From contig NZ_CP017480.1 in NCBI RefSeq assembly GCF_001887595.1, forward strand, positions 2,694,001-2,758,000: 64,000 bases of DNA. The letters run 5' to 3'. The notes beneath the pieces were generated by a model that made no database searches, was not told the DNA's origin, and was given only the letters and a program-made list of their open reading frames with translations. Source of the DNA: Luteibacter rhizovicinus DSM 16549 (lineage in GTDB: Bacteria > Pseudomonadota > Gammaproteobacteria > Xanthomonadales > Rhodanobacteraceae). Shown one piece after another: positions 1 through 64,000 of this stretch; the first letter of the stretch is position 1; each line of letters opens with the position of its first letter. The position numbers were made by a program, and so were the translations under genes.

Positions 1-157
<157 letters not shown>

Positions 158-169
158 CGGATACCGATT

Positions 170-556
170 ATGGCTAAGCCGGTTAAAACCAAGAAGAAGA
201 TCAAGCGCGTCGTCACGGATGCCGTGGCCCACGTGCAGGCTTCTTTCAACAACACCATCGTTACGATCACCGATCGCCAGGGCAACGCCCTGTCGTGGGC
301 GACGGCGGGTGGCGCGGGTTTCCGCGGTTCCCGTAAGTCGACCCCGTTCGCCGCTCAGGTGGCAGCCGAAAAGGCTGGCCGCGCTGCTGGCGACTACGGT
401 GTGAAGACCGTGGAAGTTCGCATCAAGGGCCCCGGCCCGGGCCGTGAGTCGGCCGTGCGTTCGCTGAATGCGTTGGGCTACAAAGTGCTCAACATTATTG
501 ACGTCACGCCGATTCCGCATAACGGCTGCCGTCCCCCCAAGAAGCGTCGCGTCTAA
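170..556 (+). CDS. rpsK: 30S ribosomal protein S11
   Basis: S11 (128 aa) lies on the 30S platform, lining the mRNA exit channel together with S7. The sequence is full length for the family: a basic N-terminus ([11 protein letters not shown]), the core [17 protein letters not shown], the [17 protein letters not shown] helix and the conserved end [12 protein letters not shown]. The ATG at 170 is the only start that gives the canonical N-terminus. It lies between S13 and S4 with 11-12-base gaps, as expected for cotranslated ribosomal genes. Confidence 0.98.
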
Positions 557-567
557 GGAGCATACCC

Positions 568-1194
568 ATGGCCCGTTATCGTGGAGCTACCTGCAAACTT
601 GCGCGTCGTGAAGGTGCCGACCTCGGTCTGAAGAGCCCGGCCCGCGCGCTTGATTCCAAGTGCAAGCTCGAAAACAAACCCGGTCAGCATGGCGCAAACA
701 AGCGCGCCCGTCTGTCCGACTACGCCGTCCAGCTGCGTGAAAAGCAGAAGGTCAAGCGCATCTACGGTGTGCTCGAGCGTCAGTTCAGCAACTACTACAC
801 CAAGGCTTCGACCCAGAAGGGCAATACGGGTGAAAACCTGCTGCGCCTGCTGGAAAGCCGTCTCGACAACGTCGTGTTCCGCATGGGTTTCGCGGTTACC
901 CGCGCCCAGGCTCGTCAGCTCGTGGCTCACAAGTCCGTCACGGTCAATGGCAAGAAGGTCAACGTGCCTTCCTACCACGTCCGTCCGGGTGACGAAGTGT
1001 CGCTGACCGAGAAGGCGCGCGGCCAGCTGCGCGTCCAGGAAGCGGCGACGGTCTTTGACACGATGGACCTTCGTCCGTCGTGGGTCGAGGTCGACAGCAA
1101 GAAGTTCGCAGGCACGTTCAAGGCTGTGCCGGATCGCGGTGACCTGCCGGCCGACATCAACGAAGCCCTGATCGTCGAGCTTTACTCGAAGTAA
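568..1194 (+). CDS. rpsD: 30S ribosomal protein S4
   Basis: S4 (208 aa) is a primary 16S rRNA binder needed for early 30S assembly and, in E. coli, the translational repressor of this operon. The protein starts [16 protein letters not shown] and contains the S4 RNA-binding domain at about residues 95-160 ([20 protein letters not shown], then [17 protein letters not shown]). The ATG is preceded by AAGGAG. It is followed by rpoA after 16 bases. Length and all conserved blocks are normal. Confidence 0.98.
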
Positions 1195-1210
1195 TTCACC
1201 GGAGCCTTGC

Positions 1211-2209
1211 ATGGCAGTTTCGTCAACTAGTGTGCTGCGGCCTCGTGGCCTCAGCGTCGAGCAGCTTGGAGCGAACCGCGCTAAGGTGGTGGTCGAGCCG
1301 CTCGAGCGTGGCTTTGGTCACACCCTGGGCAACGCGCTGCGTCGCGTGCTGCTCTCTTCGATCCCGGGCAGCGCCATCGTCGAGGTCGAAATCGACGGCG
1401 TGCTGCACGAATACACCACGCTTGAGGGTCTGCAGGAGGACGTGATCGAAGTCCTGCTCAACCTCAAGGATGTTGCCATCCGCCAGCACAGTGGTGACGA
1501 AGTCACCCTGACGCTGTCGAAGAAGGGCAAGGGCGTGGTCACCGCAGGCGACATCGCGGTTGATCACTCCGTAGAAATCGTCAACCCCGAGCATGTGATC
1601 TGCCATCTCACCAAGGATGTGGCACTGAACATGCGCCTGAAGGTGCGTCGTGGCGTCGGCTATCAGCCGGCCAGCGCGCGCCAGCATCCGGATGATGAGA
1701 CGCGGCCGATCGGCCGTCTGCAGCTCGACGCGTCGTTCGCGCCGGTCCTGCGCGTGGCTTACGAAGTGGACGCCGCTCGTGTCGAGCAGCGCACCAACCT
1801 CGATAAGCTCGTGCTCGATATCGAGACGAACGGTACGATCGGTGCTGAAGACGCTGTCCGCAAGGCGGCTGAAATCATCAACGACCAGCTGTCGGTTTTC
1901 GGCGATTTCTCGCGCCGCGAGAGCGATTCGACCAAGGCGGAGAAGGGCGGGTTCGATCCGCTCCTGCTGCGTCCGATCGACGATCTCGAACTGACGGTCC
2001 GCTCGGCGAACTGCCTCAAGGCCGAAAGCATCTACTACATCGGCGACCTGGTCCAGAAGACCGAAGTCGAGCTGTTGAAGACGCCGAACCTTGGCAAGAA
2101 GTCGCTGACGGAAATCAAGGATGTGCTGGGTGGGCGTGGTCTCGCTCTCGGCATGAAGCTCGAAAACTGGCCGCCGCCGGGGCTTTCCCACGGTATGCAG
2201 CTGGGCTGA
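1211..2209 (+). CDS. rpoA: DNA-directed RNA polymerase subunit alpha
   Basis: The alpha subunit (332 aa) dimerises through its N-terminal domain (about residues 1-235) to scaffold RNA polymerase. Its C-terminal domain (about 250-325) binds UP elements and activators; the block [20 protein letters not shown] belongs to that domain. The N-terminal signature [20 protein letters not shown] is present. Length is normal. An intrinsic-terminator-like hairpin lies directly behind the stop codon, which is unusual because rplQ normally follows in the same transcript. Confidence 0.98.
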
Positions 2210-2216
2210 TTCAAAC

Positions 2217-2249
2217 GGGGCGACCGCTTTTCGGTCGCCCCGGTCTTTT
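2217..2249 (+). terminator. terminator-like hairpin between rpoA and rplQ
   Basis: A perfect 10-bp stem, GGGGCGACCG (2217-2226) with CGGTCGCCCC (2232-2241), and a 5-base loop are followed by GGTCTTTT. It begins seven bases after the rpoA stop. The stem is strong but the T tract is short and interrupted, so partial termination or attenuation is more likely than a full stop. Confidence 0.65.
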
Positions 2250-2418
2250 GCGCCATCCGGCGGATGCCTCGCGCATTTCCTCCGGAATTCCAAAGCGGTC
2301 CAAAGAGGCCGTGCTCTTATAGCGAGGCGTTCTTACAGCCTTGCATCAGCGGGTAACCGCGGGAAGCCGCATCATTCTGACGGCTTTTCATAACAACAGA
2401 CCTTAGAGAGTAAACGCC

Positions 2419-2805
2419 ATGCGCCACCAGAAATCCGGTCGCAAGCTCAACCGCACGAGCAGCCACCGCGAAGCGATGTTCAAGAACATGGCTTCGTCGC
2501 TGATCAAGCACGAGCTTATCCGTACCACCCTTCCCAAGGCGAAGGAACTCCGTCGCGTCGCCGAGCCGCTCATCACGCTCGCCAAGACCGATGGCGTTGC
2601 CAACCGTCGTCTCGCCTTCGCGCGTCTGCGCGATAAAGAGGCCGTCGGCAAGCTCTTCGTCGAGCTGGGTCCTCGCTACCGCGAGCGTCCCGGTGGCTAC
2701 CTGCGTATCCTCAAGTGCGGCTTCCGCCCGGGCGACCACGCTCCGATGGCCTACGTCGAACTGGTTGACCGCCCGGCTCGCGCCGAAGCAGTCGACGCCG
2801 AATAA
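2419..2805 (+). CDS. rplQ: 50S ribosomal protein L17
   Basis: L17 (128 aa) is a 50S protein near the peptide exit tunnel. The family N-terminus [20 protein letters not shown] and the later [17 protein letters not shown] are clear. It is separated from rpoA by 209 bases containing a terminator-like hairpin. No confident promoter was found in the gap, so its transcription is either by readthrough or from an unrecognised promoter. A GAGAG stretch about 10 bases before the ATG may be the ribosome binding site. Confidence 0.98.
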
Positions 2806-2830
2806 GCCTTAACCGGCTGTTTCGAACGAA

Positions 2831-2864
2831 CCCCGGCAGGGTCTCCCTGCCGGGGTTTTTTCGT
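2831..2864 (+). terminator. intrinsic terminator after rplQ
   Basis: Perfect 10-bp stem CCCCGGCAGG / CCTGCCGGGG with loop GTCTC, followed by six T and then CGTTT. This is the clear end of the ribosomal operon. Confidence 0.92.
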
Positions 2865-3003
2865 TTAAGGTCCCGCGACCGGCGTACTGCGACAATTCTT
2901 ACGCAAGCCCTTGATCCTTGGTTACAAAAGAAACTTTACGTGCTTGCTGACAAGCATGTGCACAAAGGGTTAACGTGGGGGTTCCCCACCCCATATCGCC
3001 CCT

Positions 3004-3495
3004 ATGAACCTCTCGTTCCGCGGTCGCTACCTCGCAGGTTTTGTCGTCTGTGTTGCTCTCATGGCTTTCGCGCTCTACGCGCAGTACGTCATGCACCTGG
3101 ACCCGTGCCCGCTGTGCATCTTCCAGCGCATTGCGGTATGCACCATGGGTGTGTTCTTCCTGGTTGGCGGCCTCCACGCGCCCCGTAAGGTCGGCGCACG
3201 AGGCGTCTACGCGCTGCTGATCACGCTGGGCGGTCTGTGGGGTATCGCCACGGCGGGACGCCATCTCTGGTTGCAGTCGCTCCCGGCGGCCGACGTGCCC
3301 GCGTGTGGGCCTGGTCTGGGTTACCTGTTCGATGCGTTTCCGTTCACCAAGATGCTGAAGCTTGCGTTCACCGGTTCCGGCGAGTGCGCGAAGATAGAGC
3401 CGATCCTCGGCATTCCCATGCCCGGCTGGACGCTGTTCTGGTTCATCGTGCTGACGATCTGGGCCCTGGTGGCCGTCCGTCGCACCGTCCGTTGA
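3004..3495 (+). CDS. dsbB: disulfide bond formation protein B
   Basis: DsbB (163 aa) is an inner-membrane quinone reductase that reoxidises the periplasmic thiol oxidase DsbA. Four hydrophobic segments are visible. The first periplasmic loop carries the redox motif CPLC (C35 and C38), and the second loop carries the other essential pair (C101 and C128). Length matches the family. It stands alone between the rplQ terminator and the DAHP synthase gene; DsbA is not in the window. Confidence 0.95.
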   Translation: MNLSFRGRYLAGFVVCVALMAFALYAQYVMHLDPCPLCIFQRIAVCTMGVFFLVGGLHAPRKVGARGVYALLITLGGLWGIATAGRHLWLQSLPAADVPACGPGLGYLFDAFPFTKMLKLAFTGSGECAKIEPILGIPMPGWTLFWFIVLTIWALVAVRRTVR

Positions 3496-3539
3496 TTTCC
3501 CCGCGCCAAGCAAGGCGCAACCACGAAGGCACCGCCGTC

Positions 3540-4913
3540 ATGCAGCACTCCCTCAAAGCCGTAGCACCCTCGTCCCTCGACTGGGCGCCGGGTTCGTGGC
3601 GGTCGAGGACCGCCCTCCAGCAGCCGACGTATAACGACGCCGAGGAGCTCAATCGGGCGCTCGAGCAACTCGGTCAGCTGCCTCCGCTGGTCACCTCCTG
3701 GGAAATCCTCGCCCTCAAGCAGCGCATCGCCGAGGCGCAGGACGGTGAGCGTTTCCTGCTTCAGGGCGGGGACTGCGCCGAGAGCTTCGCGGACTGCAAT
3801 AGCCCGATCATTTCCAACCGGCTCAAGGTGCTGTTGCAGATGAGCCTCGTGCTCGTGCATGGCTTGAAGAAGCCCGTGCTTCGCGTGGGCCGTTTTGCCG
3901 GCCAGTACGCGAAGCCGCGCTCGGCCGATAGCGAAACGCGCGACGGTGTCACCTTGCCGGCGTTCCGTGGTGACCTGGTCAATAGCCCGGAATTCACGCC
4001 GGAAGCCCGTCGCGCGGATCCGAATCGCCTGATCAAGGCGCACGCGCGTTCGGCGATGACGATGAACTTCGTACGCGCACTCATCGACGGCGGTTTCGCT
4101 GATCTGCACCACCCGGAATACTGGGACCTGGCCTGGGTCGAACATTCGCCGCTGGCCGCCGAGTACCGTCGCATGGTCGCCAGCATCGGCGATTCGCTGC
4201 GCTTCATGGAAACGCTCGCCGGTCAGTCGATCTCCAGCTACTCGCGCGTGGATTTCTACACCTCGCACGAAGCGCTCCTGCTGCATTACGAGGAAGCGCT
4301 CACGCGTCAGGTGCCGCGCCAGGATGGCTGGTTCAACCTGTCCACGCATTTCCCGTGGATCGGGATGCGCACGGCGGCACTCGACGGCGCGCATACGGAA
4401 TACTTCCGCGGCATCCGCAATCCGATCGCGGTGAAGGTCGGACCGACCGTGCAGGCGGACGATCTGCTCCGCTTGATCGACGTATTGAATCCGAACGAAG
4501 AACCGGGTCGCCTGACCCTGATTCACCGCATGGGCAACGACAAGATCGGCACGCACCTGCAGCCGCTGCTCGAGGCCGTGAAGCGGGAGGGGCGCCGCGT
4601 GCTCTGGGTGGCCGATCCGATGCACGGCAACACCGAGAGCACGACCAACGGCTACAAGACCCGTCGCTTCGCGAACATTGCCGGCGAACTCGACCAGGCC
4701 TTCGACATCCACGCGGCCGCCGGCACACGGCTGGGCGGTGTGCATCTGGAACTCACCGGTGAGGACGTTACCGAATGCCTCGGCGGCGCCCGCGATCTGG
4801 TCGAGGGCGATCTCGACCGTGCGTACCGCTCGATGGTCGATCCACGCCTGAACTACGAACAGTCGCTGGAGATGGCGATGCTGATCGTGCGGAAGTCAGG
4901 TGGCATGGTTTGA
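3540..4913 (+). CDS. aroG: class II 3-deoxy-7-phosphoheptulonate (DAHP) synthase
   Basis: Catalyses the first step of the shikimate pathway, joining phosphoenolpyruvate and erythrose 4-phosphate. The 457-aa protein is of the class II (plant/PhzC/Mycobacterium AroG) type, recognisable by QGGDCAESFADC (metal-binding Cys), PVLRVGRFAGQYAKPRS, LIHRMGNDKIGTHLQPL, VADPMHGNTEST and HLELTGEDVTECLGG. It is unrelated in sequence to E. coli class I AroG/F/H. The frame is open further upstream into dsbB, but ATG 3540 gives the normal N-terminus and has GAAGG 10 bases before it. The gene symbol follows mycobacterial usage. Confidence 0.94.
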   Translation: MQHSLKAVAPSSLDWAPGSWRSRTALQQPTYNDAEELNRALEQLGQLPPLVTSWEILALKQRIAEAQDGERFLLQGGDCAESFADCNSPIISNRLKVLLQMSLVLVHGLKKPVLRVGRFAGQYAKPRSADSETRDGVTLPAFRGDLVNSPEFTPEARRADPNRLIKAHARSAMTMNFVRALIDGGFADLHHPEYWDLAWVEHSPLAAEYRRMVASIGDSLRFMETLAGQSISSYSRVDFYTSHEALLLHYEEALTRQVPRQDGWFNLSTHFPWIGMRTAALDGAHTEYFRGIRNPIAVKVGPTVQADDLLRLIDVLNPNEEPGRLTLIHRMGNDKIGTHLQPLLEAVKREGRRVLWVADPMHGNTESTTNGYKTRRFANIAGELDQAFDIHAAAGTRLGGVHLELTGEDVTECLGGARDLVEGDLDRAYRSMVDPRLNYEQSLEMAMLIVRKSGGMV

Positions 4914-4937
4914 TTGCTGCAAACATGTGTTAACCGA

Positions 4938-4963
4938 GCCCGGCCTTGCGCCGGGCTTTTTTT
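4938..4963 (+). terminator. intrinsic terminator after DAHP synthase
   Basis: 7-bp stem GCCCGGC / GCCGGGC with a 5-base loop followed by seven T. A dispersed repeat starts immediately behind the T tract. Confidence 0.9.
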
Positions 4964-4967
4964 GGCG

Positions 4968-5112
4968 TATCGGTTCACTCGCGTTGCGAGTGCGCGTTTT
5001 GAGCGGCTCGCGCCGCCGCTCGCGTGGAGGTTCGTCGCGCAGAGCCTTCGGTGCCCACCCTCGCTGGGGAGGGTGGACACCAAGGTCTCCTGCGCGAGAC
5101 GCTCAAGTGTTA
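4968..5112. repeat. dispersed repeat, short form (copy A)
   Basis: This stretch matches the block at 38461-38550 and 39050-39085 almost base for base: CGGTTCACTCGC(G/A)TTGCGAGTGCG, then GTTTTGAGCGGCTCGCGCC, then AGAGCCTTCGGTG. The right end shares AAGGTCTCC and GCGAGACGC with the second copy. Between them is a nearly perfect hairpin formed by two CACCCTC-containing arms (5050-5082) with almost no loop, whereas the other copies have about 100 bases there. It therefore looks like an internally deleted element. Its right edge coincides with the queG stop codon. Confidence 0.75.
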
Positions 5113-6186
5113 CGAGCTCGAGCGCAACGCATGTTGCGCACGAGCCCAGGCCACGTGTTCACGCACGACGTCCGACGGATCATCCGCGCGTGCTTCGAGT
5201 GCGGTGAGAATCTCGGTGCTCGTCGGTGCGTTGCCCAATCCAACGGCGAGATTGCGCAGCCAGCCTTCGTAGCCGGTGCGGCGGATCGCCATGCCTTCGG
5301 TGCGGGACAGGAACTCCGCTTCGGTCCATGCGAAGAGATCCACCAGCTTCGGTCCATCCAGGCTATGACGTGGCGCGAAGTCGGGCTCGGTCGCTTCTTG
5401 TGCGAACTTGTTCCAGGGGCAGATCAGCTGGCAGTCGTCGCAACCGAAGATACGGTTGCCGATCGGCGCGCGTAGTTCTTCGGGGATGCTGCCCTTCAGT
5501 TCGATGGTGAGGTAGGAGATGCATTTGCGCGCGTCCAGGCGATACGGCGCGACGATGGCCTGGGTCGGGCAGATGTCGATGCAGCGCCGGCAGCTGCCGC
5601 AATGCGCGGTGGCGGGCTCGTCCACCGGCAAGGGGAGATCGGTGTACAGCTCGCCGAGGAAGAAATACGAGCCGGCGCGCTTGTTGATCACAACGGTGTG
5701 CTTGCCGATCCAGCCGAGGCCGGCATTACGGGCGAGTGCCTTTTCGAGCACGGGGGCGGAGTCGACGTACGCGCGGTAGCCGAAGTCGCCGATGCGCTCG
5801 CCGATGCGCGCGGCGAGCTTCTGCAGTCGGTTGCGCATGACCTTGTGATAATCACGGCCGAGTGCGTACCGGGCCACGTAGGCCTTGTCGCCATCGTTGA
5901 TCACCTCCCACGCATTCGCGGTGCCGGGGGGGATGTAATCCATACGGACGGAGACCACGCGCAGGGTGCCGGGCTCGAGTTCGGCAGGGCGGCTGCGACG
6001 CGTTCCGTGACGGGACATGTATTCCATCTCGCCGTGATGGCCGTCCGCCAGCCAGCGCTCCAGGTAGGCCTCGTCGTTGCCGAGGTCGGTGCCGGAGATG
6101 CCGACGTCGGCAAACCCGAGCTCGCGTGCCCACGCCTTGATGTCAGTGGCGAGGATGGCGTAGTCGATGGAGGGTGGGGCGGACAT
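5110..6186 (-). CDS. queG: epoxyqueuosine reductase QueG
   Basis: QueG (358 aa) is a cobalamin-dependent enzyme that reduces epoxyqueuosine to queuosine in the wobble position of tRNAs. The two 4Fe-4S cluster motifs are intact: CGSCRRCIDICP and CDDCQLICPWNKF. The DUF1730 N-terminal half, containing YALGRDYHKVMR, and the later GLGWIGKHTVVINKRAGSYF block are typical. A HEAT-like C-terminus ends at the edge of a dispersed repeat. It diverges from nnr with only 35 bases between the start codons, the same arrangement as yjeS/yjeF in E. coli. Confidence 0.96.
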   Translation of the reverse strand: MSAPPSIDYAILATDIKAWARELGFADVGISGTDLGNDEAYLERWLADGHHGEMEYMSRHGTRRSRPAELEPGTLRVVSVRMDYIPPGTANAWEVINDGDKAYVARYALGRDYHKVMRNRLQKLAARIGERIGDFGYRAYVDSAPVLEKALARNAGLGWIGKHTVVINKRAGSYFFLGELYTDLPLPVDEPATAHCGSCRRCIDICPTQAIVAPYRLDARKCISYLTIELKGSIPEELRAPIGNRIFGCDDCQLICPWNKFAQEATEPDFAPRHSLDGPKLVDLFAWTEAEFLSRTEGMAIRRTGYEGWLRNLAVGLGNAPTSTEILTALEARADDPSDVVREHVAWARAQHALRSSS

Positions 6187-6209
6187 ACGTGCATTCTACT
6201 TGCCCCTTC

Positions 6210-6215
6210 TATAAT
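6210..6215 (+). promoter_or_regulatory. perfect -10 hexamer, possible leaderless promoter of nnr
   Basis: TATAAT at 6210-6215 lies so close to ATG 6222 that a start site 6-7 bases downstream would fall on or next to the start codon. No Shine-Dalgarno sequence precedes the ATG. No good -35 hexamer is seen. This fits a leaderless transcript but is inferred from spacing only. Confidence 0.5.
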
Positions 6216-6221
6216 CCCCCG

Positions 6222-7694
6222 ATGACCGCACCCAAACTCGGCACCGCTCTCTTCACTTCAGCGCAGGCCCGCGCGATCGACCAGCGCGCGACGGCCGAGC
6301 TCGGGATCCCGGGATTCGAGCTGATGACACGTGCGGCGGCGGCAGCCTTCGCCATGTTGCACGAGCGCTGGCCGGTGGCCGAGCGGCTACGGGTGGTCTG
6401 TGGTGCGGGCAACAACGGCGGCGACGGCTATCTGGTGGCTCGCGACGCACTTGCCGCCGGCCTGGACGTCGATCTGGTCGCTCTCGGCGAACCCAGGGGC
6501 GTCGATGCCATCAGGGCTCGCGACACCTTCGTCGCGGCGGGTGGTGAGCCGGTTTCCCTGGCGACCTGGACGGCACTCCCGCCGGCCGACGTGCTGGTCG
6601 ACGCGATCTACGGCACCGGTCTGAACCGGGCGCCCGAAGGGGATGCACGCCAGGCGATCGAGGCCATGAACGCGTATGGCGCACCCATCCTGGCGCTCGA
6701 TCTTCCCTCGGGCCTCTCCGCCGACACGGGCGCCACGCCCGGCGTGGCGATCCGCGCGGAGGCGACCGCTACGTTCATCGTGCACAAGCGCGGTTTGCAT
6801 ACCTTTCACTGCGAAGTCGCCGGCGACATCGCGCTGCATACGCTCGGGCTTCCGGAAACGCTGTTCGACTCGCCGGATTCGCATCTCCTGCTGCCCGGGC
6901 ACCTGCCACCGCGGCCGCGCGAGTCGAACAAGGGAACGAACGGCCACGTGCTCGCCATCGGCGGTGACCATGGCATGGGCGGGGCGGTGCGCATGGCTGC
7001 CGAGGCCGCGCTGCGCACGGGCGCCGGTCTGGTCAGTGTCGCCACCCGAGACGAGCACGTGCTGGCCATGAATGCCGCGCGGCCGGAGCTGATGGCGCAC
7101 GGCGTCAACGGCCCGCAGGCCCTGCAACCCATGCTGGAAAAGGCCTCGGTGCTCGCACTCGGTCCCGGCCTGGGTCAGGCAGCCTGGGGGCACGCTCTAT
7201 GGACCACCGCGCTCGACGCCGATCTGCCGACGGTGCTCGACGCCGATGGCCTGAACCTGCTCCATGCCGAAGAGCGGTCCCTGCCCAGGATAGTCGTGCT
7301 GACGCCGCATCCCGGCGAGGCCGGTCGCTTGCTGGGTATCGACACGAAAGCCGTGCAGGCCGATCGCTTCGCTGCCGTGCGTGAAATGGCCAGGCGCTTC
7401 AAGGCGGTGGTCGTGCTCAAGGGCAACGGCAGCCTGATCGCCTCGGCGGCCGGCGAGGTCGCCGTCTGCCCCTGGGGTAACCCGGGCATGGCCAGTGGAG
7501 GCATGGGTGACACCCTCACCGGGATCATCGCGGCGCTGTTGGCGCAGGGGTGTAACGCCTATGAGGCAGCCTGCCTTGGCGTGAGCCTGCATGCCCGGGC
7601 TGGTGACGTCGCCGCCCAGATGGGCGAGCGCGGGCTGCTTGCCGGCGACCTGCTCGAGCCACTGCGCCGCCTCGTCAATGGGCTGGACGCATGA
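6222..7694 (+). CDS. nnr: bifunctional NAD(P)H-hydrate epimerase / ADP-dependent dehydratase
   Basis: Repairs hydrated NAD(P)H: the N-terminal YjeF_N domain (about residues 1-215) epimerises NAD(P)HX and the C-terminal ribokinase-like domain (about 225-485) dehydrates the S form using ADP. Motifs seen are GAGNNGGDGYLVA in the N-domain and LTPHPGEAGRLL and GNPGMASGGMGDTLTG in the C-domain. The 490-aa length is normal. ATG 6222 is chosen because it opens the conserved domain and follows a TATAAT box; an upstream in-frame start would overlap queG. The gene overlaps tsaE by four bases (ATGA). Confidence 0.94.
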   Translation: MTAPKLGTALFTSAQARAIDQRATAELGIPGFELMTRAAAAAFAMLHERWPVAERLRVVCGAGNNGGDGYLVARDALAAGLDVDLVALGEPRGVDAIRARDTFVAAGGEPVSLATWTALPPADVLVDAIYGTGLNRAPEGDARQAIEAMNAYGAPILALDLPSGLSADTGATPGVAIRAEATATFIVHKRGLHTFHCEVAGDIALHTLGLPETLFDSPDSHLLLPGHLPPRPRESNKGTNGHVLAIGGDHGMGGAVRMAAEAALRTGAGLVSVATRDEHVLAMNAARPELMAHGVNGPQALQPMLEKASVLALGPGLGQAAWGHALWTTALDADLPTVLDADGLNLLHAEERSLPRIVVLTPHPGEAGRLLGIDTKAVQADRFAAVREMARRFKAVVVLKGNGSLIASAAGEVAVCPWGNPGMASGGMGDTLTGIIAALLAQGCNAYEAACLGVSLHARAGDVAAQMGERGLLAGDLLEPLRRLVNGLDA

Positions 7695-8176
7695 GCGCCG
7701 TCGCCGAGCTGATCCTCGCGGACGAGGAGGCCACCATGGCGCTGGGTCGCCGACTGGCGGACGTTCTCGACGCCGACGGCCTCGTCGCTTTTCTTTATGG
7801 CGACCTGGGCGCGGGCAAGACCACGTTCGCCCGCGCCTTTCTCAAGGCGCTCGGTGTCGGCGAGCGGGTCAAGAGTCCGACCTACAGCCTGGTCGAGGGC
7901 TACGAGCTCGGCGAGCGGCAGGCCTTCCATCTGGATCTTTATCGCATCGCCGATCCGGGCGAGCTGGAGTGGCTGGGCCTGGACAGCCTGGCGGAGCCCG
8001 GCGCCATCGTCCTGGTGGAATGGCCGGAACGGGGTGCCGGTGCCTTGCCGCCCGTCGATCTGGCCTTGAGTTTTCGTCACGAAGGGCCGGGCAGGGCGGT
8101 CCGACTCGAGCCGACGTCGCCTAAGGGCGAGCAGATCGTCGCCGCGCTGACCCTGGCGCCGACACCGCAGGCCTAG
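7691..8176 (+). CDS. tsaE: tRNA threonylcarbamoyladenosine biosynthesis ATPase TsaE
   Basis: TsaE (161 aa) is the small P-loop ATPase that, with TsaB and TsaD, makes the t6A modification at position 37 of ANN-decoding tRNAs. The Walker A motif GDLGAGKTTF is at about residues 37-46, followed by VKSPTYSLVEGYE and FHLDLYRI. It is translationally coupled to nnr, as in E. coli. An intrinsic terminator follows 33 bases after the stop. Confidence 0.95.
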   Translation: MSAVAELILADEEATMALGRRLADVLDADGLVAFLYGDLGAGKTTFARAFLKALGVGERVKSPTYSLVEGYELGERQAFHLDLYRIADPGELEWLGLDSLAEPGAIVLVEWPERGAGALPPVDLALSFRHEGPGRAVRLEPTSPKGEQIVAALTLAPTPQA

Positions 8177-8209
8177 CATGCGCCCTTGTCCGCGGTTTAC
8201 GGCCTTTAT

Positions 8210-8229
8210 CCCTGAAAACAGGGGTTTTT
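8210..8229 (+). terminator. short intrinsic terminator after tsaE
   Basis: 5-bp stem CCCTG / CAGGG with an AAAA tetraloop, followed by GTTTTTC. The stem is short, so efficiency is uncertain. Confidence 0.6.
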
Positions 8230-8274
8230 CGGCATGCGACGACGTGTCGCTTGCGGCACATTCCTGTACGCCGG

Positions 8275-8304
8275 TTGACGAAGGTTTCGCAGGTTATGGA
8301 TTAT
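8275..8304 (+). promoter_or_regulatory. possible sigma-70 promoter for amiB-mutL
   Basis: TTGACG (8275-8280) is followed after 18 bases by GATTAT (8299-8304), four of six matches to the -10 consensus. It lies between the tsaE terminator and amiB, where a new promoter is expected. Confidence 0.4.
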
Positions 8305-8356
8305 CAAGGGAAAACGTCTTGCATTCGTCGGGCGCTTGCAGTTCAATCCGGGCCGT

Positions 8357-10006
8357 ATGAGGGGAATGACTATCAAACTTGGCCTGCTTGCGTGCGTGAC
8401 CGCCATCGCGACGCTGACGGCTGTCGCCGTTTCGGCTGCCGACGTGAAAGCAGCCCGCGCCTGGGCGGGTCCGGAATACACCCGCGTGGTCTTCGATCTG
8501 TCCGGTCCGGCCGCCTACAAGATGTCGCAGGGCGATGTGCCCGGCAGCGTCGTGCTGGATATCGCGGGTAGCTCGGTGACGGGTGATTTTTCGGCGCCGG
8601 GCGGACAAGGCCTGTTCAAATCGATGAGCGTGAGCAAGCAGGGTGGCTCGGCGCGGCTGGTCGCGACGGTCGATCCCAGGGCGAAGCCGAAGAGCTTCCT
8701 GCTCAAGCCGGCCGGCGACTACGGCTATCGCCTGGTGCTGGATCTCTATCCGGGTGGGCAGAGCGATCCGGGCGACAACCCGCCCCCGGCCGCCGACCAC
8801 GACTCGCCGTCCGTCGCGTCAGCTGGCAACGACGACGACGCTGAGGCATCCGCGCCAGCGCAGGCGCCCCTGCCGACACGCGGCAGCCGCAACTCGCGCA
8901 GCAAGTCGGTGCCGGCGGGCAAGCCTCCCATGCTGCCCACCGGTGACCGCAAGGTGGTGGTCGCCATCGACGCCGGTCATGGCGGCGAAGATCCGGGCGC
9001 GAAAGGCGCGACCGGCCTTCGCGAGAAGGACGTCACCCTCCAGGTGGCCCGCGAACTGGCTGACCAGATCAACCGCCAGCCCGGCATGCAGGCCGTTCTG
9101 ACGCGCAACGGCGACTACTTCATTCCGTTGAAGCGGCGCTACGAAATCGCGCGGGAGCACAACGCGGACATGTTCGTGTCCATCCACGCCGACGCCTTCA
9201 AGAACGGCGACGCCAAGGGCTCCTCCGTCTGGGTGCTGTCCCCGCGCGGCAAGACCAGTGAGGCCTCACGCTGGCTGGCCGATCGTGAAAACCGCGCCGA
9301 TCTGGTCGGCGGCGTTTCGCTCGACGACAAGGACGACAGTCTTGCCGCCGTCCTGCTGGACCTCCAGCAGGGCTACGCCATGCAGGCCAGCGAATCCATC
9401 GCCGGCAACGTGCTCAAGGCCTTGGGTCGCCTGGGCCCGACGCATCGCGGCTATGTCGAGCGCGCCAACTTCGTCGTGCTGCGCTCGCCGGACGTTCCGT
9501 CGATCCTGGTCGAGACCGCGTTCATCACCAACCCGGCGGAAGAAACCCGTCTGCGTGACGACGGTCATCGCCGCGAACTGGCCACGGCCGTGCTCGGCGG
9601 TGTGCGCAATTATTTCGAATCGATGCCGCCGCCGGGCACGTGGTTTGCCGCCCAGGCCGCACGCCGCAACGGTGGCTCGCTGGCCAGCACCGCGGCGTCC
9701 GCACCAGCGGCGCCGGCCGTCGCTGCCGACGCCGGTGCGGTCGCCTCGGATGCGGTCAAGGCGGCCACGCGCGCTACGCCACCCCGAAAGACCCTGGCCA
9801 GGGCCGACACCACGGCCTCGGTGGCGAAGGCATCGAACGGTCGCGCCGATGACAACGTGCGTGACCTGCACCGGGTCAACCGGGGTGAGACGCTCACCGG
9901 TATCGCCAACCAGTACGGCGTGTCCGTTGGCGCGCTGAAGATGGCCAACAAGATGAACGACGACAACGTCCGCATCGGCTCGGTCATGGTGATTCCCTCC
10001 GGCTGA
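8357..10006 (+). CDS. amiB: N-acetylmuramoyl-L-alanine amidase with AMIN and LysM domains
   Basis: A periplasmic zinc amidase (549 aa) that cleaves septal peptidoglycan between MurNAc and the stem peptide during cell separation. After a signal peptide (hydrophobic GLLACVTAIATLTAVAVSA) come an AMIN domain (to about residue 130), a low-complexity linker, the Amidase_3 domain with VVAIDAGHGGEDPGAKG, VLTRNGDYFIPLKRR and SILVETAFITNPAEE (zinc and catalytic residues), and a C-terminal LysM domain (HRVNRGETLTGIANQYGVS). Starts at ATG 8357 or ATG 8366 are both possible; neither has a well-spaced ribosome site. The domain order and the mutL neighbour match E. coli AmiB. Confidence 0.93.
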   Translation: MRGMTIKLGLLACVTAIATLTAVAVSAADVKAARAWAGPEYTRVVFDLSGPAAYKMSQGDVPGSVVLDIAGSSVTGDFSAPGGQGLFKSMSVSKQGGSARLVATVDPRAKPKSFLLKPAGDYGYRLVLDLYPGGQSDPGDNPPPAADHDSPSVASAGNDDDAEASAPAQAPLPTRGSRNSRSKSVPAGKPPMLPTGDRKVVVAIDAGHGGEDPGAKGATGLREKDVTLQVARELADQINRQPGMQAVLTRNGDYFIPLKRRYEIAREHNADMFVSIHADAFKNGDAKGSSVWVLSPRGKTSEASRWLADRENRADLVGGVSLDDKDDSLAAVLLDLQQGYAMQASESIAGNVLKALGRLGPTHRGYVERANFVVLRSPDVPSILVETAFITNPAEETRLRDDGHRRELATAVLGGVRNYFESMPPPGTWFAAQAARRNGGSLASTAASAPAAPAVAADAGAVASDAVKAATRATPPRKTLARADTTASVAKASNGRADDNVRDLHRVNRGETLTGIANQYGVSVGALKMANKMNDDNVRIGSVMVIPSG

Positions 10007-10075
10007 CGCGGTGAGGCGTCCGGTGGGGCCTTGGGCTATCCTTTCGACCTGAAAGCACGTCAGGTCGTACCCCTC

Positions 10076-11932
10076 ATGCCCAGCATCCGTCCCCTGCCAC
10101 CCGAGTTGATCAACCAGATCGCGGCTGGCGAAGTGATCGAACGCCCCGCCTCCGTGGTGAAGGAACTCGTCGAGAACAGCATCGACGCCGGCGCGCGCCG
10201 CATCGAGGTCGACATCGAGCAGGGTGGCACCCGGCTGATACGTGTGCGCGACGACGGTGGCGGCATTCCGCGTGACGAACTCGCGCTGGCCGTGGCCTCG
10301 CATGCGACGAGCAAGATCGGCAGCTTCGACGACCTCGAACGCGTCGCCAGCATGGGTTTTCGTGGCGAAGCGCTGGCCTCGGTATCGTCGGTGGCGCGCT
10401 TCTCGTTGACCTCGAGGCACCAGGGCGAAGACGCCGCGTGGCGCATCGAAGTCGACGGCGGGCGCCTGCAGGAGGCACGTCCGGCGCAGCATCCGCCGGG
10501 AACCACGATCGAAGTACGCGACCTCTTCTACAACGTACCGGCTCGCCGCAAGTTCCTCCGTGCCGAGCGGACGGAGTTCGCCCACATCGACGACCTGCTG
10601 AAGTCGCTCGCGCTGGCGCGCGAAGGCGTCGACATCCGCCTGACCCACAACGGCAAGCCGGTGCGCCTGCTGAAGCCGGCGCGCGACGAAAACGCAGCCC
10701 TCGCGCGCGTCGCCGAAGTGCTCGGCCCTGAGTTTCCCGGGCAGGCCCTGCGCGTGGAGCATGAGGCGGCCGGTTTGCGGCTCTCAGGCTGGGTCGGCTT
10801 GCCGACGGCGTCGCGCTCGCAGGCCGACCAGCAGTATTTCTATGTCAACGGCCGCCTGGTGCGCGATCGCATTGTCGCCCATGCGGTTCGCCAGGCGTAT
10901 TCGGACGTGCTGTTCCATGGTCGCCACGCGGTGTTCGTCCTGTTCCTGCAACTGGACCCGAGCGGCGTCGATGTGAACGTGCATCCGGCGAAGAACGAAG
11001 TACGTTTTCGCGAACAGCGCCTGATCCACGATTTCCTGTTCCGCACCCTGCACGAGGCGCTGGCGCAGACACGCGCCGGTGCGACGGCACCGGCGGGAGA
11101 ATCCGCCACGCCGATGGCGGCCGCCGGCAGTGACTATCGCCCGGTCGGTTCGTTTCCGGCAGTCGCCACGCAAGGGTCGCCGGCCATGCCGGCGTGGCCG
11201 CAGTCGTCCAGCCAGTCGCGGCTGAGTCTTGGTGTGCGTGACGAACCTCTCGCCGATTACGCGACGCTGTTCGGTGCGGCCAACGCACCGCGCCCTGCCG
11301 GCACTTGGACGCCGCCGGCCGGCAACGAGCCAGATGCCAGCAGCGACGTGCCACCCCTGGGCTATGCCATCGCCCAGCTGAAGAATATCTATGTCCTCGC
11401 CGAGAACGAGCACGGCCTGATCCTGGTCGACATGCATGCGGCGCACGAGCGCATCACCTACGAAAAGCTCAAGAACGGCCGCGTCACCGCCAACCTGCGC
11501 TCGCAGATGATGCTCGTGCCCTTGACGATCGCGGTCAGCGCGCGCGAAGCCGCGGCCGCCGAGGAGCATGCCGATGCCCTGGCGGAATGGGGTCTCGAAC
11601 TGTCGCGCAGTGGGCCGTCAGGCGTCGTCGTGCGTCGTATCCCGTCGCTGCTCGAAGGCGCCGACGTCGCCCAGCTGACGCGCGATGTCCTCGGCGAGCT
11701 GGCCCAGCACGGTAGCTCGCGCCGCCTGGAAGAGCTCGAAAACGAACTGCTCTCGACCATGGCCTGCCATGGCTCGGTGCGCGCGGGCCGACGCCTGGGT
11801 ATTCCCGAGATGAATGCGCTGCTCCGTGAAATGGAAGCCACCGAGCGCTCGGGACAATGCAATCACGGCCGGCCTACCTGGGTACAGTTATCGCTGGGCG
11901 AGCTGGATCGCCTGTTCCTTCGCGGTCGCTGA
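10076..11932 (+). CDS. mutL: DNA mismatch repair protein MutL
   Basis: MutL (618 aa) links mismatch recognition by MutS to strand incision. The GHKL ATPase domain shows [26 protein letters not shown] and [12 protein letters not shown]. The C-terminal domain contains [12 protein letters not shown], which fits the endonuclease motif DQHA-X2-E-X4-E with M for Q, and later ACHGSVRAG and CNHGRPTW. It is therefore the nicking type found in species without MutH, unlike E. coli MutL. ATG 10076 starts the canonical [20 protein letters not shown]. Upstream neighbour is amiB. Confidence 0.96.
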
Positions 11933-11957
11933 TCCGTTCCCGCTTTAGCGCTATGCT

Positions 11958-11975
11958 GGACGGATAGACGTCCAA
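11958..11975. promoter_or_regulatory. met-box-like operator upstream of DUF1684 gene
   Basis: GGACGGAT-AGACGTCC, two contiguous octamers resembling the MetJ met box AGACGTCT, then AA. Its complement reads TTGGACGTCTATCCG, nearly the same as the site before the oxidoreductase gene at 17434-17448. TATGCT at 11952-11957 just upstream could be the -10 element, so a bound protein would cover the start site. Confidence 0.4.
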
Positions 11976-11988
11976 ACGAGGTATCGCC

Positions 11989-12882
11989 ATGATCCGCTCG
12001 CTCGCCTTCGCTTCCGTGGTCGCCGTGGCCGCCGGCAGCGCCCTTGCCGGTGACGACTACACCGCCTCCGTCGAGAAAGTCCGCGCCGCCCGTTTGCAGA
12101 CGCTGAAGGCGCCGGATGGCTGGCTCAGCCTCATCGGCCTGGAGTGGCTGCAGCCAGGGGCCAACCGTATCGGCAGCGCGGCGGACAACGATATCGTCCT
12201 GAAGGCCGGCCCGGCGCATCTGGGCACGATCACACTGGACGAAAGCGGCGTCGCCACGATCGAGCTGGCCAGGGGCAGTGGTGCCCTGGTCGATGGCCGC
12301 GAGGTGCAGCGCGCCACCCTGGTCGATGACGGCGGCGCGGGACGCAAGGCTACCGAAGTGAGCTTCGGATCGGCCAAATTCCTGGTCATCGCCCGTGAGG
12401 GCAAGAAGGCGTTGCGCGTGAAGGACGAGAACGCCGATTCACGCACCCACTTCGCGGGGATCGACTATTTCGGCATCGACCCGACGTGGCGCGTGGTCGC
12501 CGACTGGGTGCCGTTCGATCCGCCGCACGAGCTGGAAATCGGCAACGTGCTCGGCGGCATCGACAAGGAAAAAGTCCCGGGCAAGGCCGTGTTCGTCCGC
12601 GACGGCCACACGTTCGAGCTCTACCCGATCCAGGAAGAACCCGATTCGCTGTTCTTCGTCTTTGCCGACCGCACCAGCGGCAAGGAAACCTACGGCGCGG
12701 CGCGTTTTCTCGATACCGCGCTGGCGAAGGACGGCAAGCTGATTCTCGATTTCAACGAAGCACGGAACCCGCCGTGCGCTTTCACGCCTTATGCCACCTG
12801 TCCGCTGGCGCCGCCGGAGAACCGTCTGGATGTGCGCGTGACCGCCGGCGAGAAGAAGTACGCCGGCGGTGGGCATAGCTGA
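11989..12882 (+). CDS. DUF1684 domain-containing exported protein
   Basis: A 297-aa protein with a Sec signal peptide (MIRSLAFASVVAVAAGSALA, then GDDY). The rest matches the DUF1684 family, recognisable by APDGWLSLIGLEWLQPG, the FHA-like beta-rich N-half and the C-terminal KLILDFNEARNPPCAFTPYA. No enzymatic function is established for the family as far as I can say. The gene is monocistronic: REP hairpins follow it and the next gene runs the other way. A met-box-like element sits in its leader. Confidence 0.85.
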   Translation: MIRSLAFASVVAVAAGSALAGDDYTASVEKVRAARLQTLKAPDGWLSLIGLEWLQPGANRIGSAADNDIVLKAGPAHLGTITLDESGVATIELARGSGALVDGREVQRATLVDDGGAGRKATEVSFGSAKFLVIAREGKKALRVKDENADSRTHFAGIDYFGIDPTWRVVADWVPFDPPHELEIGNVLGGIDKEKVPGKAVFVRDGHTFELYPIQEEPDSLFFVFADRTSGKETYGAARFLDTALAKDGKLILDFNEARNPPCAFTPYATCPLAPPENRLDVRVTAGEKKYAGGGHS

Positions 12883-12903
12883 CGGTTGTCCGGGCGTAGA
12901 GCG

Positions 12904-12963
12904 TCGCCACTGAAGCGGCTCCCACAGGGGCAGCTCTGTGTGGGAGCCGCTTCAGCGGCGATA
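12904..12963. repeat. REP-like inverted pair 1
   Basis: Two inverted copies of TGTGGGAGCCGCTTCAGCGGCGA separated by about 12 bases. Each copy also folds on itself (CCGCT-TC-AGCGG). It lies between the convergent DUF1684 and crotonase genes. Confidence 0.85.
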
Positions 12964-12975
12964 GGCTTCCTGGTC

Positions 12976-13758
12976 TCAAACGCCCTTGAACGACGGCTTG
13001 CGACGCTCGAGGAAGGCGCTCGTGCCCTCGCGCATGTCTTCCGTGGAAAACGCGATCGCGAAGCCCTGCGTCTCGAACGCCAGGCCCTGGTCGATCGCGC
13101 ATTCGCCGCCTTCGATCACGGCTTCCAGGATGCCCTTGAGCGCCAGCGGCGCGGCGGCGGCGAGCTGGTCGGCCATGGCGTCCACGGTCGCGTCGAGTTC
13201 CTCGGCGGCGACCACGCGGGCCACGATGCCGAGCCGCTCGGCGCGCGCCGCATCGATCTGTTGACCCAGCAGGCACAGTTCCAGTGCCGCACCGCGGCCG
13301 GCCAGGCGGGAGAGACGCTGCGTGCCACCGAAGCCGGGGATCAGCCCGAGGCCGATCTCGGGCTGGCCGAACTTCGCCTTCTCGCTGGCCACGCGGATAT
13401 GACAGGCCATCGCCAGCTCCATGCCGCCGCCGAGGGCGTAGCCCTGGATCTTGCCGATGACCGGCTTGCCGAGGCGTTCCACGGCGAGCATCAGGTCCTG
13501 CCCGGCACGCGATGCGGCCTGCGCTCTCACCGGGGCCCACGCCGTCATTTCCGAGATGTCCGCGCCGGCCACGAACGCCTTCTCGCCCGCACCGGCCAGG
13601 ATGACCACGCGCACGGCGTCGTCCTGTGCGGCCTGGCGGAACGCGAGGGTCAGCTCGGCGATCGTCTCCTGGTTGAGCGCGTTGAGCTTGTCGGGGCGGT
13701 TGACGGTGATCGTGCGGACGGCGGCGCGGTCCGCGGTGGTCAGGTTGCGGAAAGCCAT
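12976..13758 (-). CDS. enoyl-CoA hydratase / crotonase family protein
   Basis: A 260-aa crotonase-fold protein, probably hydrating enoyl-CoA in fatty-acid or amino-acid breakdown. The oxyanion-hole segments AGEKAFVAGADISEM and GYALGGGMELAMACHIR are typical, and the two acidic residues expected for hydratases lie in GGMELAMACH and FGQPEIGLGLIPGFGGTQ. The C-terminus (AFLERRKPSFKG) is characteristic of short-chain enoyl-CoA hydratases. ATG 13758 is chosen because AGGAAT precedes it and MAFRN begins the fold; the frame is open further upstream. Substrate range cannot be read from the sequence. Confidence 0.9.
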   Translation of the reverse strand: MAFRNLTTADRAAVRTITVNRPDKLNALNQETIAELTLAFRQAAQDDAVRVVILAGAGEKAFVAGADISEMTAWAPVRAQAASRAGQDLMLAVERLGKPVIGKIQGYALGGGMELAMACHIRVASEKAKFGQPEIGLGLIPGFGGTQRLSRLAGRGAALELCLLGQQIDAARAERLGIVARVVAAEELDATVDAMADQLAAAAPLALKGILEAVIEGGECAIDQGLAFETQGFAIAFSTEDMREGTSAFLERRKPSFKGV

Positions 13759-13903
13759 GGCGATTCCTGGCGAGGGGATGAGGAGGCGAATGTTAGCAGG
13801 GGAACCTTTACCCCTCTGAGGCGTCTGATGGCGAACGGGCGGCCTCGTGGCCGATGGACTATCCTCCACGCACGCTCAAAGTTCCGGGTTCACGGAGAAC
13901 GGG

Positions 13904-14617
13904 ATGTCACCCTTGCGTTTCCTGGTCATCGCCCTGTCACTGCTTAGTGGCGTGGCGCTTGCACAGTCGGCCCCGACCTTACCGGCATCCGGGGCACCGG
14001 CGATCGACAAGGCCAAGCTGTCCTATGCGATCGGTTACCAGATAGGTACCCAGTTCGCCAACAGCGCGCAGCCCGATGTCGACATTGCCGTACTGGTGAA
14101 GGCCTTGCAGGACGGTTATGCCAAGCGTGCCCCCGGCGTGCCGATCGACGTCATGCAGCAGCAGCTTGTGAACTTCGACGCCAAGGTGCAGCGGGATTCC
14201 GCCGTCGAGTTCCGTCGCGTGGCGACGGCGAACGCGCAGCGTAGCGCCGACTTCCTCGCGCGTAACCGCACGCGACCCGGCGTGGTCACACTGCCATCGG
14301 GCATCCAGTACGCGGTGCTGACCAAGGGTCGCGGCGCGCAGGCACAGATGACCAGCACGGTGGTGGTGAATTACCGCGGCGCGCTCATCGATGGCACCGA
14401 GTTCGACAGTTCCTACGCCCATGGCAAGCCCGTGACCTTCACGGTGAACCGCGTCATCGCGGGCTGGCAGGACGTGATCCCGCGCATGCGTGTCGGTGAC
14501 AAGTGGAAGGTGGTGATTCCGCCGGCCCTTGCGTACGGTGAGCGAGGCGAATTGCCGCGCATCGGGCCAAACGAAGCCCTCGTCTTCGACATCGAACTGG
14601 TCGACATCCAGCAGTAA
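13904..14617 (+). CDS. secreted FKBP-type peptidyl-prolyl cis-trans isomerase
   Basis: A 237-aa exported prolyl isomerase of the FkpA/Mip type that helps fold periplasmic or outer-membrane proteins. A signal peptide (LRFLVIALSLLSGVALAQ) is followed by the helical FKBP_N dimerisation domain (about residues 38-135; KLSYAIGYQIGTQFAN) and the FKBP_C catalytic domain (about 145-237; VNYRGALIDGTEFDSSY, GWQDVIPRMRVGDKWKV, PALAYGERG). ATG 13904 has GGAGA at good spacing. The next genes (DUF1289, Nudix, sulfurtransferase) follow in the same direction after 18 bases. Confidence 0.92.
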   Translation: MSPLRFLVIALSLLSGVALAQSAPTLPASGAPAIDKAKLSYAIGYQIGTQFANSAQPDVDIAVLVKALQDGYAKRAPGVPIDVMQQQLVNFDAKVQRDSAVEFRRVATANAQRSADFLARNRTRPGVVTLPSGIQYAVLTKGRGAQAQMTSTVVVNYRGALIDGTEFDSSYAHGKPVTFTVNRVIAGWQDVIPRMRVGDKWKVVIPPALAYGERGELPRIGPNEALVFDIELVDIQQ

Positions 14618-14635
14618 CCGGAGCGGGGCGCTAGA

Positions 14636-14833
14636 ATGGCCGACGGTATGGCCATCGTCCCCTCGTCAACGCTTCCCCTGACGCCCTGCACCGGCGTGTG
14701 TCGTCTCGACACGCGTGGCCTGTGCGAGGGCTGCCTGCGCACGGGTGACGAGATCGCCCGCTGGTCGACGATGGACGATGTACAGAAGCTCTGGATCATG
14801 GACGAGGTCCTTCCTCACCGGCAGGCCGGCTGA
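14636..14833 (+). CDS. DUF1289 domain small cysteine-rich protein
   Basis: A 65-aa protein with four cysteines in the DUF1289 pattern: PCTGVCRLDTRGLCEGCLRT, followed by DEIARWSTMDD. The spacing suggests an iron-sulfur or zinc site, but the family has no settled function. The start could also be ATG 14648. Its last base is shared with the start codon of the Nudix gene, so the two are translationally coupled. Confidence 0.85.
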   Translation: MADGMAIVPSSTLPLTPCTGVCRLDTRGLCEGCLRTGDEIARWSTMDDVQKLWIMDEVLPHRQAG

Positions 14834-15438
14834 TGGACGACCTGCTGGCGAGACTGCGTGGCGCGCTGCTTCCGCTCGATGCGCCGCCGGGTCCACGCGG
14901 CTGGAACCATGACGACATGGCTGAGCTCATCGGCGCCACGCCGCGCCGCGCCGCAGCCGTCCTCATCGGTATTCGCGACGACCGTGAGCAACGCGTCGTG
15001 CTCACCGTGCGCACGGACACCTTGCAGCAGCATGCGGGGCAGGTGGCTTTTCCCGGCGGGCGTGTCGAGCCTGACGACGTCGATGTCGTCGCCACCGCGC
15101 TGCGCGAGAGCGAGGAGGAGATCGGCCTCGATGCAGGCATGGTCACGCCGCTCGGGTTCCTTGAAGCCTTCGAGACGATCAGTGGCTATTCGGTGACACC
15201 CGTGGTCGCCCGGATCGCGGCGAACGCGGTGCTCAAGCCGGATCCGGGCGAGGTCGCCGAAGTCTTCGAGGTGCCCTTCGCCTTCTTCCTGGAGCCGGCC
15301 AACCTGCGACGGTATACGATGGATTTTCGCGGCCATCGACGGGACATGGTCGAGTTTCTCCATGCGGGTTACCGCATCTGGGGCGTCACCGCGGCGATTC
15401 TCTACAACCTCCTGAAGCGGATGGGTCATCCATGTTGA
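14833..15438 (+). CDS. NUDIX hydrolase, CoA pyrophosphatase (NudL-like)
   Basis: A 201-aa Nudix protein of the UPF0035/NudL group, which in relatives cleaves CoA to phosphopantetheine and 3',5'-ADP. The Nudix box is GGRVEPDDVDVVATALRESE followed by EEIGL, and the group-specific upstream block TLQQHAGQVAFPGG is present. It overlaps the start of the sulfurtransferase gene by seven bases. Substrate is inferred from family membership only. Confidence 0.88.
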   Translation: MDDLLARLRGALLPLDAPPGPRGWNHDDMAELIGATPRRAAAVLIGIRDDREQRVVLTVRTDTLQQHAGQVAFPGGRVEPDDVDVVATALRESEEEIGLDAGMVTPLGFLEAFETISGYSVTPVVARIAANAVLKPDPGEVAEVFEVPFAFFLEPANLRRYTMDFRGHRRDMVEFLHAGYRIWGVTAAILYNLLKRMGHPC

Positions 15439-16292
15439 TTTCACGCACGCTGGTCGATGCGGCGACTGCCGCGAACCTCCCCACGGACGACGTGCTCTTC
15501 GTCGACTGTCGTTTCGATCTCGCCGATGCCGGCAAGGGTGACCGCGAGTACGCGGCCGGACACATCGTCGGTGCCGTGCGGGGCGACCTCGACCGCGACC
15601 TTGCGGACATGGCGACACCGTCGAACGGGCGGGGTCGCCATCCACTGCCCGAGGCATCGGCGTTCTCGGCGTGGTTGTCGCAGGCGGGGTGGCGGCCGGA
15701 CCTGCAAGTCATCGCCTATGACGCGGCCGGTGGGGCGTTGGCCGCCGCGCGCTTCTGGTGGCTGGCGCGTCTCGCCGGCATCGACAACGTCGCCGTGCTC
15801 GACGGCGGTTGGGCCGCCTGGCTCGAGGCGAACTATCCGGTCGATGCCGGAACCGTGCGGCGGGAGGCCACCTCGGTCCACGTCGCCTTCGACGAGGCGG
15901 GAACGGTGGCGGCCGACGAACTGGCCGAAGGTGTCGCCAGTGGGCGTTTCCTGCTGCTCGATGCGCGCGCAGCCCCGCGCTACCGCGGTGACATCGAGCC
16001 GCTGGATCCGGTCGCCGGGCACGTGCCGGGTGCGAGGAATCATCCGTTCGCGGACAACCTGGACGCGCACGGGCGCTTTCAGCAGCCCGAGGTATTGCGC
16101 CGCGACTTCAACGCGATGATGGGGACGCACGCCGCCGAGGATGTCGTGCATATGTGCGGCTCGGGCGTGACGGCCTGTCATAACCTGCTGGCGATGGAAT
16201 ATGCAGGGCTTTGTGGGTCGCGGCTCTATGCGCCGTCTTGGAGCGGGTGGGTTAGTGATCGGTCGCGCGGTGTGGCCCTGGGCGAAGGGTAG
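15432..16292 (+). CDS. sseA: sulfurtransferase (3-mercaptopyruvate sulfurtransferase type)
   Basis: A 286-aa tandem-rhodanese protein. The inactive N-terminal domain (about 1-135) contains VLFVDCRFDL and AYDAAGGALAAARFWWL; the active C-terminal domain (about 155-280) has the loop CGSGVTA with catalytic C242, the form typical of mercaptopyruvate sulfurtransferases rather than thiosulfate rhodaneses. It is the last gene of the FKBP-DUF1289-Nudix group and is followed by a REP pair. Family assignment is firm, donor substrate less so. Confidence 0.88.
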   Translation: MLISRTLVDAATAANLPTDDVLFVDCRFDLADAGKGDREYAAGHIVGAVRGDLDRDLADMATPSNGRGRHPLPEASAFSAWLSQAGWRPDLQVIAYDAAGGALAAARFWWLARLAGIDNVAVLDGGWAAWLEANYPVDAGTVRREATSVHVAFDEAGTVAADELAEGVASGRFLLLDARAAPRYRGDIEPLDPVAGHVPGARNHPFADNLDAHGRFQQPEVLRRDFNAMMGTHAAEDVVHMCGSGVTACHNLLAMEYAGLCGSRLYAPSWSGWVSDRSRGVALGEG

Positions 16293-16313
16293 CGGTGCGC
16301 GGGGAATGGGAGC

Positions 16314-16385
16314 GTCGCCGCTGAAGCGGCTCCCACAGAGAGCCGCATACGCCAGCCTTTTGTGGGAGCCGCTTCAGCGGCGATA
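16314..16385. repeat. REP-like inverted pair 2
   Basis: Inverted copies of TGTGGGAGCCGCTTCAGCGGCGA at 16314-16336 and 16361-16385, between convergent genes. Confidence 0.85.
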
Positions 16386-16387
16386 GT

Positions 16388-17419
16388 TCACAGCGAAACG
16401 CTGCGCCGTTCGCGTGCACTGATCTGCGCCGCCTCGATCACCCGGATCACGTCGCGGGCCGAATGCGCTTCCACCGGCATCGCGGTGTTCTCACGGATCG
16501 CCGCCGCAACGCCGTCATAAAACGCCGTATAGCGGCCCGGTAATGTGTCGATCACCGTCGCCGTGCCATCGACGTCGGTGAAGCGACCGAACAGCAGCGG
16601 ATCGTCGCTGCCCCAGCCTTCGCCACCGGGGCGGCGTCCCTCGCGCAGCGCGGCTTCCTGGCCATCGATGCCGTACTTTACGAAGCTGCCGCCGTCGCCA
16701 TGGACCAGATAGCGCGGGCCGGGATCGCGCACCAGCACGGACGCGTGCAGCACGGCGCGACGATGCCCGTAGTCGAGCACCAGATGGAAATAGTCGTCGG
16801 CTTTCGCCGCTGCGCGCTGGCGGGTCACGTCGGCCGTGATGGCGTGGGGCATGCCGAAGAGCACTAGTGCCTGGTCGATCAGGTGCGCGCCAAGGTCGTA
16901 GAGCAGGCCCGAACCGGGAGCCTCGGTTTCGCGCCAGCCCTGCTTGATCTCCGGACGGAAGCGATCGAAATGGGCCTCGAAATAAACGACCTCGCCAAGC
17001 CGGCCGTCGTCCACCAGCCGCCGCACGGTCAGGAAGTCGTTATCCCAGCGCCGGTTCTGGAAGACCGAGAGTTTGCGGCCGACCTGGTCGGCAAGACCGA
17101 TGAGCGCCTCGGCTTCGGCCGCGTTGAGCGTAAACGGTTTGTCGACCACGACATGCTTGCCGGCTTCGAGCGCTGCACGTGCCAGTGGCGCGTGCGTCTC
17201 GTTGGGCGTGGCGATGACGACCAGGTCGATGGACGGGTCGGCCAGCAGGTCGCGAGGATCCTCATACGCGACCGCCTCGGGAAAATCGCGGCGGATCTCG
17301 TCGGCGCGGCGGCTGCCGATCGCAGAAAGGTGAAGGCCGTCGGCGGCGGCGATCAGGGGCGCATGAAAGAAGGCGCCTGCCGTGCCATAGCCGATGAGGC
17401 CGGTGGAGATCGGTTGCAT
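16388..17419 (-). CDS. Gfo/Idh/MocA family oxidoreductase
   Basis: A 343-aa NAD(P)-dependent dehydrogenase. The N-terminal Rossmann fold starts STGLIGYGTAGAFFHAPLI; the motif AGKHVVVDKPFTLNAAEA carries the EKP-like lysine, and the substrate domain includes GSGLLYDLGAHLIDQAL with the expected catalytic region D-X3-H. It most resembles the YdgJ/YhhX branch acting on polyols or sugars; the substrate is not determinable here. It diverges from an SDR gene. A met-box-like site lies 15 bases before its ATG. Confidence 0.9.
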   Translation of the reverse strand: MQPISTGLIGYGTAGAFFHAPLIAAADGLHLSAIGSRRADEIRRDFPEAVAYEDPRDLLADPSIDLVVIATPNETHAPLARAALEAGKHVVVDKPFTLNAAEAEALIGLADQVGRKLSVFQNRRWDNDFLTVRRLVDDGRLGEVVYFEAHFDRFRPEIKQGWRETEAPGSGLLYDLGAHLIDQALVLFGMPHAITADVTRQRAAAKADDYFHLVLDYGHRRAVLHASVLVRDPGPRYLVHGDGGSFVKYGIDGQEAALREGRRPGGEGWGSDDPLLFGRFTDVDGTATVIDTLPGRYTAFYDGVAAAIRENTAMPVEAHSARDVIRVIEAAQISARERRSVSL

Positions 17420-17433
17420 GGTCGCTCCTGGGT

Positions 17434-17448
17434 CGGATAGGCGTCCAA
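17434..17448. promoter_or_regulatory. met-box-like operator upstream of Gfo/Idh/MocA gene
   Basis: CGGATAGGCGTCCAA on the plus strand differs by one base from the DUF1684 site at 11961-11975. On the coding strand it reads TTGGACGCCTATCCG and lies directly in the leader of the oxidoreductase gene. Confidence 0.35.
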
Positions 17449-17510
17449 GATTAACGCGGCGGGCCTGACCATTTCATTTAAAGTCGAACGTCCGACGAAG
17501 GAGACCGATC

Positions 17511-18323
17511 ATGCCCCTGTCCCTGCCGAAAAACGCCGCTCCCGTCCCGTCCCCGCCTGCGGATGAATGGCCTGACAAGGTGGTCCTGGTCACCGGCGGT
17601 GCGCAGGGTATCGGCCGGGGTATCGCCGAAGGTGTGCTCGCGGCGGGCGGTCGCGTCGTCATCGGCGATGTCGACGTCGAAGCGGGTAAGGCCTGCGTCG
17701 AGGCCTGGCATGCCGGCGATCGCGCCGCCTTCCTCGTCCTCGACGTGGCGAAGGAAGCCAGTGTGAAACGCTTCGTCGCCGCGGCCTTGCGTCGCTTCGG
17801 ACGCATCGACGGACTGGTTAACAATGCAGGCATCGCCAGCGCGCATAGCGGCCCGATCGAAAGACTCGACTGGGCCGAGTGGAAGCGTCGGCTCGATACC
17901 AATCTCGGCGGTACCTTCCTGTGCAGCAAGCACGCGTTGCCGTCGTTGAAAAAATCCAATGGCGCAATCGTCAATATATCTTCGTCGCGCGCCCACCAGT
18001 CCGAGCCGGACAGCGAAGCCTATGCGGCGAGCAAGGGTGGCATCGTCGCCTTTACGCATGCACTCGCGATCAGTGCCGGTCCCGTGCGCGTCAACGCGAT
18101 CAACCCCGGCTGGATCGTCGTGGACGACTGGCGGAAACCGTCGGCCCGGCGCAAGCCGAAGCTGTCCGCCGCCGATCATGCGCAGCATCCGGTCGGTCGG
18201 GCGGGTGTGCCGCCCGATATCGCCGCACTCGCGGTCTTTCTGTTGTCGTCGCAGGCGGGCTTCATCACCGGGGAGAATTTCACCGTGGACGGTGGCGTCG
18301 CCCGCAAGATGCACTACGTGTAG
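17511..18323 (+). CDS. SDR family oxidoreductase
   Basis: A 270-aa classical short-chain dehydrogenase/reductase. The cofactor motif is VTGGAQGIGRGIAEG (TGXXXGIG), NNAG is in LVNNAGIAS, and the catalytic residues are in NISSSRAHQSEPDSEAYAAS (S, then YXXXK as YAASK). An acidic residue after beta-2 (IGDVDVE) suggests NAD preference. AAGGAG lies 10 bases before the ATG. Its 3' end overlaps the opposing metallophosphoesterase gene by 10 bases. Substrate unknown. Confidence 0.9.
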   Translation: MPLSLPKNAAPVPSPPADEWPDKVVLVTGGAQGIGRGIAEGVLAAGGRVVIGDVDVEAGKACVEAWHAGDRAAFLVLDVAKEASVKRFVAAALRRFGRIDGLVNNAGIASAHSGPIERLDWAEWKRRLDTNLGGTFLCSKHALPSLKKSNGAIVNISSSRAHQSEPDSEAYAASKGGIVAFTHALAISAGPVRVNAINPGWIVVDDWRKPSARRKPKLSAADHAQHPVGRAGVPPDIAALAVFLLSSQAGFITGENFTVDGGVARKMHYV

Positions 18324-19135
18324 CGGCGATAGCGCTCGAGCGGGACCGTGGTCTTGCCGCCGGGATCGAAACGGCCGTTAGCCTCGTTGTAATCCCATTG
18401 CTCGACGATGCACACGGATCGATCGCCCTGCGCATCGTGGCGGATGACGTTGAACGAGTTGCTGATTCCCTCGCGGATGCGGGTCGACAGCGCCGTGCCT
18501 GCCTGCACCGACCACAGTTCGCTGGCCAGCGCGCGCGCGGGGGTATTCAGGGGACGAACGTACGGCAGGTGAATGTGCCCGCCCAGGATGAGGTCCGCAC
18601 CGGCCTCGGCCCAGGCGGCGATCGCGCGTTCGTGGTTGATCAGCAGGTTGCGTACGTCCTTGTCGCGGATCACATGCACGGGCTGGTGCGTGACGACGAT
18701 GCGCAACTGCGCATCGGTCGCTTCACGCAGGCGGGCGCTGATGCGATCGACCTGTGCGTTGGACACCTCGCCGTTCTTATGCCGGTGCGGCCGGACGGTG
18801 TTGACGCCGATCGTGAGCACATCGTCGCTGACGAACGTCGGCTCGAGGTTGTCGCCGAACACCCGGCGGTATCCGCCGAAGGGCGAGACCATGCGTGCGA
18901 AAACGTTGATCAACGGCACATCGTGATTGCCCGGTATGACCAGGGTGGGCCGATCGTAGCTATCGATGAAACGCCGCGCGGCATCGAACTGCGAACGTCG
19001 TGCGCGCTGGGTGACATCGCCGGAGAGGATCACCAGCTCCGGGCGCATCGAGACCAGTAACTCACCCAACGCCTTCATCACGTCGGGCCGTTCGGTGCCG
19101 AAATGCGTATCCGAAATCTGCGCGATGGTACTCAT
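18314..19135 (-). CDS. metallophosphoesterase family protein
   Basis: A 273-aa calcineurin-like phosphoesterase with the full dinuclear metal signature: ISDTHFG (DXH), ILSGDVTQ (GDXX), VIPGNHD (GNHD), THQPVH and GGHIHLPY (GHXH). This is the CpdA/Icc-like arrangement used by cyclic-nucleotide and small phosphodiesterases. The 4-base overlap with the lipid kinase gene upstream places it third in a PAP2-lipid kinase-phosphoesterase operon, which makes a phospholipid-related substrate possible but unproven. Confidence 0.88.
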   Translation of the reverse strand: MSTIAQISDTHFGTERPDVMKALGELLVSMRPELVILSGDVTQRARRSQFDAARRFIDSYDRPTLVIPGNHDVPLINVFARMVSPFGGYRRVFGDNLEPTFVSDDVLTIGVNTVRPHRHKNGEVSNAQVDRISARLREATDAQLRIVVTHQPVHVIRDKDVRNLLINHERAIAAWAEAGADLILGGHIHLPYVRPLNTPARALASELWSVQAGTALSTRIREGISNSFNVIRHDAQGDRSVCIVEQWDYNEANGRFDPGGKTTVPLERYRRYT

Positions 19136-20109
19136 CCGGGGTCCTCGCCGGGCTGGCGCGTGCCGTCGGTGAGCAAAGCCAGCGGACGCGGAGCGGCACG
19201 GAAGACGATGGGCGGATCGAGCCAGACGATCTCACCGTCGACCGCTAGCTTGAGTTTCTGGCGATGATGTTTCGGCGTCACGGTGATCTCGCGAAACGCA
19301 AAGCCGACGGCGTTCTGCGCATCGCCCAGCTTGCCCAGGGCTCCGCGCACGATCAGGCCGAGCATGGTCAGCCGGCCGATCGGCTTGAGTACGAGGCCGG
19401 CCAGCGTGCCGTCGTTGCGCTGCACGTCGGCGGCTTCGGCCAAGCCGATTTTTTCCAGCTGAAGCGCGTTGTTGCCGACGAAGAGGGTCGGTGTCCGCAG
19501 TTGACGGGTCCGCGTGCCGTCGCTGACCTCGATACGCAAGGGTCGATACCCGCGCATCATGGTCGCCAGCCCCGACCAAAGGGCGACGATGCGATGGCGT
19601 CCGAAACGCTGCTTCCAGGCTTCCCGATCCTCGAGCACCTGCGGATACAGGCCGAGGCTGGCGTTGACCAGGAACACGCGATCGTTGACCATGCCGATCT
19701 GTGCCTGCCCCAGGGTTGCGCGCAGCAAGGCTTCGGTCGCACCGCGGGTATCGGTCGGTATCCCATGCGTACGGCCGACGAAGTTGAACGTGCCCTGCGG
19801 CAGGACGCCCATCGGCAGCTGCTCGCGCCACGCCGCGGCCGCCACGGCGTTGATCGTGCCGTCGCCACCCGCGCCGACGATGGCGCCGCCGTTGTCCTTC
19901 GCATACGCCACGGCGTCGCGCACGACACTGGCGATATCGCCGCCTCCATCGAACAGGAAGAAGCGGTGGCGCCGCCCGGCGGCATCCAGGATCGAGGCGA
20001 TCTCCTCACGCGCGATCACCGCATCCTGGTGGCCGGAGCCGGCATTCATCACGATGGCGAAGGAAAGGTCGTTGCCCATGCGCAGGGATCGGAACATCCG
20101 GCTCGTCAC
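19132..20109 (-). CDS. diacylglycerol/sphingosine kinase family protein
   Basis: A protein of up to 325 aa with the DAGK catalytic fold: IVMNAGSG near the start, AIVGAGGDGTINAVAAA (nucleotide-binding GGDGT) and MGVLPQGTFNFVGRTHGIP (the GTXND-type loop with F for D position changes). It is YegS/DgkB-like, phosphorylating a lipid hydroxyl. The start could be GTG 20109, ATG 20097 (GACGAG just before) or ATG 20079. It follows the PAP2 gene by 12 bases and overlaps the metallophosphoesterase gene. Confidence 0.85.
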   Translation of the reverse strand: MTSRMFRSLRMGNDLSFAIVMNAGSGHQDAVIAREEIASILDAAGRRHRFFLFDGGGDIASVVRDAVAYAKDNGGAIVGAGGDGTINAVAAAAWREQLPMGVLPQGTFNFVGRTHGIPTDTRGATEALLRATLGQAQIGMVNDRVFLVNASLGLYPQVLEDREAWKQRFGRHRIVALWSGLATMMRGYRPLRIEVSDGTRTRQLRTPTLFVGNNALQLEKIGLAEAADVQRNDGTLAGLVLKPIGRLTMLGLIVRGALGKLGDAQNAVGFAFREITVTPKHHRQKLKLAVDGEIVWLDPPIVFRAAPRPLALLTDGTRQPGEDPG

Positions 20110-20121
20110 GGCCGCATGAAT

Positions 20122-20901
20122 TCAGTGCGTCGCCTGGCGTCCCTGCCGCAGGCGAATGTATTCGGCACTGCCCACGCACAGCGTCAGCCAGGCGAGGCCC
20201 GTGGCGTAACCGGCCATCACATCGCTGAAGTAATGCACCTGCAACAGGATGCGGCTGATCCCGATGAGGCTGGTCATCGCGACGGCGACGACCACGATGG
20301 GCCGGTGAAAGCGCGGTGGCGTGAGCACCACGAGCACATAGGCGAGCATGCCGTAGAACACCATCGAGCCCGAGGCATGGCCGCTGGGGAAGCTATAACT
20401 CTTCTCGATGATGAAGCCGTGGTCGTGCAGCGGTCGCTCACGCTGGAACCACAGTTTGAGCAGGCTGTTGATGACGACCGTCCCGACCAGGGTGACGATC
20501 CACGCGATCGCCAGTCGCCAGTGGCGCCGCCACAGGAGCGCGAGGAAGACCAGTGCGGCGACACTGCCGAGCACCAGGGAGTTTCCGGTCCGGCTCAGCA
20601 GGGCGATGCCGTGGAGAACGGGGCGCGGCATGTTGTCCCGCAGGTCGCTGGCCAGCGCGGCATCGAAGACGGTGAGGCCGGCCTGCTCGCGGACTTCCAC
20701 GGCGATGACGGTCGCGATCAACAGGGTCGCCACCAGCACGGCGATGGCCGTGGTCGGCCGCAACAGGCTTCGCGCGGCCGCGTCCAGGCCTTCGCGACGG
20801 CGCACGGCCCGCCGCCACGCCACGTCGGCGCCGAGCAGGGCCACGGCGAGCAAGACCGCCCAGATCGATAGCGCGTGCTGGCTGATCCATTCCGCATCCA
20901 T
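20122..20901 (-). CDS. PAP2 family membrane lipid phosphatase
   Basis: A 259-aa inner-membrane phosphatase with about six hydrophobic segments. The three PAP2 motifs are intact: KLWFQRERP (K-X6-RP), PSGHAS (PSGH) and SRILLQVHYFSD (SR-X5-H-X3-D). Family members dephosphorylate phosphatidate, phosphatidylglycerophosphate or undecaprenyl pyrophosphate. It is the first gene of a minus-strand operon with a lipid kinase and a metallophosphoesterase, an enzyme set that could both add and remove phosphate on membrane lipids. Confidence 0.9.
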   Translation of the reverse strand: MDAEWISQHALSIWAVLLAVALLGADVAWRRAVRRREGLDAAARSLLRPTTAIAVLVATLLIATVIAVEVREQAGLTVFDAALASDLRDNMPRPVLHGIALLSRTGNSLVLGSVAALVFLALLWRRHWRLAIAWIVTLVGTVVINSLLKLWFQRERPLHDHGFIIEKSYSFPSGHASGSMVFYGMLAYVLVVLTPPRFHRPIVVVAVAMTSLIGISRILLQVHYFSDVMAGYATGLAWLTLCVGSAEYIRLRQGRQATH

Positions 20902-20980
20902 TTCCGCAAGCTCCTCGTCTCGTGGCAGGATCGCTCATGTTGCCATGCCGCGCCTCCGCGGCGAGAAGGGGAAGTTCACG

Positions 20981-22597
20981 ATGAAGACCATGCCCGCCCG
21001 CGCCCTTCTGGCGCTCGCGTTCCTTGCCACCGGATCCTTCGCCGCGCAGGCCGATGAAGCGCCGCTGGCGCACCGGATCGTGCGGGTCACCCTGGACGGG
21101 GCGACCGACAAAGGCACGTCGGGGCGCCTGCTCCTGTTCGCCGCGCCGGCCGCCACCGCCCGCGAGGCGGCCAAGGACGGCAAGGTGGAGGAGGTCGACA
21201 CCAATCCCTTCCAGCCGAAGGCGGTTTCCGTCGCGGCACGCGAGGTGACCTGGCTCGCCCCCGGTCAGTCGGTCGACCTGGACACTGATGGCGAAGCGTT
21301 CCCGACAGGCTTCTCCAGCCTGCCGCCCGGCGACTACCTCGTCCAGGCCGTGCTCGATGTCGGCCACGACTACAACTACAGCGGCCGCCACGGTGGCGAC
21401 CTCATCAGCGAGGTCACCCCGGTGAAGCTCGCCGCCGGCGGCTCCCTGCCGGTGCTGAAGCTCACCCGAAGCGTCCCGGCAAAGGATCCCTGGCAGCTGC
21501 CCCCGACGGTGCCGCAGGCTGTCCGCGATGCCTTGCCCGAGGCACGCCAGCACGCCCATGCCGAAGTTCTGCAGAGCGCCGCCCTCACCGCGTTCGCCGG
21601 TCGCCCTCTGTCGATCCGCGCCTGGGTGGTGACGCCTCCGGGTTATGACCCGAACGGCAGCACGCGCTATCCGACCGTCTTCGTCACGCACGGTTTCGGT
21701 GGCGGTTTCGACCGGTATGCCGGCACCATCGCCGGCCTGTGGTCGGCGATGTCGGACAAGACCATGCCGCCGATGATCTGGGTGCTGCTCGACGAGTCCG
21801 GTCCGACCGGGACACACGAGTTCGCCGATTCGGTGAACAACGGTCCCTGGGGCCAGGCGCTGACCACCGAATACATCCCCTGGCTGGAAGGCCGCTACAA
21901 GATGGACGCCAAGGTGGGCGGCCGCTTCCTCAACGGGCACTCCTCGGGCGGCTGGGCCACCCTGTGGCTGCAGACGCGCTACCCGAAAGTGTTCGGCGGT
22001 ACCTGGTCCACGTCGCCGGATCCCAGCGATTTCCACAACTTCACCGGCATCGACCTGTATGCCGCCAACGCCAACGCGTACAAGAAGGCGGATGGCACGG
22101 CGTATCCGCTGATCCGCGACAAGGGCCAAGTGATCGCCACCTTCGACACCTTCGCCCACCTCGAGCGCGTCCTTGGCGCCTACGGCGGCCAGCTCGCCTC
22201 CTTCGAGTGGGTGTTTTCGCCCCGCGGCAAGGACGGTCGCCCCGAGCCGATGTTCAACCGCGACACGGGCGCCATCGACCCGGCCGTGGTCGCCTACTGG
22301 CACGACCATTACGACATCGCCCAGCGCCTGCGCACGCACTGGCCCGAGCTCAAGCCGGACCTGGACGGCAAGATCCACCTCTACGTGGGCACGGCGGACA
22401 CGTTCTACCTCGATGGCTCTGCGAAACTTCTCAAAGACACGCTCGACGGCCTGCACGCGAAGAGCGACATCCGCTTCCTTCCCGGTAAGACGCATTTCGA
22501 CCTGTACGTGGAAGGCGAGGACCGCAACGCGCTGCTGAAGAAGATCGCGTGGGAGATGTACGGCGTCGCAAGGCCCGGGCAGGGTAAAGCACCCTGA
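20981..22597 (+). CDS. secreted alpha/beta-hydrolase, esterase D/enterochelin-esterase type
   Basis: A 538-aa exported hydrolase. A signal peptide (ALLALAFLATGSFAAQA) is followed by an approximately 170-residue beta-rich region and then a putative-esterase (PF00756-like) domain with YPTVFVTHGFGGGF, the nucleophile elbow GHSSGG (Ser at about 321) and a late His in LPGKTHFDLY. ATG 20981 is chosen because GAGAAGGGG precedes it and a signal peptide follows; the frame stays open upstream through the divergent PAP2 gene. Natural substrate unknown. Confidence 0.85.
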   Translation: MKTMPARALLALAFLATGSFAAQADEAPLAHRIVRVTLDGATDKGTSGRLLLFAAPAATAREAAKDGKVEEVDTNPFQPKAVSVAAREVTWLAPGQSVDLDTDGEAFPTGFSSLPPGDYLVQAVLDVGHDYNYSGRHGGDLISEVTPVKLAAGGSLPVLKLTRSVPAKDPWQLPPTVPQAVRDALPEARQHAHAEVLQSAALTAFAGRPLSIRAWVVTPPGYDPNGSTRYPTVFVTHGFGGGFDRYAGTIAGLWSAMSDKTMPPMIWVLLDESGPTGTHEFADSVNNGPWGQALTTEYIPWLEGRYKMDAKVGGRFLNGHSSGGWATLWLQTRYPKVFGGTWSTSPDPSDFHNFTGIDLYAANANAYKKADGTAYPLIRDKGQVIATFDTFAHLERVLGAYGGQLASFEWVFSPRGKDGRPEPMFNRDTGAIDPAVVAYWHDHYDIAQRLRTHWPELKPDLDGKIHLYVGTADTFYLDGSAKLLKDTLDGLHAKSDIRFLPGKTHFDLYVEGEDRNALLKKIAWEMYGVARPGQGKAP

Positions 22598-22607
22598 GCC
22601 GCTCTCG

Positions 22608-22688
22608 GTAGGAGCCGATTCATCGGCGAACGGGTGCTAGCCGCAACCTGGCCCGCTGCCGCGGGATCGCCGATGAATCGGCTCCTAC
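22608..22688. repeat. REP-like inverted pair 3
   Basis: Inverted copies of TAGGAGCCGATTCATCGGCGA with a 35-base centre ending GCTGCCGCGGGATCGCCGAT. The centre is also conserved in pair 10 (59560-59643), so the whole composite unit was copied. Confidence 0.85.
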
Positions 22689-22754
22689 CTCGTCATGACG
22701 CCGTGCGACCAAGGTGGAAAGGCGCCGGCTACGGCGCTGACGTAATCTCGGACG

Positions 22755-24677
22755 ATGACCTCCGAAGGCAAGCCGATGGGCTACGACGAACTCTGGCGAC
22801 GCTCGGTCGATGAGCCCGAGTTGTTCTGGGCCGAGCAGGCGCGGCTGATCCACTGGGAGACGCCGCCCCAGCGCATCCTCGACGATTCACGGCCGCCGTT
22901 TCGCCGCTGGTTCGTCGGTGGCACCACCAATCTTTGCCACAACGCGATCGATCGACACCTCGACGAGCGTGGCGATCAGCTGGCGATCGTCGCTGTCTCT
23001 ACGGAAACGGAGTCGACGCGCGAGATCACCTATCGCGAATTGCATCGCGAGGTGAACGCGTTCGCCGCGGTACTCGTCGAGCTCGGCGTCGGCAAGGGCG
23101 ATCGGGTCGTCATCTACATGCCCAATATCGCCGAGGCGGTCTTCGCGATGCTGGCCTGTGCCCGCATCGGTGCGATCCATTCGGTGGTCTTCGGGGGCTT
23201 CGCCGCGCATAACCTCGCACTGCGTATCGACGACGCCGAGCCAGTACTCCTGATCTGCGCCGACGCCGGCATGCGGGGTGGCAAAGTCATTCCCTACAAG
23301 CCCCTGATCGATGCCGCGCTGCGTGAGACCAAAGCCCCGCCGGCGCACGTGCTGATCGTCGATCGCGGGCTCGATCCCGACATGGATCGCGTCGAACTTC
23401 GTGATGTTGATTACAACGAACGACGTCGCCGGCACGAGGGTGCGAACGTGCCGGTGACCTGGCTCGAGTCCAATGAGCCGAGTTATTTGCTCTACACCTC
23501 CGGCACGACCGGCAAGCCGAAGGGCGTGCAGCGCGATGTCGGTGGTTATGCAGTGGCGCTGGCACTGTCGATGACGACGATCTTCGACCTGCATCCCGGC
23601 CAGACGATCCTGTGTACCTCGGACGTGGGCTGGGCGGTGGGTCACTCGTACAACGTCTACGGACCGCTGATCGGCGGCTGTACGGCCATTCTCTACGAAG
23701 GTTTGCCGACGGCACCCGATCCGGGTATCTGGTGGCGGCTCTGCGAAACCTACCGCGTGCGCACCATGTTTTCCTCGCCGACCGCCATTCGCGTGTTGAA
23801 GAAACAGGATGCGTCCTGGTTGTCGCGATCTGACCTCTCCGCGCTGAAATACATCTTCTGCGCGGGCGAACCGCTGGACCAGACGACGTACGAATGGCTG
23901 TCGGGAGGGACCGGCAAGCTCGTCGTCGACAACTACTGGCAGACCGAGACCGGCTGGCCGGCGGTGTCACTGATGCCCGGGCTGGACCTCAAACCGGTCA
24001 GGCCAGGTTCGCCCGGTTTTCCGACGTTCGGCTTTCGCATGCGCGTGATCGATGAAGCGACCGGCGACGAAAAAGCGGCGGGGGAGAAGGGCGTGCTGGT
24101 CGTCGAGCTACCTTTGCCGCCCGGTTGCCTGACCACGATCTGGCGTGACGACGATCGCTACGTGCGCAGTTATTTTGGGCACTTCAAGGAACTGCTCTAC
24201 AGCTCGCTGGACTGGGCGGTCCGCGACGCGGACGGCTACCTGTTCATCCTGGGCCGCACCGACGATGTCATCAACGTGGCCGGACATCGCCTGGGCACGC
24301 GCGAGATCGAGGAGTCGGTGGCCACGCTCGGCGCGGTGGCGGAAGTCGCCGTGGTCGGTATCGGTGACGAGCTGAAAGGCCAGCTGCCCGCCGTCTTTGC
24401 CACCCTGAAGCAGGGCGTTACCGATGACCCGCGCGATGTCGCCCAGGCGATGGAGCGGCGCGTTGTCGAACTGCTGGGCGCGGTGGCGCGGCCGGGCTGC
24501 GTCTACGTGGTGAGTGCCTTGCCGAAGACGCGGTCGGGGAAGCTGTTGCGACGGGCGATCCAGGCGGTGATGGAAGGTACCGACCCTGGCGACCTTTCGA
24601 CGCTGGACGATCCGACTGCACTGGAGGCCGTGCGCAGGGCGGTGGCGCGCGGGCCGCATTGCGGACGGCACGGGTGA
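22755..24677 (+). CDS. prpE: propionyl-CoA synthetase
   Basis: A 640-aa AMP-forming acyl-CoA synthetase of the Acs family, length and details matching PrpE. The P-loop-like motif is YLLYTSGTTGKPKGVQRD, the adenylate motif YWQTETGWP, and the C-terminal lysine lies in LPKTRSGKLLRR. It activates propionate to propionyl-CoA for the 2-methylcitrate cycle, whose next enzymes prpC and prpB lie just downstream. A REP pair separates it from prpB, so a separate promoter for prpBC is likely. An acetyl-CoA synthetase activity is the main alternative. Confidence 0.9.
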   Translation: MTSEGKPMGYDELWRRSVDEPELFWAEQARLIHWETPPQRILDDSRPPFRRWFVGGTTNLCHNAIDRHLDERGDQLAIVAVSTETESTREITYRELHREVNAFAAVLVELGVGKGDRVVIYMPNIAEAVFAMLACARIGAIHSVVFGGFAAHNLALRIDDAEPVLLICADAGMRGGKVIPYKPLIDAALRETKAPPAHVLIVDRGLDPDMDRVELRDVDYNERRRRHEGANVPVTWLESNEPSYLLYTSGTTGKPKGVQRDVGGYAVALALSMTTIFDLHPGQTILCTSDVGWAVGHSYNVYGPLIGGCTAILYEGLPTAPDPGIWWRLCETYRVRTMFSSPTAIRVLKKQDASWLSRSDLSALKYIFCAGEPLDQTTYEWLSGGTGKLVVDNYWQTETGWPAVSLMPGLDLKPVRPGSPGFPTFGFRMRVIDEATGDEKAAGEKGVLVVELPLPPGCLTTIWRDDDRYVRSYFGHFKELLYSSLDWAVRDADGYLFILGRTDDVINVAGHRLGTREIEESVATLGAVAEVAVVGIGDELKGQLPAVFATLKQGVTDDPRDVAQAMERRVVELLGAVARPGCVYVVSALPKTRSGKLLRRAIQAVMEGTDPGDLSTLDDPTALEAVRRAVARGPHCGRHG

Positions 24678-24700
24678 GGTAAGGGCGGGGCAAGCTCCCA

Positions 24701-24777
24701 TTCGCCGATGAATCGGCTCCCACACACAGCATGGCCTGATGGGAGGCGCTTTCTGTGGGAGCCGATTCATCGGCGAT
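24701..24777. repeat. REP-like inverted pair 4
   Basis: Inverted copies TTCGCCGATGAATCGGCTCC (24701 on) and TGTGGGAGCCGATTCATCGG (24754 on) in the prpE-prpB gap. The remaining bases up to prpB hold TAAAAT (24819-24824), a possible -10 element for prpB. Confidence 0.85.
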
Positions 24778-24848
24778 GCTCTCCCGCGACGCAGCAAAGC
24801 CCCGGCGCCGGTTCGCGCTAAAATGGGATTCTTTACGCGGAGAGTTCC

Positions 24849-25736
24849 ATGGCACAGCTTCCCTCGGCCGGCGGTCGCTTCCGCGCCGCACTCGCGGCCG
24901 AACAGCCGTTGCAGGTGATCGGCGCGATCAACGCCAATCATGCCTTGCTGGCCAAGCGCGCCGGCTTCCGTGCCATCTACCTGTCCGGCGGCGGTGTCGC
25001 TGCCGGTTCGCTGGGCCTGCCGGACCTGGGCATCAACACCCTGGACGACGTGCTCACCGACGTCCGCCGCATCACCGACGTGTGCGACCTGCCGCTCATG
25101 GTCGACATCGATACGGGCTTCGGCCCCAGCGCGTTCAATATCGCGCGTACGGTGAAGAGCCTGATCAAGTTCGGTGCCGCCGCCTGCCATATCGAGGACC
25201 AGGTCGGCGCCAAGCGCTGCGGTCATCGTCCCGGTAAGGAAATCGTCACCACCGAGGAAATGGCCGACCGGGTCAAGGCCGCGGCCGATGCAAAGACCGA
25301 TCCCGACTTCTTCCTGATCGCCCGAACCGACGCCATCGCCGTGCTCGGTGTCGACGCCGCCATCGAGCGTGCCATCGCCTGCCAGGAAGCCGGTGCCGAC
25401 GCCATCTTCGCCGAAGCGGCGTACGACCTGCCGACCTACCAGCGTTTCGTCGAGGCGCTGAAGGTTCCCGTGCTGGCGAACATCACGGAGTTCGGCCAGA
25501 CCCCGCTGTTCAGCACCGAAGAGCTCGGCAGCGTCGGCGTGGGCATCGTGCTTTATCCGCTGTCTGCGTTCCGCGCCATGAACAAGGCCGCCGAGAACGT
25601 CTACACCGCCATTCGCCGCGACGGTCACCAGCGCAATGTCATCGACACGATGCAGACGCGCGAAGAGCTGTACGACCGTATTGGCTATCACGACTACGAG
25701 CGTCACCTCGATGCTCTGTTTTCCAAGAAGGGTTAA
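24849..25736 (+). CDS. prpB: 2-methylisocitrate lyase
   Basis: PrpB (295 aa) splits 2-methylisocitrate into pyruvate and succinate, the last step of the methylcitrate cycle. The isocitrate-lyase superfamily signature KRCGH (in [16 protein letters not shown]) is present, with upstream [16 protein letters not shown] and metal-binding VDIDTGFG. Length matches E. coli PrpB. GGAGAG precedes the ATG. It is followed by prpC after 12 bases. Confidence 0.96.
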
Positions 25737-25748
25737 GGAGAGTCACGC

Positions 25749-26900
25749 ATGAGCGACACCACCACCACCCCGCCGAAGGCAAAGAAGTCCGTCGCCCTTT
25801 CCGGCGTTGCGGCCGGCAATACCGCGCTTTGCACGGTCGGCCGCAGCGGCAACGACCTTCACTATCGTGGTTATGACATTCACGATCTTGCCGCCAAGGG
25901 TTCCTTCGAGGAAGTCGCCTACCTGCTCGTCCACGGCGTGCTGCCGAACTGGATGGAGCTCAACGCCTATCGCGCCAAGCTGAAGCGCCTGCGTGGCCTG
26001 CCCGCGCCGGTGAAGGCCGCGCTCGAGTTGCTGCCTGCGGCGACGCACCCGATGGACGTGATGCGCACCGGTGCATCCGTACTCGGCACCGTGCTTCCGG
26101 AAAAGGACGACCACAACATCACCGGCGCGCGCGATATCGCGGACCGCCTGATGGCCAGCTTCGGTTCGATGCTGCTGTACTGGTACCACTTCAGCCACAA
26201 CGGCAAGCGCATCGAGACCGAGACCGAGGACGAGTCGATCGCCGGGCATTTCCTGCACCTGCTGCACGGTCGCAAGCCGAGCGATCTGCATTCGCATGCG
26301 CTCGATCGCTCGCTCGTGCTCTATGCCGAACATGAATTCAACGCCAGCACGTTCACTGCGCGCGTCATCGCCGGTACCGGCTCGGATATGTATTCGGCGA
26401 TTACCGGCGCGATCGGTGCGCTGCGCGGTCCGAAGCACGGCGGCGCGAACGAAGTGGCGATGGAAATCATCGCGCGCTACCGCGATGCGGCGGAGGCCGA
26501 GGCGGACATCCGTGCACGCGTGGAGCGCAAGGAAATCATCATCGGCTTCGGTCACCCGGTGTATACCGTGTCCGATCCGCGCAACGAGATCATCAAGGAA
26601 ATCGCGCGCAAGCTCTGCACCGACGGCGGCAACCCGCGCCTGTTCGAAGTGTCGGAGAAGATCGAGAAGCTGATGTGGGAACTGAAGAAAATGTTCCCCA
26701 ACCTCGACTGGTACTCGGCGTCGGCGTACCACATGATGGGCGTGCCGACCGCGATGTTCACCCCGCTGTTCGTCATCGCGCGTACGTCGGGCTGGAGCGC
26801 GCATGTGATCGAACAGCGTCAGGACGGCAAGATCATCCGTCCGAGCGCGAACTACACCGGCCCAGAAGACCAGGCCTACGTGCCGATCGAAAAGCGCTGA
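25749..26900 (+). CDS. prpC: 2-methylcitrate synthase
   Basis: PrpC (383 aa) condenses propionyl-CoA with oxaloacetate. It has the short citrate-synthase fold with the active-site blocks [16 protein letters not shown] (His), [15 protein letters not shown] (His) and [16 protein letters not shown] (Asp region replaced by the expected family pattern). The opening [20 protein letters not shown] is typical for methylcitrate synthases. It is cotranscribed with prpB. acnD, prpF and a prpR regulator are not in the window; prpD lies 8.7 kb away. Confidence 0.96.
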
Positions 26901-26911
26901 AAATAGGGACA

Positions 26912-26990
26912 TGTAGGAGCCGATTCATCGGCGAAAAGCCAACGAAGCGGTGTAGCTGAAAGGCCCATCGCCGATGAATCGGCTCCCACA
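26912..26990. repeat. REP-like inverted pair 5
   Basis: TGTAGGAGCCGATTCATCGG (26912 on) and its inverse ending GGCTCCCACA at 26990, in the convergent gap between prpC and fadH. The second arm runs straight into a tandem repeat. Confidence 0.85.
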
Positions 26991-27068
26991 GCAAGCAGGG
27001 CCCCACAGCAAGCAGGGCCCCACAGCAAGCAGGGCCCCACAGCAAGCAGGGCCCGTCCGTCGGGCCCT
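26986..27068. repeat. four tandem 17-bp repeats plus hairpin
   Basis: Four identical 17-bp units CCACAGCAAGCAGGGCC at 26986-27002, 27003-27019, 27020-27036 and 27037-27053. The last unit overlaps a perfect hairpin AGGGCCCG-TCCGT-CGGGCCCT (27048-27068), six bases from the fadH stop codon. The hairpin may end fadH transcription but has no T tract on that strand. Perfect identity of the units suggests recent expansion. Confidence 0.85.
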
Positions 27069-27074
27069 CCAGGA

Positions 27075-29372
<2,298 letters not shown>

Positions 29373-29389
29373 TCACAGGAGACTCTCCC

Positions 29390-30334
29390 ATGCGTAAGAC
29401 TCTTATCGCCACGGCGATCTGCCTCGCTATCGGATTCGCACTGCCGGCCATGGCCGACGATACCCAGACGGGATCGTCAGGTGCATCGGCCCAACGTAAA
29501 TCGATTGCCGTGCAGTACTCAGACAGCTCGACTTACTCGGACAGCTCGACCCATTCCTGGGCCGACAGCTCGACTCATAGCAAGACCACATCCGGATCGT
29601 TCAACACCACGAACGCGGTCGCCAACAGCGAACTGAACGGAACGGTCAGCGGCGTCACCACCTACGGCAATGGCAATGTCGCCCAGAACTGGGGCAACGC
29701 CAATGGCGGCAAAGGGGGTTCGGGCGGCGATGGCTACGGCGCCAAAGGGTATGGCGGTAAAGGCGGATCCGGTGGCGATGGCGGCAACGCGCGTGCTCGT
29801 GGTGCTGTCGGTGGCGACGCCTCCTCAGATAGCGGCGACGCCGGCTCCCTGACGGCAGCGTCCGGTGGCGGTGCTCACGGTAACGGTGGCGACGCCTCCG
29901 GTGACGGTGGCAATGCCCGGTCGCGTGGTGCCGGTGGCGGCGCTCCGACGGGTGGATCCACGGCCAGCACGGGCGGCGCAAGCGCCAGCACGGGCGGCGC
30001 GGGCACCTCGGGCGATGCGACCGCGACGGCGACAGGCGGAGCGTCCACGGGTGGAGCCGGCGGCGAAGCGCTCGCCTCGGGCGGCGCCGGTGGCGCCGGC
30101 GCGTCGGGCGGTAGCGGCACCGGTGGCAACGGCAACGGCGCATCCGGTGGTGCCGGCGGTGCCGGTGGTGCGAACAACGTCAACGCAGGCACCTTCAGCA
30201 TGGCCAACGACATGGGCAGCGCTGCAGGTGGTGCCGCGGGTATCAGCACCTTCGCGCAGAACAGTGGCGCGGCGTCGTTGATCCAGCAGAGCGTGAACGT
30301 CCAGGCCAACCTGAGCGTGGGTTCGGCTCCGTAA
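29390..30334 (+). CDS. secreted Gly/Ala/Ser-rich structural protein, candidate amyloid/adhesin subunit
   Basis: A 314-aa protein with a Sec signal peptide (MRKTLIATAICLAIGFALPA then MADD). After it come short repeats of the type YSDSST / HSWADSSTHS (about residues 42-64), a block SGSFNTTNAVANSELNGTVS, and about 150 residues of Gly/Ala/Ser-rich low complexity with GGAGGAGAS-like stretches. The C-terminus is less simple: GISTFAQNSGAASLIQQSVN, then VQANLSVG. The NTTN/LNGT and QNSG blocks recur in the next gene product. AGGAGA precedes the ATG; a frame open further upstream lacks a signal. I infer a fibre-forming surface protein from composition, operon and neighbours; no CXXC motif of FapB/FapC is present. 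Confidence 0.75.
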   Translation: MRKTLIATAICLAIGFALPAMADDTQTGSSGASAQRKSIAVQYSDSSTYSDSSTHSWADSSTHSKTTSGSFNTTNAVANSELNGTVSGVTTYGNGNVAQNWGNANGGKGGSGGDGYGAKGYGGKGGSGGDGGNARARGAVGGDASSDSGDAGSLTAASGGGAHGNGGDASGDGGNARSRGAGGGAPTGGSTASTGGASASTGGAGTSGDATATATGGASTGGAGGEALASGGAGGAGASGGSGTGGNGNGASGGAGGAGGANNVNAGTFSMANDMGSAAGGAAGISTFAQNSGAASLIQQSVNVQANLSVGSAP

Positions 30335-30362
30335 ACGCACGGCAAGACGAAAGCGACGGGAA

Positions 30363-30389
30363 CCACGGAGCGCCTCGTGCGCTCCGTGG
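30363..30389 (+). other. strong intercistronic RNA hairpin
   Basis: An 11-bp perfect stem, CCACGGAGCGC with GCGCTCCGTGG, and a 5-base loop, in the 93-base gap behind the Gly-rich gene. No T tract follows, so it is more likely a 3'-end stabiliser or processing site than a terminator. It could give the first gene a higher mRNA level than the rest. Confidence 0.6.
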
Positions 30390-30427
30390 ACAGCCAAAGG
30401 AAAGAACGTCCTTGCTGGAGAACACCC

Positions 30428-30790
30428 ATGCCGCACGACAGGAAACACCGTACGTCGCTTGCGCTGGCAGCCTTGCTGGCTGCGTGCGCGAGTTCGGCCG
30501 CGTATGCCACGCCACCCGGACAGGAGCCGCCGCCTTCGTTCGGGCCGGCCACGCCGTCCGATCAGTTGCAGGACATGAGCGGCGGCAGCAACACCACGAA
30601 CAACGTCAACGCCCAGACCCTCAACGGCACCATGTCCGACACCGAGGCAAAGGGCACGTTCAGCGGGAGCAATGTCGTATCCGGGAGCGCGTTCGGTAGT
30701 TCCGCCGGGTTACCCACGGTGATCCAGAACTCCGGCAACAACGTGCTCATCCAGAACGCCACGATCGTCAACATCAGGATGAACCCATGA
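30428..30790 (+). CDS. small secreted protein, paralogue of the Gly-rich subunit, with double-Gly leader
   Basis: A 120-aa exported protein. Its signal peptide contains LAAC, so it may be a lipoprotein. After a Pro-rich stretch comes QLQDMSGG (Gly-Gly at 52-53), which fits the double-glycine leader pattern EL-X2-I-X-GG. Behind it, SNTTNNVNAQTLNGTMS and LPTVIQNSGNNVLIQNATIV align with the N- and C-terminal blocks of the Gly-rich protein, which differs mainly by its inserted low-complexity region. GGAG lies 8 bases before ATG 30428. The stop codon overlaps the C39 peptidase start (ATGA). Inferred role: nucleator or minor subunit. Confidence 0.75.
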   Translation: MPHDRKHRTSLALAALLAACASSAAYATPPGQEPPPSFGPATPSDQLQDMSGGSNTTNNVNAQTLNGTMSDTEAKGTFSGSNVVSGSAFGSSAGLPTVIQNSGNNVLIQNATIVNIRMNP

Positions 30791-31470
30791 GGATGGCCTG
30801 CGCCGTCGCCCTGCTCGTCGCGCTTGCCGCCACGCCGGCGGTCGCGATGAAGGCGGAGGTGCAGACCAGCCCGGGTACGTCGTACCCGATTCGCCTGACG
30901 AGCCTCAAGGAGGCGCGCTTCCGTAACACGATTCGACAGAAGTACGATTTCAGCTGCGGCTCCGCTGCCGTGGCGACCCTGCTCACCTACCAGTACGGCT
31001 ACCCGATCGACGAGCAGGCGGCGTTCGACGTGATGTTCACCAACGGCGATCGGGCCAAGATCGGCAAGGAAGGTTTTTCCCTCCTCGACATCAAGCGCTT
31101 CCTCGCTTCGCGTGGCTTCGACGCCGACGGCTTCGACGTGCCGCTGGAAAAACTCGACGACGAAGGCATCCCCGCCATCGTGTTGATCAACGAACGTGGC
31201 TATCACCATTTCGTGGTGATCAAAGGCTACAAGAATGGCCGTGTGCTGGTCGGCGACCCTGCACGTGGCACCCGTTCGATGTCGAAGCGCCGCTTTGATG
31301 CGATGTGGAACAACCATGTCGTCTTCGTCATCCATAACGAGCGAGACCGCGCCATTTTCAACAGTCCGCGCGACTGGGCGGTTGCTCCCGCGGCACCGAT
31401 CAGCGAAGGCATCGAGCGTAACGGGCTCGCGCCGATCGTCATGCCCAAGCGCGGACCGGGGGACATATGA
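30787..31470 (+). CDS. exported C39-family cysteine peptidase (FapD-like)
   Basis: A 227-aa stand-alone peptidase C39 domain behind a Sec signal peptide (MACAVALLVALAATPAVA). Catalytic residues are visible: Q51 and C57 in RQKYDFSCGSAAVATLL, H140/H141 in ERGYHHFVVIKGY, and D157 in VLVGDPARG. C39 peptidases usually cut bacteriocin leaders behind Gly-Gly while fused to an ABC exporter; this one has neither ATPase nor transmembrane domain and should act in the periplasm, like FapD of the Pseudomonas Fap operon. The genes on both sides encode proteins with Gly-Gly leaders. Four-base overlaps join it to both neighbours. Confidence 0.85.
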   Translation: MRMACAVALLVALAATPAVAMKAEVQTSPGTSYPIRLTSLKEARFRNTIRQKYDFSCGSAAVATLLTYQYGYPIDEQAAFDVMFTNGDRAKIGKEGFSLLDIKRFLASRGFDADGFDVPLEKLDDEGIPAIVLINERGYHHFVVIKGYKNGRVLVGDPARGTRSMSKRRFDAMWNNHVVFVIHNERDRAIFNSPRDWAVAPAAPISEGIERNGLAPIVMPKRGPGDI

Positions 31471-32060
31471 AAACCCGCCCCATCCTCATCGCCGTCCTGC
31501 TGGCCGGCGGTACCTGTGCCGCGAGCCATGCGGCGACCTTTCCGGTGAACCACGCCGTGCCGGACGCCCAGCTGGACACCATTCGCGGCGGCTTCGACTT
31601 CGGCGATAACCTGCGCGCCTCGTTCGCCCTGCAGCGAACCGTACTGGTCAATGGCATGGAGGCCATGCGCACCACCATCTCGGTCCCCGACATCGCCAAT
31701 ATCACTGCCCAGCAAGCCGCCCAGTTGCAGAGCGCGCTGCAGACGACGGTGATCAATGTAGGCAGCAACAGCGTGAATGCGGCCGCGCTTGCGCCGACCG
31801 ATGCGGCCCAGGCAAACGCTACGGCGCAGTCAGCTGCGTCGGTACCCGCGATGGGTGTGCAGGCAGCTGGGGCGGCGACGGCGACAGTCAATTTGCCCGC
31901 GTCGATCACGCCAGGGCTCGTCATCCAGAACTCGCTAGACAACCAGGCCATCACGGCCACCACCACGATCGACGCGTCGGTGAATACAGCACGCATGCTT
32001 CAGAACATGCGGGTAGCAGAATCGGTTAACGACGCGGTGGTCCAGTTCCGGGGGAACTAA
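31467..32060 (+). CDS. secreted protein with double-Gly leader (position of fapE)
   Basis: A 197-aa exported protein: signal peptide to about residue 22 (MKTRPILIAVLLAGGTCAAS), then a short propeptide ending QLDTIRGG (Gly-Gly at 41-42), an excellent match to the bacteriocin-type leader consensus. The mature part begins FDFGDNLRASFALQRTVLVN and is rich in Gln, Asn and Ala; its end has PGLVIQNSLDNQAI, sharing QNS with the two subunit-like proteins. It starts inside the peptidase stop codon and is followed by the outer-membrane gene after two bases. Function unknown; substrate of the C39 peptidase is my inference. Confidence 0.72.
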   Translation: MKTRPILIAVLLAGGTCAASHAATFPVNHAVPDAQLDTIRGGFDFGDNLRASFALQRTVLVNGMEAMRTTISVPDIANITAQQAAQLQSALQTTVINVGSNSVNAAALAPTDAAQANATAQSAASVPAMGVQAAGAATATVNLPASITPGLVIQNSLDNQAITATTTIDASVNTARMLQNMRVAESVNDAVVQFRGN

Positions 32061-32062
32061 GC

Positions 32063-33475
32063 ATGTATCGCAACGGCAGGGTGATGCAGGCAAGAACGTG
32101 TGCGGGCGCGCTTGCGCTGGCGACGCTACCGATGTGGATCGGTGCGTGCCTTGCGCAAGAGGCCAGTGCGGCCAGTACGAGTAATACGGTCGATCCGGTA
32201 CTGCGCGAAAAAATCGAGGCGCAGGGCCGACGTATCGATGCGATGCGCAGCAAGATGGCCGAGCAGCTCGCCGAACTCGAGCAAATGAAGCGCGAGCTCG
32301 CATCGCAGGAAGTCCAGTACAACGACCTGCGCAAGGCGATCGGCATGAACGCGCTGGAAGAGGCGCGTGGTGGGTCCGCCGCGGTCGCCGGCGCGCAGTC
32401 CGCGCCGCCGCAGGAAGATCCGACGCCCGGTACGCCGGCGCCTGGCGCACCGCCCGGGCAGACCTCGCAACCCGTGGTCGCGACGCGGCCGGTCGGCAAG
32501 CGCCCCGAACAGGATGACCGTCCGCCGGAGGTGGCGCCGATCTTCGACCAGCCCGGTGTGTTGACGCCGCGAGGCAAGCTCATCATCGAGCCGTCCTACC
32601 AGTATGGGTATTCGTCGAGCGATCGCGTAGCGCTCGTGGGCTATACGGTGATTCCGGCCATCCTCATCGGCCTGATCGACGTACGCCAGGTGAAGACGAC
32701 GACGCAGACCGGTGCGGTGGCGTTCCGTTACGGCCTGACCAACCGCATGGAACTGGAAGTCCGCATTCCGTACGTCAGTAACCACACCGACACGATCAGC
32801 CGCGAAATCTTCACCGGCACCGCACAGGACAATCTCTTCACGACCAGCGGCAAGGGCATCGGCGATATCGAAGCCACGTTGCGGTATCAGCTCAACGACG
32901 GCGGTGCGGACAAGCCGTACTACGTCGGCTGGTTCCGTGCGAAGTCGCGCACCGGTCGCGATCCCTTCGAAGTGACCAGCGATTGCGTCACGCGATGCCT
33001 CGAGAACTTCACGGGCACGGGCCTGCCCCTGCAAAGTCCGACGGGCACGGGTTTCTACTCCGCGCAGGCCGGCGTGACCTGGCTGTATCCCTCCGATCCC
33101 GTCGTTTTCTTCGGCAACCTGAGCTATCTGCACAACTTCGAGCGGAAAAACGTAAGTCGTAACGTAGTACTCGCCGGCAAACAGTTCCTCGGCGATATCA
33201 AGGCGGGCGACATCGCCGATATCAGCCTGGGCATGGGTCTTTCGCTCAACGAGAAGGCCTCGATCAGTATCGGTTACGACCAGGCGTTCGTCGGTCGCAC
33301 GCAACAGAACGGCGATCCGTTGCCGGGATCCGCGCGTGCGACGCTGGGTTCGCTGCTGATCGGCGGCTCGTACCGCTTCAATGAAAAAGAGACGTTAAAC
33401 GTCACGCTAGGCGTTGGTGTCACGCGCGATACGCCCGACACGACGATCACGGTGCGCGTACCGATTACGCTTTGA
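32063..33475 (+). CDS. coiled-coil plus beta-barrel outer-membrane protein (FapF-like transporter)
   Basis: A 470-aa outer-membrane protein. A signal peptide (to about residue 31) precedes a heptad-rich helix (about 47-95; REKIEAQGRRIDAMRSKMAE and following), a Pro/Gly-rich linker (about 110-165) and a beta-barrel domain with alternating strands from about 175 to the end, for example YRFNEKETLNVTLGVGVTRD. This coiled coil-linker-barrel order is that of FapF, the trimeric pore that secretes Fap amyloid subunits. Its place as last gene of the operon also agrees. A phenol-degradation MetA-type barrel is the alternative family name. Confidence 0.78.
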   Translation: MYRNGRVMQARTCAGALALATLPMWIGACLAQEASAASTSNTVDPVLREKIEAQGRRIDAMRSKMAEQLAELEQMKRELASQEVQYNDLRKAIGMNALEEARGGSAAVAGAQSAPPQEDPTPGTPAPGAPPGQTSQPVVATRPVGKRPEQDDRPPEVAPIFDQPGVLTPRGKLIIEPSYQYGYSSSDRVALVGYTVIPAILIGLIDVRQVKTTTQTGAVAFRYGLTNRMELEVRIPYVSNHTDTISREIFTGTAQDNLFTTSGKGIGDIEATLRYQLNDGGADKPYYVGWFRAKSRTGRDPFEVTSDCVTRCLENFTGTGLPLQSPTGTGFYSAQAGVTWLYPSDPVVFFGNLSYLHNFERKNVSRNVVLAGKQFLGDIKAGDIADISLGMGLSLNEKASISIGYDQAFVGRTQQNGDPLPGSARATLGSLLIGGSYRFNEKETLNVTLGVGVTRDTPDTTITVRVPITL

Positions 33476-33517
33476 TCCACACAATTCGTTGACTCTGCTG
33501 AACGCGTTTCAAACACG

Positions 33518-33543
33518 CGCGAATTCGCGTGCACGCGGTGCAC
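33518..33543. promoter_or_regulatory. two palindromes upstream of outer-membrane protein gene
   Basis: CGCGAATTCGCG (33518-33529) is a perfect 12-bp palindrome and GTGCAC-GCG-GTGCAC (33529-33543) follows it directly. They lie about 75 bases before the start codon at 33617 in a 141-base gap with AT-rich sequence behind them; operator use is plausible. Confidence 0.35.
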
Positions 33544-33616
33544 ACATTGCCACTCGTTAATATTTCGATGGGGGTTTGATCGACAACTAAAAACATTGGC
33601 AGGGAGTTTCACACAC

Positions 33617-34471
33617 ATGCGCAACCGTCATCATCGCTTTGGCAAGGCCACCGCGGGCCTCGCCATCGCAACACTCGCTGTCTTCGGTGCCGCTGCGCAT
33701 GCGCAGGACAGCAACAAAAAGTCCCAGTCCCCGGCGCTCGACAACATCAGCCTTTGGGTCGGCGGTTACTACACCAACAACGACACCAACATCGGTGGCA
33801 AGACGGCGTATCTGAACACCAGCGGCAACGTGAACCTCGAGAAAGATCTCGACTTCAAGAAGCACAAGACCGTGCCGCGCGTCCGCCTCGACTTCCTCAT
33901 CGGTGAACACCAGGGTTTCAGCTTCGACTACTACGAAGTGAACCGCTCGCATTCCAAGTCGCTCGACGAGAACATCGAGTTCCTTGGCCAGCCGATCGAT
34001 GCCGCTGCCGAAGCGAAGGGCAATTTGAAGTTCACCTTCGGTAGCGCTGCTTACAAGTGGTGGTTCGGCACCGGCGACGACGTCTTTGGTCTCGGCATCG
34101 GTGCGGCGTATTACAAGGTGCACGCCAGCGTCTACGGCAGCGCGACGGTCAACGATGAGAGCGTTGCCTCGGGTGCGAGCACGAACCAGAGCGCCTGGGC
34201 ACCGAACCTGCAGATCGGCTGGCGTCATGCCTTCAACGACCAGTGGCGCATGTACTTCAACGCCTCGGGCGTGAAGAAGAACGGTGGCGAACTCAACGGC
34301 CACATCTTCGATGCGGCACTTGGCCTGGAGTACTTCCCGTGGCAGAACGTGGGTATCGGCGCGGAGTACGCGTACACGAAGATCAAGCTCAACCAGGACA
34401 AGCGTAATTACAACCTCGATCTCGACATGAAGCTCAACGGACCGGCTGCTTACATCCGTTTCCGCTTCTGA
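33617..34471 (+). CDS. outer-membrane beta-barrel protein
   Basis: A 284-aa protein with a signal peptide (GKATAGLAIATLAVFGAAAHA then QDSNKK). The mature part shows amphipathic strands with aromatic ends such as NISLWVGGYYTNNDTNIGG, VRLDFLIGEHQGFSFDYYEV and the terminal AAYIRFRF, ending in Phe as usual for Bam-inserted porins. No specific family was recognised. It follows the amyloid-like operon after 141 bases containing two palindromes and has its own terminator, so it is probably a separate unit. Confidence 0.75.
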   Translation: MRNRHHRFGKATAGLAIATLAVFGAAAHAQDSNKKSQSPALDNISLWVGGYYTNNDTNIGGKTAYLNTSGNVNLEKDLDFKKHKTVPRVRLDFLIGEHQGFSFDYYEVNRSHSKSLDENIEFLGQPIDAAAEAKGNLKFTFGSAAYKWWFGTGDDVFGLGIGAAYYKVHASVYGSATVNDESVASGASTNQSAWAPNLQIGWRHAFNDQWRMYFNASGVKKNGGELNGHIFDAALGLEYFPWQNVGIGAEYAYTKIKLNQDKRNYNLDLDMKLNGPAAYIRFRF

Positions 34472-34525
34472 TCGTCTGGTTGGCGAGCGGCCTTGGGCCG
34501 GTCGCCCTGCCAGGGGGAATCCATC

Positions 34526-34551
34526 GGCCGCCTTCGGGCGGCCTTTTTTTA
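34526..34551 (+). terminator. intrinsic terminator after outer-membrane protein gene
   Basis: 7-bp stem GGCCGCC / GGCGGCC with TTCG tetraloop and seven T. Confidence 0.9.
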
Positions 34552-34572
34552 TGGGATCTGGGATCTGAGAAA

Positions 34573-34689
34573 TGTGGGAGCCGCTTCAGCGGCGATGCTT
34601 CTCTTCGGTGGAGACTGGGGCAAGCAGCCTGTGGGGGCGCGGCTGCGCCGCGGGTTTATTTACTATTCGCCGATGAATCGGCTCCCACA
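34573..34689. repeat. REP-like cluster 6, reaching into the terC gene
   Basis: TGTGGGAGCCGCTTCAGCGG (34573 on), a degenerate middle unit GTGGGGGCGCGGCTGCGCCG, and TCGCCGATGAATCGGCTCCC (34667 on). The last unit lies inside the 3' end of terC, which stops at 34656. Confidence 0.8.
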
Positions 34690-35369
34690 TTCGGCACCGA
34701 TGAATTGGTTCTTGCCCTTGCCCGCCACCAGCCACCGGCGCAGATGCCGATGACGAGGAGGGCGTCGAGGGTCCACGGGGCCCACGGGTTCGCCTCGAAC
34801 CAAGGCGAGACCAGGTTGTCGTGCGCGATCATCCGGGCGGCCGTCCAGGCGATGGCGGCGGCGCCGATGTAGATCACGATGGGGAAGCGTTCGATCAGCT
34901 TGAGGATCAGGGTCGAGCCCCAGACCACCAGTGGGACGCTGATGGCCAGGCCGAGGACGACCAGGCCCATGTGGCCCTTGGCCGCTCCGGCAATCGCCAG
35001 GACGTTGTCCAGGCCCATCAGCGCATCGGCGATCACGATAGTGCGGATCGCCGCCCAGAAGCCCGCAGCGGGCGTAATGGACGGGTCGTGCTCGTCGTGC
35101 TTGAGGAGCTTCCAGGCGATAGGGATGAGAAGGGCGCCGCCGATCAGCATCAGGCCGGGCAGCTTGAGCAGCCAGATCACGGCGAAGGTCAGCACGATGC
35201 GCAGGGCGATCGCGCCGAAGGTGCCCCAGAACACCGCTTTCTTCTGCAATTCGCGGGGCAGGTTGCGTGCAGCCAGGGCGATGACGATGGCGTTGTCGCC
35301 GGCCAGCACCAGGTCGAGCAGGATGATCGCTGCGAGGCCGGAGAAGAATTCGGGAGTGAGGAAATCCAT
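34656..35369 (-). CDS. TerC family membrane protein, likely manganese exporter
   Basis: A 237-aa protein with about seven hydrophobic segments. The TerC signatures are clear: LLDLVLAGDNAIVIALAARN near the N-terminus and ADALMGLDNVLAIAGAA in the middle, each with an acidic residue in the membrane. TerC/Alx proteins export Mn2+, sometimes coupled to exoenzyme metalation. ATG 35369 starts MDFLTPEFFSGL. The final residues VGADSSANSK are encoded by a REP element, so the native C-terminus was replaced or extended. A yybP-ykoY riboswitch in the leader supports the manganese role. Confidence 0.88.
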   Translation of the reverse strand: MDFLTPEFFSGLAAIILLDLVLAGDNAIVIALAARNLPRELQKKAVFWGTFGAIALRIVLTFAVIWLLKLPGLMLIGGALLIPIAWKLLKHDEHDPSITPAAGFWAAIRTIVIADALMGLDNVLAIAGAAKGHMGLVVLGLAISVPLVVWGSTLILKLIERFPIVIYIGAAAIAWTAARMIAHDNLVSPWFEANPWAPWTLDALLVIGICAGGWWRARARTNSSVPNVGADSSANSK

Positions 35370-35437
35370 GAAGCGGGTCCTTCGCGCGTTGTGAGATCGA
35401 ATGCGGCGGCGACGGGTACGCGCACCCGTCGTCACCA

Positions 35438-35550
35438 CAAAAGTCTCGTTCCCGGCGCGATGCCGCCGCGACGCCCGGGACGCGTGTGGCGTCCGTACTG
35501 ACGATCGTCGCGCACGAAGCCGGAAGGCTCCGCGGAACTACTCCCTCTTG
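35438..35550 (-). ncRNA. yybP-ykoY manganese riboswitch upstream of terC
   Basis: Read on the minus strand, the closing stem CAAGAG (35550-35545) pairs with CTTTTG (35443-35438). Just inside it are the two conserved aptamer loops, GGGAGTAG (35545-35538) and AACGAGAC (35450-35443), as in E. coli alx and mntP leaders. A strong hairpin with arms GACGGGT and ACCCGTC (35411-35430) follows and may be the expression platform; no T tract is present, so translational control is likelier. Confidence 0.8.
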
Positions 35551-35656
35551 GGCGGTAGTCGGGGGCATTGTGGCGGTTGAGATGCACCGCGGCAAGACAT
35601 ACCCGGGGGTCGACCGGTTAAAATCGCCGGTTTCCCACCCTCCACGAGTGAAGTCC

Positions 35657-37108
35657 ATGAGCGCACACGATATCCGTTCCGCCACGCGTCCCGATCCGGA
35701 CCAGCCGCTGGTGGACATCGCCAACTACGTGGCCGATTACCAGATCGACTCGACAGAGGCGTACGACACCGCGCGCTACATGCTTCTGGACTCGCTGGCC
35801 TGCTCGGCCCTGGCGATGAAGTTCCCGGACTGCGTCAAGCACCTCGGTCCGCTGGTCCCGGGCGCGGTGATGGAGGGCGGTGCGCGCGTGCCGTTCACCT
35901 CGCACGTACTGGATCCGGTCCAGGCCGCCTTCGCCATCGGCACCCAGATCCGTTATCTCGACTTCAACGACACCTGGCTGGCCGCCGAGTGGGGCCATCC
36001 GTCGGACAACCTCGGCTCGATCCTCGCCGTGGCCGACTACCTGTCGCGGAAGGCCGAGAAGGAAGGCGGCAAGGCGCTGACCGTGCGTGACGTCCTCGGC
36101 TACGCCATCAAGGCCCACGAGATCCAGGGCTGCTATGCGCTGAAAAACAGCTTCAACCGCGTCGGCCAGGACCACGTGATCCTGGTCCGCCTGGCCTCCA
36201 CGGCCGTGACCACGGCCATGCTCGGCGGCGGCAAGGAGCAGATCACCACGGCCGTCTCGCACAGCTGGATCGACAACGGCGCGCTGCGTACCTACCGCCA
36301 CGCCCCGAACACCGGTCCGCGCAAGAGCTGGGCCGCCGGTGACGCCTGCCGCCGCGCCGTCACCCACGCCATCAACGCCGTGTATCGCAACGTGGTGGGC
36401 TACCCCTCGGCGCTCACCGCCAAGACCTGGGGCTTCTACGACGTGGCCTTCGAGGGCAACGCCTTCGAGTTCGAGCGTCCGTTCGGCAGCTACGTGATGG
36501 AAAACGTCCTGTTCAAGATCAGCTTCCCGGCCGAATTCCACGCCCAGACCGCGGTGGAATGCGCCATGGCCCTGCACGGCCAGGTCGCCGACCGGATCGA
36601 CCAGATCGAGAAGATCGTCATCGAGACCCAGGAAGCCGGCGTCCGCATCATCGACAAGACGGGCCCCCTGGCCAACTACGCCGACCGTGACCATTGCATC
36701 CAGTACATGGTCGCGGTCCCGCTGATTTTCGGTCGCCTGACGGCAGACGACTACAACGACTCGATCGCCTCGGATCCGCGTATCGACGCCCTGCGCGACA
36801 AAATGACCGTGGTGGAGAATCCGCAATTCACCAAGGATTACTTCGACCCGGAAAAGCGCTACATCGGCAATTCGGTCCAGGTTTTCTTCAAGGATGGGTC
36901 GAAAACCGAAAAGGTATCGATCGATTTCCCCATCGGCCACCGCAAGAGGCGTGCCGAAGGCATCCCCGTGCTGCTGAAGAAATTCGAGGCTGCCCTGCGC
37001 GCCGAGTGGCCTGCAGAGCGGGTGGAGAAGGTTCTTGCGGTCACTTCTTCGCCGGAAACGCTTGATGCCATGCCCATTCACGAGTTCATGACACTCTTCA
37101 CGGCTTGA
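35657..37108 (+). CDS. prpD: 2-methylcitrate dehydratase
   Basis: PrpD (483 aa, equal to E. coli) dehydrates 2-methylcitrate to 2-methyl-cis-aconitate. The MmgE/PrpD fold is recognised from LLDSLACSALAMKFPDC, RYLDFNDTWLAAEWGHPSDN, FNRVGQDHVILVRLASTAV and the later FPAEFHAQTAVECAM. ATG 35657 gives the normal N-terminus. It is separated from prpC by fadH, the amyloid-like operon, an outer-membrane protein and terC, which is unusual since prp genes normally cluster. Confidence 0.94.
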   Translation: MSAHDIRSATRPDPDQPLVDIANYVADYQIDSTEAYDTARYMLLDSLACSALAMKFPDCVKHLGPLVPGAVMEGGARVPFTSHVLDPVQAAFAIGTQIRYLDFNDTWLAAEWGHPSDNLGSILAVADYLSRKAEKEGGKALTVRDVLGYAIKAHEIQGCYALKNSFNRVGQDHVILVRLASTAVTTAMLGGGKEQITTAVSHSWIDNGALRTYRHAPNTGPRKSWAAGDACRRAVTHAINAVYRNVVGYPSALTAKTWGFYDVAFEGNAFEFERPFGSYVMENVLFKISFPAEFHAQTAVECAMALHGQVADRIDQIEKIVIETQEAGVRIIDKTGPLANYADRDHCIQYMVAVPLIFGRLTADDYNDSIASDPRIDALRDKMTVVENPQFTKDYFDPEKRYIGNSVQVFFKDGSKTEKVSIDFPIGHRKRRAEGIPVLLKKFEAALRAEWPAERVEKVLAVTSSPETLDAMPIHEFMTLFTA

Positions 37109-37304
37109 TAATAGCTGTGACTCAAGTATGAACGGCGGTTTTTAGCACGTGTTCAATTGTTTGATTTTTGCTAAACTGCCGCCGCCCGTTGAAGGGGTTT
37201 AAAGCGAGGGACGGCCGAAGTCCCCGGATTCGAAAAGAGTTTCTACGCGCGATTTCCGTCTGGGGTGGAGCGCGGACGCGAATACCAATAATGAGGAGAC
37301 ACCG

Positions 37305-38399
37305 ATGAAACGTAAGGGCTTGTTTTTGCTGATCGGCTTGGCCCTGGGCGGCGTGGGTGCCGTTCACGCGCAGGAATCCGCTGACGCGGGTAATGGCTAT
37401 GACGGCCGCTGGTACATCGCCCCGACGGTTGGCGGTTACTACAATGACACCGACCGCAACACCAATTCGCGTCAGGCCTACTACGGTCTGGGCGTTGGTA
37501 AGTTCATTTCGAGCAATGCGTCGATCGACATCTTTGCCGACCGCACCAAGCGCGACAATGATGGTTCGGGCCACTGGTCGAACAACGACTACGGTGTTGC
37601 CGCTCGCTTCTACGCTGGTGCGTGGGACGCGTGGCGTCCGTACCTGCTCGCCGGTGTGATGGGTGCTTACCACCACAATCCGTCGGACAAGGGCTGGTCG
37701 CCGGCTGCAGAGCTCGGCGTCGGCGTCTCCAAGACCCTCACCGACAGCTCGGACTTCCGCGTCGAAGCCGGCTACCGTTACGACTGGGACGACAAGACCA
37801 TTCGTAGCGAGAACGGCTACGGTGACTGGTTCCTCGGCTTCTCGATCGTCTCGCGCTTCGGCGAGCCGCCGGCAGCTCCGGCTCCGGTCGCTGCTGTCGC
37901 TCCGGCCGCTCCGGATTGCTCCACCCTCGACAGCGATGGCGATGGCGTGAACGATTGCGACGACAAGTGCCCGGCCACGCCGGCTGGCACGATCGTCGGT
38001 CCGGATGGTTGCCCGCAGAAGGTCGTCATCGACCTGCGCGGCGTCAACTTCAAGTTCGACCGTCCGAAGAAGGGCGAGACGAACATCGGCCCGACCCTGC
38101 AGGAGCCGACCAGCGAATCGCTGGGCGTCCTCGACCAGGCTGTCGACACGCTGCAGCGTTACCCGACCGTCAAGGTCACGGTTGCCGGTTACACGGATAG
38201 CGTCGGTAAGGACGCTTACAACCAGGGTCTGTCCGAGCGTCGCGCCAAGATCGTGTTCGACTACCTCACGGCTCACGGCATCGGTGCCGACCGTCTGGAA
38301 GGTCCGATCGGTCACGGCGAGAACAACCCGATCGACACGAACGACACGGCCGAAGGCCGCGCTCGCAACCGTCGTACGGAACTGCAGGTTCAGCAGTAA
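37305..38399 (+). CDS. OmpA family outer-membrane protein
   Basis: A 364-aa protein: signal peptide ([20 protein letters not shown]), an N-terminal eight-stranded barrel (about 30-190), an Ala/Pro hinge ([13 protein letters not shown]), a thrombospondin type-3 calcium-binding motif ([20 protein letters not shown]) and a C-terminal OmpA domain that binds peptidoglycan ([20 protein letters not shown], then RARNRRTEL). It anchors the outer membrane to the wall. GAGGAGA precedes the ATG. The 196-base upstream region is AT-rich at 37130-37178 and codon use resembles highly expressed genes. Confidence 0.92.
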
Positions 38400-38427
38400 T
38401 CCGTTAAAGATCGGTAGTTCGATAAAG

Positions 38428-38457
38428 GAGCCCGGCGAAAGCCGGGCTCTTTTTTTG
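38428..38457 (+). terminator. intrinsic terminator after OmpA family gene
   Basis: Stem GAGCCCGGC / GCCGGGCTC with GAAA tetraloop and seven T. As at 4963, a dispersed repeat begins directly behind it. Confidence 0.92.
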
Positions 38458-38531
38458 TGTAGCGGTTCACTCGCATTGCGAGTGCGTGTTTTGAGCGGCT
38501 CGCGCCGCCGCTTGCGTGGGGGTGTGAGGCA

Positions 38532-38679
38532 AAGAGCCTTCGGTGTCCACCCTCGCTGCTCAGACAGGTCCTCCGCGTTCCGTACCGGAAAGGCCGCTAA
38601 CGCGGCCCGTGCACCTATTTGGCCTGCGGCCGCTCCACTTGTGCGGAACTCGCCTCGAGGGTGGACACCGAAGACTCTT
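38532..38679 (+). mobile_element. MITE-like unit with terminal inverted repeats (copy B1)
   Basis: 148 bp. The left end AAGAGCCTTCGGTGTCCACC continues CTCG and is mirrored at the right end with one mismatch. The interior is the reverse complement of copy B2 with about 90 percent identity. No transposase is encoded, so it would depend on an enzyme elsewhere. Confidence 0.65.
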
Positions 38680-38921
38680 CCCATCCCTGAGGTTCGTGTG
38701 GGTCGAGCCGACGAAGCAACGCCGCTTCGGCTACTGACTCGTCGCCATCGCCAAACGGTCGACCTTGCGCGCTGGTCGCGATCGTCCGCGCGAGACGGCG
38801 CAGCGGGAGGAAGGCGCTCACCGAGCCGGGATGGTCGTGTCAGCACGACTGCCGTAACGGCTCGCTTCGGTGGCTACACCCACTCCAACGGCTCGCCTTC
38901 CCGCTGACCGTATCGTCGTGA

Positions 38922-39064
38922 GAGACCTTGGTGTCCACCCTCGAGGCGAGTTCCGCACAAGTGGAGCGGCCGTAGGCCAGATAAGTACACGGCCGCGGTA
39001 GCGGCCTTTCCTTTACGGAACGCGGAGGACCTGTCTGAGCAGCGAGGGTGGACACCAAGGTCTC
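38922..39064 (-). mobile_element. MITE-like unit with terminal inverted repeats (copy B2)
   Basis: 143 bp with perfect 22-bp terminal inverted repeats beginning GAGACCTTGGTGTCCACC and ending with CTCG. It is inverted relative to B1. The flanking GCGAGACGC also occurs next to copy A at 5093-5102, so a longer module has been duplicated. Confidence 0.65.
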
Positions 39065-39179
39065 CCCGCGAGACGCCCAAGTGTACGCAGCGACAGCGAC
39101 GGCGACGGCGAACCCGAGCCAGCGCACAAGGCACCGCACGCACCCCGCGGAAATGCGCGAAGAACCGTCCTTACACCAG

Positions 39180-41609
39180 TCACCAGGCGTACCGGGCACG
39201 TGCATACCAATAGGCCCCGTTCGAGCCGATCGGCGATATCACGTCATACGGAAAATTGCCGGCATAGGCGATATCGGGGATCGAGCGCTGGGGGTACTGG
39301 TCGGTGATGTTCTGGCCACCGAGGGCGATCGAGAAGCGGTCGGTCGCATGCCATTCGGCCTCGGCATCGAGCTGCCAACGCGCACCGTAGGTCTGCGTCG
39401 GCACGAAGCCATCACCGAAGTCGAAGACGCGCGTCGTGCTGCCCTGACGGGTCAAACGACTCAGCAGCGACCATCGCGGGTGATCCCAGCGGGCGGTGAA
39501 TGCACCGCGCTGGCGCGGCGCGGCGTCGGTGAGCGTATTGCGTTCCTCCAGGCCGAACAGGACCGCATCGGCGCCAAGAGCGGCGAGTTCCGGCGGCGTA
39601 TCGCGGACCTTGCTGATCGACGTGCGGTTGTAGCTGTACGTCGCGGTGAGCGTGAGGTTGCCGCCGTAAGCCGGCTGGCGGTAGTTCGTCACGAGCTCCG
39701 CCCCGCGGGTGCGCGTGTCGACGGCATTGGTGAAGAAGGCCACGCTTTGCACGCCCGGCACACCGAAACGCGTGTCGATGTAACCCTCGAGTCCATCGGG
39801 AGCGATCGTTTCGGACAGCGTCACGCGATGGTCGACGTCGATGCGGTAGACATCGAGGGAGGCGTCGAAACGATCTCCGATTTTCGCGGTAAGGCCCAGG
39901 CTGATGTTGCGTGACTTTTCAGGCTTCAGGTCCTGCGCGCCGAGCCCGCGGGCGATCGGGTTGTTGACCGAGAGAATCCGCCCCTGCACGAGGCTGCCAT
40001 CGGCGCCGTAGCCCGTCGATGTCGATTCGAAGCCGACCTGGCTCAGCGAGGGCGCGCGCAGGTTGTTCGAGACGGCGCCTCGGATCGCGATGGCGTCGGT
40101 GATCGCAAAGCGGCCGCTCAGCTTGCCCGTCCAGGCGGAACCGAAGTCGTTGTAATGCTCGTAACGGCCGGCGGCATCAGCGAAGAAGCGGTCCGTGACA
40201 TCGCCAGAGAGATCGATGTACGCCGCGCCGACGTTGCGATGCAGATCGGCCGTGTCCTGTGGCGTCAGGCCGCCGCCTGCCTGCGCGCCAATGGGGGCGC
40301 CAACGACGGGTCCCACCGCATAGGAGGCAGGATCACCCGGGTAGGTGCGAAAACCCTCATGGCGGAATTCGGCGCCGGTCGCCAGGGTGAACAGCTTCGA
40401 TCCCCATTCGATCGAGCGACTCAGGTCGAGGTTGGCGGTGCCCTGTGCGTTGTCGTACTTGCCGATGTTGAACCGAGTGGGGCTGGTATCGCCGAGCGAC
40501 ACATTCACCGTATCACGCAGGTCGTAGTCGAACGTGTTGCGACCCCAGGTCAGGCTGCCATCGATGTCCCACTCACCGATACGGCTGCGCGCACCAGCGG
40601 TGAGGTTGATATCGCGGTTGTAGCCGAGCGATTCCGGGCGGTAGCCGCTCGGGTAGATCGACGGGACGTTGGCGTCGCTGTCCGGGTAGCGGAAGTAGTT
40701 GTCGCCGACGGTCCGTCGCTGCGTGTAGGTGCCGAAGGCATAGCCGCGCAGGTTGTCGCCGAAGGGTAGCTCGGCATTGAACCAGCCACTGTAGTTCTCG
40801 TTGCGCGGGTCACCCGCAGCGTAGTTGCGCTTGCCTTGCAGCGCGAGGTTGGCTGCGGAAGCGTTCTCCCACGAAGGAATCTGATCGGGGCCGGCACGGT
40901 TGGTCGGCTGGCGGTTGTTGCCTTCGATACCGCCCCTTACAAAGCCGCCGTCGCCGCCGAGTTTCGTGCCGGCCTTCGCGCTGACATAGCCGCTCTGGCC
41001 ATCCGTGATCGTGCGATCGCCGGGGCGAAAGTTCGTGTGGTAGGCGCCGTAGGTGGCATCGACTTCGCCACCCTCCGGCGCATCGTCGAGGATGATGTTC
41101 ACCACACCGGCGATGGCATCGGAGCCGTACTGCGCGCCTGCGCCGTCGCGCAGCACCTCGATGCGCTTGATCGCGCTGATGGGGATCGCGTTGAAGTCGA
41201 CGGGAGTGGTGCCGCGACCGATCTTGGTGTCGCTGTTGACCAGGGCCGAGGTATGGAATCGCTTGCCGTTGACGAGCACGAGGACCTGGTCGGGACTCAT
41301 GCCGCGCAACTGGGCCGCGCGCACGTGGTCGGATCCTCCGGAATTGGACTGGCGGGGAAAATTGAACGAGGGCAGCAGGGTGGCCAGCGCCTGACCAAGC
41401 TCGCCATTGACGGCGCCTGCCGAGCGCAGGTCCTCCGCGGTCAGCACGTCGATGGGGACCGGCGAATCGAGGACGGTGCGGTCCTTGGCGTGCGTTCCGG
41501 TGACCACGATCTGGTCGAGGTTGGTGGCGGACCGATCGGCTTCCTGGGCGGCGGCGGGGAGGGTGGCGAGGGCGATTGCGATGGCAGTGGCGAGGCGGGA
41601 CGGGTGCAT
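39180..41609 (-). CDS. TonB-dependent receptor
   Basis: An 809-aa outer-membrane receptor. Signal peptide (RLATAIAIALATLPAAAQ), plug domain (about 35-165) with LDQIVVTGTHAKDRTVLDSP and IKRIEVLRDGAGAQYGSDAI, and a 22-strand barrel ending in aromatic YARARYAW. ATG 41609 has AGGAACCTCC directly before it. No ligand can be named; the long Q/N-rich plug and the LLPSFNFPRQSNSGGSDHVR segment are typical of the Xanthomonadales receptors for sugars, peptides or cofactors. The opposite gene upstream has a met-box-like site in the shared 304-base intergenic region. Confidence 0.9.
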   Translation of the reverse strand: MHPSRLATAIAIALATLPAAAQEADRSATNLDQIVVTGTHAKDRTVLDSPVPIDVLTAEDLRSAGAVNGELGQALATLLPSFNFPRQSNSGGSDHVRAAQLRGMSPDQVLVLVNGKRFHTSALVNSDTKIGRGTTPVDFNAIPISAIKRIEVLRDGAGAQYGSDAIAGVVNIILDDAPEGGEVDATYGAYHTNFRPGDRTITDGQSGYVSAKAGTKLGGDGGFVRGGIEGNNRQPTNRAGPDQIPSWENASAANLALQGKRNYAAGDPRNENYSGWFNAELPFGDNLRGYAFGTYTQRRTVGDNYFRYPDSDANVPSIYPSGYRPESLGYNRDINLTAGARSRIGEWDIDGSLTWGRNTFDYDLRDTVNVSLGDTSPTRFNIGKYDNAQGTANLDLSRSIEWGSKLFTLATGAEFRHEGFRTYPGDPASYAVGPVVGAPIGAQAGGGLTPQDTADLHRNVGAAYIDLSGDVTDRFFADAAGRYEHYNDFGSAWTGKLSGRFAITDAIAIRGAVSNNLRAPSLSQVGFESTSTGYGADGSLVQGRILSVNNPIARGLGAQDLKPEKSRNISLGLTAKIGDRFDASLDVYRIDVDHRVTLSETIAPDGLEGYIDTRFGVPGVQSVAFFTNAVDTRTRGAELVTNYRQPAYGGNLTLTATYSYNRTSISKVRDTPPELAALGADAVLFGLEERNTLTDAAPRQRGAFTARWDHPRWSLLSRLTRQGSTTRVFDFGDGFVPTQTYGARWQLDAEAEWHATDRFSIALGGQNITDQYPQRSIPDIAYAGNFPYDVISPIGSNGAYWYARARYAW

Positions 41610-41913
41610 GGAGGTTCCTGGCGGGCACACGGGGTCGTTGCCGCCGAAGGGCGGACGACAAGAGGCGGGAAGCGGTCGGGGCGCGGCGTCAGCCGTGCGT
41701 GGCGCGGCCCGGGCGACATCGGGCATCGACCGCGAAGCGGTGTGCCAGGATCTCGAGGCGGGGCGGGCGGGGGCTCACGACAGGTGGTTCCAGTGGCCGC
41801 AGGAACGTGCGAACCTTTCACTATTTGTTGCACCGCGGTGTACGCTGTGTCAATAGGTTGGACGCCTGGACGTATGGACGTCCGTTTCTTCAGAGCTTGC
41901 GCAAGGGGTTCGC
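41610..41913. other. 304-base divergent intergenic region
   Basis: Region between the TonB receptor (minus) and the DUF3574 lipoprotein (plus). The first 200 bases are GC-rich without a clear signal. The last 90 contain TTGCAC (41828-41833), a possible -35, and a tandem octamer array (41860-41883) listed separately. No gene is supported here. Confidence 0.6.
41860..41883. promoter_or_regulatory. three tandem met-box-like octamers
   Basis: GGACGCCT, GGACGTAT and GGACGTCC follow each other without gaps. Each matches the MetJ octamer AGACGTCT at six of eight positions, and MetJ binds such contiguous arrays. The site is 30 bases before the lipoprotein start. Two related sites are at 11958 and 17434. 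Confidence 0.45.
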
Positions 41914-42378
41914 ATGAGGGTGCTTGCTGGTCTTTTTCTCGCCATGTCGCTGGTCACGGCGGGCTGCGCTACCTCGCCTCAGCATGGCGCTGCCGCTGCG
42001 ACCCGCAGCCAGGCGACGCTGAGCGGCGACGCCGTGCATCCGGATGCGACGCAGGGCTGGGTGCGTACCGAGCTGTACTTCGGCCTGGGTCTTGCCGACG
42101 GACACGACGGCGTGGATGAGGCGGCATGGCGGACGTTCCTGGACAAGGAAGTCACGCCGCGTTTCCCGAGTGGCCTGACCGTGGTCGATGCCTATGGGCA
42201 ATGGCAGGGCGTCAACCAGGCAAAGCCCGAACGCCTGCGCTCGAAGATCGTGATCCTGCTTTACGCCGACACGCCGACGCAGCGCGCATCGATCGATGCG
42301 ATCCGTAGCGCGTGGAAAGCGAAGACCGGCGACCAGTCGGTGTTGCGTGTGACCCAGCCTGCGGACGTGTCCTTCTGA
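41914..42378 (+). CDS. DUF3574 family lipoprotein
   Basis: A 154-aa protein with a lipoprotein signal (MRVLAGLFLAMSLVTAGC, lipobox VTAGC). The remainder matches DUF3574: RTELYFGLGLADGHDGVDEA, FLDKEVTPRFPSGLTVVDAYG and KIVILLYAD. Function unknown. Its stop codon overlaps the start of the following permease gene (TGATG), so they form an operon. Confidence 0.8.
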   Translation: MRVLAGLFLAMSLVTAGCATSPQHGAAAATRSQATLSGDAVHPDATQGWVRTELYFGLGLADGHDGVDEAAWRTFLDKEVTPRFPSGLTVVDAYGQWQGVNQAKPERLRSKIVILLYADTPTQRASIDAIRSAWKAKTGDQSVLRVTQPADVSF

Positions 42379-43958
42379 TGACCACAACCACTGCATCGCG
42401 TCGCCGCTTCGGCGGTGGCGACCTCAACGGCGTGCTCGGCCTCGTCGTCGACAACCTCTCCCTGCTGGCCTTTATGGCCACCGCCCTGATCGGTATCTTC
42501 GGCATGCCTGCGGATCTCGTCTTCCGCCGCATGTTCCCGGGCACGGCGCTGGGCGTCCTCCTCGGCAACCTCGCCTACACGTGGATGGCGCACCGGCTGG
42601 CCGCACGGACGGGCCGCCAGGACGTCACGGCGATGCCTCTGGGCATCGACGCACCGACCACCATCGGCATGGCCTTGCTTGTCCTTGGCCCCGCGTTCGC
42701 CGGATATCGCCAGGCGGGCATGGATCCGATCACGGCTGGGGAGGCCACCTGGCACCTCGGCATGGCCTCGCTGGTCGTCATGGGCGTGCTGAAGTTCGTC
42801 CTGTCCTTCTTTGGCGCCTGGGTGCAGCGTTCCGTGCCGCGCGCCGGGCTGCTCGGCTCGATCGCTGGCATCGCCCTGGTGCTGATGGGCTTCCTGCCGC
42901 TGGTCGAGATCCTGCGTGTGCCGGTGGTGGGCTTCGCCGGGCTGGGTGTCGTGCTCTATGCGCTGGTGGCGAAGCGTCGGCTGCCGTTCGGATTGCCGGG
43001 CGTGCTCGGGGCCTTCATCGTCGGCGTCGTCCTCTATTACGGGCTCGGCCCCTCGGGTTTCCTCGGTAGCGGGTATCACCCGCCCGGTACGTGGCAATGG
43101 CGCCTTGGCTTCCCGCTACCAACCCTGGGCTTCATCGACGGCCTGCCGGCTACCGTGCCGTACCTGCCGCTGATCCTGCCGTTCGGTCTGCTGATGGTGG
43201 TGGGCGGCATCAACGTCACCGAGAGTGCGCGCGCCGCGGGTGACGACTATCCGACCCGCGACATCCTGCTGGTGGAAGCCCTGGCCACCCTGATCGCCGG
43301 CTTGTGCGGCGGCGTCGCGCAGACGACGCCATATATCGGGCAGCCGGCGTACAAGGCCATGGGGGCACGGACGGGCTACACGCTGGTGACGGGCCTCGTC
43401 ATCGGTCTGGGCGGCGTCCTGGGTTACCTGGCGAACCTGGTCGAGTTGCTGCCGGTGGCCGTCCTGGCACCGATCCTCGTCTTCATCTCGATCAGCATCA
43501 CCACCCAGGCCTTCGAGGCCACGCCGCTGCGCTACGCGAGCGCCGTCGTTTTCAGCTTCTTCCCGGCGATTGCGCGGATGCTCGCGATCAAGCTGGGCGA
43601 TCCGTCCATCGTCGATCCCGCGCACTTTGCCGTGCTTTACGGTGATGCCAGCCACGGCATCTCGGCGATGGCGGTGATCTTCATCCTCGGCAACGGCTTC
43701 ATCATCACCTCGATGGTGTGGGCCAGCTTCGTCGTGGCGATGATCGATGGGGACGTGCGCAAGGCTTCGGGCATCGTGGCGATCGGCGCTGTGCTCACGG
43801 CGTTCGGCATCATCCACTCGGTTGAACCGATCGGTCCGGTTTATCTGCCTTGGTTGCTCGATGCGGGTGCGCGCGGGGTGGTTTTGCAGTTCGTGGCGGC
43901 GTATGGCGCGCTGGCCGCGGTGTTGTTTCTGCTTTCGGTGGGGCCACGGCGGCGCTGA
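42378..43958 (+). CDS. NCS2-like permease (xanthine/uracil/purine family membrane protein)
   Basis: A 526-aa polytopic inner-membrane protein with about 12 hydrophobic segments. The blocks DVTAMPLGIDAPTTIGMALL, GGINVTESARAAGDDYPTRD and GGVAQTTPYIGQPAYKAMGA resemble the nucleobase transporter fold (AzgA/NCS2), where the last region forms the substrate site. The N-terminus is cytosolic and short. Transport substrate cannot be told. ATG 42378 is coupled to the lipoprotein stop; the frame is open slightly upstream. Confidence 0.75.
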   Translation: MTTTTASRRRFGGGDLNGVLGLVVDNLSLLAFMATALIGIFGMPADLVFRRMFPGTALGVLLGNLAYTWMAHRLAARTGRQDVTAMPLGIDAPTTIGMALLVLGPAFAGYRQAGMDPITAGEATWHLGMASLVVMGVLKFVLSFFGAWVQRSVPRAGLLGSIAGIALVLMGFLPLVEILRVPVVGFAGLGVVLYALVAKRRLPFGLPGVLGAFIVGVVLYYGLGPSGFLGSGYHPPGTWQWRLGFPLPTLGFIDGLPATVPYLPLILPFGLLMVVGGINVTESARAAGDDYPTRDILLVEALATLIAGLCGGVAQTTPYIGQPAYKAMGARTGYTLVTGLVIGLGGVLGYLANLVELLPVAVLAPILVFISISITTQAFEATPLRYASAVVFSFFPAIARMLAIKLGDPSIVDPAHFAVLYGDASHGISAMAVIFILGNGFIITSMVWASFVVAMIDGDVRKASGIVAIGAVLTAFGIIHSVEPIGPVYLPWLLDAGARGVVLQFVAAYGALAAVLFLLSVGPRRR

Positions 43959-43969
43959 TGCTCTGCTTT

Positions 43970-44040
43970 GTGTGTGAGCCGGCTGTATCGGCGATGGGTG
44001 GTGAGGCGACCTGGCTATCGCCGCTGAAGCGGCTCCCACA
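43970..44040. repeat. REP-like inverted pair 7
   Basis: Degenerate TGTGTGAGCCGGCTGTATCG (43970 on) and a standard inverse unit ending GGCTCCCACA at 44040, between the permease and gloA. Confidence 0.75.
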
Positions 44041-44130
44041 CAGAGCGTGGTGCGGGCCTGGAGTGCCGCTGTGCTTGAATTGCCGGCCCGCGGCAGCCAC
44101 CCTTGGGCTCTTGCCCCAAGGAAATCCCCC

Positions 44131-44661
44131 ATGTCCCTCGCCGACCTCACCTCGCTGCCCGGTGTGACCGCCACGCCGGATGCCGCGACCCACGGCTTCG
44201 TGTTCAACCACACCATGATCCGCGTGCGCGATCTCGACGTGTCGCTGGACTTCTACACGCGCGTGCTCGGGTTCACGCCGGTCTACAAGCACGTCTATGC
44301 CGAGGCGGCGTTCACTATCGTCTACCTCGTCCTGGTCGCTGACCAGAGCGTCATCCCGGACGACGATGCGGCTCGCAAGCAGTGGGCGCTCTCGCAGCCG
44401 GGCGTGCTCGAGTTGACGCACAACCATGGCACCGAGAAGGAGCCCGACTTCGCTTACCACAATGGCAACAGCGAGCCGCGCGGCTTCGGTCACCTGTGCG
44501 TGAGCGTGCCCGACGTCAATGCGGCCTGTGCCCGTTTCGAAGCACTCGGTGTCACCTTCCAGAAGCGGCTAAGCGATGGCCGCATGCGCCATATCGCGTT
44601 TATCCGTGATCCCGACCAGTACTGGATCGAGATCCTGCAGCCGACACCGCTGGCCGGCTGA
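44131..44661 (+). CDS. gloA: lactoylglutathione lyase (glyoxalase I)
   Basis: GloA (176 aa) isomerises the methylglyoxal-glutathione hemithioacetal to S-lactoylglutathione. It is the longer, Zn-type form as in Pseudomonas and yeast, with VFNHTMIRVRDLDVSLDFY (metal ligand H27), VLELTHNHGTE (Glu), GFGHLCVSVPDV (His) and YWIEILQP (Glu). AAGGA lies before ATG 44131. It is followed by a rhomboid gene after 14 bases. Confidence 0.95.
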   Translation: MSLADLTSLPGVTATPDAATHGFVFNHTMIRVRDLDVSLDFYTRVLGFTPVYKHVYAEAAFTIVYLVLVADQSVIPDDDAARKQWALSQPGVLELTHNHGTEKEPDFAYHNGNSEPRGFGHLCVSVPDVNAACARFEALGVTFQKRLSDGRMRHIAFIRDPDQYWIEILQPTPLAG

Positions 44662-44675
44662 GACAGGAAACGACG

Positions 44676-45332
44676 ATGCCGACCAAGCTGCCCCCGGTGA
44701 CGCGTTACCTGCTCATCGCCAATGTGCTCGCCTTCATCCTGCAGCTGTTGCTGCAGGATGAAACCACGTACGCACTCACGAAATGGTTCGCGCTGTGGCC
44801 TGTCGGGCATGACGTCGCGATGGAGATGGCTAACGGCGACATCGCCGGTATCGGGTTCAGGCCCTGGCAGCTGGTCACCTACGGGTTTCTGCATGGCTCG
44901 ATTCCGCATATCGTGCTGAACATGTATGCGCTGTACATGTTCGGTAGCCTCATCGAGCGGGTGATGGGCCAGCGACGCTTCATCATTTACTACTTCACCT
45001 GCCTGGTCGTCGCGGCCTTCGCCCAGCTCGCCATCGTGTATTTCTTCGAGCCGGATCGCGTCTTCCCGACGGTGGGTGCGTCGGGTGCGATCTTTGGTTT
45101 GCTCGGCGCGTTCGCGATGCTTTTCCCACGGGAGAAGCTGATGATGATCCCGATTCCGGTCGGCATCCCGGCGTGGCTGTTCGTCACGCTGTACGGTCTC
45201 GCCGAGCTGGTGTTCGGCGTGACCGGCACGTTGGCGGGCGTGGCGCATTTCGCCCACCTGGGTGGGCTGTTCGCGGGATTGATCCTGCTCTGGGCGTGGG
45301 GCGTTCGACCGCCACCACGCCGCGACTACTGA
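44676..45332 (+). CDS. rhomboid family intramembrane serine protease
   Basis: A 218-aa six-helix rhomboid. The catalytic dyad is S136 in VGASGAIFG and H194 in AHLGGLFAG; the oxyanion motif FLHGSIPHIVLNMYALYMFG (H73, H78, N82) is intact, so it should be active. It cleaves transmembrane segments of unknown substrates. It converges on rapA with three bases between the stop codons. Confidence 0.9.
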   Translation: MPTKLPPVTRYLLIANVLAFILQLLLQDETTYALTKWFALWPVGHDVAMEMANGDIAGIGFRPWQLVTYGFLHGSIPHIVLNMYALYMFGSLIERVMGQRRFIIYYFTCLVVAAFAQLAIVYFFEPDRVFPTVGASGAIFGLLGAFAMLFPREKLMMIPIPVGIPAWLFVTLYGLAELVFGVTGTLAGVAHFAHLGGLFAGLILLWAWGVRPPPRRDY

Positions 45333-45335
45333 GTC

Positions 45336-48188
45336 TCAGCGCAGCGAGAGGAAGTCCGGACTGACCACGAAGCGCACGGCATCCAGGCGCAGTCGCGCGT
45401 TCGGAATCGCCGCGAGCAGGGCGTCGCGTTCGGCGGCGATGGCATCCACTTCCGCGGCGGCGATGGAGGGATTGACGGCGCGTAGGGCGACGAGGCGTGC
45501 GTGCTCGGCATCCAGCTCGAGTTTCGCCGCGTCGATCGCTTCGAACTTGAGCAGTTCTGCGCGCCCCTCGGCCAGATCGAGCGCATGCTCGAGCATCGGC
45601 GGGACGAGCTTGGAGAGGAATTTGCGGAAGCGCGCCACTTCGATATTGCGATCCGTCGCGCGACGCAGGGCGATATCGCTCGGCCGGAAGCCCGGACGTT
45701 CCGACAGCTTGGTATCCACGGCGACGACCAGCGGCGTCGTCGGCAGGAAGCGGCCGGCATCGAGCGCGCGGTCGGCGATGATCTCGAGAACATAGACCGT
45801 CTGCAGCAGCGCGGTGCGCACGGGCAGCGCGTCGTCGACGAGGAAGGCCGCGTTGCCGGTTTCGCCGCTGACGAGCAGATCCACCGCCGCATAGACCATC
45901 GGATGGTCCATGCGCAGCAGGGGCAGGTCTTCGCGGGCCAGCGCGACATCGCGCGAGAAGGTCACCGAAAGCGGACCATCGGCGAAGCCCGGGAGCCCAT
46001 CGGTGGAAAGGTACTGCGGGTCGAGCAGGACGATATCCGGCGCCAGTTCTTCCGTGTGCACGCCATAGGTTTCGAACAGACGCTGGATGAAGGCATCGCG
46101 TGACGGATCCTGGTCCTCACGGGCGAAACTGGTAGCGAGGTCGTCGGCGTGCGGGTCACGGCTGGCCGCCAGTTCGAGCAGGTGGTCGCGTCCGGCGTGG
46201 ATCAGGGCGGAGAGTTCTTCGTGCACGCCGCGGGTTTCCGCGATGAGCGCATCGAGTTCCTGATCGCGGGAATCGTCCTCGCGCGCATGTTCGTCGGCAA
46301 GGTTGGCGAGCAGTTCGCCGAAGCGACGTAGCAGCTCGCGGCCATCGGCAGGGCTCGAGCGGAACGCGTCGAGACCTTCGTCGTACCAGCGGGCCAGCAC
46401 GTGCTGGGCGCTCTGCTCGACCACCGGCACGTGCACGACGATATCGTGGCGCTGGCCGATGCGGTCGAGACGACCGATGCGCTGCTCCAGCAGATCTGGA
46501 TCCAGCGGCAGGTCCCACATCACCAGTCGATGAGCGAACTGGAAGTTGCGGCCTTCCGAACCGATCTCGGAACACAGCAGCAGGCGCGCGCCGTCCGGCT
46601 GCGCGAAGAACGCCGCGTTGCGGTCGCGCTGGACGATACCGAGGCCTTCGTGGAAACGCGCCACACCCACGCCGCTCTTCGTGCGCAGTGCGTCTTCGAT
46701 CGCGAGCACCTTGGCCTGGCTGCGGCAGATGAGCAGGAACTTGTCGGCCGGGTGCGCGTCGAGCAGGTCGATCAGCGCCTCGAGACGAGGGTCGTCGTTG
46801 TAGTCGAATTCGAGGTGGGCCGCGGTGTTCTGGATGTCGGCGCGGAATTCGGCGAGCAGGGCATCGCGGCGGCCGGCGTCCAGGGTCTCCGGGTCGATCG
46901 CCAGGATCTCCGGCGTACGGCGCGGGAATCCACCGATGCCGGCACGACGGTTACGGAACATCGCGCGTCCCGTGCCGTGGCGGTCGATGAGGGCGGCGAG
47001 CAGCTCGGCGTGCGCGTCGTCGCGCATCAGCAGGCCGGCCAGTTCACGGTCGCCCTTGAAGCGCGTGGTGAGCAGCGTACGGTGCGCGGCGGAGAGCGGT
47101 TTGCCGTCGGCCAGCGCGTTGGCGACTTCCGACAGTTCGCCGTACTCGGCGGATTCGGCAAGGTAGGCGTCAAGGTCGCTATAACGCTGGGGATCCAGCA
47201 GGCGCAGGCGGGCGAAGTGCCCGGCGCGGCCCAGCTGTTCCGGCGTGGCGGTGAGCAGAATGACGCCGGGCGTCGCCGTAGCCAGTTCTTCCACGAGGCG
47301 ATAGCGCGGGCTGGCGGCGTCGGGCGTCCACTCGAGGTGATGCGCTTCGTCGACGACCATCAGGTCCCAGCCGGCCTCGATCAGCTGGCGTGCGCGTTTC
47401 GGCGCGGATTCGAGGAAGGCGAAGTCGGCGATCACCAACTGATCGTCCTCGAACGGGTTGCGCCCGTCGTTTGATTGCTCGATGGCTTCGCAGCGCTCTT
47501 CGTCGAAAATGGCGAACGACAGGTTGAAGCGGCGCAGCAGTTCGACGAACCACTGGTACACCAGGGTCTCCGGCAGCAGCACGAGGACGCGGCCGGCCCT
47601 ACCCGCCGCCAGCTGGCGCGCCAGGATCATGCCGGCTTCGATGGTCTTGCCCAGGCCGACTTCGTCGGCAAGCAGCACGCGTGGTGGACGACGGGCGGCA
47701 GCGATGCCGGCGACGCGCAGCTGGTGCGGGACCAGGCCGATGCGGGCGGATTCGAGGCCCCAGGCCGCCGAGCGACGCGCGTCGGCGCGCCGGCGCAGGG
47801 CTTCCAGGCGCAGGTCGAAGCTCTCGTTGCTTTCGGTACGGCCGCCGATGAGGCGGTCGTCGGCTTGCGACAGCGCCTGCTCATCGTCGAGCTGGCCTTC
47901 TTCCAGTTCACGCCCTTCGCCGCGATACACGAAGAGGCCTTCGCGCTCTTCGATGCGCTCGACGAGGAAGGCGAGCCCTTTGCCAGATACGCGCTGGCCT
48001 GCGCGGAACTCGGCGCGGATCAGCGGTGCGCTGTCGGTGGCATAGGGGCGCAGCACGCCCGCCTTGGCGAACAGGACCTGCACGCCGCGTCCTTCGACGC
48101 GAAGAATGGTGCCGAGGCCGAGCTCGGGTTCGGCGGTGGAGATCCAGCGTTGACCAGGTTGGAACATGCGGTGGGGAGCCAAGGACAT
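45336..48188 (-). CDS. rapA: RNA polymerase-associated ATPase RapA
   Basis: RapA (950 aa) is a Swi2/Snf2-type translocase that recycles RNA polymerase stalled after termination. N-terminal Tudor-like domains (QPGQRWISTAEPELGLGTIL) precede the helicase core: Walker A ADEVGLGKTIEAGMIL, DEAH box VVDEAHHLEW, and motif VI EQRIGRLDRIGQRHDI. The C-terminal RapA domain includes LLRMDHPMVYAAVDLLVSGE. The start may be ATG 48188 or ATG 48167 (MFQPGQRW). Length matches E. coli RapA (968). Confidence 0.95.
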   Translation of the reverse strand: MSLAPHRMFQPGQRWISTAEPELGLGTILRVEGRGVQVLFAKAGVLRPYATDSAPLIRAEFRAGQRVSGKGLAFLVERIEEREGLFVYRGEGRELEEGQLDDEQALSQADDRLIGGRTESNESFDLRLEALRRRADARRSAAWGLESARIGLVPHQLRVAGIAAARRPPRVLLADEVGLGKTIEAGMILARQLAAGRAGRVLVLLPETLVYQWFVELLRRFNLSFAIFDEERCEAIEQSNDGRNPFEDDQLVIADFAFLESAPKRARQLIEAGWDLMVVDEAHHLEWTPDAASPRYRLVEELATATPGVILLTATPEQLGRAGHFARLRLLDPQRYSDLDAYLAESAEYGELSEVANALADGKPLSAAHRTLLTTRFKGDRELAGLLMRDDAHAELLAALIDRHGTGRAMFRNRRAGIGGFPRRTPEILAIDPETLDAGRRDALLAEFRADIQNTAAHLEFDYNDDPRLEALIDLLDAHPADKFLLICRSQAKVLAIEDALRTKSGVGVARFHEGLGIVQRDRNAAFFAQPDGARLLLCSEIGSEGRNFQFAHRLVMWDLPLDPDLLEQRIGRLDRIGQRHDIVVHVPVVEQSAQHVLARWYDEGLDAFRSSPADGRELLRRFGELLANLADEHAREDDSRDQELDALIAETRGVHEELSALIHAGRDHLLELAASRDPHADDLATSFAREDQDPSRDAFIQRLFETYGVHTEELAPDIVLLDPQYLSTDGLPGFADGPLSVTFSRDVALAREDLPLLRMDHPMVYAAVDLLVSGETGNAAFLVDDALPVRTALLQTVYVLEIIADRALDAGRFLPTTPLVVAVDTKLSERPGFRPSDIALRRATDRNIEVARFRKFLSKLVPPMLEHALDLAEGRAELLKFEAIDAAKLELDAEHARLVALRAVNPSIAAAEVDAIAAERDALLAAIPNARLRLDAVRFVVSPDFLSLR

Positions 48189-48243
48189 CAGGGGGCGCCA
48201 ATTATCCGCCCCCGAGGGCGCCCCTGCCTACCTTTGTTTTGCC

Positions 48244-48924
48244 TCAGGTTTCCGCCCAACGGCGTAACAGGTTGTGGTAGACACCCGTCAATTGCAGGAT
48301 CGACGCCTGATCGGCGCCACTGGCGGAGAGGTTGCGGATCGCCGTATCCAGCTCCAGCAACATCCGTCGCGCGCTGTCGTCGCGCACCAGGCTCTGGACC
48401 CAGAAGAACGAAGCGATGCGTGCACCGCGGGTCACCGGCGTGACCTTGTGCAGGCTGGAAGAGGGATAGACGATGGCATCGCCGGCGGGCAGCTTCACCT
48501 CGTGCTCGCCGTAGGTGTCACTCACGATGAGTTCGCCGCCGTCGTATTCCTCGGGTTCGCTGAGGAACAGCGTGCAGGAGATATCGCTGCGTACCTGGAC
48601 ATCGCGGTCGCCGGTGGCCATGACGGCACCGTCGATGTGGAAGCCGTATTCGCCACCGCCTTCATACCGATTGAAGCGGGGGGACAGCGTGCGCAGGGGC
48701 AGGGCGGCCGCGTGATACAGCGGATGGCGGGCCAGTGCCGCCACCACGAGATCGCCCAGTTCGCGGCGTAGCGGCGACGCATCGGGCAGTTGCAGGTTGC
48801 GTTTTACTTTCGCACCCTGCGGACCGACGGTCTGGCGACCGTCGGTCCATTCGGCAGCCGCCATGGCGCGGCGCATCCCGGCGACCTGTTCCTTGCTCAG
48901 GACCTCGGGGATGTGCAGCAGCAT
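48244..48924 (-). CDS. piuC: Fe(II)/2-oxoglutarate-dependent PKHD-type hydroxylase (PiuC/YbiX)
   Basis: A 226-aa prolyl-4-hydroxylase-like dioxygenase. The iron triad is H-X-D in [11 protein letters not shown] and a distal His in [16 protein letters not shown], whose Arg binds 2-oxoglutarate. PiuC/YbiX homologues sit next to catecholate siderophore receptors; here it lies 33 bases downstream of one on the same strand, as in ybiX-fiu. Expected to be iron-regulated through the Fur box upstream of the receptor. Its exact substrate is not known. Confidence 0.92.
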
Positions 48925-48957
48925 GGCGGTGTTCCTTGAGTCGATCGGATCAGTCGA

Positions 48958-51267
48958 TCAGAAGCGGACGTTCGCGGTCAGCATGGCCGAACGCGGCGTG
49001 GACGGGGTGTAACGATAGCCACTCTTGTTGATCGCAGCCACGTAGTCCTTGTCGAACAGGTTGTACACGTTGAGCTGCAGGTCGAAGTTGCGGTTGATCG
49101 GGTAGCTGGCCATGGCGTCGAACACCCAGTAGGCACGGGTGTAGGCCGGCGTGCCCACGGCACCATCGGTACCGCGCTCGAGCGCACCGGAGTAGCGGCC
49201 GCCACCACCGATGGTGAGGTCGAACGGCAGGTGATAGGTGACCCACGAGGTGAACGCCTTCTTCGGCGTATATGCCAGGTCGTCCGATCCGTTGGCGGTG
49301 ACACCCGGGCCGTTGGCGACGGTGGCATTCATGGTGGTGAAGCCGGCACTCACGGCGAGATCGTCGGTCAGCTTGCCTACCGCCGTCACTTCCACACCCT
49401 GCACGCGCTTCTTGCCGACCTGGTAATAGAGCAGATCGGTGGGATCCTGCACGACGTCGTTAGTCACGGTGGTGCGATAGAGGGCGCCGGTCAGCAGCAG
49501 CTTCGACCCAAGCAGGTCCCACTTTGTACCGATCTCGGCGGTACGTGCTTTCTGCGGATCGAAGTTGGGGTTGTCGGCGCTGTTCGTCGCGGTCGACAGC
49601 GTGAGGGTGTTACCACCCGGAGGCTGCTGGGACTGCGCGAAGTTGACGTAGATGCTGCCATTGGCCGCCGGCTTATACAGCACACCGATCTTGTAGTTCT
49701 TAAGGTTGTCGCTGGTGCTGGTGTCCACGCCCGGAATGACGCTGCCAGCGGGCAGGACGCCGCAAACCGGACCACCGCGTGCGCCACAGACCACAAGGCT
49801 GGAGAAATCCGTCTTGTAATGGTCGAGGCGCACACCCGCGTTCACCTGCCAGTGCTCGCCGAACTTCAGCGTGTCGAAGAAGTAGGCGCCTGCCGTGTTC
49901 GTCTTGCCGTTGCTGGTGGCGCCGGTTTCACCGTAGACCAGGCCGCCAACGTCGGAGTTGGGGTGGTAGAGGTTGGCTGCCGGCCAGGTGCTGCCGTTGA
50001 GCGCGCCCATGCCGATCGCACGAGCCTGTTCAGAAGTCAGCTCGATGCCCGTGCTGATGTCCTGCGTAAAGCCTCCAGACTCGATCGTCGCTGTGATGTT
50101 CGTCTGATTCGTGGCGATGCGGTTGGACTGGTGCTTGAAGGTGGGATTGCTGCGCGTGAGGGTCCAGGTGGAAGGGTCTGCCGGATTCGGCGTGAGCAGG
50201 TTGGCCGTGGCGCCGAGGAACGACGTCAGCAGGTAATCCTGCGTCGTGCGACCCCAGCGCGCCGTGTTGTGCAGTGCCACCTTGTCGCTGAAATCATGCT
50301 CGAGGATGACCGTGAGCATGTCCTGCGTCACATGGTCGTGGTCCTGGTTCGTGCCGTAGTAGTTGTCCGGATCGACCTTCTCGGCGTCGTTGAGGAACGC
50401 GCGCTTATCGGGGCTGCTGTAGCCGGGCAGACCGATCGTCGGAATGCCGCCATCGGGCACGTTGTTCTGCTTCACGTGCAGGTAATCGATGTAGACGCGG
50501 GTCGGCGTGCCGAGGCCGAATGCCAGCGACGGTGCGATACCCCAGCGATTGTTCTCGATCTTGTCGCGACCGTACACGCCGCTTTTCTGGTCCATCACGT
50601 TGAGGCGGACGGCAGTGGTACCGTCCAGCTGCTGGTTGATGTCCGCCGTACCGCGACGGCGCTGGCCGCTGCCGCCCTGCAGCGAGCCGGATTCACCGTT
50701 ACCCAGCACCGGCTGCTTGGTCACCAGGTTGATCGCACCGGTCGGTGCGGTACGGCCGTACTCGGTGCCGTCCGGGCCCTTGGTGACTTCGACCTGCTCG
50801 ATATTGAACACGTCGCGCGATACCGTGCCGACATCGCGCACGCCATCGACGAAGATGCTGCTCGACGTGTCGAAGCCGCGCATGTAGATCGCGTCACCCG
50901 TGCTGGTCGAGCCGTTCTCACCAACATAGAACGTGCCGACGCCCGGGCTGTTGCGCAGGGCCTCGGTCAGGGTGGTCGCGCCCTGCTGTTTGATGAGTTC
51001 CTTGCCGATCACCTGGATCGTCTGCGTGGTGTCGAGCAGGGACTGGGTGAACTTGGGCGAGGAGACCTTGTCCACGCGGAAATCGCTGGAACGATCCGCG
51101 TCCACCTGCATGCCGGGAAGCGCCTGGACGTCGCTGGTCTTGGCCTGCTGCGGTGGCGCGTCGACGGTATCGCTGGCGACGGCGGCATGGGCGAAGGTCA
51201 GGAGGACGGCGGCACCGACGGTGCGCGCGGCAGGAGCGGCGTGCTTGCGGCTCTTGATGAAGGCCAT
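48958..51267 (-). CDS. TonB-dependent siderophore receptor (Fiu/PiuA type)
   Basis: A 769-aa receptor for ferric (catecholate-type) siderophores. Signal peptide to about residue 31, plug with TQTIQVIGKELIKQQGATTL, DAIYMRGFDTSSSIFVDGVR and DVFNIEQVEVTKGPDGTEYG, and a barrel ending in the typical SAMLTANVRF. The neighbour piuC and a Fur box 164 bases upstream support iron uptake. Which siderophore is bound is unknown. Confidence 0.93.
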   Translation of the reverse strand: MAFIKSRKHAAPAARTVGAAVLLTFAHAAVASDTVDAPPQQAKTSDVQALPGMQVDADRSSDFRVDKVSSPKFTQSLLDTTQTIQVIGKELIKQQGATTLTEALRNSPGVGTFYVGENGSTSTGDAIYMRGFDTSSSIFVDGVRDVGTVSRDVFNIEQVEVTKGPDGTEYGRTAPTGAINLVTKQPVLGNGESGSLQGGSGQRRRGTADINQQLDGTTAVRLNVMDQKSGVYGRDKIENNRWGIAPSLAFGLGTPTRVYIDYLHVKQNNVPDGGIPTIGLPGYSSPDKRAFLNDAEKVDPDNYYGTNQDHDHVTQDMLTVILEHDFSDKVALHNTARWGRTTQDYLLTSFLGATANLLTPNPADPSTWTLTRSNPTFKHQSNRIATNQTNITATIESGGFTQDISTGIELTSEQARAIGMGALNGSTWPAANLYHPNSDVGGLVYGETGATSNGKTNTAGAYFFDTLKFGEHWQVNAGVRLDHYKTDFSSLVVCGARGGPVCGVLPAGSVIPGVDTSTSDNLKNYKIGVLYKPAANGSIYVNFAQSQQPPGGNTLTLSTATNSADNPNFDPQKARTAEIGTKWDLLGSKLLLTGALYRTTVTNDVVQDPTDLLYYQVGKKRVQGVEVTAVGKLTDDLAVSAGFTTMNATVANGPGVTANGSDDLAYTPKKAFTSWVTYHLPFDLTIGGGGRYSGALERGTDGAVGTPAYTRAYWVFDAMASYPINRNFDLQLNVYNLFDKDYVAAINKSGYRYTPSTPRSAMLTANVRF

Positions 51268-51430
51268 GGGTGATTCCCTTGCGTGGCAATAAATGGGTCA
51301 TCGGGGCCCGGATCGCGCACGAATTCGCCCGGCGCGAGCCAATGGCTCACGGCAGTGGATTTCGTTGATGCCCTGACAGACGAGGCGACGCGCGGGTGTT
51401 AACCCGATGTGGCGCATATCGTAAGGGTAA

Positions 51431-51445
51431 TGAGAATGATTCGCA
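51431..51445. promoter_or_regulatory. Fur box upstream of siderophore receptor
   Basis: TGAGAATGATTCGCA matches the 7-1-7 Fur consensus TGATAAT-G-ATTATCA at 11 of 14 arm positions. It lies between fetB and the receptor gene in AT-rich sequence. Confidence 0.7.
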
Positions 51446-51460
51446 ATCTAAAACTAGACG

Positions 51461-52249
51461 TTAACGCAAGTGGTCCAAGCGGAGACGTTCGCGGTCGTCG
51501 CGCAGACGCGCCACGCAGGCGTACGCCGTGCCCACCGCAGCGAGGCAACTCGCACCGGTCAGAAGGATCAACAGCAGGATCTGATACTTCACGGCTTCGA
51601 CCGGGTCCGCCCCGGCGAGCATCTGACCCGTCATCGTGCCGGGCAGCGTGATGACGCCGGCGGCGGCCATCTGATTGATCACCGGCACCATCGCAGAGCG
51701 GATCGCACGACGCAGGAGCGGTGCCGTCGCGGTACGGAAGGTCGCCCCGAGCATCAGTTGGGCCTCGATCGCGTCGCGCTGCTGGCGCACGTTGTCGAGG
51801 ACACCTGCCAGCGCGATGCTCGCCGCATTGAGGATGCTGCCGAGCAGGATGCCGACCAGCGGGATGGCGTAACGGGCGTCGTACCAGGGATGCGGGCGGA
51901 TCGCGGTCATCAGGGCGAAGCAGCTGGTTAGCAGGACGACGCCCAGCACGTTCGGCAGGGCGACGATGGCATTGCCGCCGACCAGGCGTCGGGTCGGCCG
52001 GACAGCGACCTCGCGGACGGCGACCAGAGACATGGCCAGCACCAGCGCGGCGGTGAGCCAGGGCGAATGGCCGGCGAAGACATAACGAAGCAGGTAACCC
52101 ACCGCGACGAGTTGGACCACCATGCGCAGCGAGGCGATGGCCAGTGCGCGGTGAAAGCGCAGGCGAAGGCCGATCGAGAGCGCCGCGTCGACGACCAGAA
52201 GGATGGCAGCGATCGCAATGTCGCCGGCGTGCAGGCTCAGGGGCGTCAT
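51461..52249 (-). CDS. fetB: iron export ABC transporter permease FetB
   Basis: A 262-aa polytopic permease of the UPF0014/FetB family, about seven hydrophobic segments. Recognised from LRMVVQLVAVGYLL, GNAIVALPNVLGVVLLTSC, RQQRDAIEAQLMLGATFRTA and PGTMTGQMLAGADPVEAVKYQI. In E. coli FetAB exports iron and protects against peroxide. It overlaps fetA by four bases. Its stop lies just before the Fur box of the receptor. Confidence 0.88.
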   Translation of the reverse strand: MTPLSLHAGDIAIAAILLVVDAALSIGLRLRFHRALAIASLRMVVQLVAVGYLLRYVFAGHSPWLTAALVLAMSLVAVREVAVRPTRRLVGGNAIVALPNVLGVVLLTSCFALMTAIRPHPWYDARYAIPLVGILLGSILNAASIALAGVLDNVRQQRDAIEAQLMLGATFRTATAPLLRRAIRSAMVPVINQMAAAGVITLPGTMTGQMLAGADPVEAVKYQILLLILLTGASCLAAVGTAYACVARLRDDRERLRLDHLR

Positions 52250-52845
52250 GCGGCCAGTACTCCACCGGGGAGCATCCGCAGGGCAAGATCGCCCACGCGG
52301 CTGGCCTGGGCGGCATCGTGGGTAATCCAGACCACCGTGGTGCCGGAGGCGCGTCGGCGGGCGATCATCGATTCAACGGCCTCCGTGGACACCGGGTCGA
52401 GAGACGCCGTAGGCTCGTCGAGCAACAGGAGGCGTGGCTCGGCAAGCAGCGCGCGGATCAGGGCCAGGCGCTGGCGTTCGCCGGTCGAGGCTTCTTCGAT
52501 CGGACGGTCGAACAGGGAGCCCGGCAAAAGCAGGTCGGCTGCAAGTGCGTGTTTTTCGACCTCGTGCTCGGGCGCGAAGTGCTCGCCGATCGTGTCGGCC
52601 CACCAGCCGCTGCGGGCAGGAATCAGCGCGGTCAGGCGTCGCCATGCGGGGGCGGGGAGCGTGGCCCGGTCGATCCCGGCGAACGTGACCCGGCCTTCAT
52701 GAGGGTCCAGGTCCGCGATCATGCGCAGCAGAAGCGTCTTTCCGGTGCCGGATGCGCCCGTGACGGCGAGGCACCCGCCCGCCGGTACGTCGAATGTGAA
52801 AGGACCCACCAGGTGGTTGTGCAGTCCTTCGACAAAAAGGCTCAT
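52246..52845 (-). CDS. fetA: iron export ABC transporter ATP-binding protein FetA
   Basis: A 199-aa ABC ATPase, short as in the family. Walker A is GASGTGKTLLL, Walker B LLLLDEPTASLD, and the signature is STGERQRLAL in place of LSGGQ; the switch His is in VWITHDAAQ. Partner of FetB. It diverges from a response-regulator gene; the 184-base gap has 11-bp-period CTTAG-type repeats on both strands. Confidence 0.88.
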   Translation of the reverse strand: MSLFVEGLHNHLVGPFTFDVPAGGCLAVTGASGTGKTLLLRMIADLDPHEGRVTFAGIDRATLPAPAWRRLTALIPARSGWWADTIGEHFAPEHEVEKHALAADLLLPGSLFDRPIEEASTGERQRLALIRALLAEPRLLLLDEPTASLDPVSTEAVESMIARRRASGTTVVWITHDAAQASRVGDLALRMLPGGVLAA

Positions 52846-52887
52846 GATGGATTCCCCATGGGTCCGACCACAGACTGCCGGTCGCGA

Positions 52888-52945
52888 CTTAGGGTCGGCT
52901 TACGGGCAGGTACTCAGCAAGGCCTAAGGCCGCCCCTCGAATAAT
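52888..52945 (+). promoter_or_regulatory. response-regulator box and promoter upstream of the OmpR-type gene
   Basis: CTCAG-N6-CTAAG (52913-52928), an 11-bp-period direct repeat, is followed 11 bases later by AATAAT (52940-52945), a five-of-six -10 match. The repeat takes the place of a -35 element. A second pair in reverse orientation, CTTAG-N6-CTTAC (52888-52903), points towards fetA. The same arrangement precedes the paralogue at 62717. Confidence 0.5.
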
Positions 52946-53029
52946 GACACCGGGTTGCCGTTTTCGTAGACAGGTCCGGACGCACGGATGCGATACCCGA
53001 CGCTTTGGCTTGGCATGGAGGACTGGAAC

Positions 53030-53695
53030 GTGAACATCATCGTGGTCGAGGACGACATCCGCCTCGGCGCAGCCATCAAGCGCGCACTCGAGCACCTCGC
53101 CTATACGGTGACCTGGCTGCGCTCGGGCGTGGAAGGGCTCGAGGCGCTGCGCAGCCAGTCCGTCGATCTCGTCCTGCTCGATCTTGGCTTGCCGGAGAAG
53201 GACGGTATCGATGTGATCACCGAGGCGCGACGACTGAAGGTCAAGACACCGATCCTCGTCATGACGGCGCGCGACAGTGTTGAATCACGCGTGCGTGGGC
53301 TGGACGCCGGCGCCGACGACTACATGACCAAGCCGTTCCATCTCGATGAACTCGCCGCACGTATTCGCTCGCTCGCCCGTCGGGCACAGGGACTCGCGGA
53401 CAACCAACTGGAAGCCGGCGCGCTCTCGCTCAATCTGAGCACCCTCGAGGTGACGTACCAGGAGCGCCGCGTCGAGCTGACTCGTCGTGAGTTCGCACTG
53501 CTTCGCATGCTGATGGAACGGCACGGCAAGATCGTCCGTCGCGAGTCGATCGAAGGTTCGGTTTACGGCATGGATTCGGACGTCAGTCCCAACGCGTTGG
53601 AAGTCCTGGTTCATTCCCTGCGACGCAAGCTGAGTCCCGACGCTATCCGGACCATCCGCGGCTTTGGCTACATGGTGCCGCGAGACCTCGCTTGA
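53030..53695 (+). CDS. OmpR/PhoB-family response regulator (orphan)
   Basis: A 221-aa two-domain regulator. The receiver has VVEDDIRLG, the phospho-Asp in LVLLDLGLPEKDG, and YMTKPFHLDEL; the C-terminal winged helix has LTRREFALLRMLMERHGKIV and LSPDAIRTIRGFGYMVP. It belongs to the PmrA/QseB branch. GTG 53030 is chosen: GGAGGA lies 7 bases before it and it yields the normal N-terminus; an ATG at 53015 has no such site. No kinase gene is adjacent. It is closely similar to the regulator at 62717. Confidence 0.9.
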   Translation: MNIIVVEDDIRLGAAIKRALEHLAYTVTWLRSGVEGLEALRSQSVDLVLLDLGLPEKDGIDVITEARRLKVKTPILVMTARDSVESRVRGLDAGADDYMTKPFHLDELAARIRSLARRAQGLADNQLEAGALSLNLSTLEVTYQERRVELTRREFALLRMLMERHGKIVRRESIEGSVYGMDSDVSPNALEVLVHSLRRKLSPDAIRTIRGFGYMVPRDLA

Positions 53696-53764
53696 TGTGG
53701 GAGCCGCGTCAGCGACGATAGCCAGATGGCCGCGGCGCCATCGCCGGCATAGCCGGCTCCCACA
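53696..53764. repeat. REP-like inverted pair 8 (divergent)
   Basis: TGTGGGAGCCGCGTCAGCGA (53696 on) and inverse GCCGGCATAGCCGGCTCCCA at the right. Stem sequences differ from other copies, with a second stem family (GCCGG-CAT-AGCCGG). Confidence 0.7.
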
Positions 53765-53798
53765 AAAAAAGGCGCCGCATTTGAGTGCGGCGCCTTTG
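53764..53798. terminator. bidirectional intrinsic terminator
   Basis: 9-bp stem GGCGCCGCA / TGCGGCGCC with a 6-base loop, preceded by seven A and followed by TTT. The A tract gives a good U tract for the minus-strand peptidase gene. Confidence 0.85.
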
Positions 53799-53835
53799 CT
53801 GATCAGCCTTTCGGCATCACGGCTTCGTGGGCTTT

Positions 53836-53858
53836 TCGCCGATGAATCGGCTCCCACA
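53836..53858. repeat. single REP-like unit 9
   Basis: One unit, TCGCCGATGAATCGGCTCCC followed by ACA, just outside the 3' end of the pepO gene. Confidence 0.75.
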
Positions 53859-53866
53859 TGGGGCGG

Positions 53867-56008
53867 TTACCAGATCTTCACCAGCTTGTCGCCCGAGCGG
53901 ACCATCTTCGCGTCCGGCTTGCACTGGAACGCCGTGGCGAACGAGGCCATGTTGGACGGCGCACCGATCGCGCGCAGCGAAGCCGGTGCGTGCGGGTCGA
54001 CGTTGAGGTACAGCTCGGCCTGCTTCTGGCGGACGCTGCCGCGCCACACGCGGGCCCAGTTGAGGAAGAAGCGCTGGTCCTGCGTGTAGCCGTCGATCTT
54101 GGCGTTGGCTTCCTGCGGATTCTTCTTCAGGGCTTCCTGGAGGGCGTCGTACGCCACGGCCGTGCCGCCCAGATCGGCGATGTTCTCGCCGAGGGTCAGC
54201 TTGCCGTTGACGTGCAGCTCCGGCTTGTCCTTGATCGGCGCGTATTCGTTGAACTGGGCGACCAGCTTGCCCGTGCGCTCTTCGAACTTCTTCTTGTCGG
54301 CCGCCGTCCACCAGTTCTTGTTGTTGCCTTCGCCATCGAACTGGCTGCCTTCGTCGTCGAAGCCGTGGCTGGCTTCGTGACCGATGACGGCGCCGATGCC
54401 GCCGTAGTTGATCGCGTCGTCACCGTTGGCGTCGAAGAACGGCGGCTGCAGGATCGCGGCCGGGAAGTTGATCGTGTTGTCGGTCGGGTTGTAATACGCG
54501 TTCACCGTCTGCGGGGTCATGCCCCAGTCGAGGCGATCGGTCGGCTTGCCGATCTTGGCGATGTCGTAGTGGTAGTTGAACTTGCTGGCGGCCTGCACGT
54601 TCGTGTAGTAGTCGTCGCCGCTGACTTCCAGGCCCGACCAGTCACGCCACTTGTCCGGATAGCCGATCTTCGGCAGGAAGGCGTTCCACTTCTGGATCGC
54701 CTTTTCCTTGGTTTCGGCACTCATCCAGTCGAGGTTCTCGATGCGCGCCTTGAGGGCGTTACGCACGTTGTCGACCAGTTCGTTGGCGCGCTGCTTCGCT
54801 TCCGGCTTGAACACCTTGGCGACATACAGCTGGCCGAGGGCTTCGCCCATCGACGAGTTGACCGTGCCGAGGACGCGCTTCCAGCGCGGCTTCTGCTCCG
54901 GCTGGCCGGCGAGGGTCTTGCCGTAGAAATCGAACTTGTTGTCCTGGAACGCCTTGGACAGGTAGGGCGAGGCGCCGTCGATCGCGTGGAAACGGAGGTA
55001 GGCCTGCCAGGTGCTGACCGGCGTTGCCGCCAGCATCTTGTCGAACTCCTTGAAGAACTTCGGCTGGGACAGCGAGAAGCCCTTGTCGATCGTCACGTTC
55101 TGGGCGGTGAAGAACTTTTCCCAGTTGAAGTGCGGGGTGATCTTGTCCGCTTCGGCGACGGTGACGAAGTGGTACTGGTTTTCCGGGGCGCGCAGCTCGA
55201 CCGGCGCCAGCGAGGCCGCAGCCAGCTGCGTTTCGAACTTCATCACCGCATCGGCCTGGGTCTTGGCGTCGGCATCGGACACGCCGGCAAGGGTCAGGGT
55301 CTTGACGATGTAGTCGACGTAGGCCTTGCGGTTATCGGCCTGCTTGGGATCGGTGTAGTAGTCCTTGGTCGGCAGACCGAGGCCGTCCTGCTGGGCATAG
55401 CCGATCTGGATCTTGGCGTTCTTGAAATCGGCACCCGAGCCGAATCCGAAGACGTAGTTGTCGCCGTCGGCGAAGCTCTGGTCGAGGAAATTGGCCACGT
55501 CGTCGCCGTTCTTCAGTGCGTCGATCTTGGCCAGTTCCGGCTTGAGCGGCTCGATGCCGGCCTTCTCGATGGCGGGCTCGTTCATGCCCGAGCGGTACAG
55601 CAGGCCGATCTTCTGTTCGATCGAGCCGGCCTTGGCGTTGGGCGCACCCTTGTCCATGGCGTCGACGATGTCGTGCTGGGTGTTCAGGCTGCTCTCGGCG
55701 AGCTGGTCGAAGGCGCCCCAGCGGGTGCGGTCGTTCGGGATCGGGTTGGCGGCCACCCACTTGGCATTGACGAAGCCGTTGAAGTCGTCGCAGGCGTCGA
55801 TGGTGGTGTCGATGTCGGCCACGTTGAAGGTCGGCGCGGCAGGCGCGGCGGCGGCCGTGGTGGCCGGCGCCGGGGCGGCGCTGCCGGTCGCGGCAGGTTG
55901 GTTGCCGCCCGGTACGGCGGTATCGGCATCGTTGTGTTGGCTGCATGCCGTGCCGGCGAGCGCGACGCCGAGCGCCAGTGCGAGCGGCTTCAGGTACTGC
56001 TTGGTCAT
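53867..56008 (-). CDS. pepO: M13 family metallopeptidase (PepO-like lipoprotein)
   Basis: A 713-aa neprilysin-type zinc endopeptidase that trims peptides at the cell surface or in the periplasm. A lipoprotein signal ends LAGTAC, followed by an Ala/Pro linker. The zinc motif is HEASH in IGHEASHGFDDEG (about residue 544), with the third ligand in GENIADLGG and the substrate-binding NAYY in QTVNAYYNPTDN. ATG 56008 is chosen over an upstream in-frame start because GAGGGA precedes it and it starts the signal peptide. It diverges from a phosphoesterase gene. Confidence 0.93.
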   Translation of the reverse strand: MTKQYLKPLALALGVALAGTACSQHNDADTAVPGGNQPAATGSAAPAPATTAAAAPAAPTFNVADIDTTIDACDDFNGFVNAKWVAANPIPNDRTRWGAFDQLAESSLNTQHDIVDAMDKGAPNAKAGSIEQKIGLLYRSGMNEPAIEKAGIEPLKPELAKIDALKNGDDVANFLDQSFADGDNYVFGFGSGADFKNAKIQIGYAQQDGLGLPTKDYYTDPKQADNRKAYVDYIVKTLTLAGVSDADAKTQADAVMKFETQLAAASLAPVELRAPENQYHFVTVAEADKITPHFNWEKFFTAQNVTIDKGFSLSQPKFFKEFDKMLAATPVSTWQAYLRFHAIDGASPYLSKAFQDNKFDFYGKTLAGQPEQKPRWKRVLGTVNSSMGEALGQLYVAKVFKPEAKQRANELVDNVRNALKARIENLDWMSAETKEKAIQKWNAFLPKIGYPDKWRDWSGLEVSGDDYYTNVQAASKFNYHYDIAKIGKPTDRLDWGMTPQTVNAYYNPTDNTINFPAAILQPPFFDANGDDAINYGGIGAVIGHEASHGFDDEGSQFDGEGNNKNWWTAADKKKFEERTGKLVAQFNEYAPIKDKPELHVNGKLTLGENIADLGGTAVAYDALQEALKKNPQEANAKIDGYTQDQRFFLNWARVWRGSVRQKQAELYLNVDPHAPASLRAIGAPSNMASFATAFQCKPDAKMVRSGDKLVKIW

Positions 56009-56116
56009 GGGTGTCCCTCTTCCAGGTGTAGCGGTGCCCCCGGGCACCGGTGGGATCCGAGCATAGCCGCTGCGAACGGCCGCGAGGGCCGACCGTGACG
56101 AAGGTCATGGATTGAG

Positions 56117-56142
56117 AAATTTCGCAAGCTCTTGCGGAATTT
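56117..56142. promoter_or_regulatory. 26-bp inverted repeat in divergent promoter region
   Basis: AAATTTCGCAAG-CT-CTTGCGGAATTT, 12-bp arms with one mismatch. It is AT-rich at the ends and lies 109 bases before pepO and 102 before the phosphoesterase gene. Operator use is likely; the protein is unknown. Confidence 0.5.
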
Positions 56143-56192
56143 GTCCCCCGACTGTCATGCGGCGTTCTTACGCTGGTCGGACCGCATGACAG
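56141..56192 (+). promoter_or_regulatory. Pho-box-like array and long inverted repeat
   Basis: TTGTCCC, CTGTCAT and CGTTCTT occur at exact 11-bp intervals (56141, 56152, 56163), the layout of a Pho box, the middle one being perfect. In addition CTGTCATGCGG (56152-56162) is repeated as a perfect inverted copy CCGCATGACAG (56182-56192). It precedes a phosphoesterase gene, a usual PhoB target. Confidence 0.45.
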
Positions 56193-56243
56193 GGGATGCG
56201 GAACCTTGCAGTCCGGCCGCCACATCCTTCGAGGAGCCTAGTC

Positions 56244-57935
56244 ATGCGCAAGTTACTGGCCGCAGGCATTGCCTGCGTGCTCACCCTCTCCGCCGCGTCG
56301 ATCGTCGCCGCCCAGCAGGTGGTTTCCGCCCCCGCCGCCTCGGCGACCACGGCACTGGGCTTCGGCCACGGCGGTCACGGCAGCGATCCGCGCACCGCCA
56401 CGCCGATCAAGCACCTGGTCGTGCTCTTCCAGGAGAACGTGTCCTTCGATCATTACTTCGGCACCTATCCGTTTGCCGAAAATGGCAAGGGCGAACCGTC
56501 GTTCTACCCGCGCCCCTTCACCCCGCCGGTGAACGGGCTGTCGCATAAGCTGCTTACCAGGAATCCCAACGCGGCCAACGCCGGCAATGCCGACGCCGCG
56601 ATCAATCCGTTCCGCCTCGCCCGCGCCCAGGCGGCCACGGCCGACCAGGACCACGGCTACACCTCCGAACAGCGCGCCTTCGACGGCGGCCGGATGGATC
56701 TCTTCCCGCTGTACACCGGTCACGGTGAAACCCTGCCGGGCGGCGATGCCGCCGAGGAAGGCAAGGGCCAGGTCATGGGCTACTACGACGGCAATACCGT
56801 CACCGCGTACTGGAACTACGCGCAGAACTTCGCCATGAGCGACAACCACTACGGCACGGGCTTCGGCCCCTCCTCGCCGGGCGCTGTGAACCTGATCGCG
56901 GGCCAGACCGCCGGCGTGATCGACACGCTCAACGGCACCGGCGCGGAAACCGACGATGGCCATGGCGGCCTGACCATGATCGGCGATCCCGATCCGATCG
57001 GCGACGTCTGCTCCTCACCGACGGCGAGCCAGGCGACGATGGGTGGCCGCAACGTGGGCGACCTGCTCAACGCGCAGAACGTCACCTGGGGCTGGTTCCA
57101 GGGTGGCTTCGACCTGACACGCGCCAATCCGGACGGCAGCACGGGGTGCACGCGTCGTACGCTGTCGAAGGTGACCAACACGACGTCGAACGACTACAGC
57201 CCGCATCACGCACCGTTCCAGTACTACCCGTCCACGGCGAACCCGACGCACGCGCGTCCGTCGTCGATCGCTGCGATCGGCAAGACCGACGCCGCCAACC
57301 ATCAGTACGACATCCAGGACTTCTACGACGCACTCGACACCGACAACCTCCCGTCGGTGAGCTTCCTCAAGGCGCCGGCGTACCAGGACGGTCATGCGGG
57401 CTATTCCGATCCGATCGACGAGCAGGCGTTCGTCGTCCACGTGATCAACGCGTTGCAGCAGAGCAGCGAGTGGAAGGACACGGCCGTCGTCATCGCCTAT
57501 GACGATTCCGACGGCTGGTACGACCACCAGGAACCGCCGCACACCAACGGCTCGACCGGCACGACGGATGCGCTCGACGGCGCCGGCCTGTGCAAGGGAC
57601 GCGTGACGCTTCCGGGCCTGGACGGCAAGACGCCGGCACAGGGCCGTTGCGGCTTCGGTCCGCGCCTGCCGCTGCTGGTGGTGTCGCCGTGGGCACGCGA
57701 GAACATGGTCGATCACAGCGTGACGGACCAGAGCTCGATCACCCGTTTCATCGAAGACAACTGGCTGAACGGCAAGCGTCTTGGTGGCGGCTCAACCGAT
57801 GCGACCGCTGGCCGCATCGACAGCATGTTCGACTTCTTCTTCCCGCGCCTGTTCGATCGCAAGCTGATCCTCGACGAGTCGACCGGTCAGCCGAAGCGCC
57901 CGCAGTGGCCGTTCGGGAACGGTGGGCATGGTTGA
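56244..57935 (+). CDS. phospholipase C / acid phosphatase family phosphoesterase
   Basis: A 563-aa exported phosphoesterase of the PF04185 family (AcpA, non-haemolytic PLC). A Sec signal (LLAAGIACVLTLSAASIVAA) is followed by IKHLVVLFQENVSFDHYFGT (metal/nucleophile region), a middle part with MSDNHYGTGFGPSSPGAVNL, and AYDDSDGWYDHQEPP near the end, all typical. It may release phosphate from phospholipids or phosphomonoesters. A Pho-box-like array lies upstream. Its last eight bases overlap the multicopper oxidase gene. Confidence 0.88.
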   Translation: MRKLLAAGIACVLTLSAASIVAAQQVVSAPAASATTALGFGHGGHGSDPRTATPIKHLVVLFQENVSFDHYFGTYPFAENGKGEPSFYPRPFTPPVNGLSHKLLTRNPNAANAGNADAAINPFRLARAQAATADQDHGYTSEQRAFDGGRMDLFPLYTGHGETLPGGDAAEEGKGQVMGYYDGNTVTAYWNYAQNFAMSDNHYGTGFGPSSPGAVNLIAGQTAGVIDTLNGTGAETDDGHGGLTMIGDPDPIGDVCSSPTASQATMGGRNVGDLLNAQNVTWGWFQGGFDLTRANPDGSTGCTRRTLSKVTNTTSNDYSPHHAPFQYYPSTANPTHARPSSIAAIGKTDAANHQYDIQDFYDALDTDNLPSVSFLKAPAYQDGHAGYSDPIDEQAFVVHVINALQQSSEWKDTAVVIAYDDSDGWYDHQEPPHTNGSTGTTDALDGAGLCKGRVTLPGLDGKTPAQGRCGFGPRLPLLVVSPWARENMVDHSVTDQSSITRFIEDNWLNGKRLGGGSTDATAGRIDSMFDFFFPRLFDRKLILDESTGQPKRPQWPFGNGGHG

Positions 57936-59550
57936 TCGCCGTCGCTTCCTGAGGACGGCTGGGTGGATGGCCGCGGCGGGTTGGATCCCGTCGCGGCTAC
58001 TCGCGCATGACATGCACGGCATGCAGGCCGCTCCCGCCGGCAAGGTGGGTAACGACCTGTGCATGCATCCCATGGGCGATACGACGCACCTGCCTGGCCT
58101 GGTCGATCCGGGCAAGCTGGCGCCCTTCGTCGATCCACTGCCGATTCCGCCGACCCTGCGTCCCGTCGCCGGGAAGGTCCTCGACGTACGCATGGCACAG
58201 ACCGCACAGAAGCTGCACCGCGATTTGCCGCCGACCGAACTGTGGACCTATGGCGGCCACTATCCCGGACCCACGATCGAAGCTCGCACGGGTCAGGCGT
58301 TCGATGTGCGCTGGAACAACGCGCTGCCGACGAAACATTTCCTGCCCGTGGACCACGCCATCTGTGGTGCCGAGGCCGACCAGCCCGAGGTGCGCGCCAT
58401 CGTGCATCTGCACGGGGCCAAGGTGCCGCGCAAGGACGACGGCTATCCGGAGGACTGGTATGTCCCCGGCAAATCGCGCCAACACCATTACCCGAACGCG
58501 CAGGATGCGGCCACGCTCTGGTACCACGATCACGCCATGGGCATTAACCGGCTGAACATGTACGCCGGGCTGATGGGGCTTTACCTGTTGCGCGACGACC
58601 ACGAGTTGTCGCTCGGCCTGCCTTCCGGCGAACAGGAACTGCCGCTGGTGCTGGCGGATCGCCTGTTGCATACGGACGGCCGTCTTTATTACCCGGATTC
58701 GGGCGACGCCTCGGCGCCCTGGGTGCCGGAAGTGTTCGGCAACCTCACCCTGGTCAACGGGGCGATCCTGCCACGTGCCGACGTGCAGCCGAGGCGGTAT
58801 CGCCTGCGCGTGCTGAACGCGGCGAACGGACGTTTTTATCACCTGCGTTTCAAGGACGGTCGGCCGTTCCATGCGATCGGCTCGGACCAGGGTCTGCTGG
58901 CCGCACCGGCGAAGGTGACATCCATCTTCCTCGCGCCGGGTGAGCGGGCCGACCTCGTCGTCGACTTTGCTGCCTTGCGTGGCGGCACGGTGGAACTGAT
59001 GAACGACGCATTGCCGCTGATGCGCTTTGCGGTGGGGCAGGGCAACGTGCGGGACGACAGCCGGCTACCTGACGTGCTGCGCGATCTGCCACGCGTCACC
59101 GAAGCGAGCGCCTCGAAAAGCCGCGAACTGACGCTCGACGAATACAGCGACTGCGTCGCCACGCCGATGCTGATGCTGCTCAACGGCAAGCGTTGGCACG
59201 ATCCGGTCACGGAGACGGTGAAACTGGGCAGCACGGAGATGTGGAGCCTGGTGAACCTCACCGAGGACACGCATCCGATCCACCTGCACCTGGTTCGCTT
59301 CCAGATCCTCGACCGCCGTCCTTACGACGTGGACGAGTACATGGAGAAGAAGACGCTCCGCTACGTCGGGCCGGCGCAGGAGCCGCCAGCGCACGAACGT
59401 GGCTGGAAGGATGTGGTGCAGGCGTATCCGGGCATGGTCACGCGAATCGTCGCGACGTTCGATGGCTACGCAGGACGCTACGCCTGGCACTGCCATCTCG
59501 CCGAACACGAAGCCAACGAGATGATGCGACCCTTCGAAGTCGTCGGATAA
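57928..59550 (+). CDS. Tat-exported multicopper oxidase (CotA/bilirubin-oxidase type)
   Basis: A 540-aa three-cupredoxin oxidase. It starts MVDRRRFLRTAGW, a twin-arginine signal. Copper ligands are in VHLHGAK (about 160), WYHDHAMG (about 199), HPIHLH (about 449) and HCHLAEHEANEMM (about 521), giving the type 1 Cys-His-Met and the trinuclear site. The wide PEDWYVPGKSRQHHYPN segment after the first HXH is characteristic of the CotA group. Likely oxidises Cu(I), Mn(II) or phenolics in the periplasm. It overlaps the phosphoesterase gene by eight bases, so translation is coupled. A GTG six bases earlier is an alternative start. Confidence 0.92.
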   Translation: MVDRRRFLRTAGWMAAAGWIPSRLLAHDMHGMQAAPAGKVGNDLCMHPMGDTTHLPGLVDPGKLAPFVDPLPIPPTLRPVAGKVLDVRMAQTAQKLHRDLPPTELWTYGGHYPGPTIEARTGQAFDVRWNNALPTKHFLPVDHAICGAEADQPEVRAIVHLHGAKVPRKDDGYPEDWYVPGKSRQHHYPNAQDAATLWYHDHAMGINRLNMYAGLMGLYLLRDDHELSLGLPSGEQELPLVLADRLLHTDGRLYYPDSGDASAPWVPEVFGNLTLVNGAILPRADVQPRRYRLRVLNAANGRFYHLRFKDGRPFHAIGSDQGLLAAPAKVTSIFLAPGERADLVVDFAALRGGTVELMNDALPLMRFAVGQGNVRDDSRLPDVLRDLPRVTEASASKSRELTLDEYSDCVATPMLMLLNGKRWHDPVTETVKLGSTEMWSLVNLTEDTHPIHLHLVRFQILDRRPYDVDEYMEKKTLRYVGPAQEPPAHERGWKDVVQAYPGMVTRIVATFDGYAGRYAWHCHLAEHEANEMMRPFEVVG

Positions 59551-59559
59551 TCCTGCTGT

Positions 59560-59643
59560 TGTAGGAGCCGAATGCATCGGCGATGGGTGCTCGCGACACC
59601 CTGGCCCCGCTGCCGCGGGATCGCCGATGCATTCGGCTCCTAC
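59560..59643. repeat. REP-like inverted pair 10
   Basis: TGTAGGAGCCGAATGCATCG (59560 on) and its inverse ending TCGGCTCCTACA at 59643. The hairpin differs from the common type but keeps pairing. The centre matches that of pair 3. Confidence 0.85.
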
Positions 59644-59647
59644 AATG

Positions 59648-61441
59648 TCACTGAATCGTTGAAAGTGCCGCGGCGTCGAGGCGCACGATGGGATACACAC
59701 CGACCTTCTGCACCGTGTACCACGGGCTGCGTTCGTAGAAGAAGGTGAGGCGTGCGCGGGGGCTTGCGGCGAAAGCGGCGTCGCTCTTCAGCTTCGCTTC
59801 GAACTCTGTTTTCAAGGCGGGATTCGCGGCCATCATCTTTCGCGCCAGGGCTTCGAGCACGCGCGCCTCGCCGTACTCCTTCTGTTCGAACACGGCATTG
59901 AAATAGCCCCAGCGGAGCAACGAATCCGGGGCCCGGGCATCGAGCAGGTTCAGGGCGAGCACGGCATCGGCGTTGTCCGCGCGCACGATCACGGTGCCGG
60001 CGGGAAGGTCGACGTCCTGCTTCGACGACGCGATGTGCACGTCCTTGAGCATGTGGTGGCTTTCGAAGGGCTTGGCCGCCCACGTGGGGTCGGTCATGTC
60101 GTCGCGTTCGGCCTGCACGCGTACCGGTGCGGTCGTGCGCGTATACGGGATACCGTGCGCATCGAGTCGATCGATCGCATCGGTCCACTGCGGCGGGATC
60201 GCCCAGGCAGCCGGAATCGATGCCGACACATCGGGAAGCAGGTCGTTCCAGTTCTGGATCGCGTAGTTCTTCTTCGTCTTCGGGTCGTACTGCACCCAGA
60301 TGTCGCCGGAGAGTTCGCTCTTCGTCTGCGTGAATGCGTAGCCCTTGAGCATGAAGGGTGTCGACGTCGGATCTTGCTTGAAGGTGACCGGCAGCGAGGC
60401 GCCGGGCTTCATGGAAAGCGTGGCCGCCCAGCTATCGGCGTCCTTCGACGCCTGGAGCAGGGCAGCGGGATCCTTGTTCACGTGCGCGAGCACGGCGCGC
60501 ACGACATCGTAGGTCGCGCGGACGCGTATCTCGTACGACTTGAGCATGTGCGTTTCGATCAGCAGGCCGGCACGATTGCGGATGGCCGCGTAACCTGTGG
60601 AAAAGCGCGGGCCCGAGCCGAAATTCTCGATGCCCTTGGTGAGGTCGCGGCCGTCGCGGAATTCCAGGTACGGCGCGGCGAGGTGGCCGAGCTTCTCGTA
60701 GGCAGGCATGGCATCGCCTTCATACGCCGCCCGCTGCCAGGTCGCGATCGACGGCGGCAGCTTGTGTGCATCCTCCGCGTACCAAGTGACGTCGTACTGG
60801 TAATCCGCGCCATCGGTGGTGTGGATATCGATGAGCAGGTCGGGCTTCCACGTATTCCACAGTGCCAGCCACGCGCGCGTCTCCGGCGCGTCGGCCTTGA
60901 CGTAATCGCGGTTGAGGTTGAGGTACTGCGATTGACCGCGAAAGCCCATCTCGTCCGGGCCGTTCTGGTTGATGCGGTTGTACGGGTTCGCGTTCTCATG
61001 GCCATCGACGCTGTAGACCGGGATGTAGACCAGCACGGCATGATCGAGCAGGTGGGGTAGGCGCCCGGTCGCGGCGAAGTCGCGCAGCAGCATCAGGCCG
61101 GCGTCCTTGCCTTCGATCTCGCCGGGATGGATACCCGCCTGGAGCAGCACGATGGGCTTGCCGGCGGCGCGGGCCTTCTCCGGCGTGAGGTCGCCATCCT
61201 TTGCCGCGATGACCACGGTCATCGGCCGCCCTTCCGGCGTCGTGCCGAAGGTCGCCAGCCGGATCGTGCCCGGTGCCGCCTGGGCGAGCCGTTGCAGGAA
61301 GGCCTGGGTGTCGGCGTAGGAGGGCGTGGTGCGGAAGGAGGAAGCCTCGGCGGGCGTGATCCAGGTGTCTTTCGCCTGGATCGCGACGGGGGCCAGCGCG
61401 ATCAGGGCGAGGAGGAAGCGTGCGGGGAGCGTGGCAGGCAT
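59648..61441 (-). CDS. secreted M14 family zinc carboxypeptidase
   Basis: A 597-aa exported carboxypeptidase. Signal peptide (LLALIALAPVAIQA). The zinc ligands are H105 and E108 in AGIHPGEIEG and a third His in LLIDIHTTDG; Arg and substrate residues lie in QYLNLNRDYVKAD; the catalytic Glu is in GLLIETHMLKSYE. The C-terminal 250 residues are an additional beta-rich region. It removes C-terminal residues from peptides; specificity not evident. Its 3' end meets a REP pair, its promoter side faces the ECF sigma gene. Confidence 0.9.
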   Translation of the reverse strand: MPATLPARFLLALIALAPVAIQAKDTWITPAEASSFRTTPSYADTQAFLQRLAQAAPGTIRLATFGTTPEGRPMTVVIAAKDGDLTPEKARAAGKPIVLLQAGIHPGEIEGKDAGLMLLRDFAATGRLPHLLDHAVLVYIPVYSVDGHENANPYNRINQNGPDEMGFRGQSQYLNLNRDYVKADAPETRAWLALWNTWKPDLLIDIHTTDGADYQYDVTWYAEDAHKLPPSIATWQRAAYEGDAMPAYEKLGHLAAPYLEFRDGRDLTKGIENFGSGPRFSTGYAAIRNRAGLLIETHMLKSYEIRVRATYDVVRAVLAHVNKDPAALLQASKDADSWAATLSMKPGASLPVTFKQDPTSTPFMLKGYAFTQTKSELSGDIWVQYDPKTKKNYAIQNWNDLLPDVSASIPAAWAIPPQWTDAIDRLDAHGIPYTRTTAPVRVQAERDDMTDPTWAAKPFESHHMLKDVHIASSKQDVDLPAGTVIVRADNADAVLALNLLDARAPDSLLRWGYFNAVFEQKEYGEARVLEALARKMMAANPALKTEFEAKLKSDAAFAASPRARLTFFYERSPWYTVQKVGVYPIVRLDAAALSTIQ

Positions 61442-61521
61442 GGACCCATCCGGCAGGAGAATCCGGCCATTGTGTGATTTTTTCCACGCCGTCGCGAATC
61501 ATGGGGGAAAGAGGAGGGTTC

Positions 61522-62052
61522 ATGGCCGAGGCCGAGAGACGTCGCGCGTTCGAAGCGCTGCTGCAGACACACCGCAAGATCGTCTTCAAGGTTGCGGCCG
61601 TTTACGCCCGGGGCGAGGAGGATCGGCGGGACCTTGCCCAGGAAATCCTTCTGCAGGTCTGGCGATCGTTCGGTGGTTACGACGCGGGACGTCCGTTTTC
61701 CACCTGGATGTATCGCGTTGCCCTGAATGTGGGGCTGTCGCATGCGCGGCGCCAACGTGAGCGTACGCAGTCACTGGATGCCTCGCTCATCGATACGCTG
61801 GGCGGCGGCACGGCGATCGACGAACCGGACGAGCGTCTCGTTCAGCTGGCCCGCGCAATCGAGACCCTGGAGCCGCTCGATCGCGCCCTGATCCTGCTCC
61901 ACCTCGACGAGCAGCCCTATGCGGAGATCGCCGCCGTGCTGGGCATCGGCGAATCCAACGTTGGTACCCGCCTCGCGCGGCTGAAACAACGCCTCCGTCG
62001 GGATATGACCGGCACACCGTCCAGCAGGGGAGAACGCGATGGAACTCGATGA
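61522..62052 (+). CDS. ECF-subfamily RNA polymerase sigma factor
   Basis: A 176-aa sigma factor with only regions 2 and 4. Region 2 has EEDRRDLAQEILLQVWRSFG and PFSTWMYRVALNV; region 4 has LEPLDRALILLHLDEQPYAE and the helix-turn-helix IGESNVGTRLARLKQRL. GAGGAGGG precedes ATG 61522; ATG 61501 is an alternative. The following membrane protein overlaps by 14 bases and may be its regulator. Target promoters are not known. Confidence 0.92.
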   Translation: MAEAERRRAFEALLQTHRKIVFKVAAVYARGEEDRRDLAQEILLQVWRSFGGYDAGRPFSTWMYRVALNVGLSHARRQRERTQSLDASLIDTLGGGTAIDEPDERLVQLARAIETLEPLDRALILLHLDEQPYAEIAAVLGIGESNVGTRLARLKQRLRRDMTGTPSSRGERDGTR

Positions 62053-62644
62053 ACTGAAAGCCGCCTGGCAGGTCCTGGACCATCGGGTGTCCCGACTGGA
62101 AGCCGCGGCACCCGCGCGTGGCGTTGGCGGTGTTCGCGCCGAACTACGCCCGCTCGTCATCGGCCAGACGATCCAGATCGTCGCGGGCCTGGCGTTGGCG
62201 GTTGGGGCGGGTTCGTTCTGGATCGATCACCGTGACATGCCGAACCTGCTGGTTACCGGCTTGCTGCTGCACCTGTACGCCATAGCGATGATCGTGGCCG
62301 CGGCGCGCAACCTGTTCCTGGTCGGCCGGGTGAACGAAGGGGCACCCGTACTGGAGTTGCAGCGACGGGTGGCGAGTCTGCGCGCCTGGCGCATCCGCGA
62401 GGGCCGCTGGTTCGGCATCGTCGGCTGCTTCATGTGGATAGCCCTGATCGTCTGGGCGTTCGCTCTGCTTGGGGTGGACATCGTCGCTACCCGCCCGGGA
62501 CTCGTCGGCTTCCAGCTGGCGACCGCCGTCGTCTGCCTCGGCGTTTACGTCGTGGTGTCGCGCCTGGCGCGCTCCCCCGAAGGCAGGGCGGTGCACAGGG
62601 CCCGCGAGCGACTGGACGAGATCGCCCGCTTCGAAGCCGGTTGA
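62039..62644 (+). CDS. four-helix membrane protein coupled to the sigma factor, possible anti-sigma
   Basis: A 201-aa protein. A cytosolic N-terminus MELDELKAAWQVLDHRVSRL is followed by four hydrophobic segments in two pairs (VIGQTIQIVAGLALAVGAG, LLVTGLLLHLYAIAMIVAAA, WFGIVGCFMWIALIVWAFAL, GFQLATAVVCLGVYVVV) and a basic tail. No ZAS zinc motif is seen. Strong translational overlap with the ECF gene suggests it controls that sigma factor, but the family is uncharacterised to me. Confidence 0.7.
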   Translation: MELDELKAAWQVLDHRVSRLEAAAPARGVGGVRAELRPLVIGQTIQIVAGLALAVGAGSFWIDHRDMPNLLVTGLLLHLYAIAMIVAAARNLFLVGRVNEGAPVLELQRRVASLRAWRIREGRWFGIVGCFMWIALIVWAFALLGVDIVATRPGLVGFQLATAVVCLGVYVVVSRLARSPEGRAVHRARERLDEIARFEAG

Positions 62645-62653
62645 CCGAGGTTT

Positions 62654-62688
62654 CTAAGGCGGCACTAAGCTCGGGGCAGGGATACTAT
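62654..62688 (+). promoter_or_regulatory. response-regulator box and promoter upstream of the second OmpR-type gene
   Basis: CTAAG-N6-CTAAG (62654-62669), an 11-bp-period direct repeat, is followed 13 bases later by TACTAT (62683-62688). The repeat lies where a -35 would be, as in PmrA-activated promoters, and resembles 52913-52945. Confidence 0.5.
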
Positions 62689-62716
62689 CGCTCGTGTCCG
62701 CCACGGGATCGCCCCC

Positions 62717-63382
62717 TTGCACATCATCCTCGTCGAAGACGACGCTCAGCTCGGCGACGCCATCCGCAGGGCGCTGGAGCGACTGGCCTATACGATCAGC
62801 TGGTTCCGCGACGGCAACGAGGCGCTGGCGGCCATGCGCGAGCATGAGGCCGACCTGGTGCTGCTCGATCTCGGCCTGCCCGGCAAGGACGGCATGGATG
62901 TGCTCGTCGAGGCGCGGCAGTCCCGCGTGACGACGCCGGTGATCGTCATGTCCGCCCGCGAAGCCCTGGATTCGCGTATCCGCGTCCTCGACGCCGGCGC
63001 CGACGATTACCTGGTCAAACCCTTCCACCTCGACGAGTTGGCCGCGCGCATTCGCTCGCTGGCCCGGCGTGTCAGAGGGGAGGCGGTCAACCGACTCGAC
63101 GCCGGCGCCTTGAGCCTCGACCTGGGCACGTGGGAGGTGATCTGGCACGGCGACAAGGTCGACCTGACGCGCCGTGAGTTCGCATTGCTCCAGGCGCTGA
63201 TGGAGCGCGCCGGCCGCATCGTCCGCCGCGAGGCGCTCGAAACGTCCCTGTACGGCCCGGATGCGGCGATGAGCAGCAGCGCGCTCGAGGTCCTCGTGCA
63301 CGCCCTGCGGCGCAAGCTCAGCCACGACGCGATCCAGACGGTGCGCGGCTTCGGCTACATGTTGCCGCGGGAGCCGCGGTGA
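62717..63382 (+). CDS. OmpR/PhoB-family response regulator
   Basis: A 221-aa regulator with receiver (ILVEDDAQLG; phospho-Asp in LVLLDLGLPGKDG; YLVKPFHLDEL) and winged-helix domains (LTRREFALLQALMERAGRIV; HDAIQTVRGFGYMLP). The start is TTG 62717; no in-frame ATG or GTG is available nearby, and no ribosome site is obvious, so initiation may be weak. It overlaps the histidine kinase start by four bases (GTGA), its expected partner. It is a close paralogue of the regulator at 53030. Confidence 0.9.
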   Translation: MHIILVEDDAQLGDAIRRALERLAYTISWFRDGNEALAAMREHEADLVLLDLGLPGKDGMDVLVEARQSRVTTPVIVMSAREALDSRIRVLDAGADDYLVKPFHLDELAARIRSLARRVRGEAVNRLDAGALSLDLGTWEVIWHGDKVDLTRREFALLQALMERAGRIVRREALETSLYGPDAAMSSSALEVLVHALRRKLSHDAIQTVRGFGYMLPREPR

Positions 63383-64000
63383 AGCCCCTCAGCCTGCGTT
63401 CGCACCTGCTGGTCCTCATCATCATCGTGCTCGCGGCGGTGCTGCTGCCGCTGGGCATGCTCAGCGCCAAGCGCACGCTGGAGGAAGTGGACGAACTGTC
63501 CGACGGCCGGCTCGCCCAGGCGGCACGTACCCTCGAAGTCCTGGTGGGCCGGATCGGCGTGGACCAGTTGCGCAGCCAGCGTGCCGCGCGCCTGCTGGTG
63601 CCGAGTATGTCGAACCATCCGCAGGAGTTGACGGTGCAGGGTCGAACTTACGAGTCCGAAGTGGGCTTCGAAGTGTTCGATCGCGACGGCAGCTTGCTCC
63701 TTGCGACGGAAAACCTCGCCATGCTGCCGAACACGCCCGCGGCCGACGGCGAATTCGAAGACGTGGTCAGCGGCAGGCACACCTGGCGCGTGTTCACCCT
63801 GATCATGGAAGACGAGGGCATCACGATCCGCTCCGGGGAGCGTTACGACAGCCGCCACGAGATCACGCGCGCGCTGTGGGTCGAACACGGCTTGCCGACC
63901 TTTCTCGGACTGCCCCTGCTCGCGCTGCTGGTCGGCTGGGCGATCCGGCGTGGTCTGCGCCCGCTGGAGATCCTGGCAGGCGCGCTGTCGCGTCGCGAGC
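63379..64000 (+). CDS. sensor histidine kinase, N-terminal part
   Basis: The first 207 codons of a kinase cut by the window end. GTG 63379 overlaps the regulator stop. A first membrane helix (LLVLIIIVLAAVLLPLGML), a periplasmic 2CSK_N-type sensor region of about 130 residues (LSDGRLAQAARTLEVLVGRI onward) and a second helix (TFLGLPLLALLVGWAI) are visible, then the start of a HAMP-like linker (RRGLRPLEILAGALSRR). This is the QseC/PmrB layout. Catalytic domains lie outside. Confidence 0.9.
   Translation, partial: MKPLSLRSHLLVLIIIVLAAVLLPLGMLSAKRTLEEVDELSDGRLAQAARTLEVLVGRIGVDQLRSQRAARLLVPSMSNHPQELTVQGRTYESEVGFEVFDRDGSLLLATENLAMLPNTPAADGEFEDVVSGRHTWRVFTLIMEDEGITIRSGERYDSRHEITRALWVEHGLPTFLGLPLLALLVGWAIRRGLRPLEILAGALSRRE

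Follow-up and report, generated by a model that had tools for sequence, protein, structure and literature searches.

Double-glycine leaders on exported proteins beside a FapD-like C39 peptidase in a Luteibacter-type operon

The Fap system and the Luteibacter-type operon

FapD, the C39 peptidase of the Fap system, is required for Fap amyloid secretion. The protein is reported to be periplasmic, and its C38A exchange is described as stopping the secretion of FapC (PMC5557850). According to the same 2017 work, FapE was the only Fap protein without N-terminal peptides. Its authors stated that canonical C39 sites are absent from the Fap proteins, called the FapD target unclear, and proposed that FapE or the linker of FapF is cleaved (PMC5557850). 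A 2018 review described the FapD substrate as yet to be determined (PMC6173800), and a review from 2025 states that FapD is "thought to" process the N-terminus of FapE and FapF (PMC12822426). The leader rules of C39 peptidases have been reported for other members of the family: Lys or Asp at position -4 or -7 abolishes or strongly impairs cleavage, while -3 is tolerant; GG, GA, and GS have all been reported to be cut; and the ComA consensus is L-12 xxx E-8 L-7 (PMC6363468). In the open-licence full-text literature, searched mostly as listings, we found the FapE/FapF cleavage proposal but no description of the leader reported here. FapE has thus already been proposed as a FapD target, and the precise leader is what our comparison adds.

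The window, which is the whole 64-kb stretch of DNA that was analyzed, belongs to a genome of 4,765,486 bases in a single contig. It contains the cluster G-A-C39-E-F with all genes on the + strand (29390-33475), referred to in the following as the Luteibacter-type operon, as the closest relatives in the genome collection searched are from Luteibacter. G (29390..30334, +) encodes an exported, Gly-rich, fiber-like subunit of 314 aa with the C-terminal sequence QNSG..LIQQSVNVQANL and without a C39-type leader; with the query taken from 29366, neither Pfam nor NCBIfam gave a match at E<=1. A (30428..30790, +) encodes an exported protein of 120 aa with the C-terminal sequence VIQNSGNNVLIQNATI, and is followed by the gene of a FapD-like C39 peptidase of 227 aa with a signal-peptide-like start (30787..31470, +). 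E (31467..32060, +) encodes an exported protein of 197 aa that is FapE-like at its leader, and F (32063..33475, +) a FapF-like outer-membrane barrel of 470 aa with an N-terminal coiled coil. ATGA overlaps are present at the A/C39 and C39/E junctions, and two bases separate the stop codon of E from the ATG of F. Pfam and NCBIfam scans of A, E, and G returned nothing of note. The signal peptides of A, C39, and E are predictions from manual reading and an in-house score, which both gave signal-peptide-like starts for the three proteins that an earlier note on this DNA had called Sec-exported. A lipobox-like LAAC in the signal peptide of A was dropped as a candidate feature, as it is absent from the Luteibacter-type loci L001, L014, and L023.

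Regarding the surroundings, the cluster is flanked by genes that by eye resemble those of the methylcitrate cycle (22755-37108), with prpE-, prpB-, and prpC-like genes before and a prpD-like gene after it, and parts of this neighborhood also occur at L014, L023, and L045. A small outer-membrane barrel gene (33596-34471; PF13505, 31.8 bits, above the cut-off) follows F and is also present in the Luteibacter loci L001 and L008. Peptide strings resembling one another (SPMNRLP, ADESAPT) recur in spurious open reading frames at about 24700-24780, 26960-27150, and 34640-34700, which hints at a repeat dispersed over intergenic regions.

The peptidase matched Pfam PF03412 with an E value of 1.5e-20. 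Its catalytic residues Gln51, Cys57 (codon 30955..30957, +), His141, and Asp157 are invariant in all 95 aligned peptidases, window included, and align with Gln21, Cys27, His101, and Asp117 of LahT, confirming the earlier note's claim that a catalytically complete C39 peptidase is encoded between A and E. Among solved structures, LahT (6mpz) is also the one whose sequence comes closest to profile A4 of the peptidase (E 1.7e-15), and the structural model of the peptidase (mean pLDDT 77.7, with parts of residues 43-53 below 50) matches ComA, PCAT1, and LahT. The window peptidase thus has the fold and the catalytic Cys, His, and Asp of the C39 family. It is a stand-alone protein and not fused to an ABC transporter. 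An ordinary bacteriocin or type I exporter was considered and rejected, as the peptidase stands alone with its signal-peptide-like start and the six proteins scanned contain no ABC domain, the other nearby open reading frames having been judged by eye.

The operon and the Fap amyloid exporter are sister systems. In a profile-profile comparison with FapE, E gave an hhalign probability of 93.9 (E 1.6e-7) over 35 columns that correspond to the leader region, whereas the FapE model NF058559 itself found no match at E<=1. The best solved fold match of F was FapF (5o65_B, E 7.1e-17), and the model of F (mean pLDDT 66.4) has helices at residues 45-92 and 95-102 and a barrel from residue 173. Strict Fap membership was rejected, as the peptidase reached 139.5 bits with the NCBIfam FapD model (NF058616, cut-off 330) and F 143 bits with the FapF model (NF058560, cut-off 700), and as FapB/FapC repeats (GN-X-G-N-X2-AG-X2-NQQ-X-N), searched with two loose patterns, were absent from G, A, C39, E, and F.

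The leaders and their conservation

What computation shows directly are the leaders and how well they are conserved, the full set of catalytic residues, and the kinship to FapD, FapE, and FapF. The two double-glycine sites that the earlier note had pointed out are found at the positions claimed. The leader of A (positions -12 to -1, 30551..30586, +) ends with QLQDMSGG (Gly52-Gly53, nt 30581-30586), and that of E (31557..31592, +) ends with QLDTIRGG (Gly41-Gly42, nt 31587-31592). We found a third, leader-like site in F (32339..32374, +), which ends with ALEEARGG (Gly103-Gly104, nt 32369-32374) and lies between the coiled coil and the linker. In the model of F, this RGG follows the second helix, a placement to be taken with reserve because residues 97-164 have pLDDT values below 50. 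The features of C39 leaders, namely a hydrophobic residue at -12, Leu at -7, a non-charged residue at -4, and GG, are present in E (V-12, L-7, I-4) and F (I-12, L-7, A-4), and also in A (L-7, M-4), except that A has a Thr at -12. With these ComA/LahT recognition residues, the assignment of C39-type leaders to A and E stands.

For the analysis of conservation, a peptidase scan of genome contigs gave 146 relatives, and we retained the best 80 (L001-L080), which include Luteibacter, Dyella, Rhodanobacter, Frateuria, Fulvimonas, Variovorax, Paucimonas, and Povalibacter. A FapD family search in 369 genomes of the class matched 45; 40 stretches were fetched, and 14 of them had the A/E/F set (L127-L140). 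The main comparison set therefore comprised 94 loci and the window. The HMMs were built from L001-L080; the A HMM missed L127 and the F HMM missed L065 and L078, and n is 94 for A and 93 for F.

The site of E is RGG in all 95 aligned proteins (84 RGGF, 8 RGGY, and one each of RGGM, RGGL, and RGGI). Position -12 is V, L, A, I, or M and position -7 is L or M throughout, and -4 is V, L, M, or I in 70. In A, Leu-7 is present in 94/94, and -12 is L, I, V, M, or A in 88; GG is found in 82, and -2 is Gly in 90 and Ala in 4. An Arg followed by GG, AG, or GA (31, 28, and 2 cases) occurs in 61 of the 93 aligned F proteins, and the site is absent in the other 32. In 13 further loci of the Luteibacter type (L152, L198, L199, L201, L204-L212), E has RGG in every case and A has GG in 9 of the 12 with an A hit. 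Among the database matches listed for E (120 of 318 found, one of the 120 being P0214, the E protein of the window itself), RGG occurs in 119 and RGA in the remaining one. In an alignment of 21 diverse E proteins with 18-41% identity to the window E, only M1, R40, G41, G42, Q154, and N155 are invariant. Hence the comparison of the Gly-Gly site with its flanks in homologous operons, which the earlier note had suggested as a check, shows that the site is kept rather than the flanks.

As double glycines could in principle arise by chance, residues 21-110 of each protein were shuffled 200 times. The pattern [LM]xxxRGG, observed in 94 of 95 E proteins, was obtained in a mean of 0.4 and a maximum of 3 shuffled proteins, and [LM]x4GG, observed in 81 of 94 A proteins, in a mean of 7.4 and a maximum of 14. 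Of 413 control open reading frames with signal-peptide-like starts from the same loci but outside these families, one had [LM]xxxRGG and 14 had [LM]x4GG, three of the latter with a hydrophobic -12; the controls were selected by the in-house signal-peptide score and include spurious reading frames. Shuffles and controls together rule out a chance origin of the GG. The sole control match to [LM]xxxRG[GKR][FY] was in L220, in a gene directly upstream of another exported C39 peptidase, and is thus not a clean negative.

It could also be argued that LxxxRGG has nothing to do with the peptidase and serves mature A and E as a structural or binding motif. This would agree with the conservation of E beyond the glycines (Phe or Tyr at +1 in 92/95, Asp at +2 in 78/95) and with the similarity of A and E at their C-termini (hhalign 96.3), due to which the two may be paralogues rather than independent cases. 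However, the F linker shows the same spacing, as do FilA/DUF6160 proteins encoded next to exported C39 peptidases, so that the leader motif recurs on otherwise unlike proteins, and we regard a purely structural or binding role as very unlikely.

With G, no leader was detected in residues 20-110 of any of the 70 proteins (0/70; the G set comes from 70 of the 80 loci L001-L080, where G was recognized by its C-terminal signature). The leaders sit on the smaller or accessory components and, in the Luteibacter lineage, on the pore protein. This bears on the possibility that the fiber subunit (G here, FapC in Fap) is the essential substrate and that the A and E leaders are of minor relevance. A docking paper indeed states that FapD modifies FapC (PMC10638192), and FapC secretion requires FapD; the leaderless G proteins nevertheless make this reading extremely improbable, as do the reported FapB and FapC peptides, which span the whole proteins while the N-terminus of FapE is missing (PMC5557850). 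The earlier note had assumed a two-step maturation, possibly to release the polymerizing form near the pore. The two-step maturation appears well supported by sequence and by analogy and is the best reading, but its presumed purpose is not supported: with a leaderless fiber-like G, the peptidase would more plausibly license accessory proteins or the pore than release a polymerizing subunit.

Two aspects of gene order are noted here. The F gene is on the strand opposite to A-C39-E and apart from it in L058, L059, L066, L072, L128, L130, L132, and L135, and the F site is mostly missing there. At L198, 3666-9048 holds a near-identical tandem pair of G-A-C39-E.

FapE and the -1 position

The plain double glycine of the Luteibacter-type site made it possible to identify the homologous stretch of FapE with its exact residues. 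The FapE set comprised 34 proteins (L112-L126, L151, L154, L185-L189, L191, L192, L194, L200, L202, L203, and L213-L217, with two in L217), and the leader has L, V, or I at -12, L or M at -7, and M, L, I, or Q at -4 in all of them, Glu at -8 in 26, and Arg at -3 in 32. Positions -2 (Gly in 34) and -1 (Arg in 24, Lys in 10) were counted with a pattern that requires [RTH]G[RK][FYA] and that all 34 satisfy, and +1 is Tyr or Phe in 34. In an alignment of 13 FapE sequences, Arg42 and Gly43 are invariant, and RGR is present in all 120 FapE-like database proteins among the matches listed (450 found), most of the named ones being from Stenotrophomonas. Judging by their FapC starts, we take L185-L189, L191, L192, and L194 to resemble the Pseudomonas-type fapABCDEF. 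FapA has leader-like stretches as well, for example LGDADFARVSGG in L185 (NCBIfam FapA 2e-22) and LSDSDFAGVTSG in L191 and L194. As side aspects, L217 contains two fap-type gene sets in succession, in which one FapA leader ends with VVGRY and resembles the FapE site, and the first repeat of the FapB-like proteins of L114, L115, L117, and L125 has a start that resembles the leader spacing (e.g., ALSNVSG), which could be coincidence or descent from a leader.

Homologues that keep the peptidase without the Gly-Gly, which the earlier note had named as an argument against its proposal, were therefore found in part, namely FapE with G[RK] and the 12 of 94 A proteins without GG; those that have lost the second glycine still keep the leader helix and a small residue at -2. 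The residue at -1 varies among the relatives (Gly, Arg, Lys, Met, Thr, Gln, Ser, and Asp), and -2 (Gly or Ala) is steadier.

In a tree of 91 peptidases, whose system labels were assigned from neighboring genes, the Luteibacter-type (46 rows), Fap (32), and Fil-type (13) sequences each fall on one side of a branch, with supports of 100/98, 100/99, and 91/59, respectively. As each system has its own side of a branch, the choice of Gly or Arg/Lys at -1 in the leaders of E and FapE tracks the peptidase clade. A genome with both systems (G012) has each with its own type, RGRY at L116 and RGGF at L140. Pocket covariation was set aside as the cause of this switch: eight columns are clade-specific (53, 59, 65, 92, 114, 116, 182, and 197), and assigning any of them to a pocket would require a complex. 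Column 114 has Arg or Lys in FapD but also Lys in LahT, a peptidase that cuts after GG, and a charge swap at this column therefore offers no explanation.

With regard to other exported C39 systems, 10 of 14 Fil-type loci have a leader-bearing neighbor of the same spacing that ends with TGQ, SGQ, or AG, some of these being FilA/DUF6160 proteins, and four have no such neighbor. The window operon itself is not a Fil system by NCBIfam, with 135 of the required 475 bits for FilB, 44 of 630 bits for FilC, and zero FilA/DUF6160 matches in the six proteins scanned. The listings of a literature search on Fil, and on fap-like operons of these genera, contained nothing of use. Locus L144 has, at 3528-4775, a row of three genes for small exported proteins whose leaders end with TAG or SAG, followed by an exported C39 peptidase, possibly as a multi-substrate cassette.

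The variable -1 residue also leaves room for the view that the peptidase binds the leaders without cutting them and acts as a chaperone or tether, as the C39-like domains of HlyB-type exporters do, and inactive C39-like domains are indeed described (PMC6363468). Since Cys, His, Asp, and Gln are kept in 95/95 peptidases, and since the reported C38A exchange in FapD abolishes secretion (PMC5557850), docking without cutting is unlikely.

A variant of our proposal that is compatible with it concerns the bond. The same peptidase could read the same leader but cut one residue earlier, after -2 (LxxxR-G|x), the double glycine then being a special case of [R/S]-[G/A]|x. We consider this possible but rather doubtful. 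It would account for the constancy of -2 (Gly in 95/95 E and 34/34 FapE, Gly or Ala in 94/94 A) and for the variety at -1, including the Gln of the FilA-type examples. On the other hand, the distance from Leu-7 to the active site suits cleavage after -1 in LahT, every aligned E has Gly at -1, and the FapE counts come from a pattern that itself requires G[RK]. As -2 is more constant than -1, either bond may be the one that is cut.

Proposed maturation and comparison with known systems

In our preferred reading, A, E, and F are exported by Sec, read at their leaders, and cut by the exported C39 peptidase at or next to the GG, and the FapE site is likewise the likeliest target of FapD; we consider this probable. 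The occurrence of cleavage, the bond, and the purpose are what we infer here. A, E, and F would cross the inner membrane by Sec and shed their signal peptides, after which the exported peptidase would bind the short leader helix of E and A (hydrophobic -12, Leu-7, and a usually hydrophobic -4) and, in the Luteibacter lineage, also the leader at the junction of coil and linker in F. It would then cut at the double glycine or beside it. The cut would free E and A of the short stretch left behind the signal peptide and thereby license export through F or action at F, and in F it would detach the coiled coil. We take E to be the common substrate, A the second, and F a third one in some lineages. 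That FapD is periplasmic and needs its Cys makes such a two-step maturation, by analogy, the best reading.

Some observations count against this proposal. FapE has Arg or Lys at -1, and no C39 peptidase is known to accept these residues there (the endings reported to be cut are GG, GA, and GS); in 12 of 94 loci, GG is present in E but not in A beside the same peptidase; and the F site is missing in 32 of 93 proteins and lies in a region with pLDDT below 50 in the window model. The non-GG A proteins may reflect a permissive S1 site of periplasmic C39 peptidases or a cut after -2, or such A proteins may be uncut. For Fap, the homologous stretch of FapE, with the same leader but G-[R/K] in place of G-G, keeps an intact ComA/LahT-type recognition helix without the last glycine, which makes it the precise candidate site of FapD.

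The comparison also points to a second route served by C39 peptidases, one that is periplasmic and ABC-free. We tentatively extend this to one general "Sec, then C39" route in proteobacteria, in which the peptidases of Fap, Fil, and Luteibacter-type systems may read a ComA-type helix on FapE, FapA, FilA, A, E, and some pores. The -2 residue would be small, and the -1 residue (Gly; Arg or Lys; often Gln) would keep systems of the same cell apart, with a cut after -2 or an S1 site unlike that of ABC-type C39 peptidases. The peptidase of the Luteibacter lineage would also cut its own pore.

With the C39 domains of bacteriocin/RiPP ABC exporters (ComA, PCAT1, LahT), the window peptidase shares the fold, the catalytic residues, and the leader positions -12, -7, and -4 with GG, but it stands alone with a signal peptide and without a fused ABC transporter, and its putative substrates have signal peptides, too. 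The putative pilus system Fil of Acinetobacter (FilA-FilF) likewise has an exported C39 peptidase, a barrel, and a neighbor, FilA, with the same leader spacing. The leader of FilA (DUF6160), however, ends with TGQ, the window proteins score far below the FilB and FilC cut-offs, and the Fil peptidases fall outside the Luteibacter-type clade. The fapABCDEF system of Pseudomonas differs in the end of the site (G[R/K] in Fap, GG in the window); the window has an additional leader protein, A, and a separate peptidase clade, and its peptidase, E, and F are below the NCBIfam cut-offs or unmatched. In both operons, an exported C39 peptidase is encoded between secreted proteins, next to a FapE-type protein with the same leader and a FapF-type barrel with a coiled coil.
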